This document shows positions 1-64,000 of a stretch of DNA of 64,000 nt, one piece after another. How positions within the stretch are numbered: position 1 is the first letter of the stretch; every line of letters begins with the position of its first letter. The notes under the pieces were generated by a model. It was not told the origin of the DNA. It made no database searches and saw only the letters and a program-made list of their open reading frames with translations. The DNA is taken from the NCBI GenBank assembly GCA_024103275.1, contig JAGFIV010000018.1, positions 1 through 64,000 of the forward strand. The letters run 5' to 3'. The stretch comes from Flavobacteriales bacterium (GTDB taxonomy: Bacteria > Bacteroidota > Bacteroidia > Flavobacteriales_F > PHOS-HE28). The translations under genes and the position numbers were made by a program.

Positions 1-3000
1 CTTGCCGCCCTTCAGCGGGCTGGGGTTCAGCTCGCTGAACACGATGTAGTTCCGCGGCTTCTTGATCCGGCGGATGAACCCCGAGTCCGGGTCGGAGAAC
101 TCGAACTGGTAGTTCAGCGTCCCGCCCTGGTAGTTGGTGCCCGCCACCTTGTTGGCGAACACCTTGTTGTCCGAACGGTTATTGAACACGCCGCACTCCG
201 CGGGGTGTACGTCCGGCGCCGCCAGGGGCAGGGCGAAACGGTGGTAGCTGCCGTAGCTGCCCGACAGCGGCGGGTTCGCCGGGGTGACGTAGCCATTCTC
301 GAACGTGTCCCCCAGGATCACCTTGCCGTCGAGGGTCCGCAGTTCCCATCCACCGCCGGCTATCCCGTCACCACTGTTGTCGTACAGGTGGAAGCCGTAC
401 CATGCAGGACCGGGGGAGTTGCTGAGGCAGTAGCTTCCGGTGCTCTCAGCGTTGGCCTGGTCCGGGGTTCCGGAAGCAACCACATTGTTCGCGTCGTCCA
501 CGATCTCCCAGTACAACTCACCCGGGTTGGCATCCGCAGTGATGCTCACAACCACGGTATTGCCCGGGCAGGCCAGCGTAGTGATGGCGATGGTGTTGGA
601 GTTGTCCGAACTGCAATTCGCGGATTCGGCGCGTACGCGGTAGTAGTAGGTGGTGCTGGTGTTCAGGCCGCTCACCAACTGGGAGGTCCCGGCAACGGCC
701 AGGTCCTCGTAGCCGGGCACGAAAGAGGGGATGAAGGACTCCGCACGCGTGAACTGCAGGTTGTCGATGGCCGGGCGTGCGCTGGCGTTGTTCTCCACCA
801 GGATCATCACGGGCCCGGGAATCGGCGTGAAGGTCTCATCGAAGACCGAGGCGGTGCTCGAGTAGGCAATGGTGCCGATGGTGGTGGTGGTGCCGAAGCC
901 AGGGCCGCTCAACACCTTCACCGTCAGGACGCCACCGGAACCCGAGAACACTTGCACCACATCGAACCGGATGGAGGTGACACCGCCATCGATCGCCCCG
1001 GATTGCAAGTATGCACCGGCTTGGTTTTGCAGGGCAATGGCCGGGTCGCCGCTGAACACTTCCTGGTCGGTACGGGCCTTGTATGCGGCCCATTCCACGC
1101 CGTCAACACCCGTCCAGTTGCGGGTGAGGTAGGACCCCGGGTTCCCGCTGATGCCGGTAAAGGTCTCCGTGGTGGCCGTGCCTGGGATGATGGTGGACCC
1201 GAAGGTGGGGCTTGTGCTCACGTCCAAGCGGTAGCCGGTGGCCCCGGGCCGGGCATTCCAATTGGCCGTGAATCCGTCCTGCAGGATGCCGCTTGCCGCT
1301 GTGGCCGTGGGGGCGTCCAAAGGCGCGGTCTCAAAGCTGGCCTCGTTCCCGTATGCCGTTCCCCCGTTGTTGGTGACGTAGGCACGGTAGTAGTACATGG
1401 TGCATGCCGCCAGGCCGGTGATATCGCTGGAGAACCCATTCCCGGAAAGGTTGGTGGATGGCACCTGTGTTCCGGTTCCCGGCGTGAAGCCCATGGTGGT
1501 GCTGTACTCGATGCCGTAATCCGTGACGGTGCTGCAGCCCTCATCGTCGATGGTCCCTTCCACGGTGGCGCCACCCTCGTCGATCCCGGAAGCAGAGCCT
1601 GTGCTTGCCGTTGCCGCCGTATTGATGCCTTCGCCGGTAACGGCCACATCCACATCGGCAGCGCCGCCGCCGCCCACGGTGATGTTGCCGTCATAGCTCT
1701 GCACGGCGGTGGGGGTGAAGGTCACCCAGATATCCTGGGAGAAGCTTCCGCCCGGCTGTGCGATGGAAAGGGAGGCCGTGTAGGTGCCCAGCTCCGTGGT
1801 GGAGAACGTGAAGCCGTTGAGCGGGCCCACGGTCACATCATCCGTGGTGAGGTTGGTGCCGGTCACGTTGAAGCTCTGCGGCGTTCCGGCCGTGTTGATG
1901 CACAGGCTGCCAAAGTCGGCCAGGGTGCCCGCGGCCAGGAAGGGCGTGGTGCCTGCATCGGTGGTCACCGTGATGGTGTTGCTGTTGTCACCGGTGGAGC
2001 ATCCGCCCGTGGAGCGGACCCGGTAGTAGTAAGTAGTGGAGGGGGCCAGGCCCGTCACGCTTTGGGAGGTGCCGCCCACGAACAGGTTCTCATAGCCCGG
2101 GACGTAGGAGGCGGAGGAGGCGGCATCGATGGAGATGTCGTCGATGCGGCTGGTGCCCGTATTGGCCACGGTGCCGTTGTTCACCGAGGTGTTGGAGGTC
2201 ATGATCCACCGCAACTGGAGCTGCGATTGGTTGTTGCAGGCCACCGGCAGGGGCAGGTTGATCAGCACGCCGGTGGTCATGTTATTGGCCACGGTGACGG
2301 TCCCCCCGGGCACATCGTTCCAGGTGCCGCCGTTATCGGTGCTGTACTGCACCTTGAAGTCACGGGGCCCGGTGTTGGAGCTTTGTTGCTTCGAGGAGAG
2401 GGTGAGGTCGCTCCATCCGGTGGTCTCCACTTCCACCAGCCAGTACTTGGTTCCGCTGCCCCCGTCCCAATCCACGGAGGAGATGGCCAGGTTGGCCCCG
2501 CCCGGGTAGGTGTATGCGGCCCCGGTGTTCGCGCTGATGTTCTGGGCGGCATTGGCAGGCGTCCCGCTGTCGGCTTGGGTATCGCCATCGGCGAAATCCC
2601 ATCCCGCCACATGGGTGCCCGGCCCGCCGAAGGTGGGGGAGGTGCTCACGTCGAGGTAGTAGCCGGTGGCGCCGCTCACGGCATCCCAGTTGGCGGTGAA
2701 GCTGTTATCGTCCACGTTCGTGCCGGCCGTGGCCGTGGGGTCCACCGGTGTTTCGTCGTCCTGGACCGTGAGGGTGAATGCGTTGTTGCCGCCCACATAG
2801 GGCGTACCCTGCCCGCCGCTGATCCCGGTGATGGTGAAGGTCACGTCCTCATCGCCGTTGCACAGTGCATCGTTGTCCAGGGTGACCACCACATGCTCAT
2901 TCGCGCTGCTGTTGGCCGGGAAGGTCACGGAGGTGGAGTAGCTGTCCACACGGCCCGTGGCGCCGCTGATGCCGATGGTGACGGTGGTGGCGTTGGAGGC

Positions 3001-3816
3001 ATCCGGGTCGGTGATGGCCAAGGCCAGGTTGGTGCTGCCGTCGCCTTCCCCCACGTTGCCGGTGGTGTTCACAAAGGCCACGCTGGTGTTGGGGGTGGCG
3101 GGCACGTCCCAGGAGAGCTGGAAATCATCGATGCCGCTGGTGGGCCTGTTGCCGCTGCCCGAGGAGCTGGAGATAGTGACGATGCGGATCCAGACCGGCC
3201 CGCTATGGTTGTCCAATGCGCTGCCGAAGGCTACGGTCACGCCCTGGTCGGTGAAGGTGCTTCCGCCCGTGGTGATGCTGGCCGGGGAGGTCGTTGCGGC
3301 GGTGAAGGTCGTGGGGGTGGCACCGAAGCCGTAGTCCACGCGCCACGTAACGGTCCGTGAACTTGCGGCATCCAGCGATTGAAGGAGGAAGCTGAGGTTG
3401 AAATTGCTGAGGTTAAGCGTGTTGTCGATCTGCAGGGTGAATGCCGCGCCTGGATCGCCGAAGGTTCCGGTCTGGCGCACGGCCAGGGCGCGGTCGGTGC
3501 TGGCAGCCTGGGTGGCTGAGCTCTCGTTGCCCACCATGCCGGTGGCGGAGGCCGCATTGCGGAAGTTGCCGGATGTACCGCTCCATGCCGTGGCGGTTGC
3601 GGTATAGGTGGCGCTTGATCCCAACGCGGAGGCATTGGCCCCCGTTCGCACCGTCCAGCCGGTGGGCAGCCCTCCCCCAATGGCGTCGAAATCTTCGGTA
3701 TAGGAGGACCCGCTCAGGGTGACCTGCGCGTTGACGGGCACCGCCAGCAGGGCCACCAATGCGGAGCTTCCCAATAGGGACGCCCAACCGGGCAAGGCGT
3801 TTCTGTTTTTTCTCAT
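1..3816 (-). CDS. Large secreted multi-domain adhesin-like protein, C-terminus beyond the window
   Basis: The minus frame is open from the ATG at 3816 to the window edge, about 1272 codons, so the C-terminus is missing. Residues 1-31 form a signal peptide (MRKNRN, hydrophobic core, VNAQ). An N-terminal beta-sandwich follows, then a Calx-beta-like domain near residues 240-355 (VGEGDGS...VVVTLDND). Fibronectin type III (FN3)-like units follow, recognisable by LDVSTSPTFG and TTYYYRVR. Two of them are interrupted by inserted beta-sandwich domains (see findings). An Ig-like domain lies near residues 630-725. The last visible residues (YIVFSELNPSP) resemble the start of a lamin-tail-type domain. 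The signal peptide and architecture fit an outer-surface or secreted T9SS cargo, but the sorting domain would lie outside the window. No catalytic motif is visible, so adhesion is an inference. Confidence 0.85.
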   Translation of the reverse strand, partial: MRKNRNALPGWASLLGSSALVALLAVPVNAQVTLSGSSYTEDFDAIGGGLPTGWTVRTGANASALGSSATYTATATAWSGTSGNFRNAASATGMVGNESSATQAASTDRALAVRQTGTFGDPGAAFTLQIDNTLNLSNFNLSFLLQSLDAASSRTVTWRVDYGFGATPTTFTAATTSPASITTGGSTFTDQGVTVAFGSALDNHSGPVWIRIVTISSSSGSGNRPTSGIDDFQLSWDVPATPNTSVAFVNTTGNVGEGDGSTNLALAITDPDASNATTVTIGISGATGRVDSYSTSVTFPANSSANEHVVVTLDNDALCNGDEDVTFTITGISGGQGTPYVGGNNAFTLTVQDDETPVDPTATAGTNVDDNSFTANWDAVSGATGYYLDVSTSPTFGGPGTHVAGWDFADGDTQADSGTPANAAQNISANTGAAYTYPGGANLAISSVDWDGGSGTKYWLVEVETTGWSDLTLSSKQQSSNTGPRDFKVQYSTDNGGTWNDVPGGTVTVANNMTTGVLINLPLPVACNNQSQLQLRWIMTSNTSVNNGTVANTGTSRIDDISIDAASSASYVPGYENLFVGGTSQSVTGLAPSTTYYYRVRSTGGCSTGDNSNTITVTTDAGTTPFLAAGTLADFGSLCINTAGTPQSFNVTGTNLTTDDVTVGPLNGFTFSTTELGTYTASLSIAQPGGSFSQDIWVTFTPTAVQSYDGNITVGGGGAADVDVAVTGEGINTAATASTGSASGIDEGGATVEGTIDDEGCSTVTDYGIEYSTTMGFTPGTGTQVPSTNLSGNGFSSDITGLAACTMYYYRAYVTNNGGTAYGNEASFETAPLDAPTATAASGILQDGFTANWNARPGATGYRLDVSTSPTFGSTIIPGTATTETFTGISGNPGSYLTRNWTGVDGVEWAAYKARTDQEVFSGDPAIALQNQAGAYLQSGAIDGGVTSIRFDVVQVFSGSGGVLTVKVLSGPGFGTTTTIGTIAYSSTASVFDETFTPIPGPVMILVENNASARPAIDNLQFTRAESFIPSFVPGYEDLAVAGTSQLVSGLNTSTTYYYRVRAESANCSSDNSNTIAITTLACPGNTVVVSITADANPGELYWEIVDDANNVVASGTPDQANAESTGSYCLSNSPGPAWYGFHLYDNSGDGIAGGGWELRTLDGKVILGDTFENGYVTPANPPLSGSYGSYHRFALPLAAPDVHPAECGVFNNRSDNKVFANKVAGTNYQGGTLNYQFEFSDPDSGFIRRIKKPRNYIVFSELNPSPLKGGK

Positions 3817-4273
3817 GGTTCTGAAAGTTGTTGGGTTAGGGGATTGCAGATCTGCGAAAGATCGGGATGGTTGTACGTTCGGCATGCCTGCCAAGGGTGA
3901 CCGGCACGGATAAAGATCATGGGCATCGAAAGTAGGATGTCAGGTTTTTTCCAAACCTTACTTATGAACATGTGTTGAAATCATTTGACGGGTTGATTCC
4001 TGCTTTACTGGTGCCCGGGGAATTGCTGCAATGCCTTTCGGGGGCGTGGTCCCTTCCCGATTTGTATTCCAATGGCTGCTGCCCCGTTGGGCCGAACGTC
4101 CACGAAGTGATCGTCCCCGAAGGGCATCGCCGCCAAACTGAAATGCTGCCAAGGGAAAAGCAGCCTCCCTGGTTGGGGACATGCATGCAGGCCGGACAGA
4201 TCAAGGGAGTGAGTATGGGCCTCTGGATATTCCCCGGACATCAGTAATTCCCGGTTCAACCAGTGAAAAGCAA
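3817..4273. other. Intergenic stretch without a recognisable gene
   Basis: About 450 bp separate two minus-strand exported-protein genes. The base composition is lower in GC than the flanking genes. Short open frames exist on both strands (about 3972-4247 plus and 4005-4259 minus), but neither has a recognisable motif or a convincing upstream signal. Apart from the candidate promoter at 3927-3954 I see nothing functional here. Confidence 0.5.
3927..3954 (-). promoter_or_regulatory. Candidate Bacteroidota promoter for the 3816 gene
   Basis: On the minus strand TTG (3954-3952) is followed after 17 bp by TACTTTCG (3934-3927). This is one base from the Bacteroidota consensus TTG-N17-23-TAnnTTTG and lies about 110 bp before the start codon. 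The same TTCG variant precedes several other genes in this window. Confidence 0.4.
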
Positions 4274-4300
4274 ACGGGGCCGCCCCGTTGGCGGCCCCGT
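4274..4300 (-). terminator. Rho-independent terminator of the 4322-6568 gene
   Basis: An 11-bp perfect GC-rich stem (ACGGGGCCGCC, loop CCGTT, GGCGGCCCCGT) starts 21 bp past the stop codon. On the minus strand it is followed by TTTGCTTTT. Confidence 0.8.
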
Positions 4301-4321
4301 TGCTCTCCGTTCAACAGGTGA

Positions 4322-6568
4322 TCACTGCTTCACGAATCGCAGGTTGGTCAAGTTGTTTCCATGCACATCTTGTGCCTTCAGGATATACACCCCCGGTGCC
4401 AGTTCGGCGATGTTGATGGCGTCCAGGCGATGGACCTTCATCACCAGGTTGCCCACCAGGTCGAAGATCCGGGCTTGCGCGGCCTTCCCGTTCGGGTCCC
4501 TCAGCACGAGCCGGTCATGTGCCGGGTTGGGCCACACTGCCAGGCCGTCGGAGGCTGTTTCGCGGATGCCGCTTCCCATGGTCACGTCCACGCTGTAATC
4601 CTCGGCTTGTCCGAAGCTGTAATCGTCGCACGGGTCGGCCGGCGGGGTGTTGAAGTTCTTCACCACGCGCATGCGGGTGGTGCCCAGCATGGCGTTGGCG
4701 GGCACTTCCACGGTGGCAGTGATCGCCGTGTCACAAACCGATCCCCTTATACTACCCAGTTCAACCATGGTCTCGAACACCTGGTCCTGGTCCCAGTCGA
4801 AGAAGGCATTGATGTACGTGGTAAAGGTTCCGGCGGTGTTGCCCGTTGCGGAAATGGTATAGCTGCCTCCCCGTTCCACGGTGGCGTGGATGGCGGTAAA
4901 GTTCTCCCAGGCGGGGCTGCCGTCAACATCCGGGGGGCTGTCGTTGTCGATGCCCGCGAAGGTGACATTGCAGATAGGCTCCACCGCAGCGGTGAAATCG
5001 ATGGTGTTGCAATAGCCTTCAAAGATGTCCTCACCGTCGCTCCAACTGCTGGTGTCGCCCACGGAACAGATGCTGCGCACGTAAACCACGTACAGGCTGT
5101 CGGACAGGATGCCGTTCAGGGTCAACGGGCTGTCGGCGATCACCCCGGAATCCACAAGGCCGGCCGGGCCGGAACCGGGATCCCCGCTCACGCGGAGTTC
5201 CCACTGGTATTCCATGGCATTGGGATTGTCGTCCCAGGATACCACGGCGGTCCCTGCATTCACGCTGTCCAGGTCCACGTCCGAGGGAGGTTGGCAGAAA
5301 GGCTCGGTGCCCACGCACACCTCGAAGACGGATGTTTGCATCGGGGTGCTCGTCCAGGTGTACACCTGCAGGAAGTACTGCGTCCCCGCCGTCAGGCCGT
5401 CGATGTCCATGGTTTGCGGGTCCGAGCAGCTGCCCGGCACCAGTTGCAGGTTGTTGCAATCCCCCGTCCAGAGCGCCATGTACATGTCGGTGGTGGAGCC
5501 GGTGATGTTGATCAGGCTGATGCGGTGCTGCGTTGCCGTGGCGGTGAAGGTGAACCATACGTCATCGTCGGCCGTTCCCCCGCACTCCGAGTCAATACCC
5601 GAATCAGTGGCGCCGGTCACGGTGCCAGGTGTGGTGGTGCCGCAGTTGTAGTCCGGGTTCACCGTGAGGGCGATGGCCCCTGTGCATTCATCGTTGCTGA
5701 TGCCGGTGACGAAATTGACGCCGCTGCTCCAATTGCTGAAGTTGCCGTCCCCGCAATCGGCGCGCACGAACACCGTGTACGACGTGCCGGCGTTAAGCCC
5801 CGTGATGTTCATGTTATTGCCGTCCCCTTGGGCCACTTCGTTACTGCCGTTCGGGGTGGCACCCGTGGTCACCGCCCACTGGTATCCCGCACTGCCATTG
5901 TCCGTCCAACTGACGGTGGCGCCCGAAGTGGTCACATTGGAAACGGCCAGGTCGGTCGGGGGCGCACAGGCGACCGCTTCCAGGCGGATGTTGTCCAAGG
6001 CCCACCACCAACGCCAGTCGCCGCCATAGTGGAAGCGGACCTGTGCCGTGGTGCTGCCGCCGGTGGCAGCGGTGATGTCAATGGAGTGCGGGACCGCCGG
6101 GTTGGGATAGCCCACGCTGGTCTCGGCCACATCGTACACCACGGTCCACTGGGTGCCATCCCAAACCTGGACATTGGCTATGGTGGGGGAAACATGCCGG
6201 TATTGCTGGTCAAACCCGAGGATGTAGTTGCCTGGGCCGGAGGCGTCGAATACGGGGGAATACAGGTCAGCTGCGGAACTGTCCGCATCCAAGCCGCAGG
6301 CATCGCTGTCGAAGATGGCGAAATCCGAATCGAAGCCGGCTCCGGTGATGGTCCTTGCGCCGGGATTGTTGAAGGTCCAGGTACAGGTGCCTGCCGTCTG
6401 CATCACGGTGAAGCCTTCGCTGCTGGCCCCGCCGGTGAAGGATTCGTTGAAGATCACTTGGGCCGATGCCCCCATGGTCATCAGTGCGAATGCCCCCGTC
6501 ATCAATGCCTGCCGCCCCAGGGATCGGGTCGGGCAGCGGCCGCTGCGCTCGTGGTACTTGTTTTTCAT
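4322..6568 (-). CDS. Secreted T9SS cargo with adhesin-like, FN3, PPC-like and GEVED domains
   Basis: A protein of 748 aa. I chose the ATG at 6568 because it begins a proper signal peptide (MKNKYHERS, hydrophobic stretch, GASAQ). The open frame extends further upstream only through unlikely sequence. Domains in order: an N-terminal jelly-roll (starts FNESFTGGASSEGF), an FN3 unit, a pre-peptidase C-terminal (PPC)-like domain (NDECTGAIAL...ADDDVWFTFTA), a second FN3 unit, and a GEVED domain (INAFFDWDQD...FGQAEDYSV). A type A T9SS sorting domain follows, about 70 residues (VWPNPAHDRL...LAPGVYILKA), ending FVKQ. It should be exported across the outer membrane by the T9SS and anchored or released there. 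No enzyme motif is visible. Its N-terminal domain is nearly duplicated in the next upstream gene (6802-10044). Confidence 0.9.
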   Translation of the reverse strand: MKNKYHERSGRCPTRSLGRQALMTGAFALMTMGASAQVIFNESFTGGASSEGFTVMQTAGTCTWTFNNPGARTITGAGFDSDFAIFDSDACGLDADSSAADLYSPVFDASGPGNYILGFDQQYRHVSPTIANVQVWDGTQWTVVYDVAETSVGYPNPAVPHSIDITAATGGSTTAQVRFHYGGDWRWWWALDNIRLEAVACAPPTDLAVSNVTTSGATVSWTDNGSAGYQWAVTTGATPNGSNEVAQGDGNNMNITGLNAGTSYTVFVRADCGDGNFSNWSSGVNFVTGISNDECTGAIALTVNPDYNCGTTTPGTVTGATDSGIDSECGGTADDDVWFTFTATATQHRISLINITGSTTDMYMALWTGDCNNLQLVPGSCSDPQTMDIDGLTAGTQYFLQVYTWTSTPMQTSVFEVCVGTEPFCQPPSDVDLDSVNAGTAVVSWDDNPNAMEYQWELRVSGDPGSGPAGLVDSGVIADSPLTLNGILSDSLYVVYVRSICSVGDTSSWSDGEDIFEGYCNTIDFTAAVEPICNVTFAGIDNDSPPDVDGSPAWENFTAIHATVERGGSYTISATGNTAGTFTTYINAFFDWDQDQVFETMVELGSIRGSVCDTAITATVEVPANAMLGTTRMRVVKNFNTPPADPCDDYSFGQAEDYSVDVTMGSGIRETASDGLAVWPNPAHDRLVLRDPNGKAAQARIFDLVGNLVMKVHRLDAINIAELAPGVYILKAQDVHGNNLTNLRFVKQ

Positions 6569-6637
6569 CGTATTGGGTTTTGAGGTTTGAACGACATCCT
6601 TGTGCCATCCCCGATCATTATTTGGGGGTGCCGCGGT

Positions 6638-6645
6638 CGAAACTA
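6638..6645 (-). promoter_or_regulatory. Candidate -7 element for the 6568 gene
   Basis: The minus strand reads TAGTTTCG, one base from TAnnTTTG, about 70 bp upstream of the start codon. No clear TTG lies at the -33 distance. Confidence 0.3.
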
Positions 6646-6754
6646 CATTGGCCGTAGGGCCACCGATGCGGGAAAAAGCATTTTTTAGGGTTTCCCCTTC
6701 CATCGGCTTGCCGGGCCGGGAAGGCCAGCGGTGCGGGTCCGGCCGCCCCCAAAT

Positions 6755-6785
6755 GGGAAAAGGCCCCCGGTGGAGGCCCTTTCCC
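6755..6785 (-). terminator. Terminator of the 6802-10044 gene
   Basis: Arms 6755-6765 (GGGAAAAGGCC) and 6775-6785 (GGCCCTTTCCC) pair with a single mismatch around a 9-nt loop, 17 bp past the stop codon. The downstream T-run is short, so this could also be a weak terminator. Confidence 0.55.
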
Positions 6786-6801
6786 TTGGTTGCAGGAAAT
6801 C

Positions 6802-9800
6802 TTATTGCTTCACGAAACGCGTGCGTGCGGCGGCACGTCCGGTTTCGTCCATCATCAAAAGGCTGTAATTGCCCGGTGCCAAATTGGTTATATCCAAGCG
6901 GGTGGCCTGTGCCCTTTCGATGATCAGTTGTCCCAGCGCATCGAACACCTTCACGTGGGCGGCCCGCCCAGCGGGGGTGGTGATGAACAGTTCCGTGCTG
7001 GCCGGATTGGGGTGGATGGCCAGCCCGTTGTATGCCACGATCTCGGCCACGCCCACGTTTTCGGCGCAAACACAATCGTTGCTCCAAATGCCCCCGAATC
7101 CCGATGCCGCGATGCAGGGCGTTCCGGGCAAGGCAGGTCCGCCTTCCACGCCTTCACAGTCAACCACGGCACTGGCCGGGGAGATCTCCACGCCATAGTC
7201 CTCCGCCTCCCCAAAGGTTGCCGACGTGCAAGGGTCCGGAGTGGTGCCGGCATATGCCAGCATGACCCTCATCCGCGTGGTGCCCACCTGGGCATCGGCA
7301 GGCACGGTGATCGCGAGGTGGAAGGGCCCGGGCTGATCCACCCCGGCGGCCAATGTGTACACCTCGCCGGCATCATTCAGGATGCCGTTGTGGTTCCAAT
7401 CGATGAACGCGTACACGTATTCACTCCCATCGGCGAAGATGGTCACGGACAAAGTGTCCGTTCCGCCCAGTTCCACCTGGGCCACCTGCGCGGTATAGTC
7501 CACCGGTCCGCCGGCGTCGCCTGCACTGGGGTTGTTGATCCCGGCATAGGTGACCTGGGTGATGTGCTCGAAGCTCACGTCGGTGAATTCCGACTCGCAG
7601 TAACAGTCCGTCGGTGGGTTGATCACCACTTCAAGCGGCGTGCTGGCGGCCGTGCCTCCGGTGGCGCAGGTCATCTGCACGCGGTACCAGGTGGTCTCCG
7701 CCTGGGTGGTGGTATAGGTCGGCTCGGTGCTGTTACCGGACGCATTGGACCAGGTGTTGCCGTCAGCGGAGGTCTCCCATTGGTACGTGTATCCGCCTAC
7801 CTGGCCCGGGTCGTTCGAAATGGACAAGGTAAAGGCGGTCCCTGCGCAGATGTTGGCCGGCCCGGTTGTCAGGCCCGGGTCAGGCGTTCCCGAACAGTTG
7901 TCCAGCACGATCACCGAGATGTCATCCAGGTAGAGATAGAATTGGTTGGCCGTGGAATAGCACTTGAAGCCGATGTAGTAGGTACCGTCCACAGCGGGCA
8001 TGAAATCCACCACGTTCGTGTTCGCCGCGTTGTTGTTGATGGTGGGATGGTCCGCCAGCGGGACCGACATGCTGGCAGCAGTGGCTCCTTCCCCGTAGAA
8101 GACGCCCATCGCCTCCGTATAGCTGGTGAGGTAGTTGGCGTATTTATAGGTGAGGCGATAGGGCGTGCCCCCGGTGAGTTCGAGCCCTTGGGTAAAGAGC
8201 CAGCTGTCCATGGGCGGGCTGTTGCTCGGCGTGTAGCTCACGCGTGCCGCCTTTCCCGTGAACCCTGGCGTGAGCGGGGCATCCGTGGTGGTCCATGGGT
8301 TGCCGCTGAGGGTCTCAATGCTCATGCAGTTAGGGATCGCGGGTACCGTGACCGATTCAAAGTCCTCCATGTAGGGTACCGCGGTGCTGAGGCACAAGGT
8401 GTGGAAGACCAAGGGTTCATCGGCCCAGTAGCTGAGGTCCCCGCCGCCGCAGTTGGCCCGTACGTACACTGTGTATTGCGTGTCCGGGTCCAGGCCGGTG
8501 GCGCTGGCCGAGGTCACGCCGGCGGCCACAGTCCCGCTCGCGGCGGGGTTGGGATCTCCGGGGTTGCCATCGGAACGCACCTCCCATTCATACCCCTCTG
8601 CCGGATCCGACGCGCTCGCATTCCATGTGAAGTCGACGCCATCGGTGAAGGCTTGCACCAGGGTGGTCCCGTTCGGTTGCTCACAAGTGGGCGACACCAC
8701 CACCTTGATGTCATCCAGGTAGAGGCTCAACTGGTTGGCCTGGGAATAGCACTGGAAACCAATGTAGTACACACCGGTTGCCGCCGGGGTGAAGTCAATG
8801 GTATCCACCAGCACATCCGTGGTTTGGATTACGTCATGGTAGCGCAGGAAGGTGGTCATCGCCGCGCCGTTTGTCGCGGTTCCGTAGGCGGAGGCCATGC
8901 GCTCGACAAAAGAGGAGGATGAATTGGTGAACTTGTAGGTCAATCGGTATGAAGTGCCCGCCTGCAGCTGCAGCCCTTGGGTGAAAAGCCAGCTGTTCAT
9001 GTCCGGGCTCCCGCTTGGTGTCCAGCTTATCCGGGCGGCATTGCCGGTCATGCCCGCGGGCGGGTATGCGTTCGTTTGCCACGGATTCCCCGAGATGTTG
9101 TCGATGCTCATGCAATTGGGCAGGGCGGGCGGGGCCACGCTGTTGAAATCCTCGAAATAGGGTACGGTAGTCGAGCTGCACAGCGTGGTGAAGGGGATGC
9201 CGGGGCTCCAGCCGCTGAAGCCGCCATTCCCGCAATCCGAGCGCACGAAAAGCATGTAGTTCGTGTTCGGCATCAGGCCGTCCGCCCCCATGTTGTTGCC
9301 GTCGCCGGAGGCCACCGCGTTGGATCCATCGGGTTCGTCGCCGGTGGTGATCACCCATTCGTACCCGACGCTCCCATTGTCCGTCCAGGTGATGTGGGCA
9401 TCGGTGCTCGTTATGTCCAGTACGGCCGCGCCCGGCGGATAAATGCAATCCATGCCTTCCAACACGATGTGGTCCAACGCCCAGAACCAGGACCAGTCGC
9501 CGGCATAATGGAAGCGGAACTGTGCCTGGGTGCTGCCACCTGCCGCCGCGGTGATGTCCACGCTGGTGGTGACCGCCGGACCGGGGTCGCCCACATTGCC
9601 GCCCACGGGGCTGTATACCTGGGTCCATGCGATGCCATTCCACACCTCCACGGCCGCCTCCGTGCCGTTCAGGTCACGGTACACTTGGCCGAAACTGAGC
9701 AGCATGACGTTGGCTGCGGAGGCATCGAAGGTCGGGGAGACCAGATAGGCCCCCGCCTGGCCGCCCCCGAACCCGCAGAAATCGCTGTCGAAGATGGCGA

Positions 9801-10044
9801 AATCCGTATCGAAACCTGCACCTGAGAACGAACGGCTGCCCGGGTTGTTGAAACTCCATGTGCAGGTTCCTGCTTCCTGCTGTACGGTGAAGCCGGCTTG
9901 GCTTGTGCCGCCGGTGAAATTCTCGGTGAAGAGGATCTGGGCCTGCACGCCCATGGTCAGCGCCAAGGTCAATGCGGCCAGGATCGGCCGCAAATGCGGC
10001 CGGCCGGGATGGATCAAAGAATGTCTGGTATATGATTTCTCCAT
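6802..10044 (-). CDS. Secreted T9SS cargo with cleaved-adhesin, Ig-like and GEVED domains
   Basis: A protein of 1080 aa. The ATG at 10044 starts a signal peptide (MEKSYTRHSL...TMGVQAQ). The N-terminal jelly-roll (FTENFTGGTSQAGF...AIFDSDFCG) closely matches that of the 4322-6568 protein. After one FN3 unit come two copies of a cleaved-adhesin/MAM-like module. These contain PYFEDFNSV and PYMEDFESV, with the shared phrases SWLFTQGLEL or SWLFTQGLQL and YLDDI; an FN3 unit lies between them. An Ig-like module (YTYQWETSADGNTWS) and a GEVED domain (FIDWNHNG...FGEAEDYGV) follow. A type A T9SS sorting domain ends the protein (LAIHPNPAST...APGNYSLLM, ending FVKQ). The predicted location is the cell surface or the medium. 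Adhesion or matrix binding is inferred from the domain types; no catalytic residues are seen. Confidence 0.9.
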   Translation of the reverse strand: MEKSYTRHSLIHPGRPHLRPILAALTLALTMGVQAQILFTENFTGGTSQAGFTVQQEAGTCTWSFNNPGSRSFSGAGFDTDFAIFDSDFCGFGGGQAGAYLVSPTFDASAANVMLLSFGQVYRDLNGTEAAVEVWNGIAWTQVYSPVGGNVGDPGPAVTTSVDITAAAGGSTQAQFRFHYAGDWSWFWALDHIVLEGMDCIYPPGAAVLDITSTDAHITWTDNGSVGYEWVITTGDEPDGSNAVASGDGNNMGADGLMPNTNYMLFVRSDCGNGGFSGWSPGIPFTTLCSSTTVPYFEDFNSVAPPALPNCMSIDNISGNPWQTNAYPPAGMTGNAARISWTPSGSPDMNSWLFTQGLQLQAGTSYRLTYKFTNSSSSFVERMASAYGTATNGAAMTTFLRYHDVIQTTDVLVDTIDFTPAATGVYYIGFQCYSQANQLSLYLDDIKVVVSPTCEQPNGTTLVQAFTDGVDFTWNASASDPAEGYEWEVRSDGNPGDPNPAASGTVAAGVTSASATGLDPDTQYTVYVRANCGGGDLSYWADEPLVFHTLCLSTAVPYMEDFESVTVPAIPNCMSIETLSGNPWTTTDAPLTPGFTGKAARVSYTPSNSPPMDSWLFTQGLELTGGTPYRLTYKYANYLTSYTEAMGVFYGEGATAASMSVPLADHPTINNNAANTNVVDFMPAVDGTYYIGFKCYSTANQFYLYLDDISVIVLDNCSGTPDPGLTTGPANICAGTAFTLSISNDPGQVGGYTYQWETSADGNTWSNASGNSTEPTYTTTQAETTWYRVQMTCATGGTAASTPLEVVINPPTDCYCESEFTDVSFEHITQVTYAGINNPSAGDAGGPVDYTAQVAQVELGGTDTLSVTIFADGSEYVYAFIDWNHNGILNDAGEVYTLAAGVDQPGPFHLAITVPADAQVGTTRMRVMLAYAGTTPDPCTSATFGEAEDYGVEISPASAVVDCEGVEGGPALPGTPCIAASGFGGIWSNDCVCAENVGVAEIVAYNGLAIHPNPASTELFITTPAGRAAHVKVFDALGQLIIERAQATRLDITNLAPGNYSLLMMDETGRAAARTRFVKQ

Positions 10045-10563
10045 GATGCTTGGTTTTGGGTGTGTACTGAGTTGTTGCTTGACCCCATCGGTGCGCAACG
10101 CCAAGCGAAGATAGCCAGGATTGGAAGGGAGGTGGGATCGACTTCAATTTTTGATCAGGCACCGGTGACAATGCCAAGGGGATGCCTGCGCATGGGGGCT
10201 TGAATGGTGACAGGTGCGTGAACAAGGGAGCTTCCACGTGTTGGGCCTTGAAGGTCCGAGGCGGTCGTGCCGCGGACCATCAACACCGTGGACATTGATC
10301 CATGCTGTGGCGGCGACAAGGAAGCGGAAGATGCAGCCCCGTCAGGGAGGAGGGGAGAAGGGACCGGACCGCGACCGGCTTCACTTCCCGTCCTCATCGA
10401 TGCCCGTTGTTCGCCGTGGGCCGTGCGCTTCGTTCCCCGGGGCCGGGCAAGCACCCGCTTCAGCCAGGCCACGATCGATCGTGCAAAACTGGGGGTGCAG
10501 GGTCGGGCAAATGCTCCGGCTCCCCACCATTTTTGGACGGGTCCAGGCCCTGAAACGAAGCAC
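10045..10563. other. Divergent intergenic region before phoH
   Basis: About 520 bp lie between the divergent starts of the secreted protein (10044, minus) and phoH (10564, plus). The frame of phoH is open far upstream, but the extra sequence has no family resemblance. I see a candidate -7 element for the minus gene (10106-10113). For phoH there is only a weak CATTTTTG near 10529. No gene is supported. Confidence 0.5.
10106..10113 (-). promoter_or_regulatory. Candidate -7 element for the 10044 gene
   Basis: The minus strand reads TATCTTCG, a TAnnTTCG variant of the Bacteroidota -7 box, about 60 bp before the start codon. Confidence 0.35.
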
Positions 10564-11895
10564 ATGAAGAGGAACGACCGGAAGATTTTCGTACTGGATA
10601 CCTCGGTGATCCTGTACGACCACTCAGCGATCAAGAACTTCCAGGAACACGATGTAGCGATCCCCATACAAGTGTTGGAGGAGCTGGATACCTTCAAGAA
10701 GGGAAATGACACCATCAACTTCGAGGCCCGGGAATTCATCCGCCACTTGGACGGCTTGGCACATGATGACCTGCTGACGGACTGGGTGCCGATGAACGGG
10801 TCCACCAAAGGCAAGTTCATGGTGGTGGCCAAGCACGACCTGAACGGGGTGGACGCCACCAAGGTGTTCCAGGACGGGAAGAACGACCACCAGATCCTGA
10901 ACGCGGCGCTTACCCTGCAACGTCAGAACCCCAGCCGCAAGGTGGTGCTGGTGAGCAAGGACGTGGCGCTGCGGCTGAAGGCGAAAAGCCTGAACATCCG
11001 GGCGGAGGACTACCTCACCGGCAAAGTGCAGGACCTGGGCCGCAAGCTGTTCACCGGCCTGACCGTGGATGAAAAGATGGACGAGGAGGTCATCGACGAG
11101 CTCTTCATCCGGGGCGAGGTGGAAGCGGACAAACTGGACAAGCGACCCGAGGGCAACCACCTCTTCATCCTGAAGAACGGCAAGAAGACGGTGCTGGCCA
11201 AATACGACCCGCGCCAACACGTGGTGCAGCGGGTGGAGAAGCAGACGGTGTTCGGCATCAGCCCCAAGAACCACGAGCAGGCCCTGGCCATCAGTGCGCT
11301 GATGGACCCCAACATCCCGCTGGTCACCATGCAGGGTGCGGCGGGCACGGGCAAGACGCTCCTGGCCTTGGCCTGCGCCATGGAGCAGCGCCGCGATTAC
11401 CGGCAGATCTTCATCACGCGCCCCGTGGTGCCGCTCAGCAACAGGGACATCGGATACCTGCCCGGGGATATCCAAAGCAAGATGGATCCCTACATGCAGC
11501 CCATCTGGGACAACCTGAAACTGATCCGCAGCCAGTTTGAGAAACACGATTCCACCTTGAAGCGGATCGACGAAATGGTGGAGAACGAGAAGATCACCAT
11601 TTCGCCGTTGGCGTACATCCGCGGCCGAAGCCTGAGCAACATCTTCTTCATCGTGGATGAGGCCCAGAACCTGACGCCGTTGGAGGTGAAGACGGTGATC
11701 AGCCGGGCAGGGGAAGGCACCAAGATCGTATTCACCGGTGATGTGCACCAGATCGACACGCCGTACCTGGATGCGGAGAGCAATGGCCTGAGCTACCTGA
11801 TCAGCAAGGCCAAGGGCGATCCCCTCTTTGCACACATCACGTTGGAAAAGGGCGAGCGCAGTGCCTTGGCCAATCTGGCCAACGTGCGCCTGTGA
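10564..11895 (+). CDS. phoH: PhoH family ATPase with N-terminal PIN domain
   Basis: A protein of 443 aa. I chose the ATG at 10564 because it directly precedes the conserved PIN-domain start (KIFVLDTSVILYD). The PIN nuclease-like domain covers residues 7-150, with acidic residues D12, E39-E40 and D108 in typical places. The PhoH ATPase domain covers about 225-440. It has Walker A GAAGTGKT at 258-265 and Walker B FFIVDEAQN at 361-369. PIN-PhoH proteins (PhoH2, YlaK type) are cytoplasmic and reported to unwind and cleave RNA; the physiological role is not settled. The gene stands alone and ends at a strong shared terminator. Confidence 0.93.
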   Translation: MKRNDRKIFVLDTSVILYDHSAIKNFQEHDVAIPIQVLEELDTFKKGNDTINFEAREFIRHLDGLAHDDLLTDWVPMNGSTKGKFMVVAKHDLNGVDATKVFQDGKNDHQILNAALTLQRQNPSRKVVLVSKDVALRLKAKSLNIRAEDYLTGKVQDLGRKLFTGLTVDEKMDEEVIDELFIRGEVEADKLDKRPEGNHLFILKNGKKTVLAKYDPRQHVVQRVEKQTVFGISPKNHEQALAISALMDPNIPLVTMQGAAGTGKTLLALACAMEQRRDYRQIFITRPVVPLSNRDIGYLPGDIQSKMDPYMQPIWDNLKLIRSQFEKHDSTLKRIDEMVENEKITISPLAYIRGRSLSNIFFIVDEAQNLTPLEVKTVISRAGEGTKIVFTGDVHQIDTPYLDAESNGLSYLISKAKGDPLFAHITLEKGERSALANLANVRL

Positions 11896-11911
11896 AACCC
11901 CGGAAGCTCCC

Positions 11912-11959
11912 CTGAACGCCGAAGGGCCGGTCCAAGCGGACCGGCCCTTCGGCGTTCAG
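11912..11959. terminator. Bidirectional terminator between phoH and the M43 protease gene
   Basis: A 22-bp perfect inverted repeat with loop AAGC separates two convergent genes, 16 bp after the phoH stop and 17 bp after the stop of the minus-strand gene. It can serve both directions. Confidence 0.9.
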
Positions 11960-11976
11960 GGACAGGGAGGCGCGTA

Positions 11977-14742
11977 TCAACGCACCACCAGGCGCTCCAC
12001 ACGTTGGCCCTTGCCGTGCTTCAGGCGCACCAGGTACACGCCGCTGGTCAGCCCCATCCGGCCCAGGTTGAGGGTAAGCTCTTCCACCCCTGCTTGCACT
12101 TGCTGTTCGTGTACAAGGCGGCCGGTCATGTCCAAGAATGACAGTGTCCCGGTGGCATTGCCCGCCAGGTCGAGGTGTACCGTCACATTGTTGTCGGCCG
12201 GGTTCGGCAGCAGGCTCAGGTAGCCGTTCTGCGCAACTTCATCGATCCCCACGTTGGTCCCGGTGATATTGATGTCATCGATGTAGATGTCGTTCGAGGC
12301 CTGGCTCGACGTGTATTCGAACTTCAGGCGTACATGGTCACGCGCATAGGCATTGCTCAGGTTGAAGGTGGCCTCACGCCATTCGTCGTCCTGGGGAACG
12401 TGGCCCGGGGCGCGTACACCGGCCGAGACCAGCGTGGCACCGCTCAAGGTCTTTTGCGCATTCGTCCACGTCTCCCCGCAATTGAATGAGGCGTATACCT
12501 TCAGGTTCTCGGTGATCTCATCCGCATTGGTGGTCAAAGTGCTGGCCGCATACCAGAAGCTGACCTGGATGTTGTGCAGGAAGCTCAGGTCCAGGGTGGG
12601 TGTCAACAGCACGTCCACATCCCGGAAACGGAAAATATCATACTGGAACATGTCCTGCACCAAGGTGTACGTGTTGGAGGCATTCAGCTTGGCGCTGCCT
12701 GCTCCCCAGTGGCCCACTTGGGGATCCCACTGCCACCGGCTCTGGTTGTTCTCCCAGTTCACCACCGGCCACTGGTTGAAGTCCTGCTGCGAATTGAACG
12801 GCTCATACACGGGGACATCCTTCTCCGGCCAGTTTGCGCCCACCCAAACGGGGTATTTCTCGCTGGTGGAGGTCCCGTTGTCATTGCTTACCGTCAGGGT
12901 CACCTTCCGGGGCCCCACCTCGCTGAAGCTGACCACGGGGTTCTGCTGGTCGGAGGTGGCGGGGTTGCCGCCCTCGAAGGTCCAATACCAGGAAGTGGCC
13001 TCGGCCCGCTTCACGTTGGCCTTGAACCGGACGGACTGGCCGGTGCACACGAAGGGGTCCAGCGCATAGAAGTCGGACTCCGGGCCGCAGGTGGTTTCAT
13101 GGCCGCCCACGCCCGTATAGATATGGTTGGCCTCGGTCCACAGGTTGTTGCGCCCGCTGGCGGAGTTTTCCAGGGCCGCTTCCATGCGGTCCTTTTGCCC
13201 GTAGGTGAACATGTTGTCGCAGTAGGAATACTCCATATAGTTCTGCGTGTTCTCAATGATGCCATGGCTGCCCTTGATCGCCAGGTCCTCCACGCTGAAC
13301 CACCCGTCGTCCTCCTCGGCGTTCCAGGCATAGATCCGGAAGGTCACCGGGGTGACCAGGTTGATGAAGCCGGTGGCCGGGGTGGTCATCTTGGCGGTGA
13401 TGGGTATGCCGGTGGTATCCCGGCGGAAAAAAGCCGTATTGTTGCCGGCGTTCAGCAGGTTGGTGTCCAAGGTCAGGGGCAGGTTGCTGCCGAAGTTGTC
13501 GATGCTGCTGCGCACGGCGAAGCTGCGCGGGCCGTTCAGGGACCGGTCCACCTTGAAATTGAGGCCGGTGAAGCTCATGGCCTTGCCCAATTGGGGCGTC
13601 AACGTGATGGTGTAATATTTCGAGGTATTGATGCTTCCGGTGAGCTCGCCCGGGGTAGTCGCACCGTCCGGCGCGCCCAAGCCCCATTGGGAGAAGCCGA
13701 ACTTCCCGTCCACTTGCGTGTTGCCGGAGACGCCCTCGGCCGCGGCCTGCCCGAAAGTCACCGCCGGTACTTGGCCCAAGGAGTCGGCGTATTCCGGCCA
13801 TGGCGTGAAGGGGTCCGTGCTTCCGGTACCGGAGTTCACCCCGTTGAAATCATATACGGTGGTGAATACCTTGGAGCTGCAGAAATAGTCGTACATGTCC
13901 AGGATGGGGTTGCAGCTTCCGTGCCCCCGTGTAATGGGCGTGTCGTCCACACCATCATCACCGCACTGTTCGCCGGGGCTGTGCCCGCTGCCCCAGGTAT
14001 GCTCCAGGTTCAGGTAGTGCCCCACTTCGTGGGTGAGCGCCCGGGAACGGTACGGATTGCCCGTGCCGATGCTTCCGATGTAGCTGTGCACCAGGATCAC
14101 GCCGTCCAGCAAGGACCCCGCGCCATCCTGGGCGCTGCCGGGTATGGTGGCGTAGCCGGCGGGCTGGAACCCGTCACTGTATGGCTGCAGCGATTGCACC
14201 ACCCAAATGTTCAGGTAGTGCTCACGGAACCAGGGATTGAGCTTCGCGAAGTCATTGGCTTGCGTGGACCTCAGCGTGCTGATCCGGTCGATGCCATTGG
14301 TGCAATTCCCGAAGGGGTCCTTCGTCGCCAATTGGAACCGGATCCTTGTTCCCGCCGCGATCTGGTCGAACCCGCAGCAAATGTCCACCGTGTCCGCGTT
14401 CAGCTTCGCGTAGTCCCTGTTCAGGATGTCAATGGCATCGTGGATCTGGGCATCGCTGATGTTGTGGCCGTCAGTCGCCGAATTCGGGTTGTACAGCACG
14501 TGGAAGACCACCGGGATCACATATTCCTGGCCGTCGTCGCGTTGCCCCTTGTTGGCCTGCAGGTAGGCCTGTATCGCCTGCTGGTATTCGGCGTCCATGC
14601 GCACCAGGTCCGGGTTCGCCTCGTACCGCAACTGCCGCATTTGATCGGTCAGGCACGGTTGCAATTCTTGGCCCTGCACAGGGGTGGCAGCGCCCACCGC
14701 GGCCAGTGCCGCCAAAGGAAGTACGTGTCGAAAAAGCTTCAT
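11977..14742 (-). CDS. Secreted M43 (pappalysin-type) zinc metalloprotease, T9SS cargo
   Basis: A protein of 921 aa. The signal peptide is residues 1-25 (MKLFRHVLPL...TPVQGQ). A short pro-region precedes the catalytic domain, which starts near residue 73 (YVIPVVFHVLY). The zinc motif HEVGHYLNLEH is at 238-248, with the M43 continuation HTWG and DDTPI. The Met-turn YMEYS is at 502-506. The roughly 250 residues between the two elements are far more than usual and contain an extra beta-sandwich (see findings). After the protease come a PKD domain (about 560-635), a MAM-like sandwich ending in YIDDINI, and a T9SS sorting domain (LSLLPNPADN...SGVYLVRLKH, ending LVVR). By family it should be an endopeptidase on the surface or in the medium, related to ulilysin and mirolysin. 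It converges on phoH. Confidence 0.92.
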   Translation of the reverse strand: MKLFRHVLPLAALAAVGAATPVQGQELQPCLTDQMRQLRYEANPDLVRMDAEYQQAIQAYLQANKGQRDDGQEYVIPVVFHVLYNPNSATDGHNISDAQIHDAIDILNRDYAKLNADTVDICCGFDQIAAGTRIRFQLATKDPFGNCTNGIDRISTLRSTQANDFAKLNPWFREHYLNIWVVQSLQPYSDGFQPAGYATIPGSAQDGAGSLLDGVILVHSYIGSIGTGNPYRSRALTHEVGHYLNLEHTWGSGHSPGEQCGDDGVDDTPITRGHGSCNPILDMYDYFCSSKVFTTVYDFNGVNSGTGSTDPFTPWPEYADSLGQVPAVTFGQAAAEGVSGNTQVDGKFGFSQWGLGAPDGATTPGELTGSINTSKYYTITLTPQLGKAMSFTGLNFKVDRSLNGPRSFAVRSSIDNFGSNLPLTLDTNLLNAGNNTAFFRRDTTGIPITAKMTTPATGFINLVTPVTFRIYAWNAEEDDGWFSVEDLAIKGSHGIIENTQNYMEYSYCDNMFTYGQKDRMEAALENSASGRNNLWTEANHIYTGVGGHETTCGPESDFYALDPFVCTGQSVRFKANVKRAEATSWYWTFEGGNPATSDQQNPVVSFSEVGPRKVTLTVSNDNGTSTSEKYPVWVGANWPEKDVPVYEPFNSQQDFNQWPVVNWENNQSRWQWDPQVGHWGAGSAKLNASNTYTLVQDMFQYDIFRFRDVDVLLTPTLDLSFLHNIQVSFWYAASTLTTNADEITENLKVYASFNCGETWTNAQKTLSGATLVSAGVRAPGHVPQDDEWREATFNLSNAYARDHVRLKFEYTSSQASNDIYIDDINITGTNVGIDEVAQNGYLSLLPNPADNNVTVHLDLAGNATGTLSFLDMTGRLVHEQQVQAGVEELTLNLGRMGLTSGVYLVRLKHGKGQRVERLVVR

Positions 14743-14945
14743 CTGGGTGATTCTGTGAGGGGCTAAATGTAAGACAAGGGCCTTTCAAAGCCATCGGAGG
14801 GGCAGGAACGTGCAAATCCCTGCTGCCAGATGGGCCATCAGGCCAAGGAAAGGCGCGTGGCAGGGTGCCGGTGCGCGGGACCGGCCGCGCCCCTCGGCGG
14901 GCATGGCCCTTGAGGCAAAGGAGGAGAGGCCATCGTGCATGGAGA

Positions 14946-14973
14946 TTGATGCCGTGGCCGTGGAGTACCTTTG
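14946..14973 (+). promoter_or_regulatory. Promoter of ychF, full Bacteroidota consensus
   Basis: TTG (14946-14948), a 17-bp spacer and TACCTTTG (14966-14973) match TTG-N-TAnnTTTG exactly. The start codon lies 41 bp downstream. The element also argues against upstream in-frame starts, which would overlap it. Confidence 0.7.
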
Positions 14974-15014
14974 CCGCCCTAAAATCGGAGGGCGCAAGGC
15001 TTGTCGATCAGATC

Positions 15015-16112
15015 ATGGGTTTGAAGTGCGGTATCGTGGGCCTGCCCAACGTGGGGAAGAGCACCCTTTTCAATTGCGTCAGCAGCGCCAAGGCCCAAGC
15101 GGCCAATTTCCCGTTTTGCACCATTGAGCCCAACACGGGCATCATCACCGTGCCGGACGGGCGGCTCAACGCCTTGGCGGCCATCGTCAAGCCCCAACGG
15201 ATCGTGCCCACCACGGTGGAGATCACGGATATTGCCGGGCTGGTGAAGGGGGCCAGCAAGGGCGAGGGCCTGGGCAACCAGTTCCTGGCCAACATCCGCG
15301 AGTGCGATGCCATCCTGCACGTGCTGCGCTGCTTCGACGACCCCAACGTGGTGCATGTGGACGGCAGCGTGGACCCCGTGCGCGACAAGGAGGTCATCGA
15401 CATCGAGCTGCAACTGAAGGACCTGGAGACCGTGGAGGCACGGATCAAGAAGGTGGAAAAGCAGGCCACCACGGGCGACAAGGAGGCCAAGCGGCGCCAC
15501 GAGCTGCTGGTGCGCATCAGGGAGGCCCTGCTCAAGGGCGAAAGCGCCCGGGCGGTGATCACCGCCAACGACGACCCGGCCCTGGTGAACGAGTTCCAGT
15601 TGCTCACCACCAAGCCGGTGCTGTACGTATGCAACGTGGAGGAAAAGAGCGCCACCACCGGGAACGCCCATGTGGAGGCCGTGCGCAAGGCCGTGGCGGG
15701 CGAGCAGGCCGAGGTCATCTTCGTCACAGCGGCCATCGAGGCGGAGATCGCCAGCATGGACACGGCCGAGGAGCGCGACATGTTCCTGCAGGACCTGGGC
15801 CTGGAGGAGCCCGGCGTGAACCGCTTGATCCGTGCGGCCTACAAGCTGCTCAACCTGGCCACCTATTTCACCGCCGGCGAAAAGGAGGTGCGCGCATGGA
15901 CCATCCACCAGGGCATGACGGCGCCGCAGGCGGCCGGGGTGATCCACACGGATTTTGAGAAAGGCTTCATCCGCGCCGAGGTGATCGGCTATGATGATTA
16001 CATCGCCTTCAAGGGCGAGGCCGGGGCCCGGGCGGCGGGCAGGCTGCGCTCCGAGGGCAAGGAATACATGGTAAAGGACGGCGATGTGATGCACTTCCTC
16101 TTCAACGTATGA
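15015..16112 (+). CDS. ychF: Redox-regulated/ribosome-associated GTPase YchF (Ola1/Obg family)
   Basis: A protein of 365 aa, the normal length for YchF. The ATG at 15015 begins the conserved [17 protein letters not shown], so longer upstream frames are rejected. The G1 P-loop is GLPNVGKS. The switch region and G3 follow ([20 protein letters not shown]). A helical coiled-coil insertion covers about residues 125-200. The C-terminal TGS domain includes [14 protein letters not shown] and [11 protein letters not shown]. YchF hydrolyses ATP more readily than GTP and associates with ribosomes, with roles in stress responses. The stop overlaps the next start (ATGA), so ychF is probably co-transcribed with the FTR1 gene. 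Confidence 0.97.
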
Positions 16113-18046
16113 TGGCCTGGCCGCGCTTGTTGCTCGTGGTGTTGATGCTGTCCGGCCTGGGCCGGGCCGGCATGGCGGCCGATGGCACGGGGGAACGGGC
16201 GCGCACGGTGGTGCACATGCTGGATTATGTCAGCGTGGACTACCCCGAGTTCGTGGTGGAGGGAACCGTGCTGGACAGCGCCGAATATGCTGAGCAGCAG
16301 GAATTCGCCATGCAGGTGCGGGTGCTGCTGGAGGAACTGCCCAAGGTATCGGGTGCGGCGGACCTGGTGGGCATGGCCCGCAAGCTGGAGCAACGGATAG
16401 GGGAGCGGGCGGAGGGCGTGGAGGTGTCGGCCCTGGCCAACGCCCTGCGCAACGAGGTCATCGCGGTGTACGAGGTGGCACTGGCACCGGCCAGGCCGCC
16501 CGATCCGGCCCGCGGCGCGGCGCTGTATGCGTCCCATTGCGCAAGCTGCCATGGCGCCACCGGCCACGGTGACGGCCCGCAAAGCGGGGGACTGGAACCG
16601 GCACCACGCGATTTCCACGACCAGGCCGCCATGGCCGTGCGCAGCCCCTTTGGCCTGTACAACACGATCACCTTGGGCGTGCCCGGCACGTCCATGCTGG
16701 CCTACAGTGCGCTCAGCGACGATGAACGCTGGGCCCTGGCCTTCCATGCAGCCAACCTGCGTACCACGCCGGAGGACCTGGAACGCGGGGAGGCCCTGTG
16801 GAAGCAAGGCCGCGGCAAGGACCTGTTCACCAACTTGACCGCCCTGGTGAACACCACGCCCATGCAGGCCGAGGAGCAATTGGGGCCGGGAGGTGAGGCC
16901 ATCATGGCGTTCTTGTTGGCCCACCCTGAAGCGGTGGTGGCTGCGGCACCGTCGCCGCTCACGGTCTCACGCACACGGCTGGACGAGGCGCTGCAGGCCT
17001 ACCGTTCCGGCGATGCCGCCGGGGCCAGGCGCCTTTCCATCAGCGCCTACCTGGAAGGCTTCGAGCTGATCGAATCGGCGCTCGACAACGTGGATGCCCC
17101 GCTGCGCAAGGAGACCGAGCGGGAGATGATGGCCTTGCGCTCGTTGATATCGGCCAACGCCCCGGTGGACTCCGTGGCGGCATCGGTGGCACACATCCGC
17201 GGCCTGCTGGACCGGGCGGACGCACAGCTCAGTGCCGGTGCGCTCTCACCGGCCGGTGCCTTCATCAGCTCCCTCATCATCCTGTTGCGCGAGGGCCTGG
17301 AGGCCATCCTGGTGCTGGCGGCCATCATCGCCTTTGTCCTCAAGACCGGCCGCCGTGATGCCTTGCCGTACATCCATGCCGGGTGGATCGGGGCGGTCGC
17401 CCTGGGTGCGGGTACCTGGTTGCTGGCGCGCTACGCCATCCATGTTTCCGGGGCCAACCGCGAGCTCACGGAGGGGATCACTGCGCTGCTGGCCGCAGTA
17501 ATGCTTCTGTACGTGGGCTGGTGGCTGCACACCAAGTCGAATGCCATGGCCTGGCAGCGCTATGTCAAGGAAAGGGTGGGCTCGGCCTTGGGGCGCAAGA
17601 CGCTCTGGGCGCTGGCGGGCATCTCATTCCTGTCGGTATACCGCGAGTTGTTCGAGATCATCCTGTTCTATGAAACACTGTTCAGCCAGGCCGGGCCGGA
17701 CAACCAACGCGCCGTGCTGGGCGGCATGTTGGTGGCGGCCCTCCTGCTGGTGCTGGTGGGCGCGGCCATCCTGAAGTACAGCGTGCGCCTGCCTTTGGGG
17801 CCTTTCTTCGCCGTCACGGGCATCCTGCTGGCGCTGATGGCCGTGGTCTTTGTGGGCAATGGCATCGCGGCCTTGCAGGAAGCGGGCGTCTTCGATGCCA
17901 CCTTCGTGCGCTTCATCACCATCCCGGTGCTGGGCATACACCCCACGGCGCAGGGCCTGGGTGCCCAAGGCGCGGCGATCTTGCTGATCTTTCTGGGCTT
18001 TCTATGGACGCGCAGCCATAGGGCCGCGGCCAAGGCCGGACACTGA
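16109..18046 (+). CDS. Cytochrome c / FTR1 family iron permease fusion
   Basis: A protein of 645 aa that overlaps ychF by 4 bp. After a signal peptide (residues 1-23) comes a helical region, then a class I cytochrome c domain. Its heme motif is CASCH (144-148) and a probable axial methionine is M196 (GVPGTSML). A helical linker leads to a seven-helix FTR1-type permease (about 384-640). REGLE at 394-398 and RELFE at 513-517 are the two RExxE iron-binding motifs. In yeast, Ftr1 imports Fe3+ produced by a ferroxidase. In bacteria, haem-bearing partners or fused domains are thought to supply the redox step. The likely role is iron uptake across the inner membrane with a periplasmic cytochrome. 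Domain order and motifs are directly visible; substrate and direction are inferred. Confidence 0.92.
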
Positions 18047-18089
18047 TATGGGGGTCCGCATCAGGGTACCCCCCGGTGCCGGGGACTGC

Positions 18090-18097
18090 TACTTTCG
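18090..18097 (+). promoter_or_regulatory. Candidate -7 element for the M3 peptidase gene
   Basis: TACTTTCG lies 20 bp before the ATG at 18118. Its position makes an upstream start at 18076 unlikely and supports 18118. Confidence 0.45.
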
Positions 18098-18117
18098 CCT
18101 CTCCAACACCGCCACCG

Positions 18118-20253
18118 ATGAACCATTCACTTGCCGCATTGTCCTTCTTGCTGCTGGCTGCCTCCTGCGGCACCGGTGAACCATCAAAACCCGACATGTC
18201 CACGACCGATACCACCACCGCCAACCCCTTCAGCGAAGCCAGTACCCTTTATCTCCACGCACCGGACTTCACCGTCATCCGCACCGCCGATTTCGAGCCG
18301 GCCATGGAGGAAGGCATGCGCAAGCACCTGGCCGAGATCAGGGCCATTGCCGACAACCCCGAACCGGCCACCTTCGCCAACACCATTGAGGCCATGGAAA
18401 AGAGCGGCCAGGAACTTTCCCGGGTCTCCAAGGTGTTCTTCAACCTGATCGCCTCCAATACCAACGACACCCTGGATGCCATCAATACCAGGATGGCGCC
18501 CAGGCTCTCCGCCCATGAGGATGCCATCACCATGGACCCCAAGCTGTTTGCACGCATCAAAGCGGTGTACGACGGCCTGGCCGGTGCGGGGCTGGACAGC
18601 GCCTCGCAGTATTTGGTGGACCGCTACTACACGCGCTTCGTCCGGGCCGGTGCCTTGTTGAATGCGGCCGACCAGGCGGCCTTGCGCAAGCTCAACGAGG
18701 AAGGGTCCAAGCTCAGCACCTTGTTCAGCAACAACCTGCTGAAACAGGTGAACAAGGCGGCCGTGCTGGTGGAGGACCGTGCCCAACTGGACGGCATGGG
18801 CGAGGCCGACATACAGGCCGCTGCGGACGCGGCCAAGGCAAAGGGGCATGCGGGCAAATGGCTGATCGCCCTGCAGAACACCACCATGCAGCCCGTGCTG
18901 GCATCGCTGAAGGACCGGTCACTGCGCGAGCGCATCTTCAAGGCGTCCATCAGCCGGGGCACCTTGGGCGATTCCTCGGACCAACGTGCCACGGTGAGCC
19001 GCCTGGCGCAATTGCGCGCCCAAAAGGCCAAGTTGCTCGGCTACCCGAACTATGCAGCCTATGCGCTGGCCGACCAGATGGCCAAGACCCCGGATGCCGC
19101 TGTGAAACTGCTTACCGGCATGGTCCCCGCCGCGTTGAGGAACGTGAAGGCGGAAGCGGCCAAGCTCCAGGCCGTGATCGACAAGGAACAAGGCGGATTC
19201 ACGCTGGCACCTTGGGATTGGGACTACTACGCCGAGAAGGTGCGCAAGGCGGAATACGACCTGGACGAGGGCCAGATCAAACCCTTCTTCGAACTGGAGC
19301 GGGTGCTGCACGATGGCGTGTTCTTCGCCGCGAACAAGCTCTATGGCCTCTCCTTCAAGGAGCGCAGCGACCTGCCCGCATACCGTCCCGGGGTGCGCGT
19401 GTTCGAGGTGTTTGGCCCGGACAGCGCCACGGTCGGCCTGGTGTATTTCGATTGCTATGCCCGGGAAAACAAGCAGGGCGGAGCCTGGATGGACAGCTTC
19501 GTGGACCAGAGCTTCCTGCTCGACGAGAAGCCCGTGGTCACGCAGAACCTCAACATCACCAAACCCGCGGAAGGCCAGCCCACCCTGCTCAGCTTTGACG
19601 AGGTCACCACGGCGTTCCACGAATTCGGCCATGCCCTCCACGGCCTGCTCAGCCGACAGAAGTACCCGTACTTCTCCGGCACCAACGTGCCGCGCGATTT
19701 CGTGGAGTTCCCCAGCCAGTTCAATGAGAACTGGGCCATGGAACCGACGGTGTTCGCCAACTACGCCAAGCACTGGAAGACCGGTGGGACCATGCCTGCG
19801 GCACTGGTGGAAAAGATCAAGAAGTCCAGCAAGTTCAACCAGGGGTTCATGACCACGGAGTACCTGGCGGCCGCGTTGCTGGACCTGCAATGGCACATGC
19901 TTCCGGCCGAGGCGCCGCAGCAGGACGCGGAGAAGTTCGAGAAAGCAGCCTTGGCCAATTACGGCCTGGACCTGCCCATGGTATTGCCGCGCTACCGCAC
20001 TTGCTACTTCAGCCACATCTGGGGCGGCGGCTACGCGGCGGGTTACTACGCCTACATGTGGTCGGAAGTGCTGGAAGCCGATGCCTTCCAGTGGTTCAAG
20101 GAGCACGGGGGCATGACGGCGGCCAACGGCAGGCACCTTGAGCAAACCGTGCTTTCCGTGGGCGGAAGCAAACCTGCGGATGAGATCTACCGCGACTTCC
20201 GCGGACGCGATGCCGAGGTGGGGCCGTTGCTGGTGAAGCGGGGGCTGAAGTAA
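18118..20253 (+). CDS. M3 family oligopeptidase / dipeptidyl carboxypeptidase lipoprotein
   Basis: A protein of 711 aa from the ATG at 18118. Residues 1-17 form a lipoprotein signal peptide (MNHSLAALSF...LAASC), so the enzyme is probably anchored on the periplasmic side of a membrane. The M3 zinc motif HEFGH is at 501-505, preceded by VTTAFHEFGHALHGLLS. Downstream elements typical of Dcp and oligopeptidase A are present (DFVEFPSQFNENWAMEP, YCYFSHIWGGGYAAGYYAYMW-like sequence). Family members cleave short peptides, Dcp removing C-terminal dipeptides. Dcp versus OpdA specificity cannot be settled by eye. The gene is probably monocistronic. Confidence 0.93.
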   Translation: MNHSLAALSFLLLAASCGTGEPSKPDMSTTDTTTANPFSEASTLYLHAPDFTVIRTADFEPAMEEGMRKHLAEIRAIADNPEPATFANTIEAMEKSGQELSRVSKVFFNLIASNTNDTLDAINTRMAPRLSAHEDAITMDPKLFARIKAVYDGLAGAGLDSASQYLVDRYYTRFVRAGALLNAADQAALRKLNEEGSKLSTLFSNNLLKQVNKAAVLVEDRAQLDGMGEADIQAAADAAKAKGHAGKWLIALQNTTMQPVLASLKDRSLRERIFKASISRGTLGDSSDQRATVSRLAQLRAQKAKLLGYPNYAAYALADQMAKTPDAAVKLLTGMVPAALRNVKAEAAKLQAVIDKEQGGFTLAPWDWDYYAEKVRKAEYDLDEGQIKPFFELERVLHDGVFFAANKLYGLSFKERSDLPAYRPGVRVFEVFGPDSATVGLVYFDCYARENKQGGAWMDSFVDQSFLLDEKPVVTQNLNITKPAEGQPTLLSFDEVTTAFHEFGHALHGLLSRQKYPYFSGTNVPRDFVEFPSQFNENWAMEPTVFANYAKHWKTGGTMPAALVEKIKKSSKFNQGFMTTEYLAAALLDLQWHMLPAEAPQQDAEKFEKAALANYGLDLPMVLPRYRTCYFSHIWGGGYAAGYYAYMWSEVLEADAFQWFKEHGGMTAANGRHLEQTVLSVGGSKPADEIYRDFRGRDAEVGPLLVKRGLK

Positions 20254-20319
20254 CGGCAGCGGCCCTTGGGCTGCGTCACAGGGCCTGGCGGGGCATCGTG
20301 CGAGCAACGCTCCCTTGCG

Positions 20320-20345
20320 TACCACGTCTTATCTTGGACGTGGTA
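20320..20345 (+). promoter_or_regulatory. Perfect inverted repeat abutting a start codon
   Basis: TACCACGTC (20320-20328) and GACGTGGTA (20337-20345) form a perfect 9-bp inverted repeat with an 8-bp spacer. The spacer contains a -7-like TATCTTGG (20330-20337). The right arm runs into the start codon of the next gene. It could be an operator or an RNA hairpin occluding initiation. Confidence 0.45.
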
Positions 20346-22360
20346 TGATGGGCACGCGGCATGTCATCTGTTTTGTCCTGGCTGGAGGCACCCTGGCCGG
20401 AGAGGCCCAGTTGGTGGTGTGGGCCGAGGAGTTCGGGAACGGATGCAACGCGGGCTGCTATGCCACGGCATACACCACCGGTCCCAATGGGGCCTGGACG
20501 GTGACCAACACCGGCACCAACGGGACTTGCGCCAACCGGTGGTTCATCAGTTGTGCCGAGAACGGGAACGCCGTGGGTGCCTGCGGCTCCGGCTGCGCCG
20601 GCAGCGGCAACCCCACGCTCCACGTGGCCAACGACATCGGCTGCACCTCGCCCAACGGCTGTTTCTTCTGCCCGTCCGGCGATTGCGGGGCGGCCTACGA
20701 TGCCAGCTGCCCGCCGGCGTTGTGTTCCTTCTGTTGTTCCTGCAATTCGTCCCAGACCAACCAACGGGTGGAATCGCCGGTGATCGACCTCACGGGGCAC
20801 GGTTCGGTCACGGTTTCGTTCAAGTACATGGAAGGTGGCCAGGGGGCCAACGACAACGCCACCTTGTGGTATTTCGACGGTACGGCCTGGAGCCAGTTGG
20901 CGGACATGCCCAAGACGGCCACCGGCTGCGGCGGGCAGGGGATCTGGACCGCCTACGCGGTGGCGCTGCCCGCCTCGGCCAACAACAACCCCAACGTGCA
21001 CATCGGCTTCCGCTGGGTGAATAACAACGACGGTTCCGGCGCGGACCCGAGCTTCGCCGTGGATGATATCCAGCTTACCGTGCCTTACGTGCCCGATTGC
21101 ATGGGGCCGTTGGTGAATGAGGTGAGCAATGGCCCAAGCGGGTCCAAGGAATATGTGGAACTCCTGGTCTGCGGGCCGCCGTGCACCACGATGGACCTGC
21201 GCCTGTGGAAGGTGGACGACAACAATGGCGTGCTCTTCAATGCCTTTGGGACCGCCCTTGCCGGCACGGGCAGCGCGGCGGGCCACCTGCGCTTCAGCAA
21301 TGCCGCCCAATGGGCCGCGGTGCCTACGGGCTCGCTGATCGTGATCTACAACAACGCCGACCGGAACCCCTTGCTGCCACCCGACGACCCGTCGGATTCC
21401 TCCCCGCAGGACAGTGTGTATATCCTCGGCGCCAACCACACCCTGTTGCAGGGCTGCGGCACCCTGCCCAACCCGGCGTCCACTTCCAGCTATGGCACCA
21501 CCTGTGTCTTTGGTGCGGGCAACTGGAACTACATGTCCCTGCGCAACATCGGCGATGCCGCGCAGGTACGGCGGCCGGACGGCACCTACTTCCACGGCAC
21601 CAGCTACGGCAGCAATGCCAACAACATGAACAACGGCGGGCTGGACCTGCTCCGCATCAGCACGGTGGACCATACGGGGCGTGTGCTCTTCTTCAACGAT
21701 ACCGATCCCCGGGCGGCGGCCAACTTCACCAGCGCCCCGGTGGCGGGCAATGAAACGCCCGGGGCACCCAACAATGCGGCCAATGCGGCCTACATCGCCG
21801 CGCTGCGGTGCATGACCCCAATGCCCATCCGGCTGCTCTCCTTCACCGCCGTCCCCCAAGGCGGGGGCATCCTCACGCGATGGACCACGGCCTCGGAGGA
21901 GGACAACGCCTTTTTCACCGTGGAACGCGGCCGTGACGGCATGGACTTCATGCCCGTGGGCACCGTGCCCGGCGCAGGCAATTCGGCCAACATGCTGCAC
22001 TATGCCTGGGTGGACGGCATGCCCCTGCCAGGCATCAGTTACTACCGCCTGCGGCAGACGGACTTCAACGGAGGCAGCACCTTGTCGCCCGTGGTGGCGG
22101 TACTTCCGGACGCGGGCATCAGCGTGGTGCCGCAAGGAGAGGCATTGGCCGTCACCCTGCCCGTGGAGGGTGCATGGGAGCTGATCGATCCCTTGGGCAG
22201 GACGGCAGGCCGGGGCATGCTTGCCAAAGACCGCGAAACATTGGTCAACACCGGCGGGGCGGTCGGCCTGATGCTGCTACGCATCACCATGGGCCGGGAG
22301 ATCAGGGCCTACCGCGTGCTGGCGGGCGGGCCATCCATACTGGCCAGTCCGGTGCGGTAG
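20345..22360 (+). CDS. Secreted cysteine-rich lamin-tail domain protein
   Basis: A protein of 671 aa starting at MMGTRHVICF (ATG at 20345, or 20348), with a signal peptide ending near residue 23 (GEAQ). Residues 25-140 hold about 15 cysteines (for example CSFCCSC), suggesting a disulfide-stabilised surface module. A beta-sandwich follows (VTVSFKYMEGG...FAVDDIQL). Then comes a lamin-tail-like domain (LVNEVSNGPSGSKEYVELLV), as found in many Bacteroidota exported proteins. The C-terminal part has a conserved pre-sorting phrase (TRWTTASEEDNAFFTVERG) and a degenerate sorting-like end lacking the usual PNP motif. T9SS export is plausible but not certain. No catalytic motif is seen. It follows the M3 gene by about 90 bp. 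Confidence 0.85.
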   Translation: MMGTRHVICFVLAGGTLAGEAQLVVWAEEFGNGCNAGCYATAYTTGPNGAWTVTNTGTNGTCANRWFISCAENGNAVGACGSGCAGSGNPTLHVANDIGCTSPNGCFFCPSGDCGAAYDASCPPALCSFCCSCNSSQTNQRVESPVIDLTGHGSVTVSFKYMEGGQGANDNATLWYFDGTAWSQLADMPKTATGCGGQGIWTAYAVALPASANNNPNVHIGFRWVNNNDGSGADPSFAVDDIQLTVPYVPDCMGPLVNEVSNGPSGSKEYVELLVCGPPCTTMDLRLWKVDDNNGVLFNAFGTALAGTGSAAGHLRFSNAAQWAAVPTGSLIVIYNNADRNPLLPPDDPSDSSPQDSVYILGANHTLLQGCGTLPNPASTSSYGTTCVFGAGNWNYMSLRNIGDAAQVRRPDGTYFHGTSYGSNANNMNNGGLDLLRISTVDHTGRVLFFNDTDPRAAANFTSAPVAGNETPGAPNNAANAAYIAALRCMTPMPIRLLSFTAVPQGGGILTRWTTASEEDNAFFTVERGRDGMDFMPVGTVPGAGNSANMLHYAWVDGMPLPGISYYRLRQTDFNGGSTLSPVVAVLPDAGISVVPQGEALAVTLPVEGAWELIDPLGRTAGRGMLAKDRETLVNTGGAVGLMLLRITMGREIRAYRVLAGGPSILASPVR

Positions 22361-22576
22361 CTGCCGGACCAGGGTGCCCAGGTGGCCAAGGGGCAGGGAT
22401 GGCCCGAATGACGGATTCCGGTGCGGGGGCCTATAGCGAAGCACCGCGTGCCTGATCGGGCCCGGCAGCTGACGGCGATATGTGGGCCGAATGCCGGGCA
22501 GTCCCTGTTGAAAACCCGCCCCCGATCGTTGAAAACGCGGCCCTTTCCCGCCTGAAGCCCCGCGCCGGGCGCGGAT

Positions 22577-22584
22577 TACCTTTG
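22577..22584 (+). promoter_or_regulatory. -7 element upstream of parE
   Basis: TACCTTTG is a perfect TAnnTTTG match 47 bp before the parE start. No clear TTG is seen at the -33 distance. The surrounding 22361-22631 gap holds nothing else that I recognise. Confidence 0.55.
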
Positions 22585-22631
22585 GGCCACCCTGCGGGAA
22601 CCCTTACCGATACTGAGGTTCCGCACGATCC

Positions 22632-24560
22632 ATGAGCGAGACAGCGAACTACGGCGAAGAGCATATCCGGTCGCTGGACTGGAAGGAACACATCCGGCTG
22701 CGGCCGGGCATGTACATCGGCAAGCTGGGCGATGGCAGCAGCTACGACGACGGCATCTACATCCTGCTGAAGGAGGTGCTGGACAACTGCATCGACGAGT
22801 TCGTGATGGGCCACGGCAAGAAGATCGAGGTCACCATCGAGGGGCCGCGCGTGGAAGTGCGGGACTACGGCCGGGGCGTGCCCCTGGGCAAGGTGATCGA
22901 TGTGGTGAGCAAGATCAACACCGGTGCCAAGTACGACAGCAAGGCCTTCAAGAAGAGCGTGGGCCTGAACGGCGTGGGTACCAAGGCGGTGAACGCCCTC
23001 AGCACCTACTTCAAGATCGAGAGCGTGCGCGACGGGCAGCTGAAGCGCGCCGAGTTCGACCGCGGCGTGCTGCGCAAGGATGAGAAGCTGGTGAAGACGG
23101 AGGAGGCCAACGGCACACGCGTGGTCTTCGAGCCGGACGACCAGATGTTCCGGCAGTACCAGTTCCGGGAGCAGCACATCGAGCGCCTGCTGTGGAACTA
23201 CTGCTACCTGAACACGGGCCTCACCATCGTGTACAACGGCAAGCGCTTCCAGAGCAAGAACGGCCTGCTGGACCTGCTTGAGACCAAGATGGACGGCGAA
23301 CCGCTGTACCCCATCATCCACCTGATCGGCGACGACATCGAGGTGGCGCTCACCCACGCCAACCATTACGGCGAGGAGTACTACAGCTTCGTCAACGGCC
23401 AGCATACCACGCAGGGCGGCACGCACCAGGGCGCCTTCCGCGAGGCGGTGGCCAAGACCATCAAGGAGTTCTTCAAGAAGGACTGGGAGGCCGGCGACTG
23501 CCGCACGGGCATCGTGGCGGCCATCAGCGTGAAGGTGGTGGAGCCGGTGTTCGAGAGCCAGACCAAGACCAAGCTGGGCAGCCTGGAAGTGGAGCCCGGC
23601 GGGCAGAGCATGCGCAGCTTCGTGGGCGACTTCCTGGGCCGCGAACTGGACAACTTCCTGCACAAGAACCCGGCGGTGGCCGAGGTGCTGCAGGCGCGCA
23701 TCCTCCAGAACGAGCGCGAGCGCAAGGAGCTCAGCGGCATCCGCAAGCTGGCCCGCGAGCGCGCCAAGAAGGCCAGCCTGCACAACCGCAAGCTGCGGGA
23801 TTGCCGCATCCACCTCAGCGACGCCGCCAAGAAGGAGGACCGCCGCGAGGAAAGCACCCTCTTCATCACCGAGGGCGACAGCGCCAGCGGCAGCATCACC
23901 AAGGTGCGCGACGTGGAGACGCAGGCCGTTTTCAGCCTCAAGGGCAAGCCGCTCAACAGCTTCGGCCTCACCAAGAAGGTGGTGTACGAGAACGAGGAGT
24001 TCAACTTGATCCAGGCCGCGCTGGACATCGAGGACGGCATGGACAGCCTGCGCTACAACCGCATCGTCATCGCCACCGATGCCGACGTGGACGGCATGCA
24101 CATCCGCCTGTTGTTGATGACCTTCTTCCTCCAGTTCTTCCCCGACCTGGTGAAGAACGACCACCTCTACATCCTGCAAACGCCACTGTTCCGCGTGCGC
24201 AATAAGAAGGAGACGATCTATTGCTACAGCGACGAGGAGCGCCTTCGGGCCATCGCCAAGCTGGGCAAAACGGCGGAGATCACCCGGTTCAAGGGCCTGG
24301 GTGAGATCAGCCCCGACGAGTTCAAGCACTTCATCGGCCCGGAGATGCGGCTGGAGCCGGTGATGATCACCAAGGATGCCAAAGTGAACGACTTGCTCGG
24401 TTTCTACATGGGCAAGAACACGCCCAGCCGGCAGGACTTCATCATCGGCAACTTGAGGGTGGAGAAGGACCTGGTGGAGGAACCGACCGATGGCAGCACG
24501 GCGGCGCGGATCCAGGACATCGCGCGAAAACTGGCGATGAGCGAGGCCGAGATCGAGTGA
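22632..24560 (+). CDS. parE: DNA topoisomerase IV subunit B
   Basis: A protein of 642 aa, the usual length for Bacteroidota ParE. The GHKL ATPase domain shows the RPGMYIG start, the E/N catalytic region ([11 protein letters not shown]), and the ATP-lid motif ([15 protein letters not shown]). The transducer domain follows. The TOPRIM domain contains EGDSASGS at 414-421 and [13 protein letters not shown]. The short C-terminus lacks the GyrB-specific insertion, which favours ParE over GyrB. It forms the ATPase half of topoisomerase IV with the ParC encoded at 25747, decatenating daughter chromosomes. Its stop overlaps the GTG/ATG start of the next gene. Confidence 0.95.
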
Positions 24561-25294
24561 TCATGCGCGTCCCGGCCCCATATCGGTTCTTGGCGGTGTT
24601 TTCCGTGGTGATGGCGGCCAGTGGTTCTTTTGCCCAAGGCACGGGAAAGGTGCGCATGAAGATTGACCCCGAAGCCAACTTCGAGTACGTGGTGGACCAT
24701 CGTTTCCGGATGCGGCAGCTGGAGGTGGAACTGGCCACCGGGACGCACCACTTCAGCATTTGGGCCCCGCAACGCGCCATTGTGGACACCAACGTGGTGG
24801 TGGAGAATGGACGCACCCTGGAACTCGCGCTTCGGCTGCCCTATGCCCAAGGCTTCCTGGTGTACCAGCGCGAATTGCAGGCCTACCGGTCGCGCAGGCG
24901 GGTGCAACGCCTGGTGCCCGCCATCGCCACGGGCGGAACGGCCTTGTGGGCGGCGCTGAGCTATGCCAAGATGAAGAAGGCCCATGACCGGTTGGAAGAT
25001 GATCGCGCCGCGTACACGAGTGGCGGCTCACCGCACCAGATCGGGGTGCTGAAGGCGGAGACCATACCGCAGCACAAGGAGGATTTCAAACGGGCCCGCA
25101 CGCAATACGGCATCGCCGCAGGCACCACATTGCTGTGCGCGGGCGCCACAGCCTACCTCTTTTGGCGCACCGGCAAGGAGAAGAAACCGGGGTTCATCGA
25201 TACGGAGAAGATCCGTTTCGATGGCTTGAGCTGGACGCCCGGCCCGAACGGTGGAACATGGCAGGGGGGGCTCACATGGGATCTCACCAGATGA
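24557..25294 (+). CDS. Exported/membrane protein of unknown function between parE and parC
   Basis: A protein of about 245 aa. It starts at GTG 24557 (overlapping the parE stop) or ATG 24563. Residues 1-27 form a signal peptide (ending SFAQ). A beta-rich region follows ([16 protein letters not shown]...), resembling small PEGA-like extracytoplasmic modules, though I am not certain. Two hydrophobic segments lie around residues 118-140 ([17 protein letters not shown]) and 178-200 ([19 protein letters not shown]). It overlaps the following lipoprotein gene by 4 bp, so parE, this gene, the lipoprotein and parC look like one operon. No family assigned. Confidence 0.75.
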
Positions 25295-25716
25295 AACGCC
25301 CGTGGATCCTGTTACTTCCGTTGATCATGGGCTTCTCCGGCTGCCTGAAGGACGACCTTGACCCGGCCACGCTCACCAGCAATCCTTTGGACCCGGACTA
25401 CAGCGGCCCGGCCTTGATCGAACTTGTTTCCGACACCACGCGCATCGTGTACCTGGGCGGCATGCCCGCGGATACCGTGGTGGAGCAGGTGGTGCAGGTG
25501 CGCACCGACCTCCTGCCTGCAGGTACGGATTGGAAACTCTATGTCACCCTGGTGAACACGGGCGAGGTCTTCGATTACGGCAGCGAGATCCCTCCGCCCG
25601 ATGAACGCCCCTACCACCACGTGGTGCCGGGCACCTCCTATTGCTTCGACTACCAACTGAAGGTGCAGTTCTCGCTGACGAAAGCGTGGCGGTACTGCAC
25701 GGTGGCACAACCTTGA
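25291..25716 (+). CDS. Small lipoprotein of unknown function
   Basis: A protein of 141 aa. The ATG at 25291 overlaps the previous stop (ATGA) and begins a lipobox signal peptide ([18 protein letters not shown], Cys18). The mature part is acidic and proline-rich near its start (LDPATLTSNPLDPDYSGP). It ends in a beta-like segment with two cysteines (SYCFDYQLK, WRYCTV). It probably sits on a membrane facing the periplasm or outside. It lies 30 bp before parC. I do not recognise the family. Confidence 0.75.
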   Translation: MKRPWILLLPLIMGFSGCLKDDLDPATLTSNPLDPDYSGPALIELVSDTTRIVYLGGMPADTVVEQVVQVRTDLLPAGTDWKLYVTLVNTGEVFDYGSEIPPPDERPYHHVVPGTSYCFDYQLKVQFSLTKAWRYCTVAQP

Positions 25717-25746
25717 ATGAGCGAATCCCGCCCTCGGGCGGCTTGA

Positions 25747-28500
25747 ATGATGAGTGACGAACCGGAAGAACTGATGAACGAGGACGCGGAGGATGCGTCC
25801 ACCCATGCCAACGGCGCACCGGAGGGCGTGCCGGGCGCGGGCCAAGCGGGCAGCTTCAGCGTGAGCGGCATGTACCGCGAATGGTTCCTGGACTACGCCA
25901 GCTACGTGATCCTGGAACGCGCCGTGCCCGCGCTGTACGACGGCCTGAAGCCGGTGCAGCGGCGCATCCTGCACAGCATGAAGGTGCTCGACGACGGCCG
26001 CTACAACAAGGTGGCCAACATCATCGGCCACACCATGCAGTACCACCCGCACGGCGACGCCAGCATCGGCGACGCGCTGGTGCAGCTGGGGCAGAAGGAC
26101 CTGCTGATCGACACCCAGGGCAACTGGGGCAACACCCTCACCGGCGACAGCGCCGCCGCGCCGCGCTACATCGAGGCGCGCCTCAGCAAGTTCGCCCTGG
26201 ACGTGGTGTTCAACCCCAAGACCACCGAATGGCAAAGCAGCTACGACGGCCGCAACAAGGAGCCGGTCTTCCTGCCGGTGAAGTTCCCGCTGCTGCTGGC
26301 ACAGGGCGGCGAGGGCATCGCCGTGGGCCTCAGCTGCAAGGTGCTGCCGCACAACTTCAACGAGCTGATCGACGCCAGCATCGCGGTGCTGCGCGGCAAG
26401 AACCCCAAGCTGCTGCCGGACTTCCCCACGGGTGGCCTGGCCGACACCGACAACTACGATGAAGGCCGCCGGGGCGGGCGCATCCGTTGCAGGGCACGCA
26501 TCCGAAAGGAGGACAACAAGACGCTGGTGATCACCGAGATCCCCTTTGGCACCACCACGGCCAGCTTGATCGAGAGCATCATCAAGGCCAACGACAAGGG
26601 CAAGATCAAGGTGCGCCACATCGAGGACAATACCGCCGCCACCGCGGAGATCGTGGTCCACCTCGCCGCCGGCGTTTCACCGGACAACACCATCGATGCG
26701 CTCTACGCCTTCACCGACTGCGAGCTGAGCATCGCGCCCAACGCGGCGGTGATCGAGAACGACAAGCCGCGCTTCGTGAGCGTGAACGAGCTGCTGAAGA
26801 CCAGCACGCAGAACACGTTGCGCCTGCTGGAGCTGGAGCTGAAGATCAAGCAGGGCGAGCTGCAGGAGCAATGGCACTTCGCCTCGCTGGAGCGCATCTT
26901 CATCGAGAAGAAGGTGTACCGCAAGATCGAGGAGGCCGAGACCTGGGAACAGGTGATCGCCTTCATCGACAAGGGCCTGAAGCCGTACGTGAAGGAGCTG
27001 CGCCGCGCCGTGACCGAGGAGGACATCGTGCGCCTCACCGAGATCAAGATCAAACGCATCAGCAAGTACGACAGCTTCAAGGCCGACGAGCACATCAAGG
27101 GCCTGGAGGAACAGCTGGCCGATGTGCAGGCCAAGCTGGACGCCCTGGTGGAATATGCCGTGGACTACTTCAAGGAGCTGAAGCGCAAGTACGGCGCGGG
27201 CCGCGAGCGCAAGACCGAGCTGCGGGCCTTCGACACCATCGTGGCCACGGCAGTGGCGGTGGCCAACCGCAAGCTCTACCTGGACCGCGAGGAAGGCTTC
27301 ATGGGCTGGGGGCTGCGCGGTTTCGAGCAGGTGGACGAATGCTCGGAGATCGATGACATCATCGTGTTCCGCGGCGACGGCACCATGCTCGTCACCAAGG
27401 TGGCCGACAAGAAGTTCATCGGCAAGGGCGTGCTGCACGTGGCCGTGTGGAAGAAGAACGACGAGCGCACCATCTACCACCTGATCTACCAGGACGGTCC
27501 GCAAGGCCCGAGCTACATGAAGCGCTTCGCCGTCACCGGCATCACGCGGGACAAGGAATACGACCTGACCAACGGGACCAAGGGCAGCAAGGTGCTGTAC
27601 TTCTCCGCCAACCCTGATGGGGCCTCGGAGACCGTGCGGGTCAACCTGCGGCCGCGGCCCAACCTGCGCAAGACGCAGTTTGACGTGGACTTCGGCGGGC
27701 TGGCGGTGAAAGGCCGCGGCAGCAAGGGCAACCTGCTCACGCGGAACATGGTGCACAAGGTGACCCTGAAGGAACGCGGCGGCAGCACCCTGGGTGCCAT
27801 CCCCATTTGGTTCGATGAGACCGTGCGCCGCCTGAACGAGGCGGGCCATGGCCGCTACCTCGGCCGCTTCAGCGGCGAGGACAAGATCCTGGCCATCCTC
27901 TCCACCGGCCACTACCAGTTGTTCCCCTTCGCGCTGGGCACGCACTTCCCGGACGAGGCGTTGACCATCGTGAAGTGGGACCCGGAGGCTCCGGTGTGTG
28001 CGGTGTACTGGGAGGGGGAGAAGCAGCAGTACAACGTAAAGCGCTTCCTGGTGGAGCCGGCCCGCGATCCCGTGCTCTTCATCACCGACCACCCGGACAG
28101 CAAGCTGGTGCTGCACACCTTGGTGCCCTCCACGGGCCTGTCCATCAGTTTCGACAAGCGCAGCAACGACCGGCCGGACGAGGAGGTGGCCCTCTCCGGG
28201 TTCATCGCCGTGAAGGGGGTGAAGGCCATCGGCAACCGCCTGACGCCCTACAAGGTGAAGGACCTCAAGCTCGTGGGCGACGTCTTCACCGTGATGACCC
28301 CCGAGCTGGAGGAGGAGATGAACATGCTGATCTCCGCGGAAGAGGTGGGCCACCTGGCCCCGCCGGAGGAGGAAGGGCTGGAACGCTCACCCATGGAGGA
28401 ATTCCGCCGCACACACCGGGTGGTGCCCAAGGATGAAAAACCGGACCAGCCCATCATCGGCTACAAGCCGGGCAAGCAGATGGACCTGGAGCTGGATTGA
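25747..28500 (+). CDS. parC: DNA topoisomerase IV subunit A
   Basis: A protein of 917 aa. An acidic, low-complexity N-terminus (residues 1-38) precedes the GyrA/ParC breakage-reunion domain, which opens at MYREWFLDYASYVILERAVP. The catalytic tyrosine is Y141 in AAAPRYIEARLS. The quinolone-region sequence HPHGDASIGDALV is intact. A coiled-coil gate (about 410-480) and a C-terminal beta-pinwheel-like DNA-wrapping region follow. The canonical GyrA box was not seen, in keeping with ParC. It forms A2B2 topoisomerase IV with ParE. The next gene (28508) converges, leaving only 7 bp between stops. Confidence 0.95.
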   Translation: MMSDEPEELMNEDAEDASTHANGAPEGVPGAGQAGSFSVSGMYREWFLDYASYVILERAVPALYDGLKPVQRRILHSMKVLDDGRYNKVANIIGHTMQYHPHGDASIGDALVQLGQKDLLIDTQGNWGNTLTGDSAAAPRYIEARLSKFALDVVFNPKTTEWQSSYDGRNKEPVFLPVKFPLLLAQGGEGIAVGLSCKVLPHNFNELIDASIAVLRGKNPKLLPDFPTGGLADTDNYDEGRRGGRIRCRARIRKEDNKTLVITEIPFGTTTASLIESIIKANDKGKIKVRHIEDNTAATAEIVVHLAAGVSPDNTIDALYAFTDCELSIAPNAAVIENDKPRFVSVNELLKTSTQNTLRLLELELKIKQGELQEQWHFASLERIFIEKKVYRKIEEAETWEQVIAFIDKGLKPYVKELRRAVTEEDIVRLTEIKIKRISKYDSFKADEHIKGLEEQLADVQAKLDALVEYAVDYFKELKRKYGAGRERKTELRAFDTIVATAVAVANRKLYLDREEGFMGWGLRGFEQVDECSEIDDIIVFRGDGTMLVTKVADKKFIGKGVLHVAVWKKNDERTIYHLIYQDGPQGPSYMKRFAVTGITRDKEYDLTNGTKGSKVLYFSANPDGASETVRVNLRPRPNLRKTQFDVDFGGLAVKGRGSKGNLLTRNMVHKVTLKERGGSTLGAIPIWFDETVRRLNEAGHGRYLGRFSGEDKILAILSTGHYQLFPFALGTHFPDEALTIVKWDPEAPVCAVYWEGEKQQYNVKRFLVEPARDPVLFITDHPDSKLVLHTLVPSTGLSISFDKRSNDRPDEEVALSGFIAVKGVKAIGNRLTPYKVKDLKLVGDVFTVMTPELEEEMNMLISAEEVGHLAPPEEEGLERSPMEEFRRTHRVVPKDEKPDQPIIGYKPGKQMDLELD

Positions 28501-28507
28501 GACGGTA

Positions 28508-29302
28508 TCACACCGCGCAGAGGACCGGGATGCCCACCTCGTTGGTGATCATCTCCTGCTTCTCCTTGTCGGCGATCTTCTTGTGTTCGCCGCTGGCATG
28601 GGCCATGATGGCGATGCAATCCACCGCGTTGTTGCGCGCATAGCGGATGGTGCGCAGCACGAAGCCTTCGTAGAACTTCTCCACAGGCTCGTTGATCTCG
28701 GCATGCTTGATGCCTTCCTTGGCCAGCCGCTCCATCATCTTCACCTTGTTGCGCAGCAGTTGGTTGCTCGTGGTCTGCCCTTCCACCAGCTGCTGGTAAA
28801 CGTCCACGTGTGAACCGCAGGCCTTGGCCAGCTTGCACACGGCATCCAGCAGCGGGGTGATGTCATCATGGGCGGCCACCGGCATCAGGATGCGGTCCAT
28901 GCGGGCCTCGCGCGGGGAATACACTTGGACGATCAAGGAGGGGACCGACGACCCGCGAGCCAGCTTGAGCATGTCGGAACCCAACAGCTCCTGCCGGAGC
29001 CCGCGCACCCCATGGGTGCCGGCCACCATCATGCCATGTCCCTTGGCCGATTCGGCCATGATCTCCTTCATGTAGGCGCCTTCCCGTACCACTTGGTCCA
29101 CGGCCACGCCCGCATCGGCCAGCTGTTTCAGGTTGGCGGCATGGGCCTTGTCCAGGTCCGGCAGCGATCCTTGGGCATCCCTTTTCGCCATGGCGTGGAA
29201 CAGCGTGACCTTTCCCGAAGTCCGTTGGGCGATCTTTCCGGCATAGGCCAATGCAATATCGGCCGCAAGTGTCAGGTCCGTGGGGCAAAGGAGGTTCATC
29301 AT
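28508..29302 (-). CDS. Tandem universal stress protein (UspA family)
   Basis: A protein of 264 aa with the start at ATG 29302 (or the adjacent ATG 29299), directly before LLCPTDLTLAADIALAYA. The first Usp domain (about 1-145) carries the nucleotide-binding-type motif GTHGVRGLRQELLGS (the G-2x-G-9x-G-S/T pattern). The second (about 148-264), starting MDRILMPVAAHDD, is more diverged and has IMAHASGEHKK instead. Tandem Usp proteins are cytoplasmic and respond to starvation or redox stress; the ligand is unknown here. It converges on parC and lies downstream of the TPR gene by about 80 bp. Confidence 0.88.
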   Translation of the reverse strand: MMNLLCPTDLTLAADIALAYAGKIAQRTSGKVTLFHAMAKRDAQGSLPDLDKAHAANLKQLADAGVAVDQVVREGAYMKEIMAESAKGHGMMVAGTHGVRGLRQELLGSDMLKLARGSSVPSLIVQVYSPREARMDRILMPVAAHDDITPLLDAVCKLAKACGSHVDVYQQLVEGQTTSNQLLRNKVKMMERLAKEGIKHAEINEPVEKFYEGFVLRTIRYARNNAVDCIAIMAHASGEHKKIADKEKQEMITNEVGIPVLCAV

Positions 29303-29383
29303 CCGGTATTTGATTCGAGCGTCAATAGTACGGAATTCCACGCGCAGGGCCTGCGTGGTCGCCAGGCCTGCCCGGCCGGTCCA

Positions 29384-30328
29384 CTACTTGTCGCGCAGCC
29401 CCGAGCAGTATTGCTTGATCATGCCATCCACTTGTGGCGCCCCGCCCAAGGCCTTGGCCAGGGTCAGGTCGGTGCAGGCCTTGTCGCGGTCGCCTTTGCG
29501 CAGGTAGAGCATGGCCCGCGTGCGCAGGGCATACGGGTTTACCCTGTCGGCGCCCAGGCTGCGGTTCACCGTGTTCATCGCCTCTTTTTCACGCCCCAGG
29601 TTCATCAGGGCGAACGCCTTGTTGCTCAACACCACGGGTTCATCCTTGTCCAGTTGCAACGCCTTGTCCAGGACCTGGTTGGCCTCCTCGTACCGCTCCA
29701 GCCGGTTCAGCTCGAATCCGCGGTTGCTCCAGTTGCCGATATCCTTCGGGTCCAGCCCGCACAGCTTCTCCAATATGGCCAGGCTCGCCTCGGGATAGCC
29801 CGCTTCATCCTCCAGGCGTGCCCAGGTCTTCAGCGCATCGAGGTCCTCCGTATTGCCTTCCAGCCCCGCGCGCAGGTCGGCCACGGCCTTGTCTGTTTGA
29901 CCCACCGCCGCCTCTGCCTGACCGCGCACCGCCAGGGCGCGCTTCACCATGTCCGGCGCCGCCTTGCCCTCAATCACGCGCGTTGCGAAGCGGATGGCCC
30001 CCTGGTTATCCTCGGCCCGCAGGGCATAGAGCGCCCGCAGGTAATTGGCCCGCACATGGGTGCTGTCCATCCGTAGGGCATCGCTCACGTCCTCCATGAA
30101 CTTGTCGAACTTGCCTTGGAAGTACCAGCCACGGGCGCGGCCCGCCAAGGCATCGGCCGTGCGGCCCATGGCCACGGCCTGGTTGAATTTTTCCATGGCC
30201 TTCGCCGGGTTGTTCCGGGCCAGCAGGCTGTCGCCCTGGCTGATCAGGGCTGATGCTTCCTGCGCATGGACGGGACCAAGGCCGAGCAGCAGGCCGGTGA
30301 GCAGCAGGAGGATGGTGTGGTGGCGCAT
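29384..30328 (-). CDS. Exported tetratricopeptide-repeat protein
   Basis: A protein of 314 aa. The signal peptide is residues 1-22 (MRHHTILLLLTGLLLGLGPVHAQ). The rest is helical TPR repeats of about 34 residues. Examples are ALISQGDSLLARNNPAKAME, ALRAEDNQGAIRFATRVIEG, NWSNRGFELNRLERYEEAN, VLSNKAFALMNLGREKEA and LRTRAMLYLRKGDRDKA. TPRs mediate protein interactions in the periplasm; no enzymatic motif is present. A -7 element sits only 6 bp before the start codon (see 30335-30342). The tsaD stop lies 30 bp upstream of the start. Confidence 0.85.
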   Translation of the reverse strand: MRHHTILLLLTGLLLGLGPVHAQEASALISQGDSLLARNNPAKAMEKFNQAVAMGRTADALAGRARGWYFQGKFDKFMEDVSDALRMDSTHVRANYLRALYALRAEDNQGAIRFATRVIEGKAAPDMVKRALAVRGQAEAAVGQTDKAVADLRAGLEGNTEDLDALKTWARLEDEAGYPEASLAILEKLCGLDPKDIGNWSNRGFELNRLERYEEANQVLDKALQLDKDEPVVLSNKAFALMNLGREKEAMNTVNRSLGADRVNPYALRTRAMLYLRKGDRDKACTDLTLAKALGGAPQVDGMIKQYCSGLRDK

Positions 30329-30334
30329 GCGTGG

Positions 30335-30342
30335 CGAAGGTA
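30335..30342 (-). promoter_or_regulatory. -7 element immediately upstream of the TPR gene
   Basis: The minus strand reads TACCTTCG with only 6 bp between it and the ATG at 30328. If used, transcription would begin at or next to the start codon, giving a leaderless message. Confidence 0.4.
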
Positions 30343-30358
30343 GCTGAACCTGCCGGGA

Positions 30359-31372
30359 TCAGTTGGTCCTGGGCAGGGGCACCACATCCAGCGGCGCAGT
30401 CCTTCCGGCCTCGAGCAGGTGCCGCCCGGCCACGGCGATCATGGCCGCATTGTCCGTGCAATAGGCAAGGGGCGGTATGAACACCTCCACGCCTTCACGG
30501 GCCGCCAGCTCCTGGAGCCGTTGCCGCAGGCCGCTGTTGGCGGCCACCCCGCCGGCCACGCCGATGCGGGCCACGCCGTACTGGCGGATGGCGCGGCGCA
30601 GCTTGGCCATCAAGTGGTCAATGATGGCGGCTTGAAGGCTCGCGCACAGGTCGGCCCGCGCGGCTTCCTTGAAACCGGGCCGGTACCGTTCCTCCCGGTT
30701 CACCAGCGCGACAAAGGCGGTCTTGATGCCGCTGAAGCTCAGGTCCAGCCCCGGTATGGCCGGCTTGGGCAGGGGGAAACGCCGGGGATCGCCCTCCCGC
30801 GCGTACCGGTCCACCAACGGCCCCCCCGGATAGGGAAGGCCCAGCACCTTGGCTCCCTTGTCAAAGGCCTCGCCGGCGGCATCATCCAGGGTACTGCCGA
30901 TCACCTCCATGTCCAACGGCGAGCGCACCAGCACCAGCTGCGAATGGCCTCCGCTGACGGTCAGGTTCAGGAAGGGGAAGCCGGGGCTCGGCCGTCCGTC
31001 GCCATCATCGATGAAGTGGGCCATGATGTGGGCCTGCACATGATCCACGGCCAGCAGGGGGATGCGCAGGGCCTGGGCCATGGACCGGGCGAAACAGGCA
31101 CCCACCAGCAAGGCGCCGATGAGGCCGGGTCCCCGGGTGAAGGCCACGGCGGTGAGGTCGTGCTTGCCCAGCCCGGCGGCATCGAGGGCCTCCATCACCA
31201 CGGGCACGATGTGCTCCTGGTGGGCGCGGCTGGCCAGTTCGGGCACCACGCCGCCCCACTTGGCGTGCACCTCCTGGGAGGCCACCACGTTGGACAGCAA
31301 CCGGCCGTCCGCCAGCACGGCGGCGGCGGTTTCATCACAAGAACTCTCAATACCGAGGATGACCTGGTGCAC
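30359..31372 (-). CDS. tsaD: tRNA N6-adenosine threonylcarbamoyltransferase
   Basis: A protein of 337 aa, the standard TsaD length. The start is GTG at 31372: an in-frame TAA lies a few codons upstream and no ATG is available. The protein opens with ILGIESSCDETAAAV. The metal-binding HVQAH is H111 and H115 in AVDHVQAHIMAHF. The kinase-like ASKHA motifs FPFLNLTVSGGHSQL and DAAGEAFDKGAK are present. TsaD transfers the threonylcarbamoyl group to A37 of ANN-decoding tRNAs together with TsaB and TsaE; neither partner is encoded here. It is divergent from tamB with 51 bp between starts. Confidence 0.97.
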   Translation of the reverse strand: MHQVILGIESSCDETAAAVLADGRLLSNVVASQEVHAKWGGVVPELASRAHQEHIVPVVMEALDAAGLGKHDLTAVAFTRGPGLIGALLVGACFARSMAQALRIPLLAVDHVQAHIMAHFIDDGDGRPSPGFPFLNLTVSGGHSQLVLVRSPLDMEVIGSTLDDAAGEAFDKGAKVLGLPYPGGPLVDRYAREGDPRRFPLPKPAIPGLDLSFSGIKTAFVALVNREERYRPGFKEAARADLCASLQAAIIDHLMAKLRRAIRQYGVARIGVAGGVAANSGLRQRLQELAAREGVEVFIPPLAYCTDNAAMIAVAGRHLLEAGRTAPLDVVPLPRTN

Positions 31373-31423
31373 AGCGCTGGAACGGCCGGGTTAATTTGGC
31401 CGCATTCGGGCACGAAGATCGCT

Positions 31424-34400
31424 ATGGGGGCCCGAAGCCATGCAAGGATGCCCCGCAAGCAGGTGAAGCACATCAGGCCCTGGCGGTACAGCCGCATCGC
31501 CATCCGTGCGGTGCTGCTGTTGGCCCTGCTGGCCGTCGGCCTGGTGGTGGCGCTGATGCTTCCCGGGGTGCAGACCTGGCTGGCCGGCGTGGCCAGTGTG
31601 CGCATCAGTGCCGAGTTGGGGACAGACATACGGATCGGGCGGGTGGAGCTGCGCCTGTTCGGCCCCAACAGGCTGCACGGGGTGTACATCGGCGACCTGA
31701 AGGGCGATACGCTGATCGCGGCCGATGAGATCTGGGTCAGGGGCCTGAAGGTGCATCCCGGCCGGCGGTTGGTGGAGGCCCGGCGGCTGGAGCTGCACCG
31801 CGCCCGCTTCGCCTTGGCGCGCGGCGCCGAGGATGCGCACACCAACCTCACCGATTTGCTGGACAAGATCGCGGGCCCGCCGCAGGAGGAGGGTCCCCGT
31901 CCGGAGCCATGGACCATCCGTTGCGGGCAAGTGGATATCCGCGACCTGCATTTCAGCCACGAGGATGCCCATTACCGGCGGCAACCGTCCGGCATCGATT
32001 TCAGCCACATCGACATCCCGTCGGCCACGATCATCGGGGAGGACTTCCTCATGGCCGGTGACTCCATCCTGTTCCACTTCCGGCAGTTGTCATTGGCGGA
32101 GCAGAGCGGGCTGACGGTTGAACGGATGAGCGGGCGGGCACGGGTGGCCCCGCGCGGCATCCGGGTGCAGGGGCTGCACTTGGTCACCGCGCCGCCCAAG
32201 GAAGGTTCGCAGGGCACCGACCTGCGTGGCGACATCGATTTTCGTACGCATGACCTGGACGACCTGGACGAGTTCACCACGCGCGTGTTCATGGATGCCC
32301 GGCTGGACAGTTCGCGCCTGCAATTCGCCGATGTGGCCTATTTCGCCCCCGACCTGCAGGGCGTGGACTTCCCGATATCCGTGGGGGGCACTATCCAAGG
32401 CCGGGTGAACGAGTTGAAGGGGCGGCACATGGTGCTGCGCTTCGGCAGGCGGTCGGAGTTCAAGGGGGATATTGAAATGACGGGCCTGCCCGACGTTCCC
32501 AACACCTTCATCATGCTGGATGCCGACCACATCCGCACCAACCCGGCAGACCTTGCGCAAGTGCCGGTGCCGCCGTTCAACGCCGGTGGTAAACTGCAGT
32601 TGCCGCCCGAGGTGGTGCGCCTGGGCAACATGGCCTTCAACGGCAACTTCACGGGATTCATCCATTCGTTTACCACGTACGGCAGCGCCTCCACCGAGGT
32701 GGGCGCATTGCACAGCGACCTGTCCTATGAACGGGATACGGTCTCAGGCAACTTCCGCCTGGACGGTACCTTGGCCACCGATGGATTTGACCTGGGCCGC
32801 GTGCTGGGTACCGCGGCGGTGCGCCGGATCGCCATGGATGCCAGGATCGGTGCACAAGGGCGGGACCTGGCCTCCATCTCCGGGACGATCCTGGGCCAGG
32901 TGCCCGAACTGGGGCTGGAGCACTATACCATCCGCAACATCGGGCTGAATGGCAAGCTGGAGAAGAACCTGTTCAACGGGGAGCTCCACTGCGACGACCC
33001 CAAGGTGTCCTTGGACTTCAACGGCCTGGCAGATTTGCGCGGGCGCTGGCCGGACGTGGATTTCACCGCCGATGTGCACCGGCTGGACCTGCGGACCTTG
33101 GGCTTGATCGGGGGTGAAGGATACAGCGACATCCAGATGCATGTTGCCGCCAAGGGGAGACTGGCTCCTGACAGTCTGCAGGGCACCATCCGCCTGGAAG
33201 ACGTGACCTACTGCCAGGATTCCGTGGATCTGGACCTGGGTGACATCGGCCTGGATGCCTGGCATGCGGACGGCCAGCCGATGGTGCGCCTGCAAAGCAA
33301 TGCCGTGGACGCGCGCATTAAGGGGAAGTTCTATCCCACCCTGTTGCCACAGGCGGCGCAGAGCGTGCTCTTCAGCATCTTCCCGGCCTTGCAGGAAGGG
33401 GTCAGCTACCGGCAGCAGGTCCAGGACTTCACCTACGAAGTGGACGTGAAGCACGCCCAGCCCGTATTGGACCTGGTGGTTCCGGGGCTGGCCCTGGGCC
33501 CGGACACGTGGTTCAAGGGCAATTTCAATACCCGCTCCTTCGACCTGGGGCTGGATGCCCACCTGGCAGGGTTCGGCTATGGCGGCTTCCGGGCGGACAG
33601 CCTGCACGTGACCTTGGGCAAGACCATGGACCTGCTGGCGTTCAGCGTCCTGGGTGAGGGCCGGGTGCGGCAGGACAGCTTGGTGCTGGATTCGTTGTAC
33701 ATCACCGGCAAGGCCTACCAGGATGAGGTCTCCTTGGCAGCGGATTGGGCCGGCCGCGACCGCCATGCCCGTGGCACCATCAACCTCAATGCCTTGGTGG
33801 AGGGGCCATCATCAATCTCGGTGAACCTGGAGCCGAGCCAAGTGGACTTCGGCCTGGGGGCATGGGCCAATGCGCGCACGGCCCACATCCGGATCGACAG
33901 CTCCACGGTCGCCATCGATACCTTGGTGCTGGACAATGGCGGCCAGTCCATTCGGTTGGGGGGTCTCATCGGTCACGATCCGTCGTGGTCGTTGTCCTTC
34001 GACCTGCGCGAGGTGCGCACCGAAAACCTGAAGCCCTTGTATGAAGGCCCGTTGGTGCATGGTTCCATCAGTGGTGACGGCCGGATCTTCAACCTGTATG
34101 ACAAGCCGTACCTGCTCAGCTACCTGTGCGTGGACAGCATGGCCATCGAGGATAAGCAAGTGGGCGACCTGCGCTTCGCGGCCACGTTCAATGAAGGGGA
34201 GGAACTGGTGCACGTGAATGGATCGCTGGAGCGCGACACCTTGAGGGCCTTCGATTTTTCGGGCAGCCTGAGCCCCGGAAGGGACCAGGAGCTGGACCTG
34301 GTCCTGCGCATGGACCGTCTGGACCTGCGCTTTCTCAATCCCTACTTGCCGGACGACATCAGCGACATCCAGGGCAAGGTTACCGGCGAGGTGGCGGTAA

Positions 34401-35917
34401 AGGGCCGCTTGGCTTCCCCGGAGTTCAACGGCTTTGCCGATCTGGAAAATGCCGGGCTGCGGATCAACTACCTGAACACGTTCTATAGCTTCTCCCATCG
34501 GGTGAACATCTTGCCGGACATGTTCACCCTGGACCAGGTGCGCCTGCACGATGATGAAGGCCATTGGGGTGTCGCGAACGGCACCATCATCCACCATGGT
34601 CTTCAGGACTGGAACTTCGACGTGAGCATGGAAATGGCGGGGCTGAAGGTGCTGGACACCGACGCGCAGAACAACGAACTGTACTACGGGAAGGCATACG
34701 CCACGGGCATGCTGGGCATCAGCGGCTACGAGGGGAACATGGAGGTGGACGTGGATGCGGCCACGGGGGAAGGCACGGACATCCATTTTCCCTTGGGCGG
34801 AAGCCAGGAGGTTGGAGGGATTCCCTTCGTGCATTTTGCCAGCATCGCGCAGGAGCACGACCCCGAGGAAGAGGAGGTGGACCTCACGGGCATCCACCTG
34901 GACCTGAAAGTGGCGGTGACACCCGCCGCGCGCTTCGAGCTGATCTTCGATCCCACGGTGGGGGACATCATGCGGGGCCGGGGCAATGGCAACATCACGA
35001 TCTCCGTTACCCCGTCGGGTGACCTGGGGATGCGGGGCGAGGTGGAGCTCGTGGACGGCGACTACCTGTTCACCCTGCGGAACCTGGTGAACAAGCGCTT
35101 CGGCGTGGAGCCGGGAGGGCGCATCACCTGGTACGGCGACCCGTTCGATGCCCTGATCAATGTGGATGCGGTGTACCGCCTGCGGGCGAGCCTGTATGAT
35201 GTGATGCCCCCGGCCATACGTACCGAGGCCTACAAGAAGCGGTTCCCCGTGGAGGTGATCATGCACCTGACCCAGAACCTGATGAACCCGGAGATCGGCT
35301 TCGATGTGAAGCTACCCTCCGTGGACGAAGGGGTGCGCACCCAGGTGCAGAGCGCCTTGGCCACCACCGGCGACATGAACCGGCAAGTGTTTTCCTTGAT
35401 CGTGCTCAACCGTTTCCTGCCCAGCGATGCCAACACGGCCCCGTCCGAAGGCGGTGGCCTCGGCAGTGCCACGGTCACCACGGGGACCGAACTGTTGAGC
35501 AACCAGCTCAGCAACTGGCTCAGCTCGTTCAGCAGCAACCTGGACCTTGGCGTGAACTGGCGCACGGGCGACGTGGTCACCCAGGATGAGTTTGAGGTGG
35601 CCGTGAGCACGGCGATCTTCAATGACCGCCTGCAGCTCAGCACCAACGTGGGCGTGGCCTATGGGGCGGGCGGCACCGAACAGGGCACCAACACGCTGAT
35701 CGGTGATTTTTCCGCCGAGTACAGCCTGACACAGGATGGCAAGTTGCGCCTCAAGGCCTTCAGCCAAAGCAACGACCGCAACCTCAACCAGGTGGACCAG
35801 GCACAGACCACGCAAGGTGCGGGTTTGACCTACCGCGAGGAGTTCGACACCTTCGGCGAATTCGTGCGCAAACTGGCCCGTCTGTTCGGGAAGCGCAAGC
35901 CCGATCGGGGCAATTAG
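31424..35917 (+). CDS. tamB: TamB-like translocation/assembly module (DUF490 family)
   Basis: A protein of about 1497 aa from ATG 31424; ATG 31448 is an alternative eight codons later. A basic N-terminus and one transmembrane helix (about residues 27-49, VLLLALLAVGLVVALML) anchor it in the inner membrane. The long remainder is beta-rich, as expected for a periplasm-spanning AsmA/TamB beta-taco groove. The C-terminal DUF490/TamB domain (about 1150-1470) includes DIMRGRGNGNITI, EVELVDGDYLFTLRNLVNKRF and VEPGGRITWYGDPFDA. TamB proteins act in outer-membrane protein insertion and in phospholipid transfer to the outer membrane. In Bacteroidota the partner is usually a TamA-like Omp85 (not in the window). 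It converges on ribBA, 18 bp apart. Confidence 0.93.
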   Translation: MGARSHARMPRKQVKHIRPWRYSRIAIRAVLLLALLAVGLVVALMLPGVQTWLAGVASVRISAELGTDIRIGRVELRLFGPNRLHGVYIGDLKGDTLIAADEIWVRGLKVHPGRRLVEARRLELHRARFALARGAEDAHTNLTDLLDKIAGPPQEEGPRPEPWTIRCGQVDIRDLHFSHEDAHYRRQPSGIDFSHIDIPSATIIGEDFLMAGDSILFHFRQLSLAEQSGLTVERMSGRARVAPRGIRVQGLHLVTAPPKEGSQGTDLRGDIDFRTHDLDDLDEFTTRVFMDARLDSSRLQFADVAYFAPDLQGVDFPISVGGTIQGRVNELKGRHMVLRFGRRSEFKGDIEMTGLPDVPNTFIMLDADHIRTNPADLAQVPVPPFNAGGKLQLPPEVVRLGNMAFNGNFTGFIHSFTTYGSASTEVGALHSDLSYERDTVSGNFRLDGTLATDGFDLGRVLGTAAVRRIAMDARIGAQGRDLASISGTILGQVPELGLEHYTIRNIGLNGKLEKNLFNGELHCDDPKVSLDFNGLADLRGRWPDVDFTADVHRLDLRTLGLIGGEGYSDIQMHVAAKGRLAPDSLQGTIRLEDVTYCQDSVDLDLGDIGLDAWHADGQPMVRLQSNAVDARIKGKFYPTLLPQAAQSVLFSIFPALQEGVSYRQQVQDFTYEVDVKHAQPVLDLVVPGLALGPDTWFKGNFNTRSFDLGLDAHLAGFGYGGFRADSLHVTLGKTMDLLAFSVLGEGRVRQDSLVLDSLYITGKAYQDEVSLAADWAGRDRHARGTINLNALVEGPSSISVNLEPSQVDFGLGAWANARTAHIRIDSSTVAIDTLVLDNGGQSIRLGGLIGHDPSWSLSFDLREVRTENLKPLYEGPLVHGSISGDGRIFNLYDKPYLLSYLCVDSMAIEDKQVGDLRFAATFNEGEELVHVNGSLERDTLRAFDFSGSLSPGRDQELDLVLRMDRLDLRFLNPYLPDDISDIQGKVTGEVAVKGRLASPEFNGFADLENAGLRINYLNTFYSFSHRVNILPDMFTLDQVRLHDDEGHWGVANGTIIHHGLQDWNFDVSMEMAGLKVLDTDAQNNELYYGKAYATGMLGISGYEGNMEVDVDAATGEGTDIHFPLGGSQEVGGIPFVHFASIAQEHDPEEEEVDLTGIHLDLKVAVTPAARFELIFDPTVGDIMRGRGNGNITISVTPSGDLGMRGEVELVDGDYLFTLRNLVNKRFGVEPGGRITWYGDPFDALINVDAVYRLRASLYDVMPPAIRTEAYKKRFPVEVIMHLTQNLMNPEIGFDVKLPSVDEGVRTQVQSALATTGDMNRQVFSLIVLNRFLPSDANTAPSEGGGLGSATVTTGTELLSNQLSNWLSSFSSNLDLGVNWRTGDVVTQDEFEVAVSTAIFNDRLQLSTNVGVAYGAGGTEQGTNTLIGDFSAEYSLTQDGKLRLKAFSQSNDRNLNQVDQAQTTQGAGLTYREEFDTFGEFVRKLARLFGKRKPDRGN

Positions 35918-35935
35918 AGGTGGAAGGCTGTCGGC

Positions 35936-37156
35936 TCACTCTCCCAGGTCGAGCTCGTGCCCCATCTTGTGCTTCTTGGTGAGCAGGTAGCGGTGGTTGT
36001 ACAGGTTGGGCGCCACCTGGATGGGCACGTTCTCCACGATCTCCAGGCCGTAGCCGATCAGCCCCGCGCGTTTCTGCGGGTTGTTGGTCAGCAGGCGGAT
36101 GCGCCGTATCCCGAGGTCGTGCAGGATCTGTGCCCCCACGCCATAGTCGCGTGCGTCGGAATCGAAGCCCAGCATCAGGTTGGCTTCCACCGTGTCCGCC
36201 CCTTGTTCCTGGAGCTTATAGGCCTTCAGTTTGTTCATCAGGCCGATGCCCCGGCCCTCCTGTTGCATGTACAGCACCACGCCCTTGCCCTCCTGCTGGA
36301 CCATCTGCATGGCCGCGTGCAGCTGCGACCCGCAATCGCAGCGGCGGCTCCCGAAGATGTCGCCGGTGACGCAACTGCTGTGCACCCGCACCAGCACCGG
36401 TTCATTGCGGTCCCACTTTCCCTTCACCAGCGCGAGGTGTTCGTCGCCCGTGTCCTTTTGGCGGTAGGCGATCAGGTGGAAGTCGCCGTAGTCGGTCGGC
36501 ATGGTCACCTCCACCATGCGCTCCACGGACGACTCGGTGCGCATGCGGTAGGCCACCAGGTCCTCGATGCTGATCAGTTTGAGGCCGAACTTGCGGGCCA
36601 CCTCGAACAGTTGCGGCAACCGGGCCATTGTGCCGTCCTCGTTCATGATCTCCACCAGCACCCCGGCCGGTTCCAGTCCCGCCAGCCGCGCCAGGTCCAC
36701 GGTGGCCTCGGTGTGGCCGGTGCGGCGCAGCACCCCGCCATTGCGGGCCTTCAGGGGGAAAATATGACCGGGGCGGCCCAGGTCGCCGGGCTTGGTTTCC
36801 GGGTCGATGAGAGAGAGGATGGTCTTGCTGCGGTCGCTGGCGCTGATGCCGGTGGAGGTGCCATGGCCACGCAGGTCGATGCTTACGGTGAATGGGGTTT
36901 GGTGCAGGGCCGTGTTGTCCCGCACCATCAGGTCGAGGCCCAGCTCCTCGCATCGTTCCTCGGTCAAGGGGGCGCAGATCAGTCCGCGGCCGTACTTGGC
37001 CATGAAGTTCACCACCTCGGGCGTGGCATTGCGGGCGGCGGTGACGAAGTCGCCTTCGTTCTCCCGGTCCTCATCATCCACCACGATCACGAGCTTTCCC
37101 GCCCGGATGTCCTCGATGGCGCTTTCAATACTGTCGAACTGTGGCCCGCTCCCCAT
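35936..37156 (-). CDS. ribBA: Bifunctional DHBP synthase / GTP cyclohydrolase II
   Basis: A protein of 406 aa. The ATG at 37156 begins [20 protein letters not shown]; the upstream extension would overlap the -7 element and is rejected. The N-terminal RibB domain (about 1-205) shows [11 protein letters not shown] (acidic metal/substrate loop), a region corresponding to RPGHIFPL, and [10 protein letters not shown]. The C-terminal RibA domain (about 206-400) shows the zinc-binding cysteines in [20 protein letters not shown] and [11 protein letters not shown]. It makes 3,4-dihydroxy-2-butanone 4-phosphate from ribulose 5-phosphate and opens GTP, the two entry reactions of riboflavin synthesis. 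Both halves look complete. Confidence 0.97.
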
Positions 37157-37184
37157 ATCGCTGCATGTAGGCAAAAAGAGGATG

Positions 37185-37192
37185 CAAAGGTA
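37185..37192 (-). promoter_or_regulatory. -7 element of ribBA
   Basis: TACCTTTG on the minus strand, a perfect match, 28 bp before the start codon. No exact TTG is found at the -33 distance. No RFN (FMN riboswitch)-like leader is apparent. Confidence 0.55.
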
Positions 37193-37224
37193 CGGCAATC
37201 CGGGGCCGGTATGCAGGTGGCTTC

Positions 37225-37325
37225 CAGGGCTATCGCGTCTAATTTCCCCCGTCAGTACTGGGCCTGCTGTTCCTACCCCTTTGCCGAAGTCATGACCGTT
37301 GATGGATTGAGACGCGATAGCCCTG
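37225..37325. mobile_element. 101-bp MITE with 16-bp terminal inverted repeats and 10-bp target duplication
   Basis: The terminal inverted repeats CAGGGCTATCGCGTCT (37225-37240) and AGACGCGATAGCCCTG (37310-37325) are perfect. They are flanked exactly by direct repeats AGGTGGCTTC (37215-37224 and 37326-37335). The 69-bp interior has no coding capacity. This is the structure of a miniature inverted-repeat element mobilised by a transposase encoded elsewhere. A target duplication of about 10 bp is reminiscent of IS4-type families, but I cannot name the parent. Confidence 0.75.
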
Positions 37326-37509
37326 AGGTGGCTTCCATGTTGTCGGCGTCCGCTGAAGGCCCCTGTACAACCGGTTTCCTGCCGTCAAATACGATCGGCG
37401 GCCGGACGGCAACTGGGAAGTTCATACCTGGCTATCGGGCTACGAGCCATGCGGTTCCAACTGGTATTCCTTGGGCGGAACCCGCGCCGATGGGTCCCGG
37501 GTGCGCGGG

Positions 37510-38706
37510 TCACGTTTCCTGCCGGATTGCCTCGGGCGCAGGGGCCATGAGCTTTTCCAAGGTCCCGGCGGCGCGGTCCCAATCGAAGGTTTCCCGCACG
37601 AAGCGGTTCCCATTGCGGGCCAGCCGTTCGCGCTCATCGGGATGGTCCAGCAGGTACAGGATGTGGCGGGCGTATTCCTCGGGCTCGTGGCCGATGAGGA
37701 TCTCCTCGCCGGGATTGGCCACCACGGCATTGTTGGCCAGGTCCGAGGTGATGCACGGCATACCCATGGCCATGGCCTCCAGGAGCTTGTTCTGCAGGCC
37801 GGTGCCGATCTGCATGGGGGCCACGAAGATCCGGGCGGTGGCATAGGAGTCCCGGATGTCCTTCACCCATCCGCTTACGGTGACATTGGGGTAATGGACG
37901 GCCAGGTTCCTCACGCGCTGGCCGGGATCGGCCCCGGCGATCAACAGGCTTACCTCCGGCCTGCGTGCCTGCACCAGCGGCAGCACCCTTTCCACCAGGA
38001 AGCACACACTGTCGATGTTCGGCGGGTAGTTCATGTTGCCGGTGAATAGCAGGTCGTACCGCTTTTCCACGGCCCTCGGGGAGAAGTAGGCGGTGTCCAC
38101 GCCGTTGGGCACCACCACCACCTGGTCGCGGTCCGGGTGGTAAAGCAGGTCCCGGTCCTGTGCGCTGATGATCACCCGGTTGTCGAACAGGTCGAACATC
38201 AGGTTCTCATAGCGGATCAGCCGGCGCGTTTCCGTGCGCAACAGGAGCCGTAAGGGGAGGAGGACATTGCCGGTGCGGCGTTCCATGCCCTTGCTCAGCG
38301 CGTCCATGTAGTCGAGCGTCTTGGGCAGTTCATAGCGGTGGCGCACGTATTCGGTGGTGCGCACCAGCTGGCACAGCACATGGTCGGGCTTGAACGCGTC
38401 GATCACCCGGTCCATCGCCCGTTGGGCGTGGCGGTGGTGGAAATAGCCCACTTGGAAAGGCAGGCGCGAGAAGGCGGTGGTGACCATGCGCCAAAGGATC
38501 CGGTGCAATGGGATGTACACCACCTGTAGCTGCTTGCAGAAGCCGCGCAGGTGCTCCTCATGTTCGGGCCGAACTCGGCGGTCGCTCAGGCAGAACAGGA
38601 ATACCTCATGATGCCTGGCCAGGCGTTTCACCAGGTGGTAGGCGCGCAGCTTGTCCCCCTTCTCCAGCGGATAAGGCATGCGTGAAAGCACCACCAGGAG
38701 CCTCAT
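37510..38706 (-). CDS. Family 1/4-type glycosyltransferase (exopolysaccharide type)
   Basis: A protein of 398 aa. The ATG at 38706 overlaps the previous gene's stop by 4 bp. The N-terminal acceptor half begins MRLLVVLSRMPYPLEKGDKLR, typical of GT-B sugar transferases in exopolysaccharide clusters. The C-terminal donor-binding half contains LLFTGNMNYPPNIDSV, LLIAGADPG, VSGWVKDIRDSYATA, the GTGLQNKLLEAMAMG nucleotide-sugar loop and VVANPGEE. It resembles the group associated with EpsH/PEP-CTERM-type systems, though no such system is visible here. It is cytoplasmic, or on the inner membrane face. It is the last gene of the LptF/G-GT-GT operon. Confidence 0.88.
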   Translation of the reverse strand: MRLLVVLSRMPYPLEKGDKLRAYHLVKRLARHHEVFLFCLSDRRVRPEHEEHLRGFCKQLQVVYIPLHRILWRMVTTAFSRLPFQVGYFHHRHAQRAMDRVIDAFKPDHVLCQLVRTTEYVRHRYELPKTLDYMDALSKGMERRTGNVLLPLRLLLRTETRRLIRYENLMFDLFDNRVIISAQDRDLLYHPDRDQVVVVPNGVDTAYFSPRAVEKRYDLLFTGNMNYPPNIDSVCFLVERVLPLVQARRPEVSLLIAGADPGQRVRNLAVHYPNVTVSGWVKDIRDSYATARIFVAPMQIGTGLQNKLLEAMAMGMPCITSDLANNAVVANPGEEILIGHEPEEYARHILYLLDHPDERERLARNGNRFVRETFDWDRAAGTLEKLMAPAPEAIRQET

Positions 38707-39902
38707 TTCCCTTGCAGCGTGCCGTAGAATGCGATGAGTTCCTGTATGATCCGTTCCATGTCGTAGTGGGTGCGCACCAGCTCCTCGGCGCTGCTGCCGA
38801 TGCGGTCGGCCAAGGAAGGGTCGGCCATCACCCGTTCCATTTGCCCGGTGAATGCGGCCGCCGTGTCGGCGATCAGGATGTTCACATTGGGTTGGTACCG
38901 GATGCCTTCCGCGCCGATGGAGGTGCTGATGATGCATTTACCCATGGCCATGCCCTCGATGATCTTCACCCGCATGCCCCCGGCACTGAAGAGTGGAACC
39001 AGCATCACGTGCCGCTGGGCGATGTAGCGGTTGGCATCGGGCACGCGCCCCACCACGGTGGTGCCCGGCAGCTTGGCCCGGATCATGTCCTTTGGCATGC
39101 GGTTACCGGCCAGGTGCAGCTTGGCCTTGGGGTGCTTTTCGATCACGCGGGGCCACACGTTGCGCAGCAGCCAGCGGATGCCTTCTTCGTTGGGCTGCCA
39201 ATCCATGCTGCCGAGGTGGAAGAAGATGGGCGGGCCTGCCGGCCGGGCAGCTTGGTATTCGGCGGGCCATACGCCGAACGGGATGGTGACGATGGGCGGG
39301 CCGTCCTTATGCTTGGCCATCTGCCTGGCATCCGCATCAGTGATGGCGGCCACGCCGTCCACTTGGCCGATCACGCGGTCCTCGTAGTTCTTCAATTGCC
39401 GGGCGAGGAACTTCCGGTACGGCTTCTTGAGGATGTTTCGTTCACCTTGGGCGATGCGCTCCTGGATCACATGTTCCAGGTTGTGTGAGCGCAGGACGAT
39501 GGGGGCCTTGGAATAGCGTCTCAGCGTGGGGATGTACGGGGTCACGAAGAGGCTTTCCAGGTGGATGATGTCGAACGGTTCCTGTGAAAGCAGTTGGATC
39601 AGCCGGATGTCCATGTCCGGGGAGAAGAACCGGCTGATGTTGTAATTGTCCGCGGTCACCAAGTCGGTGAAGGCATCCACCACGTTCAGGGAGGTGTCGA
39701 CGAAGACACCCTCGATGCCGGTCCGGGCTCGGTAGTCATCGGGGATGGTGCCCACCTTCAGGGGGTGCTTGGGCGTGCTGATGCAGACCACCTTCACCTG
39801 GTGGCCGGCCTGCAGCAGGCCCTGGGTGATGTTGTGCATGGCCTTGCTGCCCCCGTCCAAGGGCGGGTAGGGAGGCTTATTGCAAAGCTGAAGGATGCGC
39901 AT
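38703..39902 (-). CDS. Glycosyltransferase family 4-type protein
   Basis: A protein of 399 aa. The ATG at 39902 begins MRILQLCNKPPYPPLDGGS, with the N-terminal glycine-rich loop usual for GT-B enzymes. The C-terminal half has FFHLGSMDWQPNEEGIRWLL, the RVPDANRYIAQ helix, the donor-sugar loop FSAGGMRVKIIEGMAMGK and ISTSIGAEGI. The start lies inside the preceding LptF/G gene (26-bp overlap), and its stop overlaps the next glycosyltransferase. Both suggest tight translational coupling. It probably builds an envelope glycan; the sugar is unknown. Confidence 0.88.
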   Translation of the reverse strand: MRILQLCNKPPYPPLDGGSKAMHNITQGLLQAGHQVKVVCISTPKHPLKVGTIPDDYRARTGIEGVFVDTSLNVVDAFTDLVTADNYNISRFFSPDMDIRLIQLLSQEPFDIIHLESLFVTPYIPTLRRYSKAPIVLRSHNLEHVIQERIAQGERNILKKPYRKFLARQLKNYEDRVIGQVDGVAAITDADARQMAKHKDGPPIVTIPFGVWPAEYQAARPAGPPIFFHLGSMDWQPNEEGIRWLLRNVWPRVIEKHPKAKLHLAGNRMPKDMIRAKLPGTTVVGRVPDANRYIAQRHVMLVPLFSAGGMRVKIIEGMAMGKCIISTSIGAEGIRYQPNVNILIADTAAAFTGQMERVMADPSLADRIGSSAEELVRTHYDMERIIQELIAFYGTLQGK

Positions 39903-41325
39903 GGCGGGGGTGGGCTGGGGCGCGTAGCCGGTTCCAGACGCGATCATAAGCATCCCGGTCGAACAAGGGGCTGTCCGTGGCCGCCTTCCAAGTGATGAAG
40001 ATGCCGATGGGCAGTAGCACCAAGGTGCTCACCCACATGCCGGGCCAGGCGGGCAGGGCACCGGCCTTCACCATCTGCTCGGTGGAGTAGCTCAGGATGT
40101 GGAAGACCAGGAAGAAGAGGATGGCGATCACGGCGGGCAGGCCCATGCCACCTTTGCGGACGATGGCTCCCAAGGGAGCGCCGATGAAGAAGAACACCAC
40201 GCAGGCAAAGGCGAGCATCAATTTGCGGTGCCATTCCACCTGGAATTTGGCGATCTGCGCGGTGCGGTCGCTGCGCTCCTCGGCCATGCGTTCCAGCTCA
40301 TTGATGCTGCTGCGTGCCTTGTCCATGGCGATAGCGTACACCGATATCCCGGCCTCCTTCCGGCCCAAGGCTTCCCATACTTTGGGGCCATGGCCGCCCC
40401 GTGCCGGGCCGATGCCGGTTTCCCGCATCACCGCCAGCCCTTGCCGTATGCGCGCTTCCTGCTCCTGCATACGCGCCTTCAGCCGCGTTTTCAGGCTGTC
40501 CTCGGCGTATGCCAATTGGCCCAGGGTGAGCATCTTGTAGTGGTCCTTGAAAAGTTCCTCGTCCGTCCGCTTCAGGCCCATGCCGGAGAGGTCCACATGG
40601 ATCTCCTCGCGCTTGAAACGCCCCCGGAGCATGGGTGACCCGCCGCCTGAACGGACCGGTCCCTCGCCCTGTTCATCATAGATCCGTCCGTTTTCCAGCA
40701 CCAGCACCAGGAAACGGTTGTCGGTGCTGCGCCCCATGGTGCCCTTCTCCGCGCGGAGCACCGTGCGGTTGGCTTGAAAAGGCCGTCGGTGGTCGTAGAT
40801 CAGCACGTCGCGAAGTTCACCGGTGTGGGTGTTCTTCCCGCCAATACGGATGGTGAACCCGTCCAGGTCGCCTTCGAACACGCCGGGCCGCAGGTTCAGG
40901 GCCGGTTTGGTGCGGGTGACGTCCCAGAGCAGGCTTTGGAATTTCAGGTTGGCCACCGGCAGCACGTTGTTGCTGAAATAGAAGGAGAACGCGGTGAGGC
41001 CCAGCACGAAGAGGAACAGCGGCGACAGGATCCGGAAGAGGCCCAGTCCGGCGGAGCGCATGGGCGTCAGCTCCGATCGTTCGCCCAGCCCGCCCATGGT
41101 CATGATGGAGCTGAGCAGCACGGCCAAGGGCAGCACGGCGGGCACAAAGGCGGAGGTGGCATAGGCGATCAACCGTGCCAGCACGTCCCAGGGCAAGCCC
41201 TTTCCCATCAGGTCATCCACCCATTTCCACAGCCATTGCATGCTGAACAGGAAGAGGACGATCAGGAAGGTTACCAGCAAGGGGCCCCAATAGGCCCCGA
41301 TGATCATGCGGTGCAGGCGTTTCAT
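39877..41325 (-). CDS. LptF/LptG family permease (YjgP/YjgQ)
   Basis: A protein of 482 aa from ATG 41325 (MKRLHRMIIGAYWGPLLVTF). Helices lie at about 13-35, 55-78 and 98-122, with a long periplasmic beta-jellyroll region (about 130-370). Three C-terminal helices begin near LMLAFACVVFFFIGAPLGAIVRKGGMG, a conserved phrase. LptF and LptG form the membrane part of the LptB2FG transporter, which extracts LPS from the inner membrane. Which of the two this is cannot be decided by eye. It heads an operon with two glycosyltransferases, consistent with envelope biogenesis. Confidence 0.9.
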   Translation of the reverse strand: MKRLHRMIIGAYWGPLLVTFLIVLFLFSMQWLWKWVDDLMGKGLPWDVLARLIAYATSAFVPAVLPLAVLLSSIMTMGGLGERSELTPMRSAGLGLFRILSPLFLFVLGLTAFSFYFSNNVLPVANLKFQSLLWDVTRTKPALNLRPGVFEGDLDGFTIRIGGKNTHTGELRDVLIYDHRRPFQANRTVLRAEKGTMGRSTDNRFLVLVLENGRIYDEQGEGPVRSGGGSPMLRGRFKREEIHVDLSGMGLKRTDEELFKDHYKMLTLGQLAYAEDSLKTRLKARMQEQEARIRQGLAVMRETGIGPARGGHGPKVWEALGRKEAGISVYAIAMDKARSSINELERMAEERSDRTAQIAKFQVEWHRKLMLAFACVVFFFIGAPLGAIVRKGGMGLPAVIAILFFLVFHILSYSTEQMVKAGALPAWPGMWVSTLVLLPIGIFITWKAATDSPLFDRDAYDRVWNRLRAPAHPRHAHPSALQ

Positions 41326-41404
41326 GCCTCTGTCCGCAAAGTTCGGCAATTCAGTGGCCGCAGGAAGGCGATGGCGTGCCTGGGCCGGGAGGGCCGAGAT
41401 GGCA

Positions 41405-42349
41405 TCAGGCCCCCAGCACCCTGATCAGGGTTTGGACCTGGGATTCCCACAGGGCACGCTCCTCCTCGATGTCCTTGGGCCACGCGTGGTCCGTCACCAC
41501 CAGGCAGGTCTCGTTGGTCATGCTGTCGATCCGGATCCGGAGCTCGAAAAAGGCGAGCGGGTCTTCTTCCTGGTCCTCCACCCACCGGAAGCGCGTGTAC
41601 TGTCCGAAGCGTTGGGCGAGGCACTCGGCGGTTTCCGTTTCGTCGCCCCACTTGAACGTGTACATGTTGTCGGCCACGTCCACATCATCGCAGAACCACT
41701 CGCTGAACCCGCTGGGCGTGCTGATGAGCTCATACAGCGAGGCCTGGGATGCTTTCAGGTAGAATTCCAATTGATAGGCCTGCTTCAGGGGCTTGCGCAC
41801 CGGTGCCTGGTGCGGCTTGGGCGTGGCGGTGGCCACGGCCGGTGCGGCGATCTTGGCCACATTTGGCTGCCGGGGCGGCGATGGCTGTTGCCTCCCGTGA
41901 TTGGCTTCGACCTTCACCCGTGCAGGCGCCTTTTTCCCTGGGGGTGCCTTTTTGGACGCAGCTTTCTTCACCGGGGTCTTCATGGCGGGGGATGCTTTGG
42001 TCACACCCCTCATGTTATCGGCCCGCACTGCCGGTGCCTTCTTCTTCACCGTTTTTTTCGCGGCCGGCTTTTTCGCGGCAGTCTTCTTGATAGCTGCTTT
42101 CTTGACGACTGTTTTCTTCACGGTCGTCTTTTTCATGGCTGCCTTCTTCACCGCTGCCTTTTTCACTGTTGCCTTCTTCACCGTCGGTTTCATGGCCGCC
42201 GTGCCTTGGCGGGCCCCCCCATGGGCGGCCGGTTTCCGTGAAGACGTCTTTTTCATCTTGCCGGAGGCCCGTGAAGTCCCTTGGCTCGCCGGCCTGGTCT
42301 TCTTGCGGGGCGGGGCCTTGGTTGCGGAGGGCTTGTTGGTTTTCGCCAT
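41405..42349 (-). CDS. START-like domain protein with long N-terminal histone H1-like tail
   Basis: A protein of 314 aa. Residues 1 to about 190 are extremely rich in Lys, Ala, Thr and Pro. They contain H1-like repeats (VKKATVKKAAVKKAAMKK and further KKT/KKA units around residues 54-105). The C-terminal part, about 195-314, is a START/AHSA1-like (SRPBCC) domain (LEFYLKASQASLYELI, SGFSEWFCDDVDV, YTFKWGDETE, ETCLVVTDHAW). Bacteroidota START-like proteins are normally about 125-130 aa without this tail. The tail would bind DNA or RNA non-specifically, so the protein may be nucleoid- or ribosome-associated. Function unknown. A weak TATCTTTC box lies upstream (42387-42380). The long alternating repeats could also expand or contract. 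Confidence 0.85.
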   Translation of the reverse strand: MAKTNKPSATKAPPRKKTRPASQGTSRASGKMKKTSSRKPAAHGGARQGTAAMKPTVKKATVKKAAVKKAAMKKTTVKKTVVKKAAIKKTAAKKPAAKKTVKKKAPAVRADNMRGVTKASPAMKTPVKKAASKKAPPGKKAPARVKVEANHGRQQPSPPRQPNVAKIAAPAVATATPKPHQAPVRKPLKQAYQLEFYLKASQASLYELISTPSGFSEWFCDDVDVADNMYTFKWGDETETAECLAQRFGQYTRFRWVEDQEEDPLAFFELRIRIDSMTNETCLVVTDHAWPKDIEEERALWESQVQTLIRVLGA

Positions 42350-42443
42350 GGGCAGCAGGGTTTCTCAGGTGGGGAGCGGGAAAGATAGGAAGATGTGCCA
42401 AAGGAGCAAGGGAGTCCGGAATTTTCACCGTGGGCAGCGATGC

Positions 42444-42451
42444 TATATTCG
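42444..42451 (+). promoter_or_regulatory. Candidate -7 element of tRNA-Met
   Basis: TATATTCG, 12 bp before the first base of the tRNA, is one base from TAnnTTTG and well placed for a tRNA promoter. The -33 region has TTT rather than TTG. Confidence 0.45.
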
Positions 42452-42463
42452 CGCCCCGAAAAC

Positions 42464-42537
42464 GGCGCGGTAGCTCAGCTGGTTAGAGCGCAGGATTCAT
42501 AATCCTGAGGTCGAGAGTTCAAGTCTCTCCCGCGCTA
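42464..42537 (+). tRNA. tRNA-Met (CAT anticodon)
   Basis: A 74-nt cloverleaf. The acceptor GGCGCGG pairs with CCGCGCT (one G-U pair), the D stem is GCTC/GAGC, and the anticodon stem is CAGGA/TCCTG with loop TTCATAA. The T stem is GAGAG/CTCTC with loop TTCAAGT, and the discriminator is A. CCA is not encoded. The anticodon CAT reads Met. The base pattern suggests elongator Met rather than initiator, because the first acceptor pair is formed and no GGG/CCC stack is present in the anticodon stem. An Ile2 (lysidine) tRNA cannot be fully excluded. Confidence 0.93.
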
Positions 42538-42551
42538 CACATACAGAGACA

Positions 42552-42586
42552 AGCCCTCCGAGCATTTCGGGGGGCTTCGCTTTTTT
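42552..42586 (+). terminator. Terminator after tRNA-Met
   Basis: The stem AGCCCTCCGA/TCGGGGGGCT (one G-U pair) with loop GCATT is followed by TCGCTTTTTT, 14 bp after the tRNA. Confidence 0.85.
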
Positions 42587-42771
42587 GGGCGGGGTAAATG
42601 GGGTATCAAAGGCTGCCGATGCGATGGTGCTTCCGGCGGCCGCCCAGGCCCACCGGCACTTGGTCCGGCAGGCCGTACCAAGGCGGGATTTGGCCGAACG
42701 GTGCAGGCTGCGTCATTCCTGTATGGAAGCTCCATGCCCCCGGACAATGGGGGGCACAATAACTTGCGCCC

Positions 42772-43383
42772 ATGTCGCCCACCTTGGCCATTGTGGCCAT
42801 CACCGCCGTGATCTCGTTGTCCGCCCTGAACAACCAGGCGCTGTTCGGCAAGCTCCTGTTCCATCCCTATTCCATGCAGGATCGAAGGGAGTGGTATCGG
42901 TTCATCACGCATGGGTTCGTGCACGGCAGCATCATGCACCTGCTGATCAACATGTATGTCCTGTGGATGTTCGGCACCGCGGTGGAGCAGGCCTACGGGG
43001 AGATCCTGGGCAACGGAAGCATGGTCCCGTACCTGCTTCTGTACCTCGGAGGCATCGTGCTGAGCTCGCTTCCGGGCTATTTCAAGTACCGGAGTAATCC
43101 GGAATACCGCGCGGTAGGGGCCTCCGGTGCCACCTCATCGATCGTTTTCGCGTTCATCCTGCTTCACCCGGCGGAAAAGCTGATGCTGATCTTCCTGCCC
43201 ATCCCGTTGCCCGCCTGGGTCTTCGGTGGGTTGTACCTGCTGTATGAATGGTACATGAGCAAGCGTGGGGGCGACAACATCGCCCATGATGCCCATTACT
43301 TCGGTGCGTTGTATGGCATTGCGTTCACGGCCATCCTGTATCCGGGTGCGGTCCCCCATTTCATGCGATCGATCGGGTTGTAG
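42772..43383 (+). CDS. Rhomboid family intramembrane serine protease
   Basis: A protein of 203 aa with six predicted helices. The catalytic serine is S118 in GASGATSS and the catalytic histidine is H175 in AHDAHYFGALYG. The oxyanion/loop residues HGSIMHLLINM (N60) are present. It therefore has a complete Ser-His dyad and should cleave transmembrane substrates in the inner membrane. The substrate is unknown. The ATG at 42772 follows a weak TAACTTGC box. It runs directly into the gmhB-like gene with 1 bp between stop and start. Confidence 0.93.
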   Translation: MSPTLAIVAITAVISLSALNNQALFGKLLFHPYSMQDRREWYRFITHGFVHGSIMHLLINMYVLWMFGTAVEQAYGEILGNGSMVPYLLLYLGGIVLSSLPGYFKYRSNPEYRAVGASGATSSIVFAFILLHPAEKLMLIFLPIPLPAWVFGGLYLLYEWYMSKRGGDNIAHDAHYFGALYGIAFTAILYPGAVPHFMRSIGL

Positions 43384-43384
43384 C

Positions 43385-43876
43385 ATGGGCAGGGGGGCGA
43401 TCTTCCTGGACCGGGACGGGGTGGTGAACCGCGAGCGCGGCACGCATACCTGGCGCGTGGAGGACTTCGAGGTGCTGCCCGGCGTGGCCGATGCGATCAA
43501 GGCGGCGCACACGAAGGGCCTGCTGGTGGTGGTGGTCACCAACCAGAGCGGCATCGGCCTGGGGCTGTATGGCCATGCGGATGTTAAACGGCTGCATGCC
43601 TACCTTCACCGGCAACTGGCGCTGCAGGGCGCGCGACTGGATGCCGTTTACTATTGCCCGCACCATCCGTCCCAAGGGCGTTGCCTGTGCCGCAAGCCGG
43701 GCAGCTTGTTGCTGGAACGGGCCTTGGCGCGTTTGGGCATCGACCCTTCCCTTTCGGTGATGGTGGGCGACAGGGACCGTGACGTGGAAGCGGCCCGCCG
43801 TGCGGGGATCAAGGGTATCCTGGTGGCGCCAAACGAACCGTTGATGCCGGTACTTGAAAACGCGGGAATGATCTGA
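43385..43876 (+). CDS. gmhB: HAD-IIIA phosphatase, GmhB-like
   Basis: A protein of 163 aa. The ATG at 43385 precedes AIFLDRDGVVNRE, with the HAD nucleophile D9 and acid/base D11. The second motif is VVVTNQSGIG. The cysteine/histidine zinc loop characteristic of GmhB and histidinol-phosphate phosphatases is CPHHPSQGRCLCRKP. The last motif is VMVGDRDRDVEAARRAG. GmhB removes the C7 phosphate from heptose 1,7-bisphosphate for LPS core. A histidinol-phosphatase or other sugar-phosphatase role is possible. Its last base is the first base of the next gene (TGATG). Confidence 0.85.
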   Translation: MGRGAIFLDRDGVVNRERGTHTWRVEDFEVLPGVADAIKAAHTKGLLVVVVTNQSGIGLGLYGHADVKRLHAYLHRQLALQGARLDAVYYCPHHPSQGRCLCRKPGSLLLERALARLGIDPSLSVMVGDRDRDVEAARRAGIKGILVAPNEPLMPVLENAGMI

Positions 43877-44718
43877 TGGCAGCCTTCGTGAATATGAACG
43901 GGAAGATCCTGCCCGGTGATGGGGCGGTGATCCCATTGGACAACCGCGCCTTCCATTATGGGGACGGCGTATTCGAAACGATGCGGGTCGTGCGTGGGCG
44001 GGCCTGTTTCCTGGAGGCCCACTGGGAACGTATGGCCAAGGGGCTTCAATTGCTGCAGATCGAAATGCCCGAAGGGCTGGACCAGGAGCAGTTGGCGCGG
44101 ATGATCGGTGAGCTGTCCGCGCAGAATGGACTCCCACATGCACGTGGCCGGCTCACCGTCTTCCGCGATTCACCGGGCCATTACCGTCCTGAGCACAACG
44201 TGGGGGCTTTCACCTTGGAGCTCTTTCCCGTGGATCGTGAGACATACATCCTGAATGAGCGCGGATTCACGGTGGACCTGTACCCGGACATGCGTAAACC
44301 GGTGAACGCCCTGTCGGTGTACAAGACGTTGGGTGCGCAGCTTTACATCTTGGCCAGCTTGTGGTGCATCCGCCACCACCTGGACAATTGCCTGTTGCAG
44401 AATGATCGCGGGAACATCATCGAGGGCTATTCGGGCAACATCTTCATCGTAAGCAACGGGGTGCTGTACACGCCGCCGCTGAGCGATGGATGCCTGGGCG
44501 GGGTGATGCGCATGCAGCTGATCAACACCGCGTTGGAGAATGGGATCAAGGTGTATGAGAGCTCGCTCAACCCGCAGAACCTGCTGGTGGCCGACGAGCT
44601 GTTCTTTACCAATGTGGCCTCGGGCGTGCAGTGGGTGTCGACCTATCGCACCAAGCGGTACGGCCACCGGATGGCCTTGCGGCTGCAAGACCTGCTGGTG
44701 AAGAAGATGCTCAGTTGA
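43876..44718 (+). CDS. Class IV PLP aminotransferase / aminodeoxychorismate lyase-like
   Basis: A protein of 280 aa. It has the fold-type IV pattern FHYGDGVFETMRV near residue 27 and the PLP lysine K150 in LSVYKTLGAQLY. GNIIEGYSGNIFIVSNGVLYTPPL and the phosphate loop GVMRMQLI follow. The length and N-terminus fit 4-amino-4-deoxychorismate lyase (PabC) or D-amino acid aminotransferase better than IlvE, which is encoded separately at 51416. Specificity cannot be fixed by eye. It is translationally coupled to the upstream phosphatase. Its last 8 bp overlap the 3' end of convergent yqgE. Confidence 0.85.
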   Translation: MAAFVNMNGKILPGDGAVIPLDNRAFHYGDGVFETMRVVRGRACFLEAHWERMAKGLQLLQIEMPEGLDQEQLARMIGELSAQNGLPHARGRLTVFRDSPGHYRPEHNVGAFTLELFPVDRETYILNERGFTVDLYPDMRKPVNALSVYKTLGAQLYILASLWCIRHHLDNCLLQNDRGNIIEGYSGNIFIVSNGVLYTPPLSDGCLGGVMRMQLINTALENGIKVYESSLNPQNLLVADELFFTNVASGVQWVSTYRTKRYGHRMALRLQDLLVKKMLS

Positions 44719-45298
44719 GCTGCGGGTCTTCCGGGAATTGGGCAAGCGGTGCATACGCCGGCCCCATGGCGCGCAACGTCGCCGCCCAGAGGCCCTGCGT
44801 GTCGCTGCCCATGACCAACTGCTTGGTGGCCGGATGAACGAGCCAGGCACGTTGCTCGATCTCCTTGTCCAATTGGTCCTCCCCCCATCCGCTGTACCCC
44901 ACGAAGAAACGGACGTGCTTGGCCAGCTCCGGTGCCGCCGTGAGGATGCGCCGCAACTGCCCGTAATCACCCCCCAGATGGATGCCGTCCACCACGGGCA
45001 GGCTGCCCTCGATGCGCTTGCCCAATGTGTGCAGGAAGAACAGGTTGCCGCTCTGCACAGGGCCGCCGATGCCCACCGGTGATCCCAGTTTGGGCATGTC
45101 CTCCATCAGGTCCTCCACGCCCATGTCGATGGGCCGGTTCAGCACCAGCCCGAAGGAACCCTGGTCATCGTGCATGCACAGCAGGATCACCGTCCTGTGG
45201 AAGTACGGGTCGGGCAGGTAAGGGCCGCTCACCAGGAGCCTTCCTCCTTGCGGGGGCATCGGGTTGGGCGGGTCCAGCTCAAGCGGGTCGATCGCCAT
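44711..45298 (-). CDS. yqgE: YqgE/AlgH family protein
   Basis: A protein of 195 aa from ATG 45298. Conserved features are GRLLVSGPYLPDPYFHRTVILL, GSFGLVLNRPI, GGPVQSGNLFFLH and the C-terminal FVGYSGWGEDQLDKEIEQ. The family (DUF179) is widespread, cytoplasmic and of poorly defined function; AlgH was named for a regulatory effect on alginate. It is divergent from pdxH. A TATCTTTC box (45317-45310) lies upstream. Confidence 0.93.
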   Translation of the reverse strand: MAIDPLELDPPNPMPPQGGRLLVSGPYLPDPYFHRTVILLCMHDDQGSFGLVLNRPIDMGVEDLMEDMPKLGSPVGIGGPVQSGNLFFLHTLGKRIEGSLPVVDGIHLGGDYGQLRRILTAAPELAKHVRFFVGYSGWGEDQLDKEIEQRAWLVHPATKQLVMGSDTQGLWAATLRAMGPAYAPLAQFPEDPQLN

Positions 45299-45345
45299 TT
45301 GCAATGGGTGAAAGATAAGCTGTGCAACGGTGTTGGTGGTGCGGA

Positions 45346-45353
45346 TAACTTCG
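45346..45353 (+). promoter_or_regulatory. Candidate -7 element of pdxH
   Basis: TAACTTCG, 20 bp before the ATG at 45374, is the TAnnTTCG variant seen repeatedly in this window. Confidence 0.4.
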
Positions 45354-45373
45354 CCCGCAGAAGATTGAGCACC

Positions 45374-46018
45374 ATGGCAGAGGAACGGGACATCCCCACG
45401 CGGACCGAATACACACGATCCTCCTTGTCCGAGGGCGACGCCGGCATGGATCCCATGCACTTGTTCATCCAATGGTTGGATGAGGCGGCGCGCGGCGGTG
45501 AGCCCGAGCACAACGCGGTGCTGTTGTCCACGGTCGGTACGGTCAGCATCAGTGGCCGCGTGGTGTTGCTTCGCCATGTGGACGAACGCGGTTTCGTTTT
45601 CTATACCAACTACAACAGCCGCAAGGCCATGGACCTGGAGCGCGATCCGCGCGCGGCGATGACCTTTTTCTGGCCCTTGTTGCAGCGCCAGGTAAGGGTG
45701 GAGGGCAAGGCTGCGAAGCTGGATGCAAAGGAGAGTGATGCCTACTTCGCATCAAGGCCGAGGAACAGCCGGATAGGTGCCTGGAGCAGCGATCAGAGCC
45801 GCGTGGTAGGGGATCGCGAGGCGATGGAGACCAGGTTCCAACGTTGGTCCGAGCGGTTTGAAGGAATGGAGGTGCCGCGGCCGGATCATTGGGGCGGCTT
45901 CGTGGTACGGCCTGTGCGCATCGAATTCTGGCAGGGACGCGCGAGCAGGTTGCACGACCGCCTGGTGTATGAGCGCTTCAGCGACGGCACGTGGCAACGG
46001 ATGCGATTGCAACCCTAG
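45374..46018 (+). CDS. pdxH: Pyridoxamine 5'-phosphate oxidase
   Basis: A protein of 214 aa, the standard PdxH length, from ATG 45374 just after the -7 element. FMN-binding motifs are SGRVVLLRHVD, FVFYTNYNSRKAMDL and ERDPRAAMTFFW with LQRQVRVEG. Substrate residues are in SRPRNSRIGAWSSDQS. The C-terminus is RIEFWQGRASRLHDRLVYER. It oxidises pyridoxamine or pyridoxine phosphate to PLP using oxygen in the cytoplasm. It ends at a shared terminator. Confidence 0.97.
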   Translation: MAEERDIPTRTEYTRSSLSEGDAGMDPMHLFIQWLDEAARGGEPEHNAVLLSTVGTVSISGRVVLLRHVDERGFVFYTNYNSRKAMDLERDPRAAMTFFWPLLQRQVRVEGKAAKLDAKESDAYFASRPRNSRIGAWSSDQSRVVGDREAMETRFQRWSERFEGMEVPRPDHWGGFVVRPVRIEFWQGRASRLHDRLVYERFSDGTWQRMRLQP

Positions 46019-46045
46019 CAGCGGACTGGGACGGACCAAAAGCAG

Positions 46046-46071
46046 AAGACCCCCGATCGATCGGGGGTCTT
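46046..46071. terminator. Bidirectional terminator between pdxH and the THX gene
   Basis: A perfect 26-bp palindrome (AAGACCCCCGATC and its complement) lies 28 bp after the pdxH stop and 23 bp before the stop of the convergent THX-like gene, with T-runs on both sides. Confidence 0.85.
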
Positions 46072-46093
46072 TGCATCTGTGGCTTACCTGCGC

Positions 46094-46327
46094 TTACTTT
46101 TTCTTGGCAGCGGCCTTCTTCTTCGGCGCGGCCTTTTTTGCGGCGGCCTTCTTCGGCGCGGCTTTCTTGGCGGCGGCCTTCTTCTTCGGCGCAGCCTTCT
46201 TCTTCGGCGCGGCCTTCTTGGCAGCGGCCTTCTTGGCCGTGGCTACCGTGCGCTTCGCGGGGCGGGCCTTGCCGCGGCTCCCGACGGTGCGCTTACCCTT
46301 CTTCGTCTTCTTATCGCCTTTACCCAT
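46094..46327 (-). CDS. 30S ribosomal protein THX with C-terminal histone H1-like tail
   Basis: A protein of 77 aa. Residues 1-26 (MGKGDKKTKKGKRTVGSRGK, then ARPAKR) match the short ribosomal protein THX (bTHX) of Bacteroidota and Thermus, which is normally about 25-35 residues and sits in the 30S head. Residues 27-77 are almost only Ala, Lys and Pro in KKAAAKK/KKAAPKK repeats, as in bacterial H1-like proteins. The protein could be a THX with an RNA-binding extension, or a small nucleoid protein that acquired the THX head. The -7 element at 46353-46360 gives it its own promoter. Confidence 0.8.
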   Translation of the reverse strand: MGKGDKKTKKGKRTVGSRGKARPAKRTVATAKKAAAKKAAPKKKAAPKKKAAAKKAAPKKAAAKKAAPKKKAAAKKK

Positions 46328-46352
46328 TGTGTTGAGTGTTTAGGATTTGTGC

Positions 46353-46360
46353 CAAATCTA
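46353..46360 (-). promoter_or_regulatory. -7 element of the THX-like gene
   Basis: The minus strand reads TAGATTTG, a perfect TAnnTTTG, 25 bp before the start codon. No TTG is at the expected -33 distance. Confidence 0.5.
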
Positions 46361-46757
46361 TCCGCATGCTGCAACGAGGAACCTGATGCAACTGTTTCAT
46401 TTCTCCACGGCACCGTGTTGAGAACCGTGATGGGAATTTGCGGCGAAGCTGTAACGCCAGCCTGCGGTACTTGTCGATCATGCGCTGAAGCCCGCGCGGG
46501 ACGCTGGCTTCCGGATGTTGCAAAATCCGGGTGCAACAGTGGGCAGGATGCCGATGATGCATGATGCGGATGTGATGTTCATGGCCCGGTGCGATGATCG
46601 GAGCGAAGAAAAAAGTTCGATCGACGACGGATCATGGCCATGATCGATGGATCATAGGTGACGATCCATTGAGGTTGCCGCGATGGCACAGGCTGCCATG
46701 CGTGCGTGCCTCGCGGCACCGGGCGGTGCCCGGTTGCACGGGCCAAGCATCGCGTGC
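46361..46757. other. Intergenic region upstream of the THX gene
   Basis: About 400 bp without a supported gene. It is rich in GATC-containing words between 46590 and 46675 and contains the 16-bp palindrome GATCATGGCCATGATC (46630-46645). The trmH gene ends at the right edge. I see no RNA gene or terminator for trmH. Confidence 0.5.
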
Positions 46758-47450
46758 CTATTCAGGCCCGCCTGTTCCTTCCTCGCGATCGAAACGTTCC
46801 TCCAAGTGGCTTGCGGAGTGCACGATCTTGCGCGCCCAGGCCAACTTCAGGGCATCGATCGCCGCATCGGAAAGGTGCCATGGCACGTCGCTGTTGCGGA
46901 CGCGCCGCATCACCGTGTACAGCACGATGGCCGCGGACACGGAAATATTGAAGCTCTCGGTAAAGCCGAACATCGGTATGCGCAGATGTTCATCGGCCGC
47001 GTCCAACAACGCGGGTCCCAACCCGGTGAGCTCGGTCCCGAAACAGAAGGCCATTGGTGCATCGATCGCGATGGTCTCCGGTGTTGCGCCATCGGCGCGC
47101 GGCGTGGTGGCGATGATCCGGTAACCCTTCGCCTTGAGCGCCCGGATGCAATCCCGCGCGTTGTCCCTTCCGCGTTCACGATAGCGGATCATGTCGGTCC
47201 ACTTCGATGAACCCAACGTGACGTCGGGGTTCACGGTGTACTTGTTCCGGTTCTCGATGATGTGGATGTCCTGCACGCCGACGAGGTCGGCGGTACGCAC
47301 CACGGCGCTGGCGTTATGCGGCTGGTAGATGTCCTCGAGCACCACGGTGACGTGTCGTGTGCGCAAGGGGGCGATGCGGTCGAAGAGGGCGCGCTTGTTG
47401 TCGGAGATGAAAGCGGCGAGCTGTTCGTATCGTTGGGCGTCGGTGGCCAT
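46758..47450 (-). CDS. trmH: tRNA (guanosine(18)-2'-O)-methyltransferase, SpoU family
   Basis: A protein of 230 aa from ATG 47450. The SPOUT knot motifs are present: motif 1 HNASAVVRTADLVG, motif 2 FCFGTELTGLG and motif 3 FTESFNISVSAAIVLY. The C-terminal extension AWARKIVHSASHLEERF is typical of TrmH. It methylates the 2'-O of G18 in the tRNA D-loop using S-adenosylmethionine. It lies downstream of HU but behind the HU terminator, so it probably has its own promoter or relies on read-through. Confidence 0.93.
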   Translation of the reverse strand: MATDAQRYEQLAAFISDNKRALFDRIAPLRTRHVTVVLEDIYQPHNASAVVRTADLVGVQDIHIIENRNKYTVNPDVTLGSSKWTDMIRYRERGRDNARDCIRALKAKGYRIIATTPRADGATPETIAIDAPMAFCFGTELTGLGPALLDAADEHLRIPMFGFTESFNISVSAAIVLYTVMRRVRNSDVPWHLSDAAIDALKLAWARKIVHSASHLEERFDREEGTGGPE

Positions 47451-47474
47451 GTTGCAGGGATGTAGGGACAAAAG

Positions 47475-47504
47475 AAAAGGTCCCCCGATGAAGGAGGACC
47501 TTTT
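47475..47504 (-). terminator. Terminator of the HU gene
   Basis: Arms AAAAGGTCC (47475-47483) and GGACCTTTT (47496-47504) form a 9-bp stem 17 bp after the HU stop. On the minus strand it is followed by CTTTTGT. Confidence 0.75.
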
Positions 47505-47521
47505 CCACAGGTAGGGGATGC

Positions 47522-47800
47522 TTACTTCACCTTCTTGGCGAGGTCCGCACCAGCCTTGAACTTCACCACCCGCTTGGCAGCGATCTTGATCTCCTTGCCG
47601 GTTTGGGGGTTGCGGCCCTTGCGGGCGGCGCGCTTGGCCACGCTGAAGGTGCCGAAGCCGACCAAGGCCACGCGGTCGCCCTTCTTAAGAGCCTTCGTGG
47701 TGTTGTTCACGAACGCGTCCAAGGCGCGCTTGGCGTCAGCCTTGGAGATCTTCGCCTCAGCGGCGATCGACTCGATCAGTTCTGCTTTGTTCAGGCCCAT
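47522..47800 (-). CDS. hup: HU family DNA-binding protein
   Basis: A protein of 92 aa. The ATG at 47800 begins [19 protein letters not shown]. The helical dimerisation part is followed by [25 protein letters not shown], where the beta-arm tip proline intercalates DNA, then [13 protein letters not shown] bends DNA and organises the nucleoid. It has a full consensus promoter and an A-rich 5' leader, typical of highly expressed Bacteroidota genes. Longer upstream frames cross the promoter and are rejected. Confidence 0.97.
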
Positions 47801-47842
47801 GTTTTGTTTTTTGTTTTTGAGTGTTTGTTTGAGGACTCGACG

Positions 47843-47872
47843 CAAATGTATCCGCAAAGCCCCTGCTGTCAA
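47843..47872 (-). promoter_or_regulatory. Promoter of HU, full Bacteroidota consensus
   Basis: On the minus strand TTG (47872-47870), a 19-bp spacer and TACATTTG (47850-47843) fit the consensus exactly. The leader between it and the start (47801-47840) is rich in A on the coding strand and has no Shine-Dalgarno sequence. Confidence 0.75.
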
Positions 47873-48021
47873 CGGTTTGCGGCGGTGTGTCCGGAAAATG
47901 TTGATAAATGGAGGTGTTTGTTCATAAGTCGCCCGCATTTCCAGTGATAACGGGGCTTTCAGAAGGTCTGCCTTGCACGGGTCCGGTATGCCGGTCGATG
48001 GTTGCGGCCGGCCGGGAAGGA

Positions 48022-48978
48022 TTACTGCAGGATGATCCCCTCCCGCTGATGAAGCCCGCGCAGGAACTCTTCGGCAGGCATCGGCCGCTTGCCCTCCATC
48101 TGTAATTGCAACACCTCGATTGCGCCGGTGCCGCAACATACGGTCAGGCCGCCGTCAATCACGGCCACCATTCCCGCCGCGGACTGCGGGGCGTCGTGAT
48201 GCACGGCTTTCGCGGCGAGCACTTTCAGCTTGCGCGGCGGTTGTCCTTGCCCGATCCAATGGGTCCATGCCCCCGGATGGGGCGAAAGCCCGCGGACTTG
48301 GTCCACCACACGTGCGGCGGGCCAGTTCCATTCGATGCGGCAATTCGCCGGGGTGAGCTTGGGTGCTTCGTGCAACCGGTCTTCCGCGAATTGATCCTGG
48401 GCCGATGGCACGGCATGGCCATCGAGCACCTCCCTGGCGGTGCGCACGAGCAGCTCTGCACCGGTGTGCATCAACCGGTCGTGCAGCATGCCCGCATTGT
48501 CTTCCGGCCGGATAGCCACTTCCTCCCGCAGCAGGATGTCGCCGGTGTCGATCCGGTCATTGATGAAGAAGGTGGTCACGCCGGTTTTGGTCTCTCCGTT
48601 GATCAGCGCCCAGTTGATTGGCGCGGCGCCGCGGTAGTCCGGCAACAAGGATGCATGGAGGTTGATGGTGCCCTTGGGCGGCTTGCGCCAGACCGCCTCG
48701 GGCAACATCCGGAAGGCGACCACTATGTACAAGGAAGCATCCAAGTGGTCCAGGCCGGACAGGAAGGCGGGATCCTTCAGGTTGGTTGGTTGCAGCACGG
48801 GCAGCCCCAGTTCGAGGGCGCGCTCCTTCACGGCGCTCATGCGCGGCAGGAGCCCCCGGCCGGCGGGGCGGTCCGGGGCGGTGACCACGGCCACCACTTC
48901 AAGGCCGGCTTCCACCAAGGCATTGAGCGAGGCCACGGCAAAGGCCGGTGTGCCCATGAAGAGGATGCGGTCGTTCAT
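48022..48978 (-). CDS. fmt: Methionyl-tRNA formyltransferase
   Basis: A protein of 318 aa, normal for Fmt. The N-terminal Rossmann part begins [18 protein letters not shown], with the loop [10 protein letters not shown]. The formyl-transfer site has [19 protein letters not shown] and [12 protein letters not shown]. The C-terminal OB-fold follows ([11 protein letters not shown]). It formylates initiator Met-tRNA for translation initiation. Its ATG overlaps the mpg stop by 4 bp. It is the last gene of recQ-mpg-fmt. Confidence 0.96.
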
Positions 48979-49556
48979 CCAAGGATCTTCGGGTTGAAAT
49001 GAAAACGGTAGGGGAGCAGGGCATCCTCGCCGGCATAGTCCACCCCGATGCGCGGCCCGATGATGACCTCCTGATCCGGCACGATGATCCCGCGGTCTTC
49101 GATGTAGATCAGGTCGCCGAGCAGGTCGGTGCCGTTATACCGCGTGCGGATGCCGAGGGCTTGCGTAAGGGTGCCGGGACCGCCGGTGGTGAGCGTCCTG
49201 GCCTTGCGCCTGCGCAGCATGGTCTCCCGGCCTTCGAGCGGATGGATGGCCCTGACCAGCACGGCATGGGCGGTGCCCTTGAGGTTGGTCACCACGTTGA
49301 AGAGGTGGTGGATGCCGTAGCACAAATAGATGTAGGCATGCCCGGCCTCGCCGTACATGATCTCATTCCGGGCCGTCACCTTTCCGCCGTACGCATGGGA
49401 AGCCTTGTCCACGGCACCCATGTACGCCTCGGTCTCGGTGATGACCCCGCTGGTGAGCACCCCGCCGATGCGGGTGACAAGCACCTTCCCCAGTAACCGG
49501 CGGGAGACGTCGACCACGTCGGTGCTGGCATAAAAGGAGCGCGGCAGCTTCTTCAT
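48975..49556 (-). CDS. DNA-3-methyladenine glycosylase (AAG/MPG family)
   Basis: A protein of 193 aa. Characteristic sequences are RLLGKVLV, ITETEAYMGAVDKASHAY (the catalytic glutamate region), NEIMYGEAGHAYIYLCYGIHHLFNVVT and GPGTLTQALGI. Family members remove alkylated purines such as 3-methyladenine and hypoxanthine by base flipping. Gene starts and stops overlap recQ and fmt by ATGA at both ends, placing it in a repair/translation operon. Confidence 0.94.
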   Translation of the reverse strand: MKKLPRSFYASTDVVDVSRRLLGKVLVTRIGGVLTSGVITETEAYMGAVDKASHAYGGKVTARNEIMYGEAGHAYIYLCYGIHHLFNVVTNLKGTAHAVLVRAIHPLEGRETMLRRRKARTLTTGGPGTLTQALGIRTRYNGTDLLGDLIYIEDRGIIVPDQEVIIGPRIGVDYAGEDALLPYRFHFNPKILG

Positions 49557-51343
49557 GTTCCGTTGTGCGGGCGGGTGGCCACCCGGCCTTCATCAACAAG
49601 CCAGCGTGCCGGCGGTTCGGCGGTGCGGTCGGCCCGCTCCAGTGCTTTGCAATTGTCGCAGCGGCCGCAGCGATCGGGAAGCGCCTGGCCGAAGTACCGC
49701 ATCACCGCCTGTGCGCGGCAGCCCTCATCATGGAAGGCATAGCGCGCCATGGCCTCGAGCCTGTCCCATGCGCGCTGCTTGCGGAGTTGCAGGGCCTGCG
49801 GGTCCAGGGTGAGGGTCTGGGCATCGCGCCGCGGCACCAGCAAGGTGACCTGGGGTGCGTCGCTGCGCGGGTGATAGAAGAGGACATGGTCCCGTTCCAG
49901 CTCGCGGAGCATTTGCCGCACCTGCACCACCGACCGTGCGGTCTGTTGGGCGATGCGTTCCTCGTCGATGATGGACGGTTCCTCGAACAATCCCCCGTAC
50001 ATGCGCAACAGGGCTTCCAACACCGGCCCCCGCCGCTGGTCGGCGATGCGCAGGTGATGCACGTCGTCGCCGGATGCGCGCATCATCACGCGGCTGGGCG
50101 TGCGGGCCCCGTCGGAGAGGGCCAGCGTGCCGTCGAGCTCCAGGGCCTTCAGCGCGCTGTGCACCTTGCCCACCGGCAGGGTGGTGCGGGCGGCGAGCTT
50201 CGACAGGTCGAGCCCGTACGCCTCGAACAGGCCGGCGCCGAGCGCGACCTGGTGTTGGTCCGCGAGGGCTTGGTACACCCGCCTGACCTCGGCCAAGGAG
50301 GGGAACGAAGCCTCGAATTTCTCGTGCATCTTCCGTTCATCGGAGGGATGGGCGAGGAGGAAGGCGTATGCCGGCCGGCCATCGCGCCCCGCCCTTCCCG
50401 CTTCCTGGTAGTAGCTCTCCATGTCCGGCGGAGGTTCCAGGTGTACCACGCAGCGCACGTCGGCCTTGTCGATGCCCATGCCGAAGGCGTTGGTGGCGGC
50501 CACGTAGCGGATGGTGCCCGCGGTCCATTGCTTCTGCACATTGTCACGTTCCTCCATGGAAAGGCCCGCATGGTACGCTTCGGCGGGAATGCCATGGTGT
50601 TTCAGGAATTGCGCCGTGCGCACGGTGCCGCGCCGGTCGCGCAGGTACACGATGCCGCTTCCGGGCACCTTGTTCGCGATGCGCAGCAACTTCCCGAGCT
50701 TGTCCTCGCCATGGTTCACCCAGAAGGTGAGCTCCGGGCGCAGGAACGATCCCTGCACCAGGTTCGGCGCGCGGAAGGCGAGGCAGCGCATGATGTCCTC
50801 CGCCACGGCCGGCGTGGCCGAGGCCGTGAGGGCCAGCACGGGTACCGCGGGGTGTACCTCGCGCACCGCCGCGATCAGCCGGTAGGCGGGACGGAAATCA
50901 AAGCCCCACTGGCTGATGCAATGGGCCTCGTCGACCGCGATCAGCCCCACCCGCATTTGCGGCAACCGGGCCTTGAACAGCTCGGAGCCCAGGCGTTCCG
51001 GTGATACGTACAAGAGTTCCACCTTGCCGTTCACGGTGCTTTCCAGCGCATTGTCGATCTCCATCGGCGCCATGCCGCTTGTGACGGCCACGGCGCGCAC
51101 CCCCAGCTTGCGCAGGCGCTCCACCTGGTCCTTCATCAAGGCGATCAGCGGCGAAACCACGATGCACAACCGGCCCATGGCCAACGCCGGTACCTGGAAG
51201 CACAGGCTCTTGCCGCCGCCGGTGGGCAACAGGGCCAAGGTGTCGCGGCCCGCCAGCACGGAGCGGATCACCCGCTCCTGCATGGGCCTGAACTGCTTGT
51301 AGCCCCACACGGTTTCCAGGACCTGATGGATGTCACGCGGCAT
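49553..51343 (-). CDS. recQ: RecQ family ATP-dependent DNA helicase
   Basis: A protein of 596 aa. The ATG at 51343 precedes the conserved start (ETVWGYKQFRPMQERVI). The Walker A motif is LPTGGGKSLCFQ. DEAH is in AVDEAHCISQWGFDFRP, motif III in LALTASATP and motif VI in YYQEAGRAGRDG. The RQC zinc-binding cysteines lie in DEGCRAQAVMRYFG and CGRCDNC. A full HRDC domain is not apparent, as in the shorter RecQ subgroup. It unwinds DNA 3'-5' in recombination and fork repair. Confidence 0.95.
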   Translation of the reverse strand: MPRDIHQVLETVWGYKQFRPMQERVIRSVLAGRDTLALLPTGGGKSLCFQVPALAMGRLCIVVSPLIALMKDQVERLRKLGVRAVAVTSGMAPMEIDNALESTVNGKVELLYVSPERLGSELFKARLPQMRVGLIAVDEAHCISQWGFDFRPAYRLIAAVREVHPAVPVLALTASATPAVAEDIMRCLAFRAPNLVQGSFLRPELTFWVNHGEDKLGKLLRIANKVPGSGIVYLRDRRGTVRTAQFLKHHGIPAEAYHAGLSMEERDNVQKQWTAGTIRYVAATNAFGMGIDKADVRCVVHLEPPPDMESYYQEAGRAGRDGRPAYAFLLAHPSDERKMHEKFEASFPSLAEVRRVYQALADQHQVALGAGLFEAYGLDLSKLAARTTLPVGKVHSALKALELDGTLALSDGARTPSRVMMRASGDDVHHLRIADQRRGPVLEALLRMYGGLFEEPSIIDEERIAQQTARSVVQVRQMLRELERDHVLFYHPRSDAPQVTLLVPRRDAQTLTLDPQALQLRKQRAWDRLEAMARYAFHDEGCRAQAVMRYFGQALPDRCGRCDNCKALERADRTAEPPARWLVDEGRVATRPHNGT

Positions 51344-51395
51344 TGGCACCACAAGGATACGGGCCAGGCGTTCGTCCCGTAGCCACCGGTTCTTG

Positions 51396-51403
51396 TACCT
51401 TTG
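51396..51403 (+). promoter_or_regulatory. -7 element of ilvE
   Basis: TACCTTTG is a perfect match, 12 bp before the ATG at 51416. It overlaps an upstream in-frame GTG (51401), which excludes that start. Confidence 0.6.
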
Positions 51404-51415
51404 GTCGCAAACCTT

Positions 51416-52492
51416 ATGGCCATGATCAGTACCGAAGCAGGCATCGACATCAAACGGACGGAACATTCGCGCCTACCGGAGACCGACATGCAGCACCTGA
51501 AGTTCGGCCGTGTCTTCACCGACCACATGTTCGTGATGGACTATACGGGTGGTTCATGGCACCGGCCGCAGATCGTGCCGTACACGGACCTTGAGCTGAG
51601 CCCGGCCACGCTGGTGCTGCATTATGCGCAGACCATCTTTGAAGGGATGAAAGCTTACCGGACGGCGTCCGGCGGCGTCACGCTGTTCCGCCCTGACGCG
51701 AACATCGCGCGGATGAACCGCAGCGCCGACCGGATGTGCATGCCTGAGATCCCGGCGGAAGCCTTCATGGATGGGCTCAAGGAGTTGATCCGCCTGGATG
51801 CGGCCTGGACCCCGGACGGTGCCGATGCGGCCTTGTACATCAGGCCCTTCATGTTCGCCTCCGATGAATACATCGGCGTGAAGCCCAGCGAGGGATACCG
51901 TTTCATGATCTTCGTGTGCCCGGTGCGCGGATACTACCAGGAGCCGCTGCGGGTGTACCTGGAGATGAAATACAGCCGGGCCTTCCCCGGCGGCACGGGC
52001 GAGGTGAAGTGCGGTGGCAACTACGCCGGCGGCCTGTATCCCACCAAGCTGCGGCAGGACCAAGGTTACCACCAGCAGATCTGGACGGATGCCATGGAGC
52101 ACAAGTACATCGAGGAGAGCGGCACCATGAACGTGTTCTTCATCATCGATGGCGTGCTCACCACGCCCAGCCTGGACGGCACCATCCTGCCGGGCATCAC
52201 CCGCGACAGCATCCTTACGCTGGCCCGGGAAAAGGGGATGAAGGTGGCCGAACGGAAGGTGGGTGTGGAAGAGGTGGTCCGCGGGCTGCGCGACGGGGCT
52301 GTCTCCGCCGCGTTCGGCGCCGGTACGGCCGCCACGATCGCACCGATCAAGGTGATCGGCTATGACGGGGAGGATTTCACCTTGCCGGACCTGGGTCCGG
52401 ACAGTGAGGTGAACCAGCTGGGCAAGATGCTGGACGATATCCGCCGGGGCCGCACCAAGGACAACCACGGCTGGGTGGTACACGTGGTGTAA
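51416..52492 (+). CDS. ilvE: Branched-chain amino acid aminotransferase
   Basis: A protein of 358 aa from ATG 51416 (or 51422), the length of group II BCATs. The PLP lysine lies in GEVKCGGNYAGGL. Other conserved segments are LHYAQTIFEGMKAYR, LYIRPFMFASDEYIGV, ESGTMNVFFI, LPGITRDSIL and AAFGAGTAATIAPI. It interconverts Leu, Ile and Val with their keto acids in the cytoplasm. The gene is monocistronic by its own -7 element. The very short leader (12 bp from the -7 box) implies a near-leaderless message. Confidence 0.96.
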   Translation: MAMISTEAGIDIKRTEHSRLPETDMQHLKFGRVFTDHMFVMDYTGGSWHRPQIVPYTDLELSPATLVLHYAQTIFEGMKAYRTASGGVTLFRPDANIARMNRSADRMCMPEIPAEAFMDGLKELIRLDAAWTPDGADAALYIRPFMFASDEYIGVKPSEGYRFMIFVCPVRGYYQEPLRVYLEMKYSRAFPGGTGEVKCGGNYAGGLYPTKLRQDQGYHQQIWTDAMEHKYIEESGTMNVFFIIDGVLTTPSLDGTILPGITRDSILTLAREKGMKVAERKVGVEEVVRGLRDGAVSAAFGAGTAATIAPIKVIGYDGEDFTLPDLGPDSEVNQLGKMLDDIRRGRTKDNHGWVVHVV

Positions 52493-52602
52493 CCGATCGT
52501 TGCTTGTAAAGGGCCGTGGCGGGATCGCTTCCGGCCACGGCTTCTTGTTTGACGGGGCGCGTGATCGTGCAATGGGCCGCCGTGTTGCATCTTGTCGTTG
52601 GA

Positions 52603-53937
52603 ATGGGGATCTCCTTAGCGAAGCGATCATGGGCAGGGGCCGTGCCGATGCTGTGCGCCATGCTGGCCCATGCACAGGGCACCCGTACGGTGCAGGTGCT
52701 GGACAGCACGGACCTGCGTCCCATCGCGGAGGTGGCCATCAAGGTGGAAGGCCGGCTGGCGGGCATTACCGGTGAAGATGGCCGCGCGCGGATCACGTGG
52801 CATGCCGGATCGGCGATTGTGTTGGGGCACCTGGGGTATGATCCGCGTACGATTTCCATGGACCTGGCCCCGGCGCAGGGAACCTGGGTCCTGCGCCTGG
52901 TGCCCCGCGACCGGGTCTTGTCACCGGTGGCCATCGGAAGGGCGATGCCGGAGGAGGTGTTCCGGCGTGGGGACCTGCACGCGGCGGACTTGCTGGTGAA
53001 TGATGACGGGCTGTGGGTATTGGCCTACGAGCGGCCGCGGCACGTGCGGACGGAAGGCGACGTGGGCAAGGAGATCCTGCGCGATGTGCGGCTGGTCCTG
53101 CTGGACACGCTCCTCAACGAAGTGGCATCCTCCCCGGTGCCGGAGGACGTGTTCGGCCTGCGCCACGACCTGCGCAATGATGTTGTGATCGAGGGCACCA
53201 CGCGCGCCTTCGCCGTGGGCCGCAGCGGCACGGAACTGGCCCTGCTGCCGTTCGGCCTGGAGGAATTGCGGCGTTCCGTGCTGCCGTGGACGGATACGAT
53301 CCCGGGTTGGGTGGTGGGCTCCAACGCCGAGGACACCTACCCGGCCATGGACCACCTGGCGCTGGACCCGCTGGCCGATAGCCTGGCCTTGATCTGCACG
53401 GTGGTGGACACCTTTATGATGGACCTGCTGCGCAGCGAGTACAAATACATGAAGGGCGACGACAAAGTAACGGCGATGAACCTGGCCGCACAGCTTGGCG
53501 TGGACAAGGAAGTGGTGGCCGCATACATGCGCGGCTTCAGCCGCAATGTGTGGTTCAAGCCGCTGTATGCGCCGCTCTTCGTGGTGGGCGATACGTTGCT
53601 GGTCTTCGACCATGCCCGCAAGCGGATCCGCAAATTCGATCGGGGTTTCCATGAACGCGGTCCCGTGCCGATCATCTACCAGGCAAAAGGGGAGGAGCGG
53701 CTATGGGCGGGACGCCTTTCGCAGGACCGTTCAACGGGGCAGGTCTATGCCCACTTCAGGAAGGGCGGCACCATTTGGTTGCGCGTCATCGATCCGGTAA
53801 GCGGCCTGCTCGGACCAAGGCACCGCTTGCAGCATGAATACCCGGAACGCGTCCAAGTGCAAGGAGGATGGGCCTATTATACTTGGCGCCCGCATGGTTC
53901 ATTGCAAAAGCGGACCATCTACCGCGAGCGGCTTTGA
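52603..53937 (+). CDS. Exported protein with carboxypeptidase-regulatory-like domain, function unknown
   Basis: A protein of 444 aa if ATG 52603 is used, which gives a signal peptide ending at AHAQ; longer in-frame starts exist. Residues about 27-100 form a CarboxypepD_reg-like beta-sandwich (RTVQVLDSTDLRPIAEVAIKV...GITGEDGRARI), as in many Bacteroidota outer-membrane and periplasmic proteins. The remaining roughly 330 residues are beta-rich with recurring W, G and D residues, like a propeller of six or seven blades. No catalytic motif is recognised. It converges on the sixA-like gene with 6 bp between stops. Confidence 0.75.
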   Translation: MGISLAKRSWAGAVPMLCAMLAHAQGTRTVQVLDSTDLRPIAEVAIKVEGRLAGITGEDGRARITWHAGSAIVLGHLGYDPRTISMDLAPAQGTWVLRLVPRDRVLSPVAIGRAMPEEVFRRGDLHAADLLVNDDGLWVLAYERPRHVRTEGDVGKEILRDVRLVLLDTLLNEVASSPVPEDVFGLRHDLRNDVVIEGTTRAFAVGRSGTELALLPFGLEELRRSVLPWTDTIPGWVVGSNAEDTYPAMDHLALDPLADSLALICTVVDTFMMDLLRSEYKYMKGDDKVTAMNLAAQLGVDKEVVAAYMRGFSRNVWFKPLYAPLFVVGDTLLVFDHARKRIRKFDRGFHERGPVPIIYQAKGEERLWAGRLSQDRSTGQVYAHFRKGGTIWLRVIDPVSGLLGPRHRLQHEYPERVQVQGGWAYYTWRPHGSLQKRTIYRERL

Positions 53938-53943
53938 TGGCCG

Positions 53944-54429
53944 TCAGTGGGAAGGCGGCGCATCGCGCCACACCTCCGACCCGATCCCGCCCGCGGTTTC
54001 CGTCCAATGGTCCACGTGCAGGTCGATGCGCACGGTGGTGCAGGGGACCAGGTGCGTGCCTTCGCTGCCCGCCAGGTGGTCCACCAACAGGCTCACCCCC
54101 GGGTTGTGCCCCACGAGCATGGCATGCCGTACCGCGTCCGGGAAGCCGGTGATGATGGCCATGAGCGTTTCCAAGCTTGCCGCGTAAAGGCTTGGTGCCG
54201 ATCCAAACTTCATGTTGCCCAAGGCCCCGGCAAAGGCACGGGCCGTAGCCTGGGTGCGAACGGCCGTACTGGCGATCAGCAAGTCCAGCGGCTCCTTGCG
54301 TGCGGCGAACCGCTCCGCCATCACCGATGCCTCCGCAGTTCCCCGCTCGCTCAACCGGCGATCAAAATCCCGCATGGTGCCGGTGGCCGGCAAGGTGTTC
54401 GCATGGCGCGTGATGTACAAGGTGCGCAT
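53944..54429 (-). CDS. SixA-like histidine phosphatase
   Basis: A protein of 161 aa from ATG 54429. The phosphatase motif is TRHAN (R8, H9, N-terminal as required). Next come RLSERGTAEA, the ASTAVRTQATA region and the second histidine in MLVGHNPGVSLLVDHLAG. SixA in E. coli dephosphorylates phosphohistidine on signalling or phosphotransfer proteins. Small family members also act on other phosphoesters, so the substrate is open. It lies 62 bp downstream of the 54492 gene in the same direction. Confidence 0.88.
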   Translation of the reverse strand: MRTLYITRHANTLPATGTMRDFDRRLSERGTAEASVMAERFAARKEPLDLLIASTAVRTQATARAFAGALGNMKFGSAPSLYAASLETLMAIITGFPDAVRHAMLVGHNPGVSLLVDHLAGSEGTHLVPCTTVRIDLHVDHWTETAGGIGSEVWRDAPPSH

Positions 54430-54491
54430 CCTTCGGGGTTGGGCCTTCGGCGGCCCGCTTTCGTGCCCAACGCCTTGGGCCGGCCGATTGT

Positions 54492-54935
54492 TCAAGCCTT
54501 CAGGAATTCACGCAGGCCCCCGGTGATGGAGTACAGCAGCACGTTGGGGTCGTTGGTCACCACCAGGGGCACCTCGGCGGCGTGCGCGTCGCTGAACTGC
54601 TGGTGGCCCGGGATGGCCTTGCTGATATGCAGGTGGAGGCTCTTGGGGTACACGCCGCTGAAGAGCAGGTCCGCCGTGGCGCCGCCGCGCAGGCGCAATT
54701 CGTAGCGCGGGTAGTGGCTCACCGGGTCGTTCCACGACGTGACCTCCTCCAGCGCATGGCCTTCCTTGCGCAGGTCATCGCCCCATTCATCCATCACATA
54801 GCCCAACACATCCTCGGCGAAGATCTCCGGGTCCTCGGGCAGCAGCAGTTGCTGGTGGTCCATCGGTGCCAGCAGGCGGGCCTGGGTTTGGCGCAGGGCC
54901 ACCAGCATTTCATCGAGTTGGGCGGTGAAGGTCAT
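54492..54935 (-). CDS. Conserved-looking cytoplasmic protein of unknown function
   Basis: A protein of 147 aa. It is acidic, with an amphipathic N-terminal helix (QLDEMLVALRQTQARLL), then LPEDPEIFAEDVLGYVMDEWGDDL. A mixed alpha/beta C-terminal half follows (YPRYELRLRGGATADLLFSGVYP, LVVTNDPNVLLYSITGGLREFL). No signal peptide, membrane helix or known motif is visible. Codon use is like its neighbours and the frame is clean, so it is probably real. It is possibly co-transcribed with the SixA-like gene. Confidence 0.65.
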   Translation of the reverse strand: MTFTAQLDEMLVALRQTQARLLAPMDHQQLLLPEDPEIFAEDVLGYVMDEWGDDLRKEGHALEEVTSWNDPVSHYPRYELRLRGGATADLLFSGVYPKSLHLHISKAIPGHQQFSDAHAAEVPLVVTNDPNVLLYSITGGLREFLKA

Positions 54936-55091
54936 GGCGATCGGTGTTTCGATTCACGCCGCAAACTACCCGCCAGGGCAGCGCGCCCGCATGATCCACG
55001 AACGGGTTATGCACGATCGATCCAACGATCGACGGGGCGTCGGGAAACCGGCACGTGGAACGCAACCACCGCGGTCAGGGCCTCTTCCGGC

Positions 55092-55395
55092 TCACACGAT
55101 CGGCACACGCTGTTCCGTGATGATGCGCTTGAAGGGCATCCGCACCGAGCGCATGGCGATGAGGCCCATCAGGATGGGCAGGTCGCTTTCGGAGAAGGTA
55201 TGCCGCAGGTCACCCATCGTGCGCGGGGAGAGTTCCTTGGTGTCTTCGATGGCCAGGTCCAGGTCGCTGAACTTACACGCGGTGACCGGTACGCGGGAAC
55301 CGAAGGCCCGGAACTTGGCATGGGGCACGTGCATTGCCAAGATCGCGGACCATGGCCAGCTGACCAGCGGGGAGGTCAAGCACGGTGGACCGTGA
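55092..55395 (-). pseudogene. Frameshifted minimal nucleotidyltransferase (MNT/antitoxin-like)
   Basis: The minus frame to the stop at 55092 reads AILAMHVPHAKFRAFGSRVP then ACKFSDLDLAIED...FSESDLPIL...FKRIITEQRVPIV. This is the GSxxx-DxD pattern of MNT-type nucleotidyltransferases. The expected N-terminus (VLDLPAGQLAMVR) is present just upstream but in another frame. The junction at about 55348-55352 looks like loss of 2 bp from a CGCGCG run. The usual third acidic segment reads MGLIAMRS instead of a VDxxD form. Both defects point to an inactive relic, perhaps of a HEPN/MNT toxin-antitoxin pair. No HEPN gene is seen. Decay by an assembly error is possible. Confidence 0.6.
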
Positions 55396-55404
55396 GATCG
55401 GGAT

Positions 55405-55452
55405 CCATCCGACCATCCGACCATCCGACCCTCCGATCCTCCGATCCTCCGA
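55405..55452. repeat. Six tandem copies of an 8-bp unit
   Basis: Three copies of CCATCCGA are followed by CCCTCCGA and two TCCTCCGA, lying just past the stop of the clpB relic. A diverged, unexpanded version (TTCCGATCATCTGATC) sits at the same place after the true clpB stop, so the array looks like a local expansion. Confidence 0.85.
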
Positions 55453-55658
55453 TCCCTACACCTTCTCCTTCCTCCGCTTGCGCTCCTCCACGCCGTTCAC
55501 CTTCTCCTCGTCGGCCAGCGGCTGGCGGAAGACGATCTGCCCGTCGAAGGTGTCGATCACCATGGGTTTGCCGGCCTCCACCTTGCCCTCGATGATCCAG
55601 CGGCGCAGCGCGTTGAGCAGTTCCTTTTGGATCATGCGTTTGATGGGCCGCGCGCCGA
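55439..55658. repeat. Direct repeat copy A of the clpB 3' end
   Basis: This segment matches 57714-57933 at a constant offset of 2275 bp without indels. By eye there are about 8 differences over the 203 bp from the stop codon onward, and a few more in the preceding 17 bp. Both copies have the same orientation and flank the FISUMP gene. Confidence 0.85.
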
Positions 55659-55675
55659 TCCCGCTATGGCGGGAC
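55657..55675. repeat. Small palindromic element, copy 1
   Basis: TCCCGC-TATG-GCGGGA forms a 6-bp stem hairpin inserted in the clpB relic. It is the reverse complement of the core of copy 2 (55705-55724). Confidence 0.65.
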
Positions 55676-55704
55676 AGGAACTGCGGATCGAAGCCGGTGC
55701 TGCT

Positions 55705-55724
55705 GATCCCGCCATAGCGGGATC
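55705..55724. repeat. Small palindromic element, copy 2
   Basis: GATCCCGC-CATA-GCGGGATC, an 8-bp stem, is followed by GCG. It is inverted relative to copy 1 and resembles a third copy at 57221-57240. Confidence 0.65.
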
Positions 55725-55832
55725 GCGCTGGCTCAGCGGATCGCCTCCGCCTGTCGGCCTTGGCGATGGCACACGGAACATGATCAGCTCATCCACGCGG
55801 TTGAGGTTCACACGGCAAATGACGGCATCCGC

Positions 55833-55840
55833 TATATTTG
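55833..55840 (+). promoter_or_regulatory. -7 element of the FISUMP gene
   Basis: TATATTTG is a perfect TAnnTTTG, 19 bp before the ATG at 55860. It lies at the edge of the clpB relic. No TTG lies at -33. Confidence 0.55.
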
Positions 55841-55859
55841 GTTCAACAAACCAACCGAC

Positions 55860-57173
55860 ATGAAGCGCATATTTACTTTAGTGCTGGTTCTGTTCATTCT
55901 GATCGGCCACGTGAGGTCCCAGAACATCACGATCACCTTTGAAGCTGCACTCAACGGCACAGCCATTCCATTGGACAGCATCCTGGTGATGAACCTGACG
56001 GCGGGTGGCGACACCACCATATACTTCCCCAACAACGTGCTGGTGCTTGACGGCACCACGGGTATTGCGCCGGGGAATCCGTCGGCCATGGCCATGCAGA
56101 GCTGGCCCAATCCCTTCGCAGGCAGCACGGATTTGGTGCTCTCGGCAACAAGTGGCGAATTGCTGCTCACCTTGCACGATGCCACGGGTCGCGTGTTGAA
56201 GCGCCATGCGCTTGAGGTGGCGGAAGGAATGCACCGCATCCGTATCGGCTGCGGGCAACCCGGAATGCACCTGCTGACGGCGCGGCAGGGCGCTGTGAGC
56301 CGCACGGTCCGTTTGATGGCAACGGAAGGCCAGGGTGCACTGGACATACAGTACAATGGTCCGTGGGCGCTCGTTAGGGCGAAAGACGCCCGTTCATTGT
56401 TCACGTGGACGCCCGGGGAAGAACTGCGCTACATCGGTTATGCGGCGGATGCCGGCATCGTGCATAGCGCGGTGATCGATGAGATACCGGTTGCCACGGC
56501 CACACGCATCTTCGACCTCTTCGCTGGTCTTGCCTGTCCGGATGCGCCTACCGTCACCGATATAGATGGTAACACATACCCTGTAGTGCAGGTCGGCAAC
56601 CAATGCTGGATGGCCGCCAACCTGCGCACCACCCGCTACCGCGATGGCAGCACCATACCCCATGTGACGGACAATACCGCGTGGACCCAACTGAGCACCG
56701 GCGCGTGGTGCAACTATGATAACAACCCCGGCCACGACGCCACCTACGGCAAGCTCTACAACTGGTACGCCGCCGCCAACCCCAACATCTGCCCGCAGGG
56801 CTGGCATATGCCCACCGATGCCGAATGGCAGCAACTGGAGCTTGCCCTGGGCATGCCTGCGGCTGAACTGAACAGCCCAGGCTGGCGTGGAGTGGTCCAG
56901 AACGTAGGGGGCAATATGAAGGCCACCACCTTGTGGAATGCGCCCAACATCGGCGCCACCAACGAGAGCGGTTTCTCAGGCCTTCCGGGCGGCCTCCGCT
57001 ACAGCTACGATGGCTACTTCTACTCCCTTGGAAACGATGGCGACTGGTGGAGCGCCTCGGAGAGCGGTGCGGAGTACGCTTGGTACCGGCATCTGAGCAA
57101 CCTCAATGCAGGTATCTACCGGAACCTCAACAACGAGAGGAGCGGGTTCTGTGTGCGTTGCCTGCGGGATTGA
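55860..57173 (+). CDS. Secreted FISUMP-domain protein with internal sorting-like module
   Basis: A protein of 437 aa. The signal peptide is residues 1-21 (MKRIFTLVLVLFILIGHVRSQ). Residues about 22-80 form a short beta-region. Residues about 80-155 resemble a type A T9SS sorting domain (SWPNPFAGST...LLTLHDATGRVLKR...HLLTARQGAVSRTV), but here it is internal. Residues about 235-437 are a Fibrobacter succinogenes major paralogous (FISUMP) domain (DGNTYPVVQVGNQCWMAANL, GKLYNWYAA, CPQGWHMPTDAEWQQLE, WWSASES, GFCVRCLRD). FISUMP has a C-type-lectin/formylglycine-enzyme-like fold and is usually surface-exposed. The gene lies between direct repeats of the clpB 3' end and ends at a hairpin terminator. 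Confidence 0.88.
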   Translation: MKRIFTLVLVLFILIGHVRSQNITITFEAALNGTAIPLDSILVMNLTAGGDTTIYFPNNVLVLDGTTGIAPGNPSAMAMQSWPNPFAGSTDLVLSATSGELLLTLHDATGRVLKRHALEVAEGMHRIRIGCGQPGMHLLTARQGAVSRTVRLMATEGQGALDIQYNGPWALVRAKDARSLFTWTPGEELRYIGYAADAGIVHSAVIDEIPVATATRIFDLFAGLACPDAPTVTDIDGNTYPVVQVGNQCWMAANLRTTRYRDGSTIPHVTDNTAWTQLSTGAWCNYDNNPGHDATYGKLYNWYAAANPNICPQGWHMPTDAEWQQLELALGMPAAELNSPGWRGVVQNVGGNMKATTLWNAPNIGATNESGFSGLPGGLRYSYDGYFYSLGNDGDWWSASESGAEYAWYRHLSNLNAGIYRNLNNERSGFCVRCLRD

Positions 57174-57220
57174 ACTATTTTTCAATTTGACCCTTTGAAT
57201 TAGGCGGCAGTTGAACCTGA

Positions 57221-57237
57221 ACCCCGCGTAGCGGGGT
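57221..57237. repeat. Small palindromic element, copy 3
   Basis: ACCCCGC-GTA-GCGGGGT, followed by CGCG, shares the pattern CCCGCnnTAGCGGGnTCGCG with copy 2 at 55705-55724. Confidence 0.55.
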
Positions 57238-57268
57238 CGCGAAAACGGGCACAACGGGCACACAAGCT

Positions 57269-57294
57269 AAAGGCATTCTGCGGGGTGCCTTTTT
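57269..57294 (+). terminator. Terminator of the FISUMP gene
   Basis: AAAGGCA (57269-57275) and TGCCTTT (57286-57292) form a 7-bp stem with a 10-nt loop, followed by more T residues, about 95 bp past the stop. Confidence 0.65.
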
Positions 57295-57323
57295 GCCTTT
57301 GGCTGCCGTTGTTGCCGGCGGGT

Positions 57324-57376
57324 TCCGGTGGACAGGATGGACACGGCATGGCACCGTGTCCATCCTGTCCACCGGA
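57324..57376. repeat. 53-bp hairpin with a perfect 23-bp stem
   Basis: Arms 57324-57346 and 57354-57376 are perfectly complementary around the 7-nt loop CATGGCA. There is no T-run, so it is not a standard terminator. It could be a hairpin-type repeat or a relic of an insertion. Confidence 0.85.
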
Positions 57377-57730
57377 GGGCTGGCCTGTGCGCGGCCCGCG
57401 TGAGGGATGGAGGCAGCAGCCTGCCGATGGTGAAGCGCTGGTGGCGCGCGGGCGAAGTGCGACTGAATCAAGGCAGCTAAAGCCCCGGCTCGTTGGCCGG
57501 GATAAACTCCCAGTCCGACCCGTGCGCTGGCTGGCGCGGTAGGTGAGGGGCACACCCAAAACACACAAGGCCCCTGTTGGAGCCCTGTGCTCATTGGTTG
57601 CGCTATCCGTTCGTCCATACCGGTCAACCCGGTGCGTCGACATTGCAGATAGGGATCTCCACAATCATGCGTCGCACCCCTTCATTCACTTGCTCACCGA
57701 TGGATTGACGTCCTTCCGATCATCTGATCC

Positions 57731-60382
<2,652 letters not shown>

Positions 60383-60846
60383 GTTCTTTCCTGTGGTTTC
60401 GCTGGCCGGACAGCAAGTGCCGCGCCGCCTGCGTGAAGTGGAACAACTGTCAGCCTCCGATGTTGCGCAAATGTCAAAAAGTCCAGCAATGCCAAGCACG
60501 CCCCGACGATTTGGCTGTTGCTTTCTTGGCCGCCTTTTCGGGCTGTCCGCTGTGGCCGTCTCGCACCGTCCGGCAGCCACGGCGCTCCGGGGTCCCCGCC
60601 TTTCATCGGGGCCTCCTCGCTGCTCGTGGCTGCATGGCCGGTCCTTCGCCGGGCCGCCGCTTCCATCCCGGGCGGGGCTTGGGGCCACTTCAGTGCGGGC
60701 GCCTGCCCTGTGCGTCTTTCAACGGACGGCAATGGACCCGTTGGAGAGCCGTCCAGCGGGTCCATCTGCGGTTCAATACCACCGCACCCTTCTGCGTAAT
60801 CGGTACAACCGGTGGACAAAAACGCTGCAAGCCGGCGAACGCCCGC
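60383..60846. other. Region upstream of clpB
   Basis: About 460 bp between clpB and the atoE-like gene. Besides the candidate promoter (60468-60495) I see no gene; the open frames here lack motifs. No clear CIRCE-type inverted repeat or heat-shock sigma box is recognised. Confidence 0.5.
60468..60495 (-). promoter_or_regulatory. Candidate promoter of clpB
   Basis: On the minus strand TTG (60495-60493), 17 bp and GACATTTG (60475-60468) differ from the consensus at only one base. The box is about 85 bp before the start codon. Confidence 0.4.
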
Positions 60847-62187
60847 TCACCATGAAGCCATCCACAACGCCACCGCCATCACCACGCCCGATCCCAGGCA
60901 GGTCAGCGCCGTGTAGCCCAGTATGTCGCGCATCTTCAGCCCGGCTATGGCCAGCACCGGCAAGGCCCAGAAAGGTTGCAGCATGTTGGTCCACTGGTCG
61001 CCGTAGGCCACGGCCATGATGGCGATGGCAGGGTCCACGCCCAGCTTGGCGGCCGCCTCCAGCATGATGGGCCCTTGCACGGCGAACTGGCCGCCGCCGG
61101 AGGGGACGAAGAAGTTCACCAGCCCAGCCGAGAGCAGTGCCAGTACGCCGAAGGAATGCGGCCCGGCGATGGCCACGAAGGCATTGGAGAAGATAGCGAT
61201 CAGGCCCGTGGACGCCATGATGCCCAGGATGCCCGCATACAGGGGAAACTGCAGCAGGATCTCGCCCACATGCCTGGCCGCTTCCTGCGTCAGCCGGATG
61301 ATCTCGAACGGACTGTGCACGAGCAACAGGATCAGTGCCAGGAAAGTCCAATTCACGATGTCCAGGGTGACGGATCCACCTTGGCCGAAATGGATGGCCA
61401 GGTACGCCACCAGCGCAAGGCCCACCAGCAGGGTCAGCCCGCGCGACGCGTCCAGCCGGTCGGCGGGGGTAACCACCTCGGGCTTCCGGTCGGCCACGGT
61501 TTCGGAGGCCACCCCGGCGGGCAGCTCCACAAGGGGATCATTGCCCTTGGGTGCCGCCCACCACAGCAGCAGGGCACAAACCGCGATCACGCCCAGGGCC
61601 GCCAGCATGTTCCACGGGGCGAAGGTGGTCTCTGACACCGGGATGGTCCTTCCGCCCAGCGCATCGGCCAGGAAGGAGCCGGGCGTGGCGGCCGTCAGCG
61701 GGCCGGAGCCGGAGTAGCCCATGTGCCACACCACGAAACCGCTGTACCCGGCGGCCACCAGCAGGGGGAAGTGCACCTTGATGCCGCGGTCGCGGGCCTG
61801 CACGGCGGTTTCGCGCGCCAGCAGCGCGCCCACCACCAGGCCCAGCCCCCAGTTGATCAGGCTCGTTGCCGCGGCCACCGCGAATACGAACACGTAGGCG
61901 GTTGTGGCCTTGGCGGGCACGCGTGCCAAGCGCACCAGCAGGCGGCGCATGGGGCGGGTGTTGGCCAGCATGTGGCCCAACAGCAGGATCAAGCACATCT
62001 GGGTCATGAAGGCCAGCAGCCCGGAGAGGCCGTCGCCCCATCCTTTCAGCACCTCCACCGGCCCCGCATCGGTCAGCACCACGGCCAGCAGGGCCACTAC
62101 CGCGGTCAACACGATGGCGAAGGTGAGCGACGACGGGATCCACCGTTCCAGTAGGCGATTGGATCCCTTGGCGGACAACCAGCTCAT
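60847..62187 (-). CDS. Short-chain fatty acid transporter, AtoE family
   Basis: A protein of 446 aa from ATG 62187 (MSWLSAKGSNRLLERWIPSS), strongly hydrophobic with about 12 helices. Conserved features are INWGLGLVVGALLARE, AGYSGFVVWHMGYSGSGPLTAATPG, NFFVPSGGGQFAVQGPIMLEAA and AVAYGDQWTNMLQPFWALP. E. coli AtoE takes up acetoacetate and short fatty acids at the inner membrane. No ato-type catabolic genes lie nearby, so the substrate is inferred from the family only. Confidence 0.93.
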   Translation of the reverse strand: MSWLSAKGSNRLLERWIPSSLTFAIVLTAVVALLAVVLTDAGPVEVLKGWGDGLSGLLAFMTQMCLILLLGHMLANTRPMRRLLVRLARVPAKATTAYVFVFAVAAATSLINWGLGLVVGALLARETAVQARDRGIKVHFPLLVAAGYSGFVVWHMGYSGSGPLTAATPGSFLADALGGRTIPVSETTFAPWNMLAALGVIAVCALLLWWAAPKGNDPLVELPAGVASETVADRKPEVVTPADRLDASRGLTLLVGLALVAYLAIHFGQGGSVTLDIVNWTFLALILLLVHSPFEIIRLTQEAARHVGEILLQFPLYAGILGIMASTGLIAIFSNAFVAIAGPHSFGVLALLSAGLVNFFVPSGGGQFAVQGPIMLEAAAKLGVDPAIAIMAVAYGDQWTNMLQPFWALPVLAIAGLKMRDILGYTALTCLGSGVVMAVALWMASW

Positions 62188-62243
62188 TGCTTGAAGGAAA
62201 AAGGGTGGGGGGAAGACATGTACGCAAGCGTTGCCCTGGCGCC

Positions 62244-62447
62244 TCACGCTCCCAACTTCTTCACCAGCTTCTCCACCTCGGCCTCGGTGGCGCGTAGCAT
62301 CTCATTACAGAACGTGATCAGGGCCGCGGCGCGCTTCACCTTGGCCGTCAGCTCGTCCACCGAGACCTTGTTCTCCTGCAGGTCCTCCATGATCTGTTCC
62401 AGCTCCTGATAGGCCTGCTCATAAGTCTGCTTCTTCTCCTTCTCCAT
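62244..62447 (-). CDS. xseB: Exodeoxyribonuclease VII small subunit
   Basis: A protein of 67 aa, all helical, with the family pattern YEQAYQELEQIMEDLQENKVSVDEL and ending KLVKKLGA. It forms the XseA-XseB complex, where several small subunits bind one large subunit. The ATG at 62447 lies inside xseA (29-bp overlap), giving translational coupling. Confidence 0.93.
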   Translation of the reverse strand: MEKEKKQTYEQAYQELEQIMEDLQENKVSVDELTAKVKRAAALITFCNEMLRATEAEVEKLVKKLGA

Positions 62448-63816
62448 GCGCTTCGATCTTCAGTACGGTGGACCACGCTTTTCCTCGCGCAAAGGTGGTC
62501 ACCAGTTCATCACCCGGTTTCAGGGCGCCGGCATCGCCCACCGCATTGCCGTTGCGGCGCGCGATGCTGAATCCGCGTTCCAGCACGCGCTGCGGCGATA
62601 GCAATTCGATGGCTTCGCCCAAGCTGCCCATGCGCTGCATGGCCAATCGGAAGTTGTGCCGTGCCAGCGCCCCTACGGTGTTCGCCGTCTCGCGCAGGCG
62701 CGGTTGTTCCACCAGCCGCAGGCGGTTCATCGGCAGCTGCGCCAGGCGCCCGCCATGGGCATCGATCGACTTGCGGGAGGCGGTGAGCATCGCGGTGGTT
62801 TGCAGCGCGAAAAGATTGGCGCATCGGTGCAGGTTGCCACGCTCCCGTTGGCATTGGCTGATGGGCAGCAGGGCCAGGATGCGGCGGGTGCCGGTCAGGT
62901 TTTCCTTCTGATGGGCAAAGGTCGTGAGCACGCTGTTGTGGACCTGCGTGAGCATGTTCGCCAACCCGGCCTCGAAGTCCGCGTTGTGGTCCACGATCCA
63001 GTCGGCCACGGCGGTAGGTGTCTTGTGGTGCCCGTGCGCGATCAGGTCCAGCACGCTGATGTCCGTGTCATGGCCGATGCCCGTGAGCAAGGGGATGGGC
63101 AGCCGGGCGGCGGTGCGGGCCAGGTCGAGGTCGTTGAAAGGCTCCAGGTCCAGCCGCGAGCCGCCACCCCGTATTGCCACCACCACATCAAAGCGGGTGG
63201 GATCGATCGCCTCCAGGGCCATGCGCATCTCGCTGGCGGCCGTTTCACCCTGTACCATGGTGTTGAACAGGCTGACGTGGTACACATGGCCGTGCTCATT
63301 CCGTTCCAGGTGCCGCATGAAGTCCGCGTAAGCGGCGGTGCCCTCCGAGGCCACCAGCGCGATGCGCTGCACCACGCGGGGCATGACGGTTTCGCGGTTC
63401 ATGTCGTAAAGCCCTTGGGCCTTCAGGGCGGCAACGGTCTCCTGCTTGCGGCGCTCCAGCGCGCTGATGGTATAGGTATGGTCGATGGCCTCGATCACCA
63501 GGCTGAGGCCGTACACGAGGTGGTAGTTGGGCCGCGCCAGGAAGAGCGTTTCCACGCCGTCCTTCAGGATGTTTCGGCTGTCATCACCCAGTTCGCGCAT
63601 CACCCTTCCGAGCGTGCCGCCCCAGATGATGCCCTTCATCACGGCCACCTTCTCACCATCCTCGTGCTGCACCAGGTCCAAGTAGGCATGCCGGTTCACC
63701 TTGAAGGAGGCGATCTCGGCCGTCACCCAAAAAGGCGCTCCCTGGGTGGCCTCGGCGATCTTGTTGCGGATCGCCTGGCCGACCTGTTTTAAGGTGTAGA
63801 CCTTGCGTTCTTCCAT
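62419..63816 (-). CDS. xseA: Exodeoxyribonuclease VII large subunit
   Basis: A protein of 465 aa. ATG 63816 begins MEERKVYTLKQVGQAIRNKI. The N-terminal OB-fold includes FWVTAEIASFKVNRHAYLDL. The catalytic domain has VASEGTAAYADFMRHL, IRGGGSRLDLEPFNDLDLA and TGIGHDTDISVLDLIAH, with the conserved acidic and histidine residues. The C-terminal coiled coil is shorter than in E. coli and carries RVLERGFSIARRNG. It degrades single-stranded DNA from both ends in repair. Confidence 0.95.
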   Translation of the reverse strand: MEERKVYTLKQVGQAIRNKIAEATQGAPFWVTAEIASFKVNRHAYLDLVQHEDGEKVAVMKGIIWGGTLGRVMRELGDDSRNILKDGVETLFLARPNYHLVYGLSLVIEAIDHTYTISALERRKQETVAALKAQGLYDMNRETVMPRVVQRIALVASEGTAAYADFMRHLERNEHGHVYHVSLFNTMVQGETAASEMRMALEAIDPTRFDVVVAIRGGGSRLDLEPFNDLDLARTAARLPIPLLTGIGHDTDISVLDLIAHGHHKTPTAVADWIVDHNADFEAGLANMLTQVHNSVLTTFAHQKENLTGTRRILALLPISQCQRERGNLHRCANLFALQTTAMLTASRKSIDAHGGRLAQLPMNRLRLVEQPRLRETANTVGALARHNFRLAMQRMGSLGEAIELLSPQRVLERGFSIARRNGNAVGDAGALKPGDELVTTFARGKAWSTVLKIEAHGEGEEADL

Positions 63817-64000
63817 GGGGTGTAGGGAAGGCGGAACAAGTGTAACGGGTTTTGATCGGCCGGAATGGTTGCTTGATCCATTCATGGCCATGAATGGGTT
63901 GCATGTGCCGCCGTATCCGGAATGGTGTGCGTCCTGGTCCCATTGGGGGAGGGACATGGCCTACAAGACTTGTGAACTTCCTCGATGTATTCATGGCCAT

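Follow-up and report, generated by a model that had tools for sequence, protein, structure and literature searches.

A jelly-roll domain inserted before the Met-turn of a predicted secreted M43 metalloprotease recurs in Bacteroidota

The protease gene and its locus

In the window, the whole 64,000-nucleotide stretch of contig JAGFIV010000018.1 from the Flavobacteriales bacterium assembly GCA_024103275.1, we detected a single open frame of 921 amino acids on the reverse strand (11977-14742). By sequence and model, its product is a T9SS-secreted metalloprotease of the M43 family (lower pappalysins) with an inserted domain and predicted activity. A signal peptide, recognized by eye, and a prosegment occupy residues 1-72 (14527..14742; this and all further features of the protein are on the reverse strand). 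They are followed by the first part of the M43 catalytic domain (residues 73-288, 13879..14526), which ends at the third conserved cysteine and includes the zinc motif HEVGHYLNLEH, placed by alignment with relatives (residues 238-248, 13999..14031). The inserted jelly-roll domain, delimited by alignment and AlphaFold2, comprises 206 amino acids (residues 289-494, 13261..13878). The second part of the catalytic domain, with the C-terminal helix (residues 495-545, 13108..13260; Pfam, alignment and AlphaFold2), contains the Met-turn YMEYS (residues 502-506, 13225..13239; sequence and alignment), then Cys508. Further downstream are a PKD domain (residues 562-628, 12859..13059; profile match), a MAM/reelin-like region whose matches (E 0.001-0.05) are below the Pfam cut-off (residues 665-833, 12244..12750), and a T9SS type A sorting domain recognized by Pfam and NCBIfam profiles (residues 846-921, 11980..12207).

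The M43 profile PF05572 matches the protein with 64.4 bits (cut-off 23) in two stretches, profile positions 4-118 and 115-152, that lie about 200 residues apart. The M43 signature is present, with HExxHxx[G/N/D]xxH at residues 238-248 and the Met-turn plus its following tyrosine, YMEY, at residues 502-505. Cys30 of the prosegment is invariant in 61 aligned sequences and is predicted to be the cysteine switch, a mechanism described for mirolysin (PMC6949598). Together with Cys260, Cys277, Cys288 and Cys508, all likewise invariant in the alignment, it matches mirolysin Cys23, Cys243, Cys262, Cys271 and Cys291. The cysteines for the switch and for the two conserved M43 disulfide pairs are all present, the bonds being putative.

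The gene order PhoH, M43 protease, YchF and FTR1-like permease is syntenic in the genus and surrounds the orthologues in at least six other genomes, several of which encode two inserted M43 copies side by side. Adjacent pairs of inserted M43 genes were noted at L068, L069, L076, L098, L107 and L108. The gene adjoining the protease (16109-18046, forward strand), also syntenic in the genus, appears by eye to join a c-type cytochrome-like N-terminus (CxxCH) to an FTR1-like iron permease.

The insertion point

The zinc motif and the Met-turn are separated by 253 residues, in agreement with the distance of about 250 given in the initial annotation. The 206 extra residues begin directly after Cys288, the third conserved cysteine of the catalytic domain. 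Uninserted relatives align up to Cys288 and resume at I495-E-N, with a short loop in between. The insert previously placed at about residues 295-495 (13258-13860) is thus real, and its boundaries move to residues 289-494. An uninserted paralogue from the same genome (G000:C104, 698 amino acids) aligns with residues 43-278 and 495-917 in two blocks that are only 24 bases apart.

The three cysteines that follow the zinc motif are equally spaced with or without the insert (about +22, +39 and +49). Their mirolysin counterparts are Cys243, Cys262 and Cys271 (PMC6949598; PMC11674741), so the insert fills the segment of mirolysin Cys271-Asn282. The distance from Cys271 to Met284 is 13 residues in mirolysin, whereas Cys288 and Met503 are 215 residues apart here. 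Sequence and the cited papers together support a position in the below-cleft subdomain that bears the third zinc ligand and the Met-turn; the expectation that the insert sits beside the active-site cleft holds at this level, as a position in sequence.

Chance, assembly error and a frameshift were ruled out because the frame is open throughout and more than 50 independent assemblies share the insertion point. Recent acquisition of foreign DNA was rejected, as G+C shows no step over the insert (0.60-0.63).

Predicted structure

An AlphaFold2 model of residues 26-566, built with 60 relatives, reached a mean pLDDT of 90.8 and a pTM of 0.88. Outside the insert it superposes on proulilysin (8cdb; Z 33.6, rmsd 2.2 A, 290 of 306 residues) and on promirolysin (Z 31.9). 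In the model, the prosegment and catalytic fold of M43 are kept intact despite the insert, which supports the proposal that the inserted region lies outside the usual protease fold. The protein shares with mirolysin and ulilysin (6r7v, 8cdb) the fold of catalytic domain and prosegment (Z 31.9-33.6), the zinc motif, the Met-turn, the cysteine switch and four structural cysteines. In contrast, mirolysin Asp289, which reads basic P1' residues, has no counterpart in the protein, in the inserted members or in most uninserted relatives. A mirolysin-like basic P1' specificity is consequently not expected, and cleavage specificity should differ from that of both ulilysin and mirolysin. The region equivalent to Asp289 is at 13206-13224 of the window.

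Folded alone, the insert gave a pLDDT of 93.1 and a pTM of 0.91 and is nearly all beta. The model presents it as a separately folding jelly-roll beta-sandwich, as had been suspected. Its best solved neighbours are CBM15 (Z 9.7), BcsB, CBM27 (Z 8.9), CBM22 and the cleaved adhesin domains of Kgp (Z 8.5-9.7 overall), and its fold resembles the cleaved-adhesin/MAM sandwiches. This is a level of similarity that many jelly rolls reach, and since many score nearly equally, the comparison identifies the fold class and shows no function.

The prosegment of the zymogen model keeps its proulilysin-like alignment, so the presence of the insert need not mean a closed cleft. This weighs against a steric gate, the access control considered in the initial annotation, by which the insert would shape or cover part of the cleft and limit the substrates that reach the zinc, or would aid latency. 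We regard such a gate as unlikely. In its favour, the domain enters the chain after the zinc ligands and ahead of the Met-turn; mirolysin residues 258-260, which contact the substrate at S4', lie just ahead of the inserted segment; and the extra copies or nested repeats described below would enlarge such a gate.

The inserted domain outside M43

No Pfam or NCBIfam match above chance was found for the insert or for 16 relatives. There was likewise no match to a CBM sequence family, the jelly-roll fold of the CBMs being reproduced by the model only. Nor did the insert match the MAM or cleaved adhesin sequence families, its likeness to them being one of fold alone. One weak match to solved structures by sequence (E 0.014, a bacterial toxin entry) was taken as chance.

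As the initial annotation anticipated, the domain also occurs as a free secreted protein, in which it is accompanied only by a signal peptide and a T9SS tail, in proteins of about 310-340 amino acids. It also heads larger secreted proteins, and one genome (G053) encodes both the free and the inserted form. Against Pfam and NCBIfam, the sorting tail of the one free form examined was recognized and the other matches were weak and unrelated. Genes of the free form are often neighbouring pairs of unequal copies (L205, L206, L207, L210 and L211).

Polar and aromatic residues are kept in both forms (W353, Y376, R400, R406, R411, N420, D442, R469, Y471, N474 and E476). This shared conservation favours a role that the module has in its own right over a gate specific to the protease alone. 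A steric gate would predict protease-adapted surfaces on the insert, but conservation restricted to inserts, as opposed to free copies, was seen at only five positions.

Distribution and architecture variants

Among 129 distinct retrieved M43 proteins with a readable Met-turn, a set that was gathered by similarity to inserted proteins and so yields no frequencies, the spacing between zinc motif and Met-turn was 50-69 residues in 58, 250-319 in 62, 450-469 in three and 730-739 in six, with none in between. The first class lacks the insert, as in the initial annotation's account of related proteases in which only some tens of residues separate the two motifs, and the second has one insert. Proteins with a spacing of about 460 have two tandem jelly rolls in the same loop and come from two distant lineages (L126:4914-7124 and L137:4884-7100). 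At about 735, the insert is in turn split close to its C-terminal strands by Ig-like repeats that amount to about 440 residues. This nested class was found in at least six genomes (L064-L066 and L128-L133, for example L128:4908-7964).

In a sample of 395 genomes of the class, M43 was present in 359 and the insert domain, in any protein, in 82; the insert was found inside M43 in at least 25 of the 395, from seven families. A phylum-wide draw gave strong matches only in the source genome and in two further frames, one of 695 aa in G636 and one of 1432 aa in G402, the latter without a zinc motif. Inserted M43 is a recurrent minority form in Bacteroidota and not common across M43 as a whole. One candidate for a degenerate protease (L087, 922 amino acids) was rejected, as its zinc motif reads HETGH. 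Some of the metagenome-assembled genomes that carry these proteins are titled Actinomyces viscosus, Chryseobacterium gleum or Chitinophaga pinensis (L114, L106 and L083), titles that look like placeholders or errors.

We found no report of this insertion in the open-licence literature searched. Cytophagalysin, an M43 protease of Cytophaga, is likewise a Bacteroidota member with a prosegment and extra beta domains, but its Ig-like extra domains lie at the C-terminus, only two helices are added to its catalytic domain, and no domain is described between its zinc motif and Met-turn (PMC11674741).

Evolution and selection

On a tree of the catalytic core with the insert removed, presence or absence of the insert requires 14 changes, at least 11 of them forced by well-supported branches; a single gain followed by losses would take 16 losses. 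In the unrooted domain tree, a single branch (SH-aLRT 98) separates the inserted from the free domains. This leaves repeated independent capture of the domain unsupported and fits a single transfer between the two forms. Divergence of the insert correlates with that of the core (Mantel r 0.74, against at most 0.19 in 2000 permutations), so the inserts mostly travel with their own protease. Their history may have been a single gain followed by many losses; alternatively, M43 paralogues may have exchanged inserts.

Mean identity is about 42% among inserts and about 50% among cores. The insert is under purifying selection, with dN/dS of 0.05-0.25 in 11 of the 12 scorable pairs, similar to the core, the ratios being rough because most dS values exceed 1. 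The pair that includes the gene studied here (11977-14742) gave 0.48 for the insert and 0.32 for the core. Such selection speaks against the insert being a tolerated passenger in a loop that takes up secreted modules with little functional effect, so that modules come and go. The many presence/absence changes and the tandem and nested growth at a single site would agree with a passenger, but the identity that inserts keep relative to the core, and the way they track core divergence, make it improbable.

A possible substrate-anchoring role

The reading we favour, at even odds, is that the protein is a T9SS-secreted, cysteine-switch-regulated M43 protease in which a self-folding jelly roll, set in the loop between the equivalent of mirolysin Cys271 and the Met-turn, would act as a substrate-anchoring exosite. 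A secreted module that folds by itself would have been placed into this loop and would be tethered by two short connections on the below-cleft subdomain. From there it could bind a polymer or protein surface and hand the attached substrate to the zinc, like the fibronectin type II insert of MMP-2 and MMP-9. The free secreted form would do its own binding in other members of the phylum. The fold neighbours hint, with less force, at a glycan or another repetitive surface polymer as ligand. Catalysis needs no insert, since close relatives that share the downstream domains lack it or have lost it.

In MMP-2 and MMP-9 the fibronectin type II insert precedes the zinc helix, not the Met-turn. No such repeats were found just before the zinc helix here, where a jelly roll of about 200 amino acids follows the third zinc ligand. 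The two systems are alike in having whole binding domains within a metzincin catalytic domain, which in MMP-2 and MMP-9 widen substrate use (PMC7696829), but they belong to different families and use different domain types. The exosite reading draws by analogy on this precedent and, as a second, on the INS domain, likewise an inserted beta domain, of StcE, a secreted bacterial metzincin that cleaves glycoproteins (PMC7542363); StcE belongs to M66, and both family and domain differ from the M43 insert.

The module might instead anchor the enzyme to the surface or matrix of the cell that produces it, for placement or stability, and not to the substrate. Cargo of the T9SS is often cell-attached, the free form is likewise T9SS cargo, and cleaved adhesin domains are among the nearest folds of the insert. 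An anchor need not occupy a catalytic loop, however, and the downstream PKD and MAM-like domains could serve this purpose; we hold out little prospect for this alternative.

The loop before the Met-turn in this M43 branch may be a long-lived accretion site, a view to which we give slightly less than an even chance. One secreted binding module would have entered once; since then, lineages would have retained it, lost it, duplicated it or extended it with nested Ig-like repeats, and so altered the targets of one conserved protease. The results define a widespread secreted domain of Bacteroidota without a Pfam or NCBIfam model. Together with close uninserted relatives and the free form, proteins whose active-site loop contains no module, one, two or a single interrupted one make up a natural series for direct tests of how domain insertion affects protease specificity.
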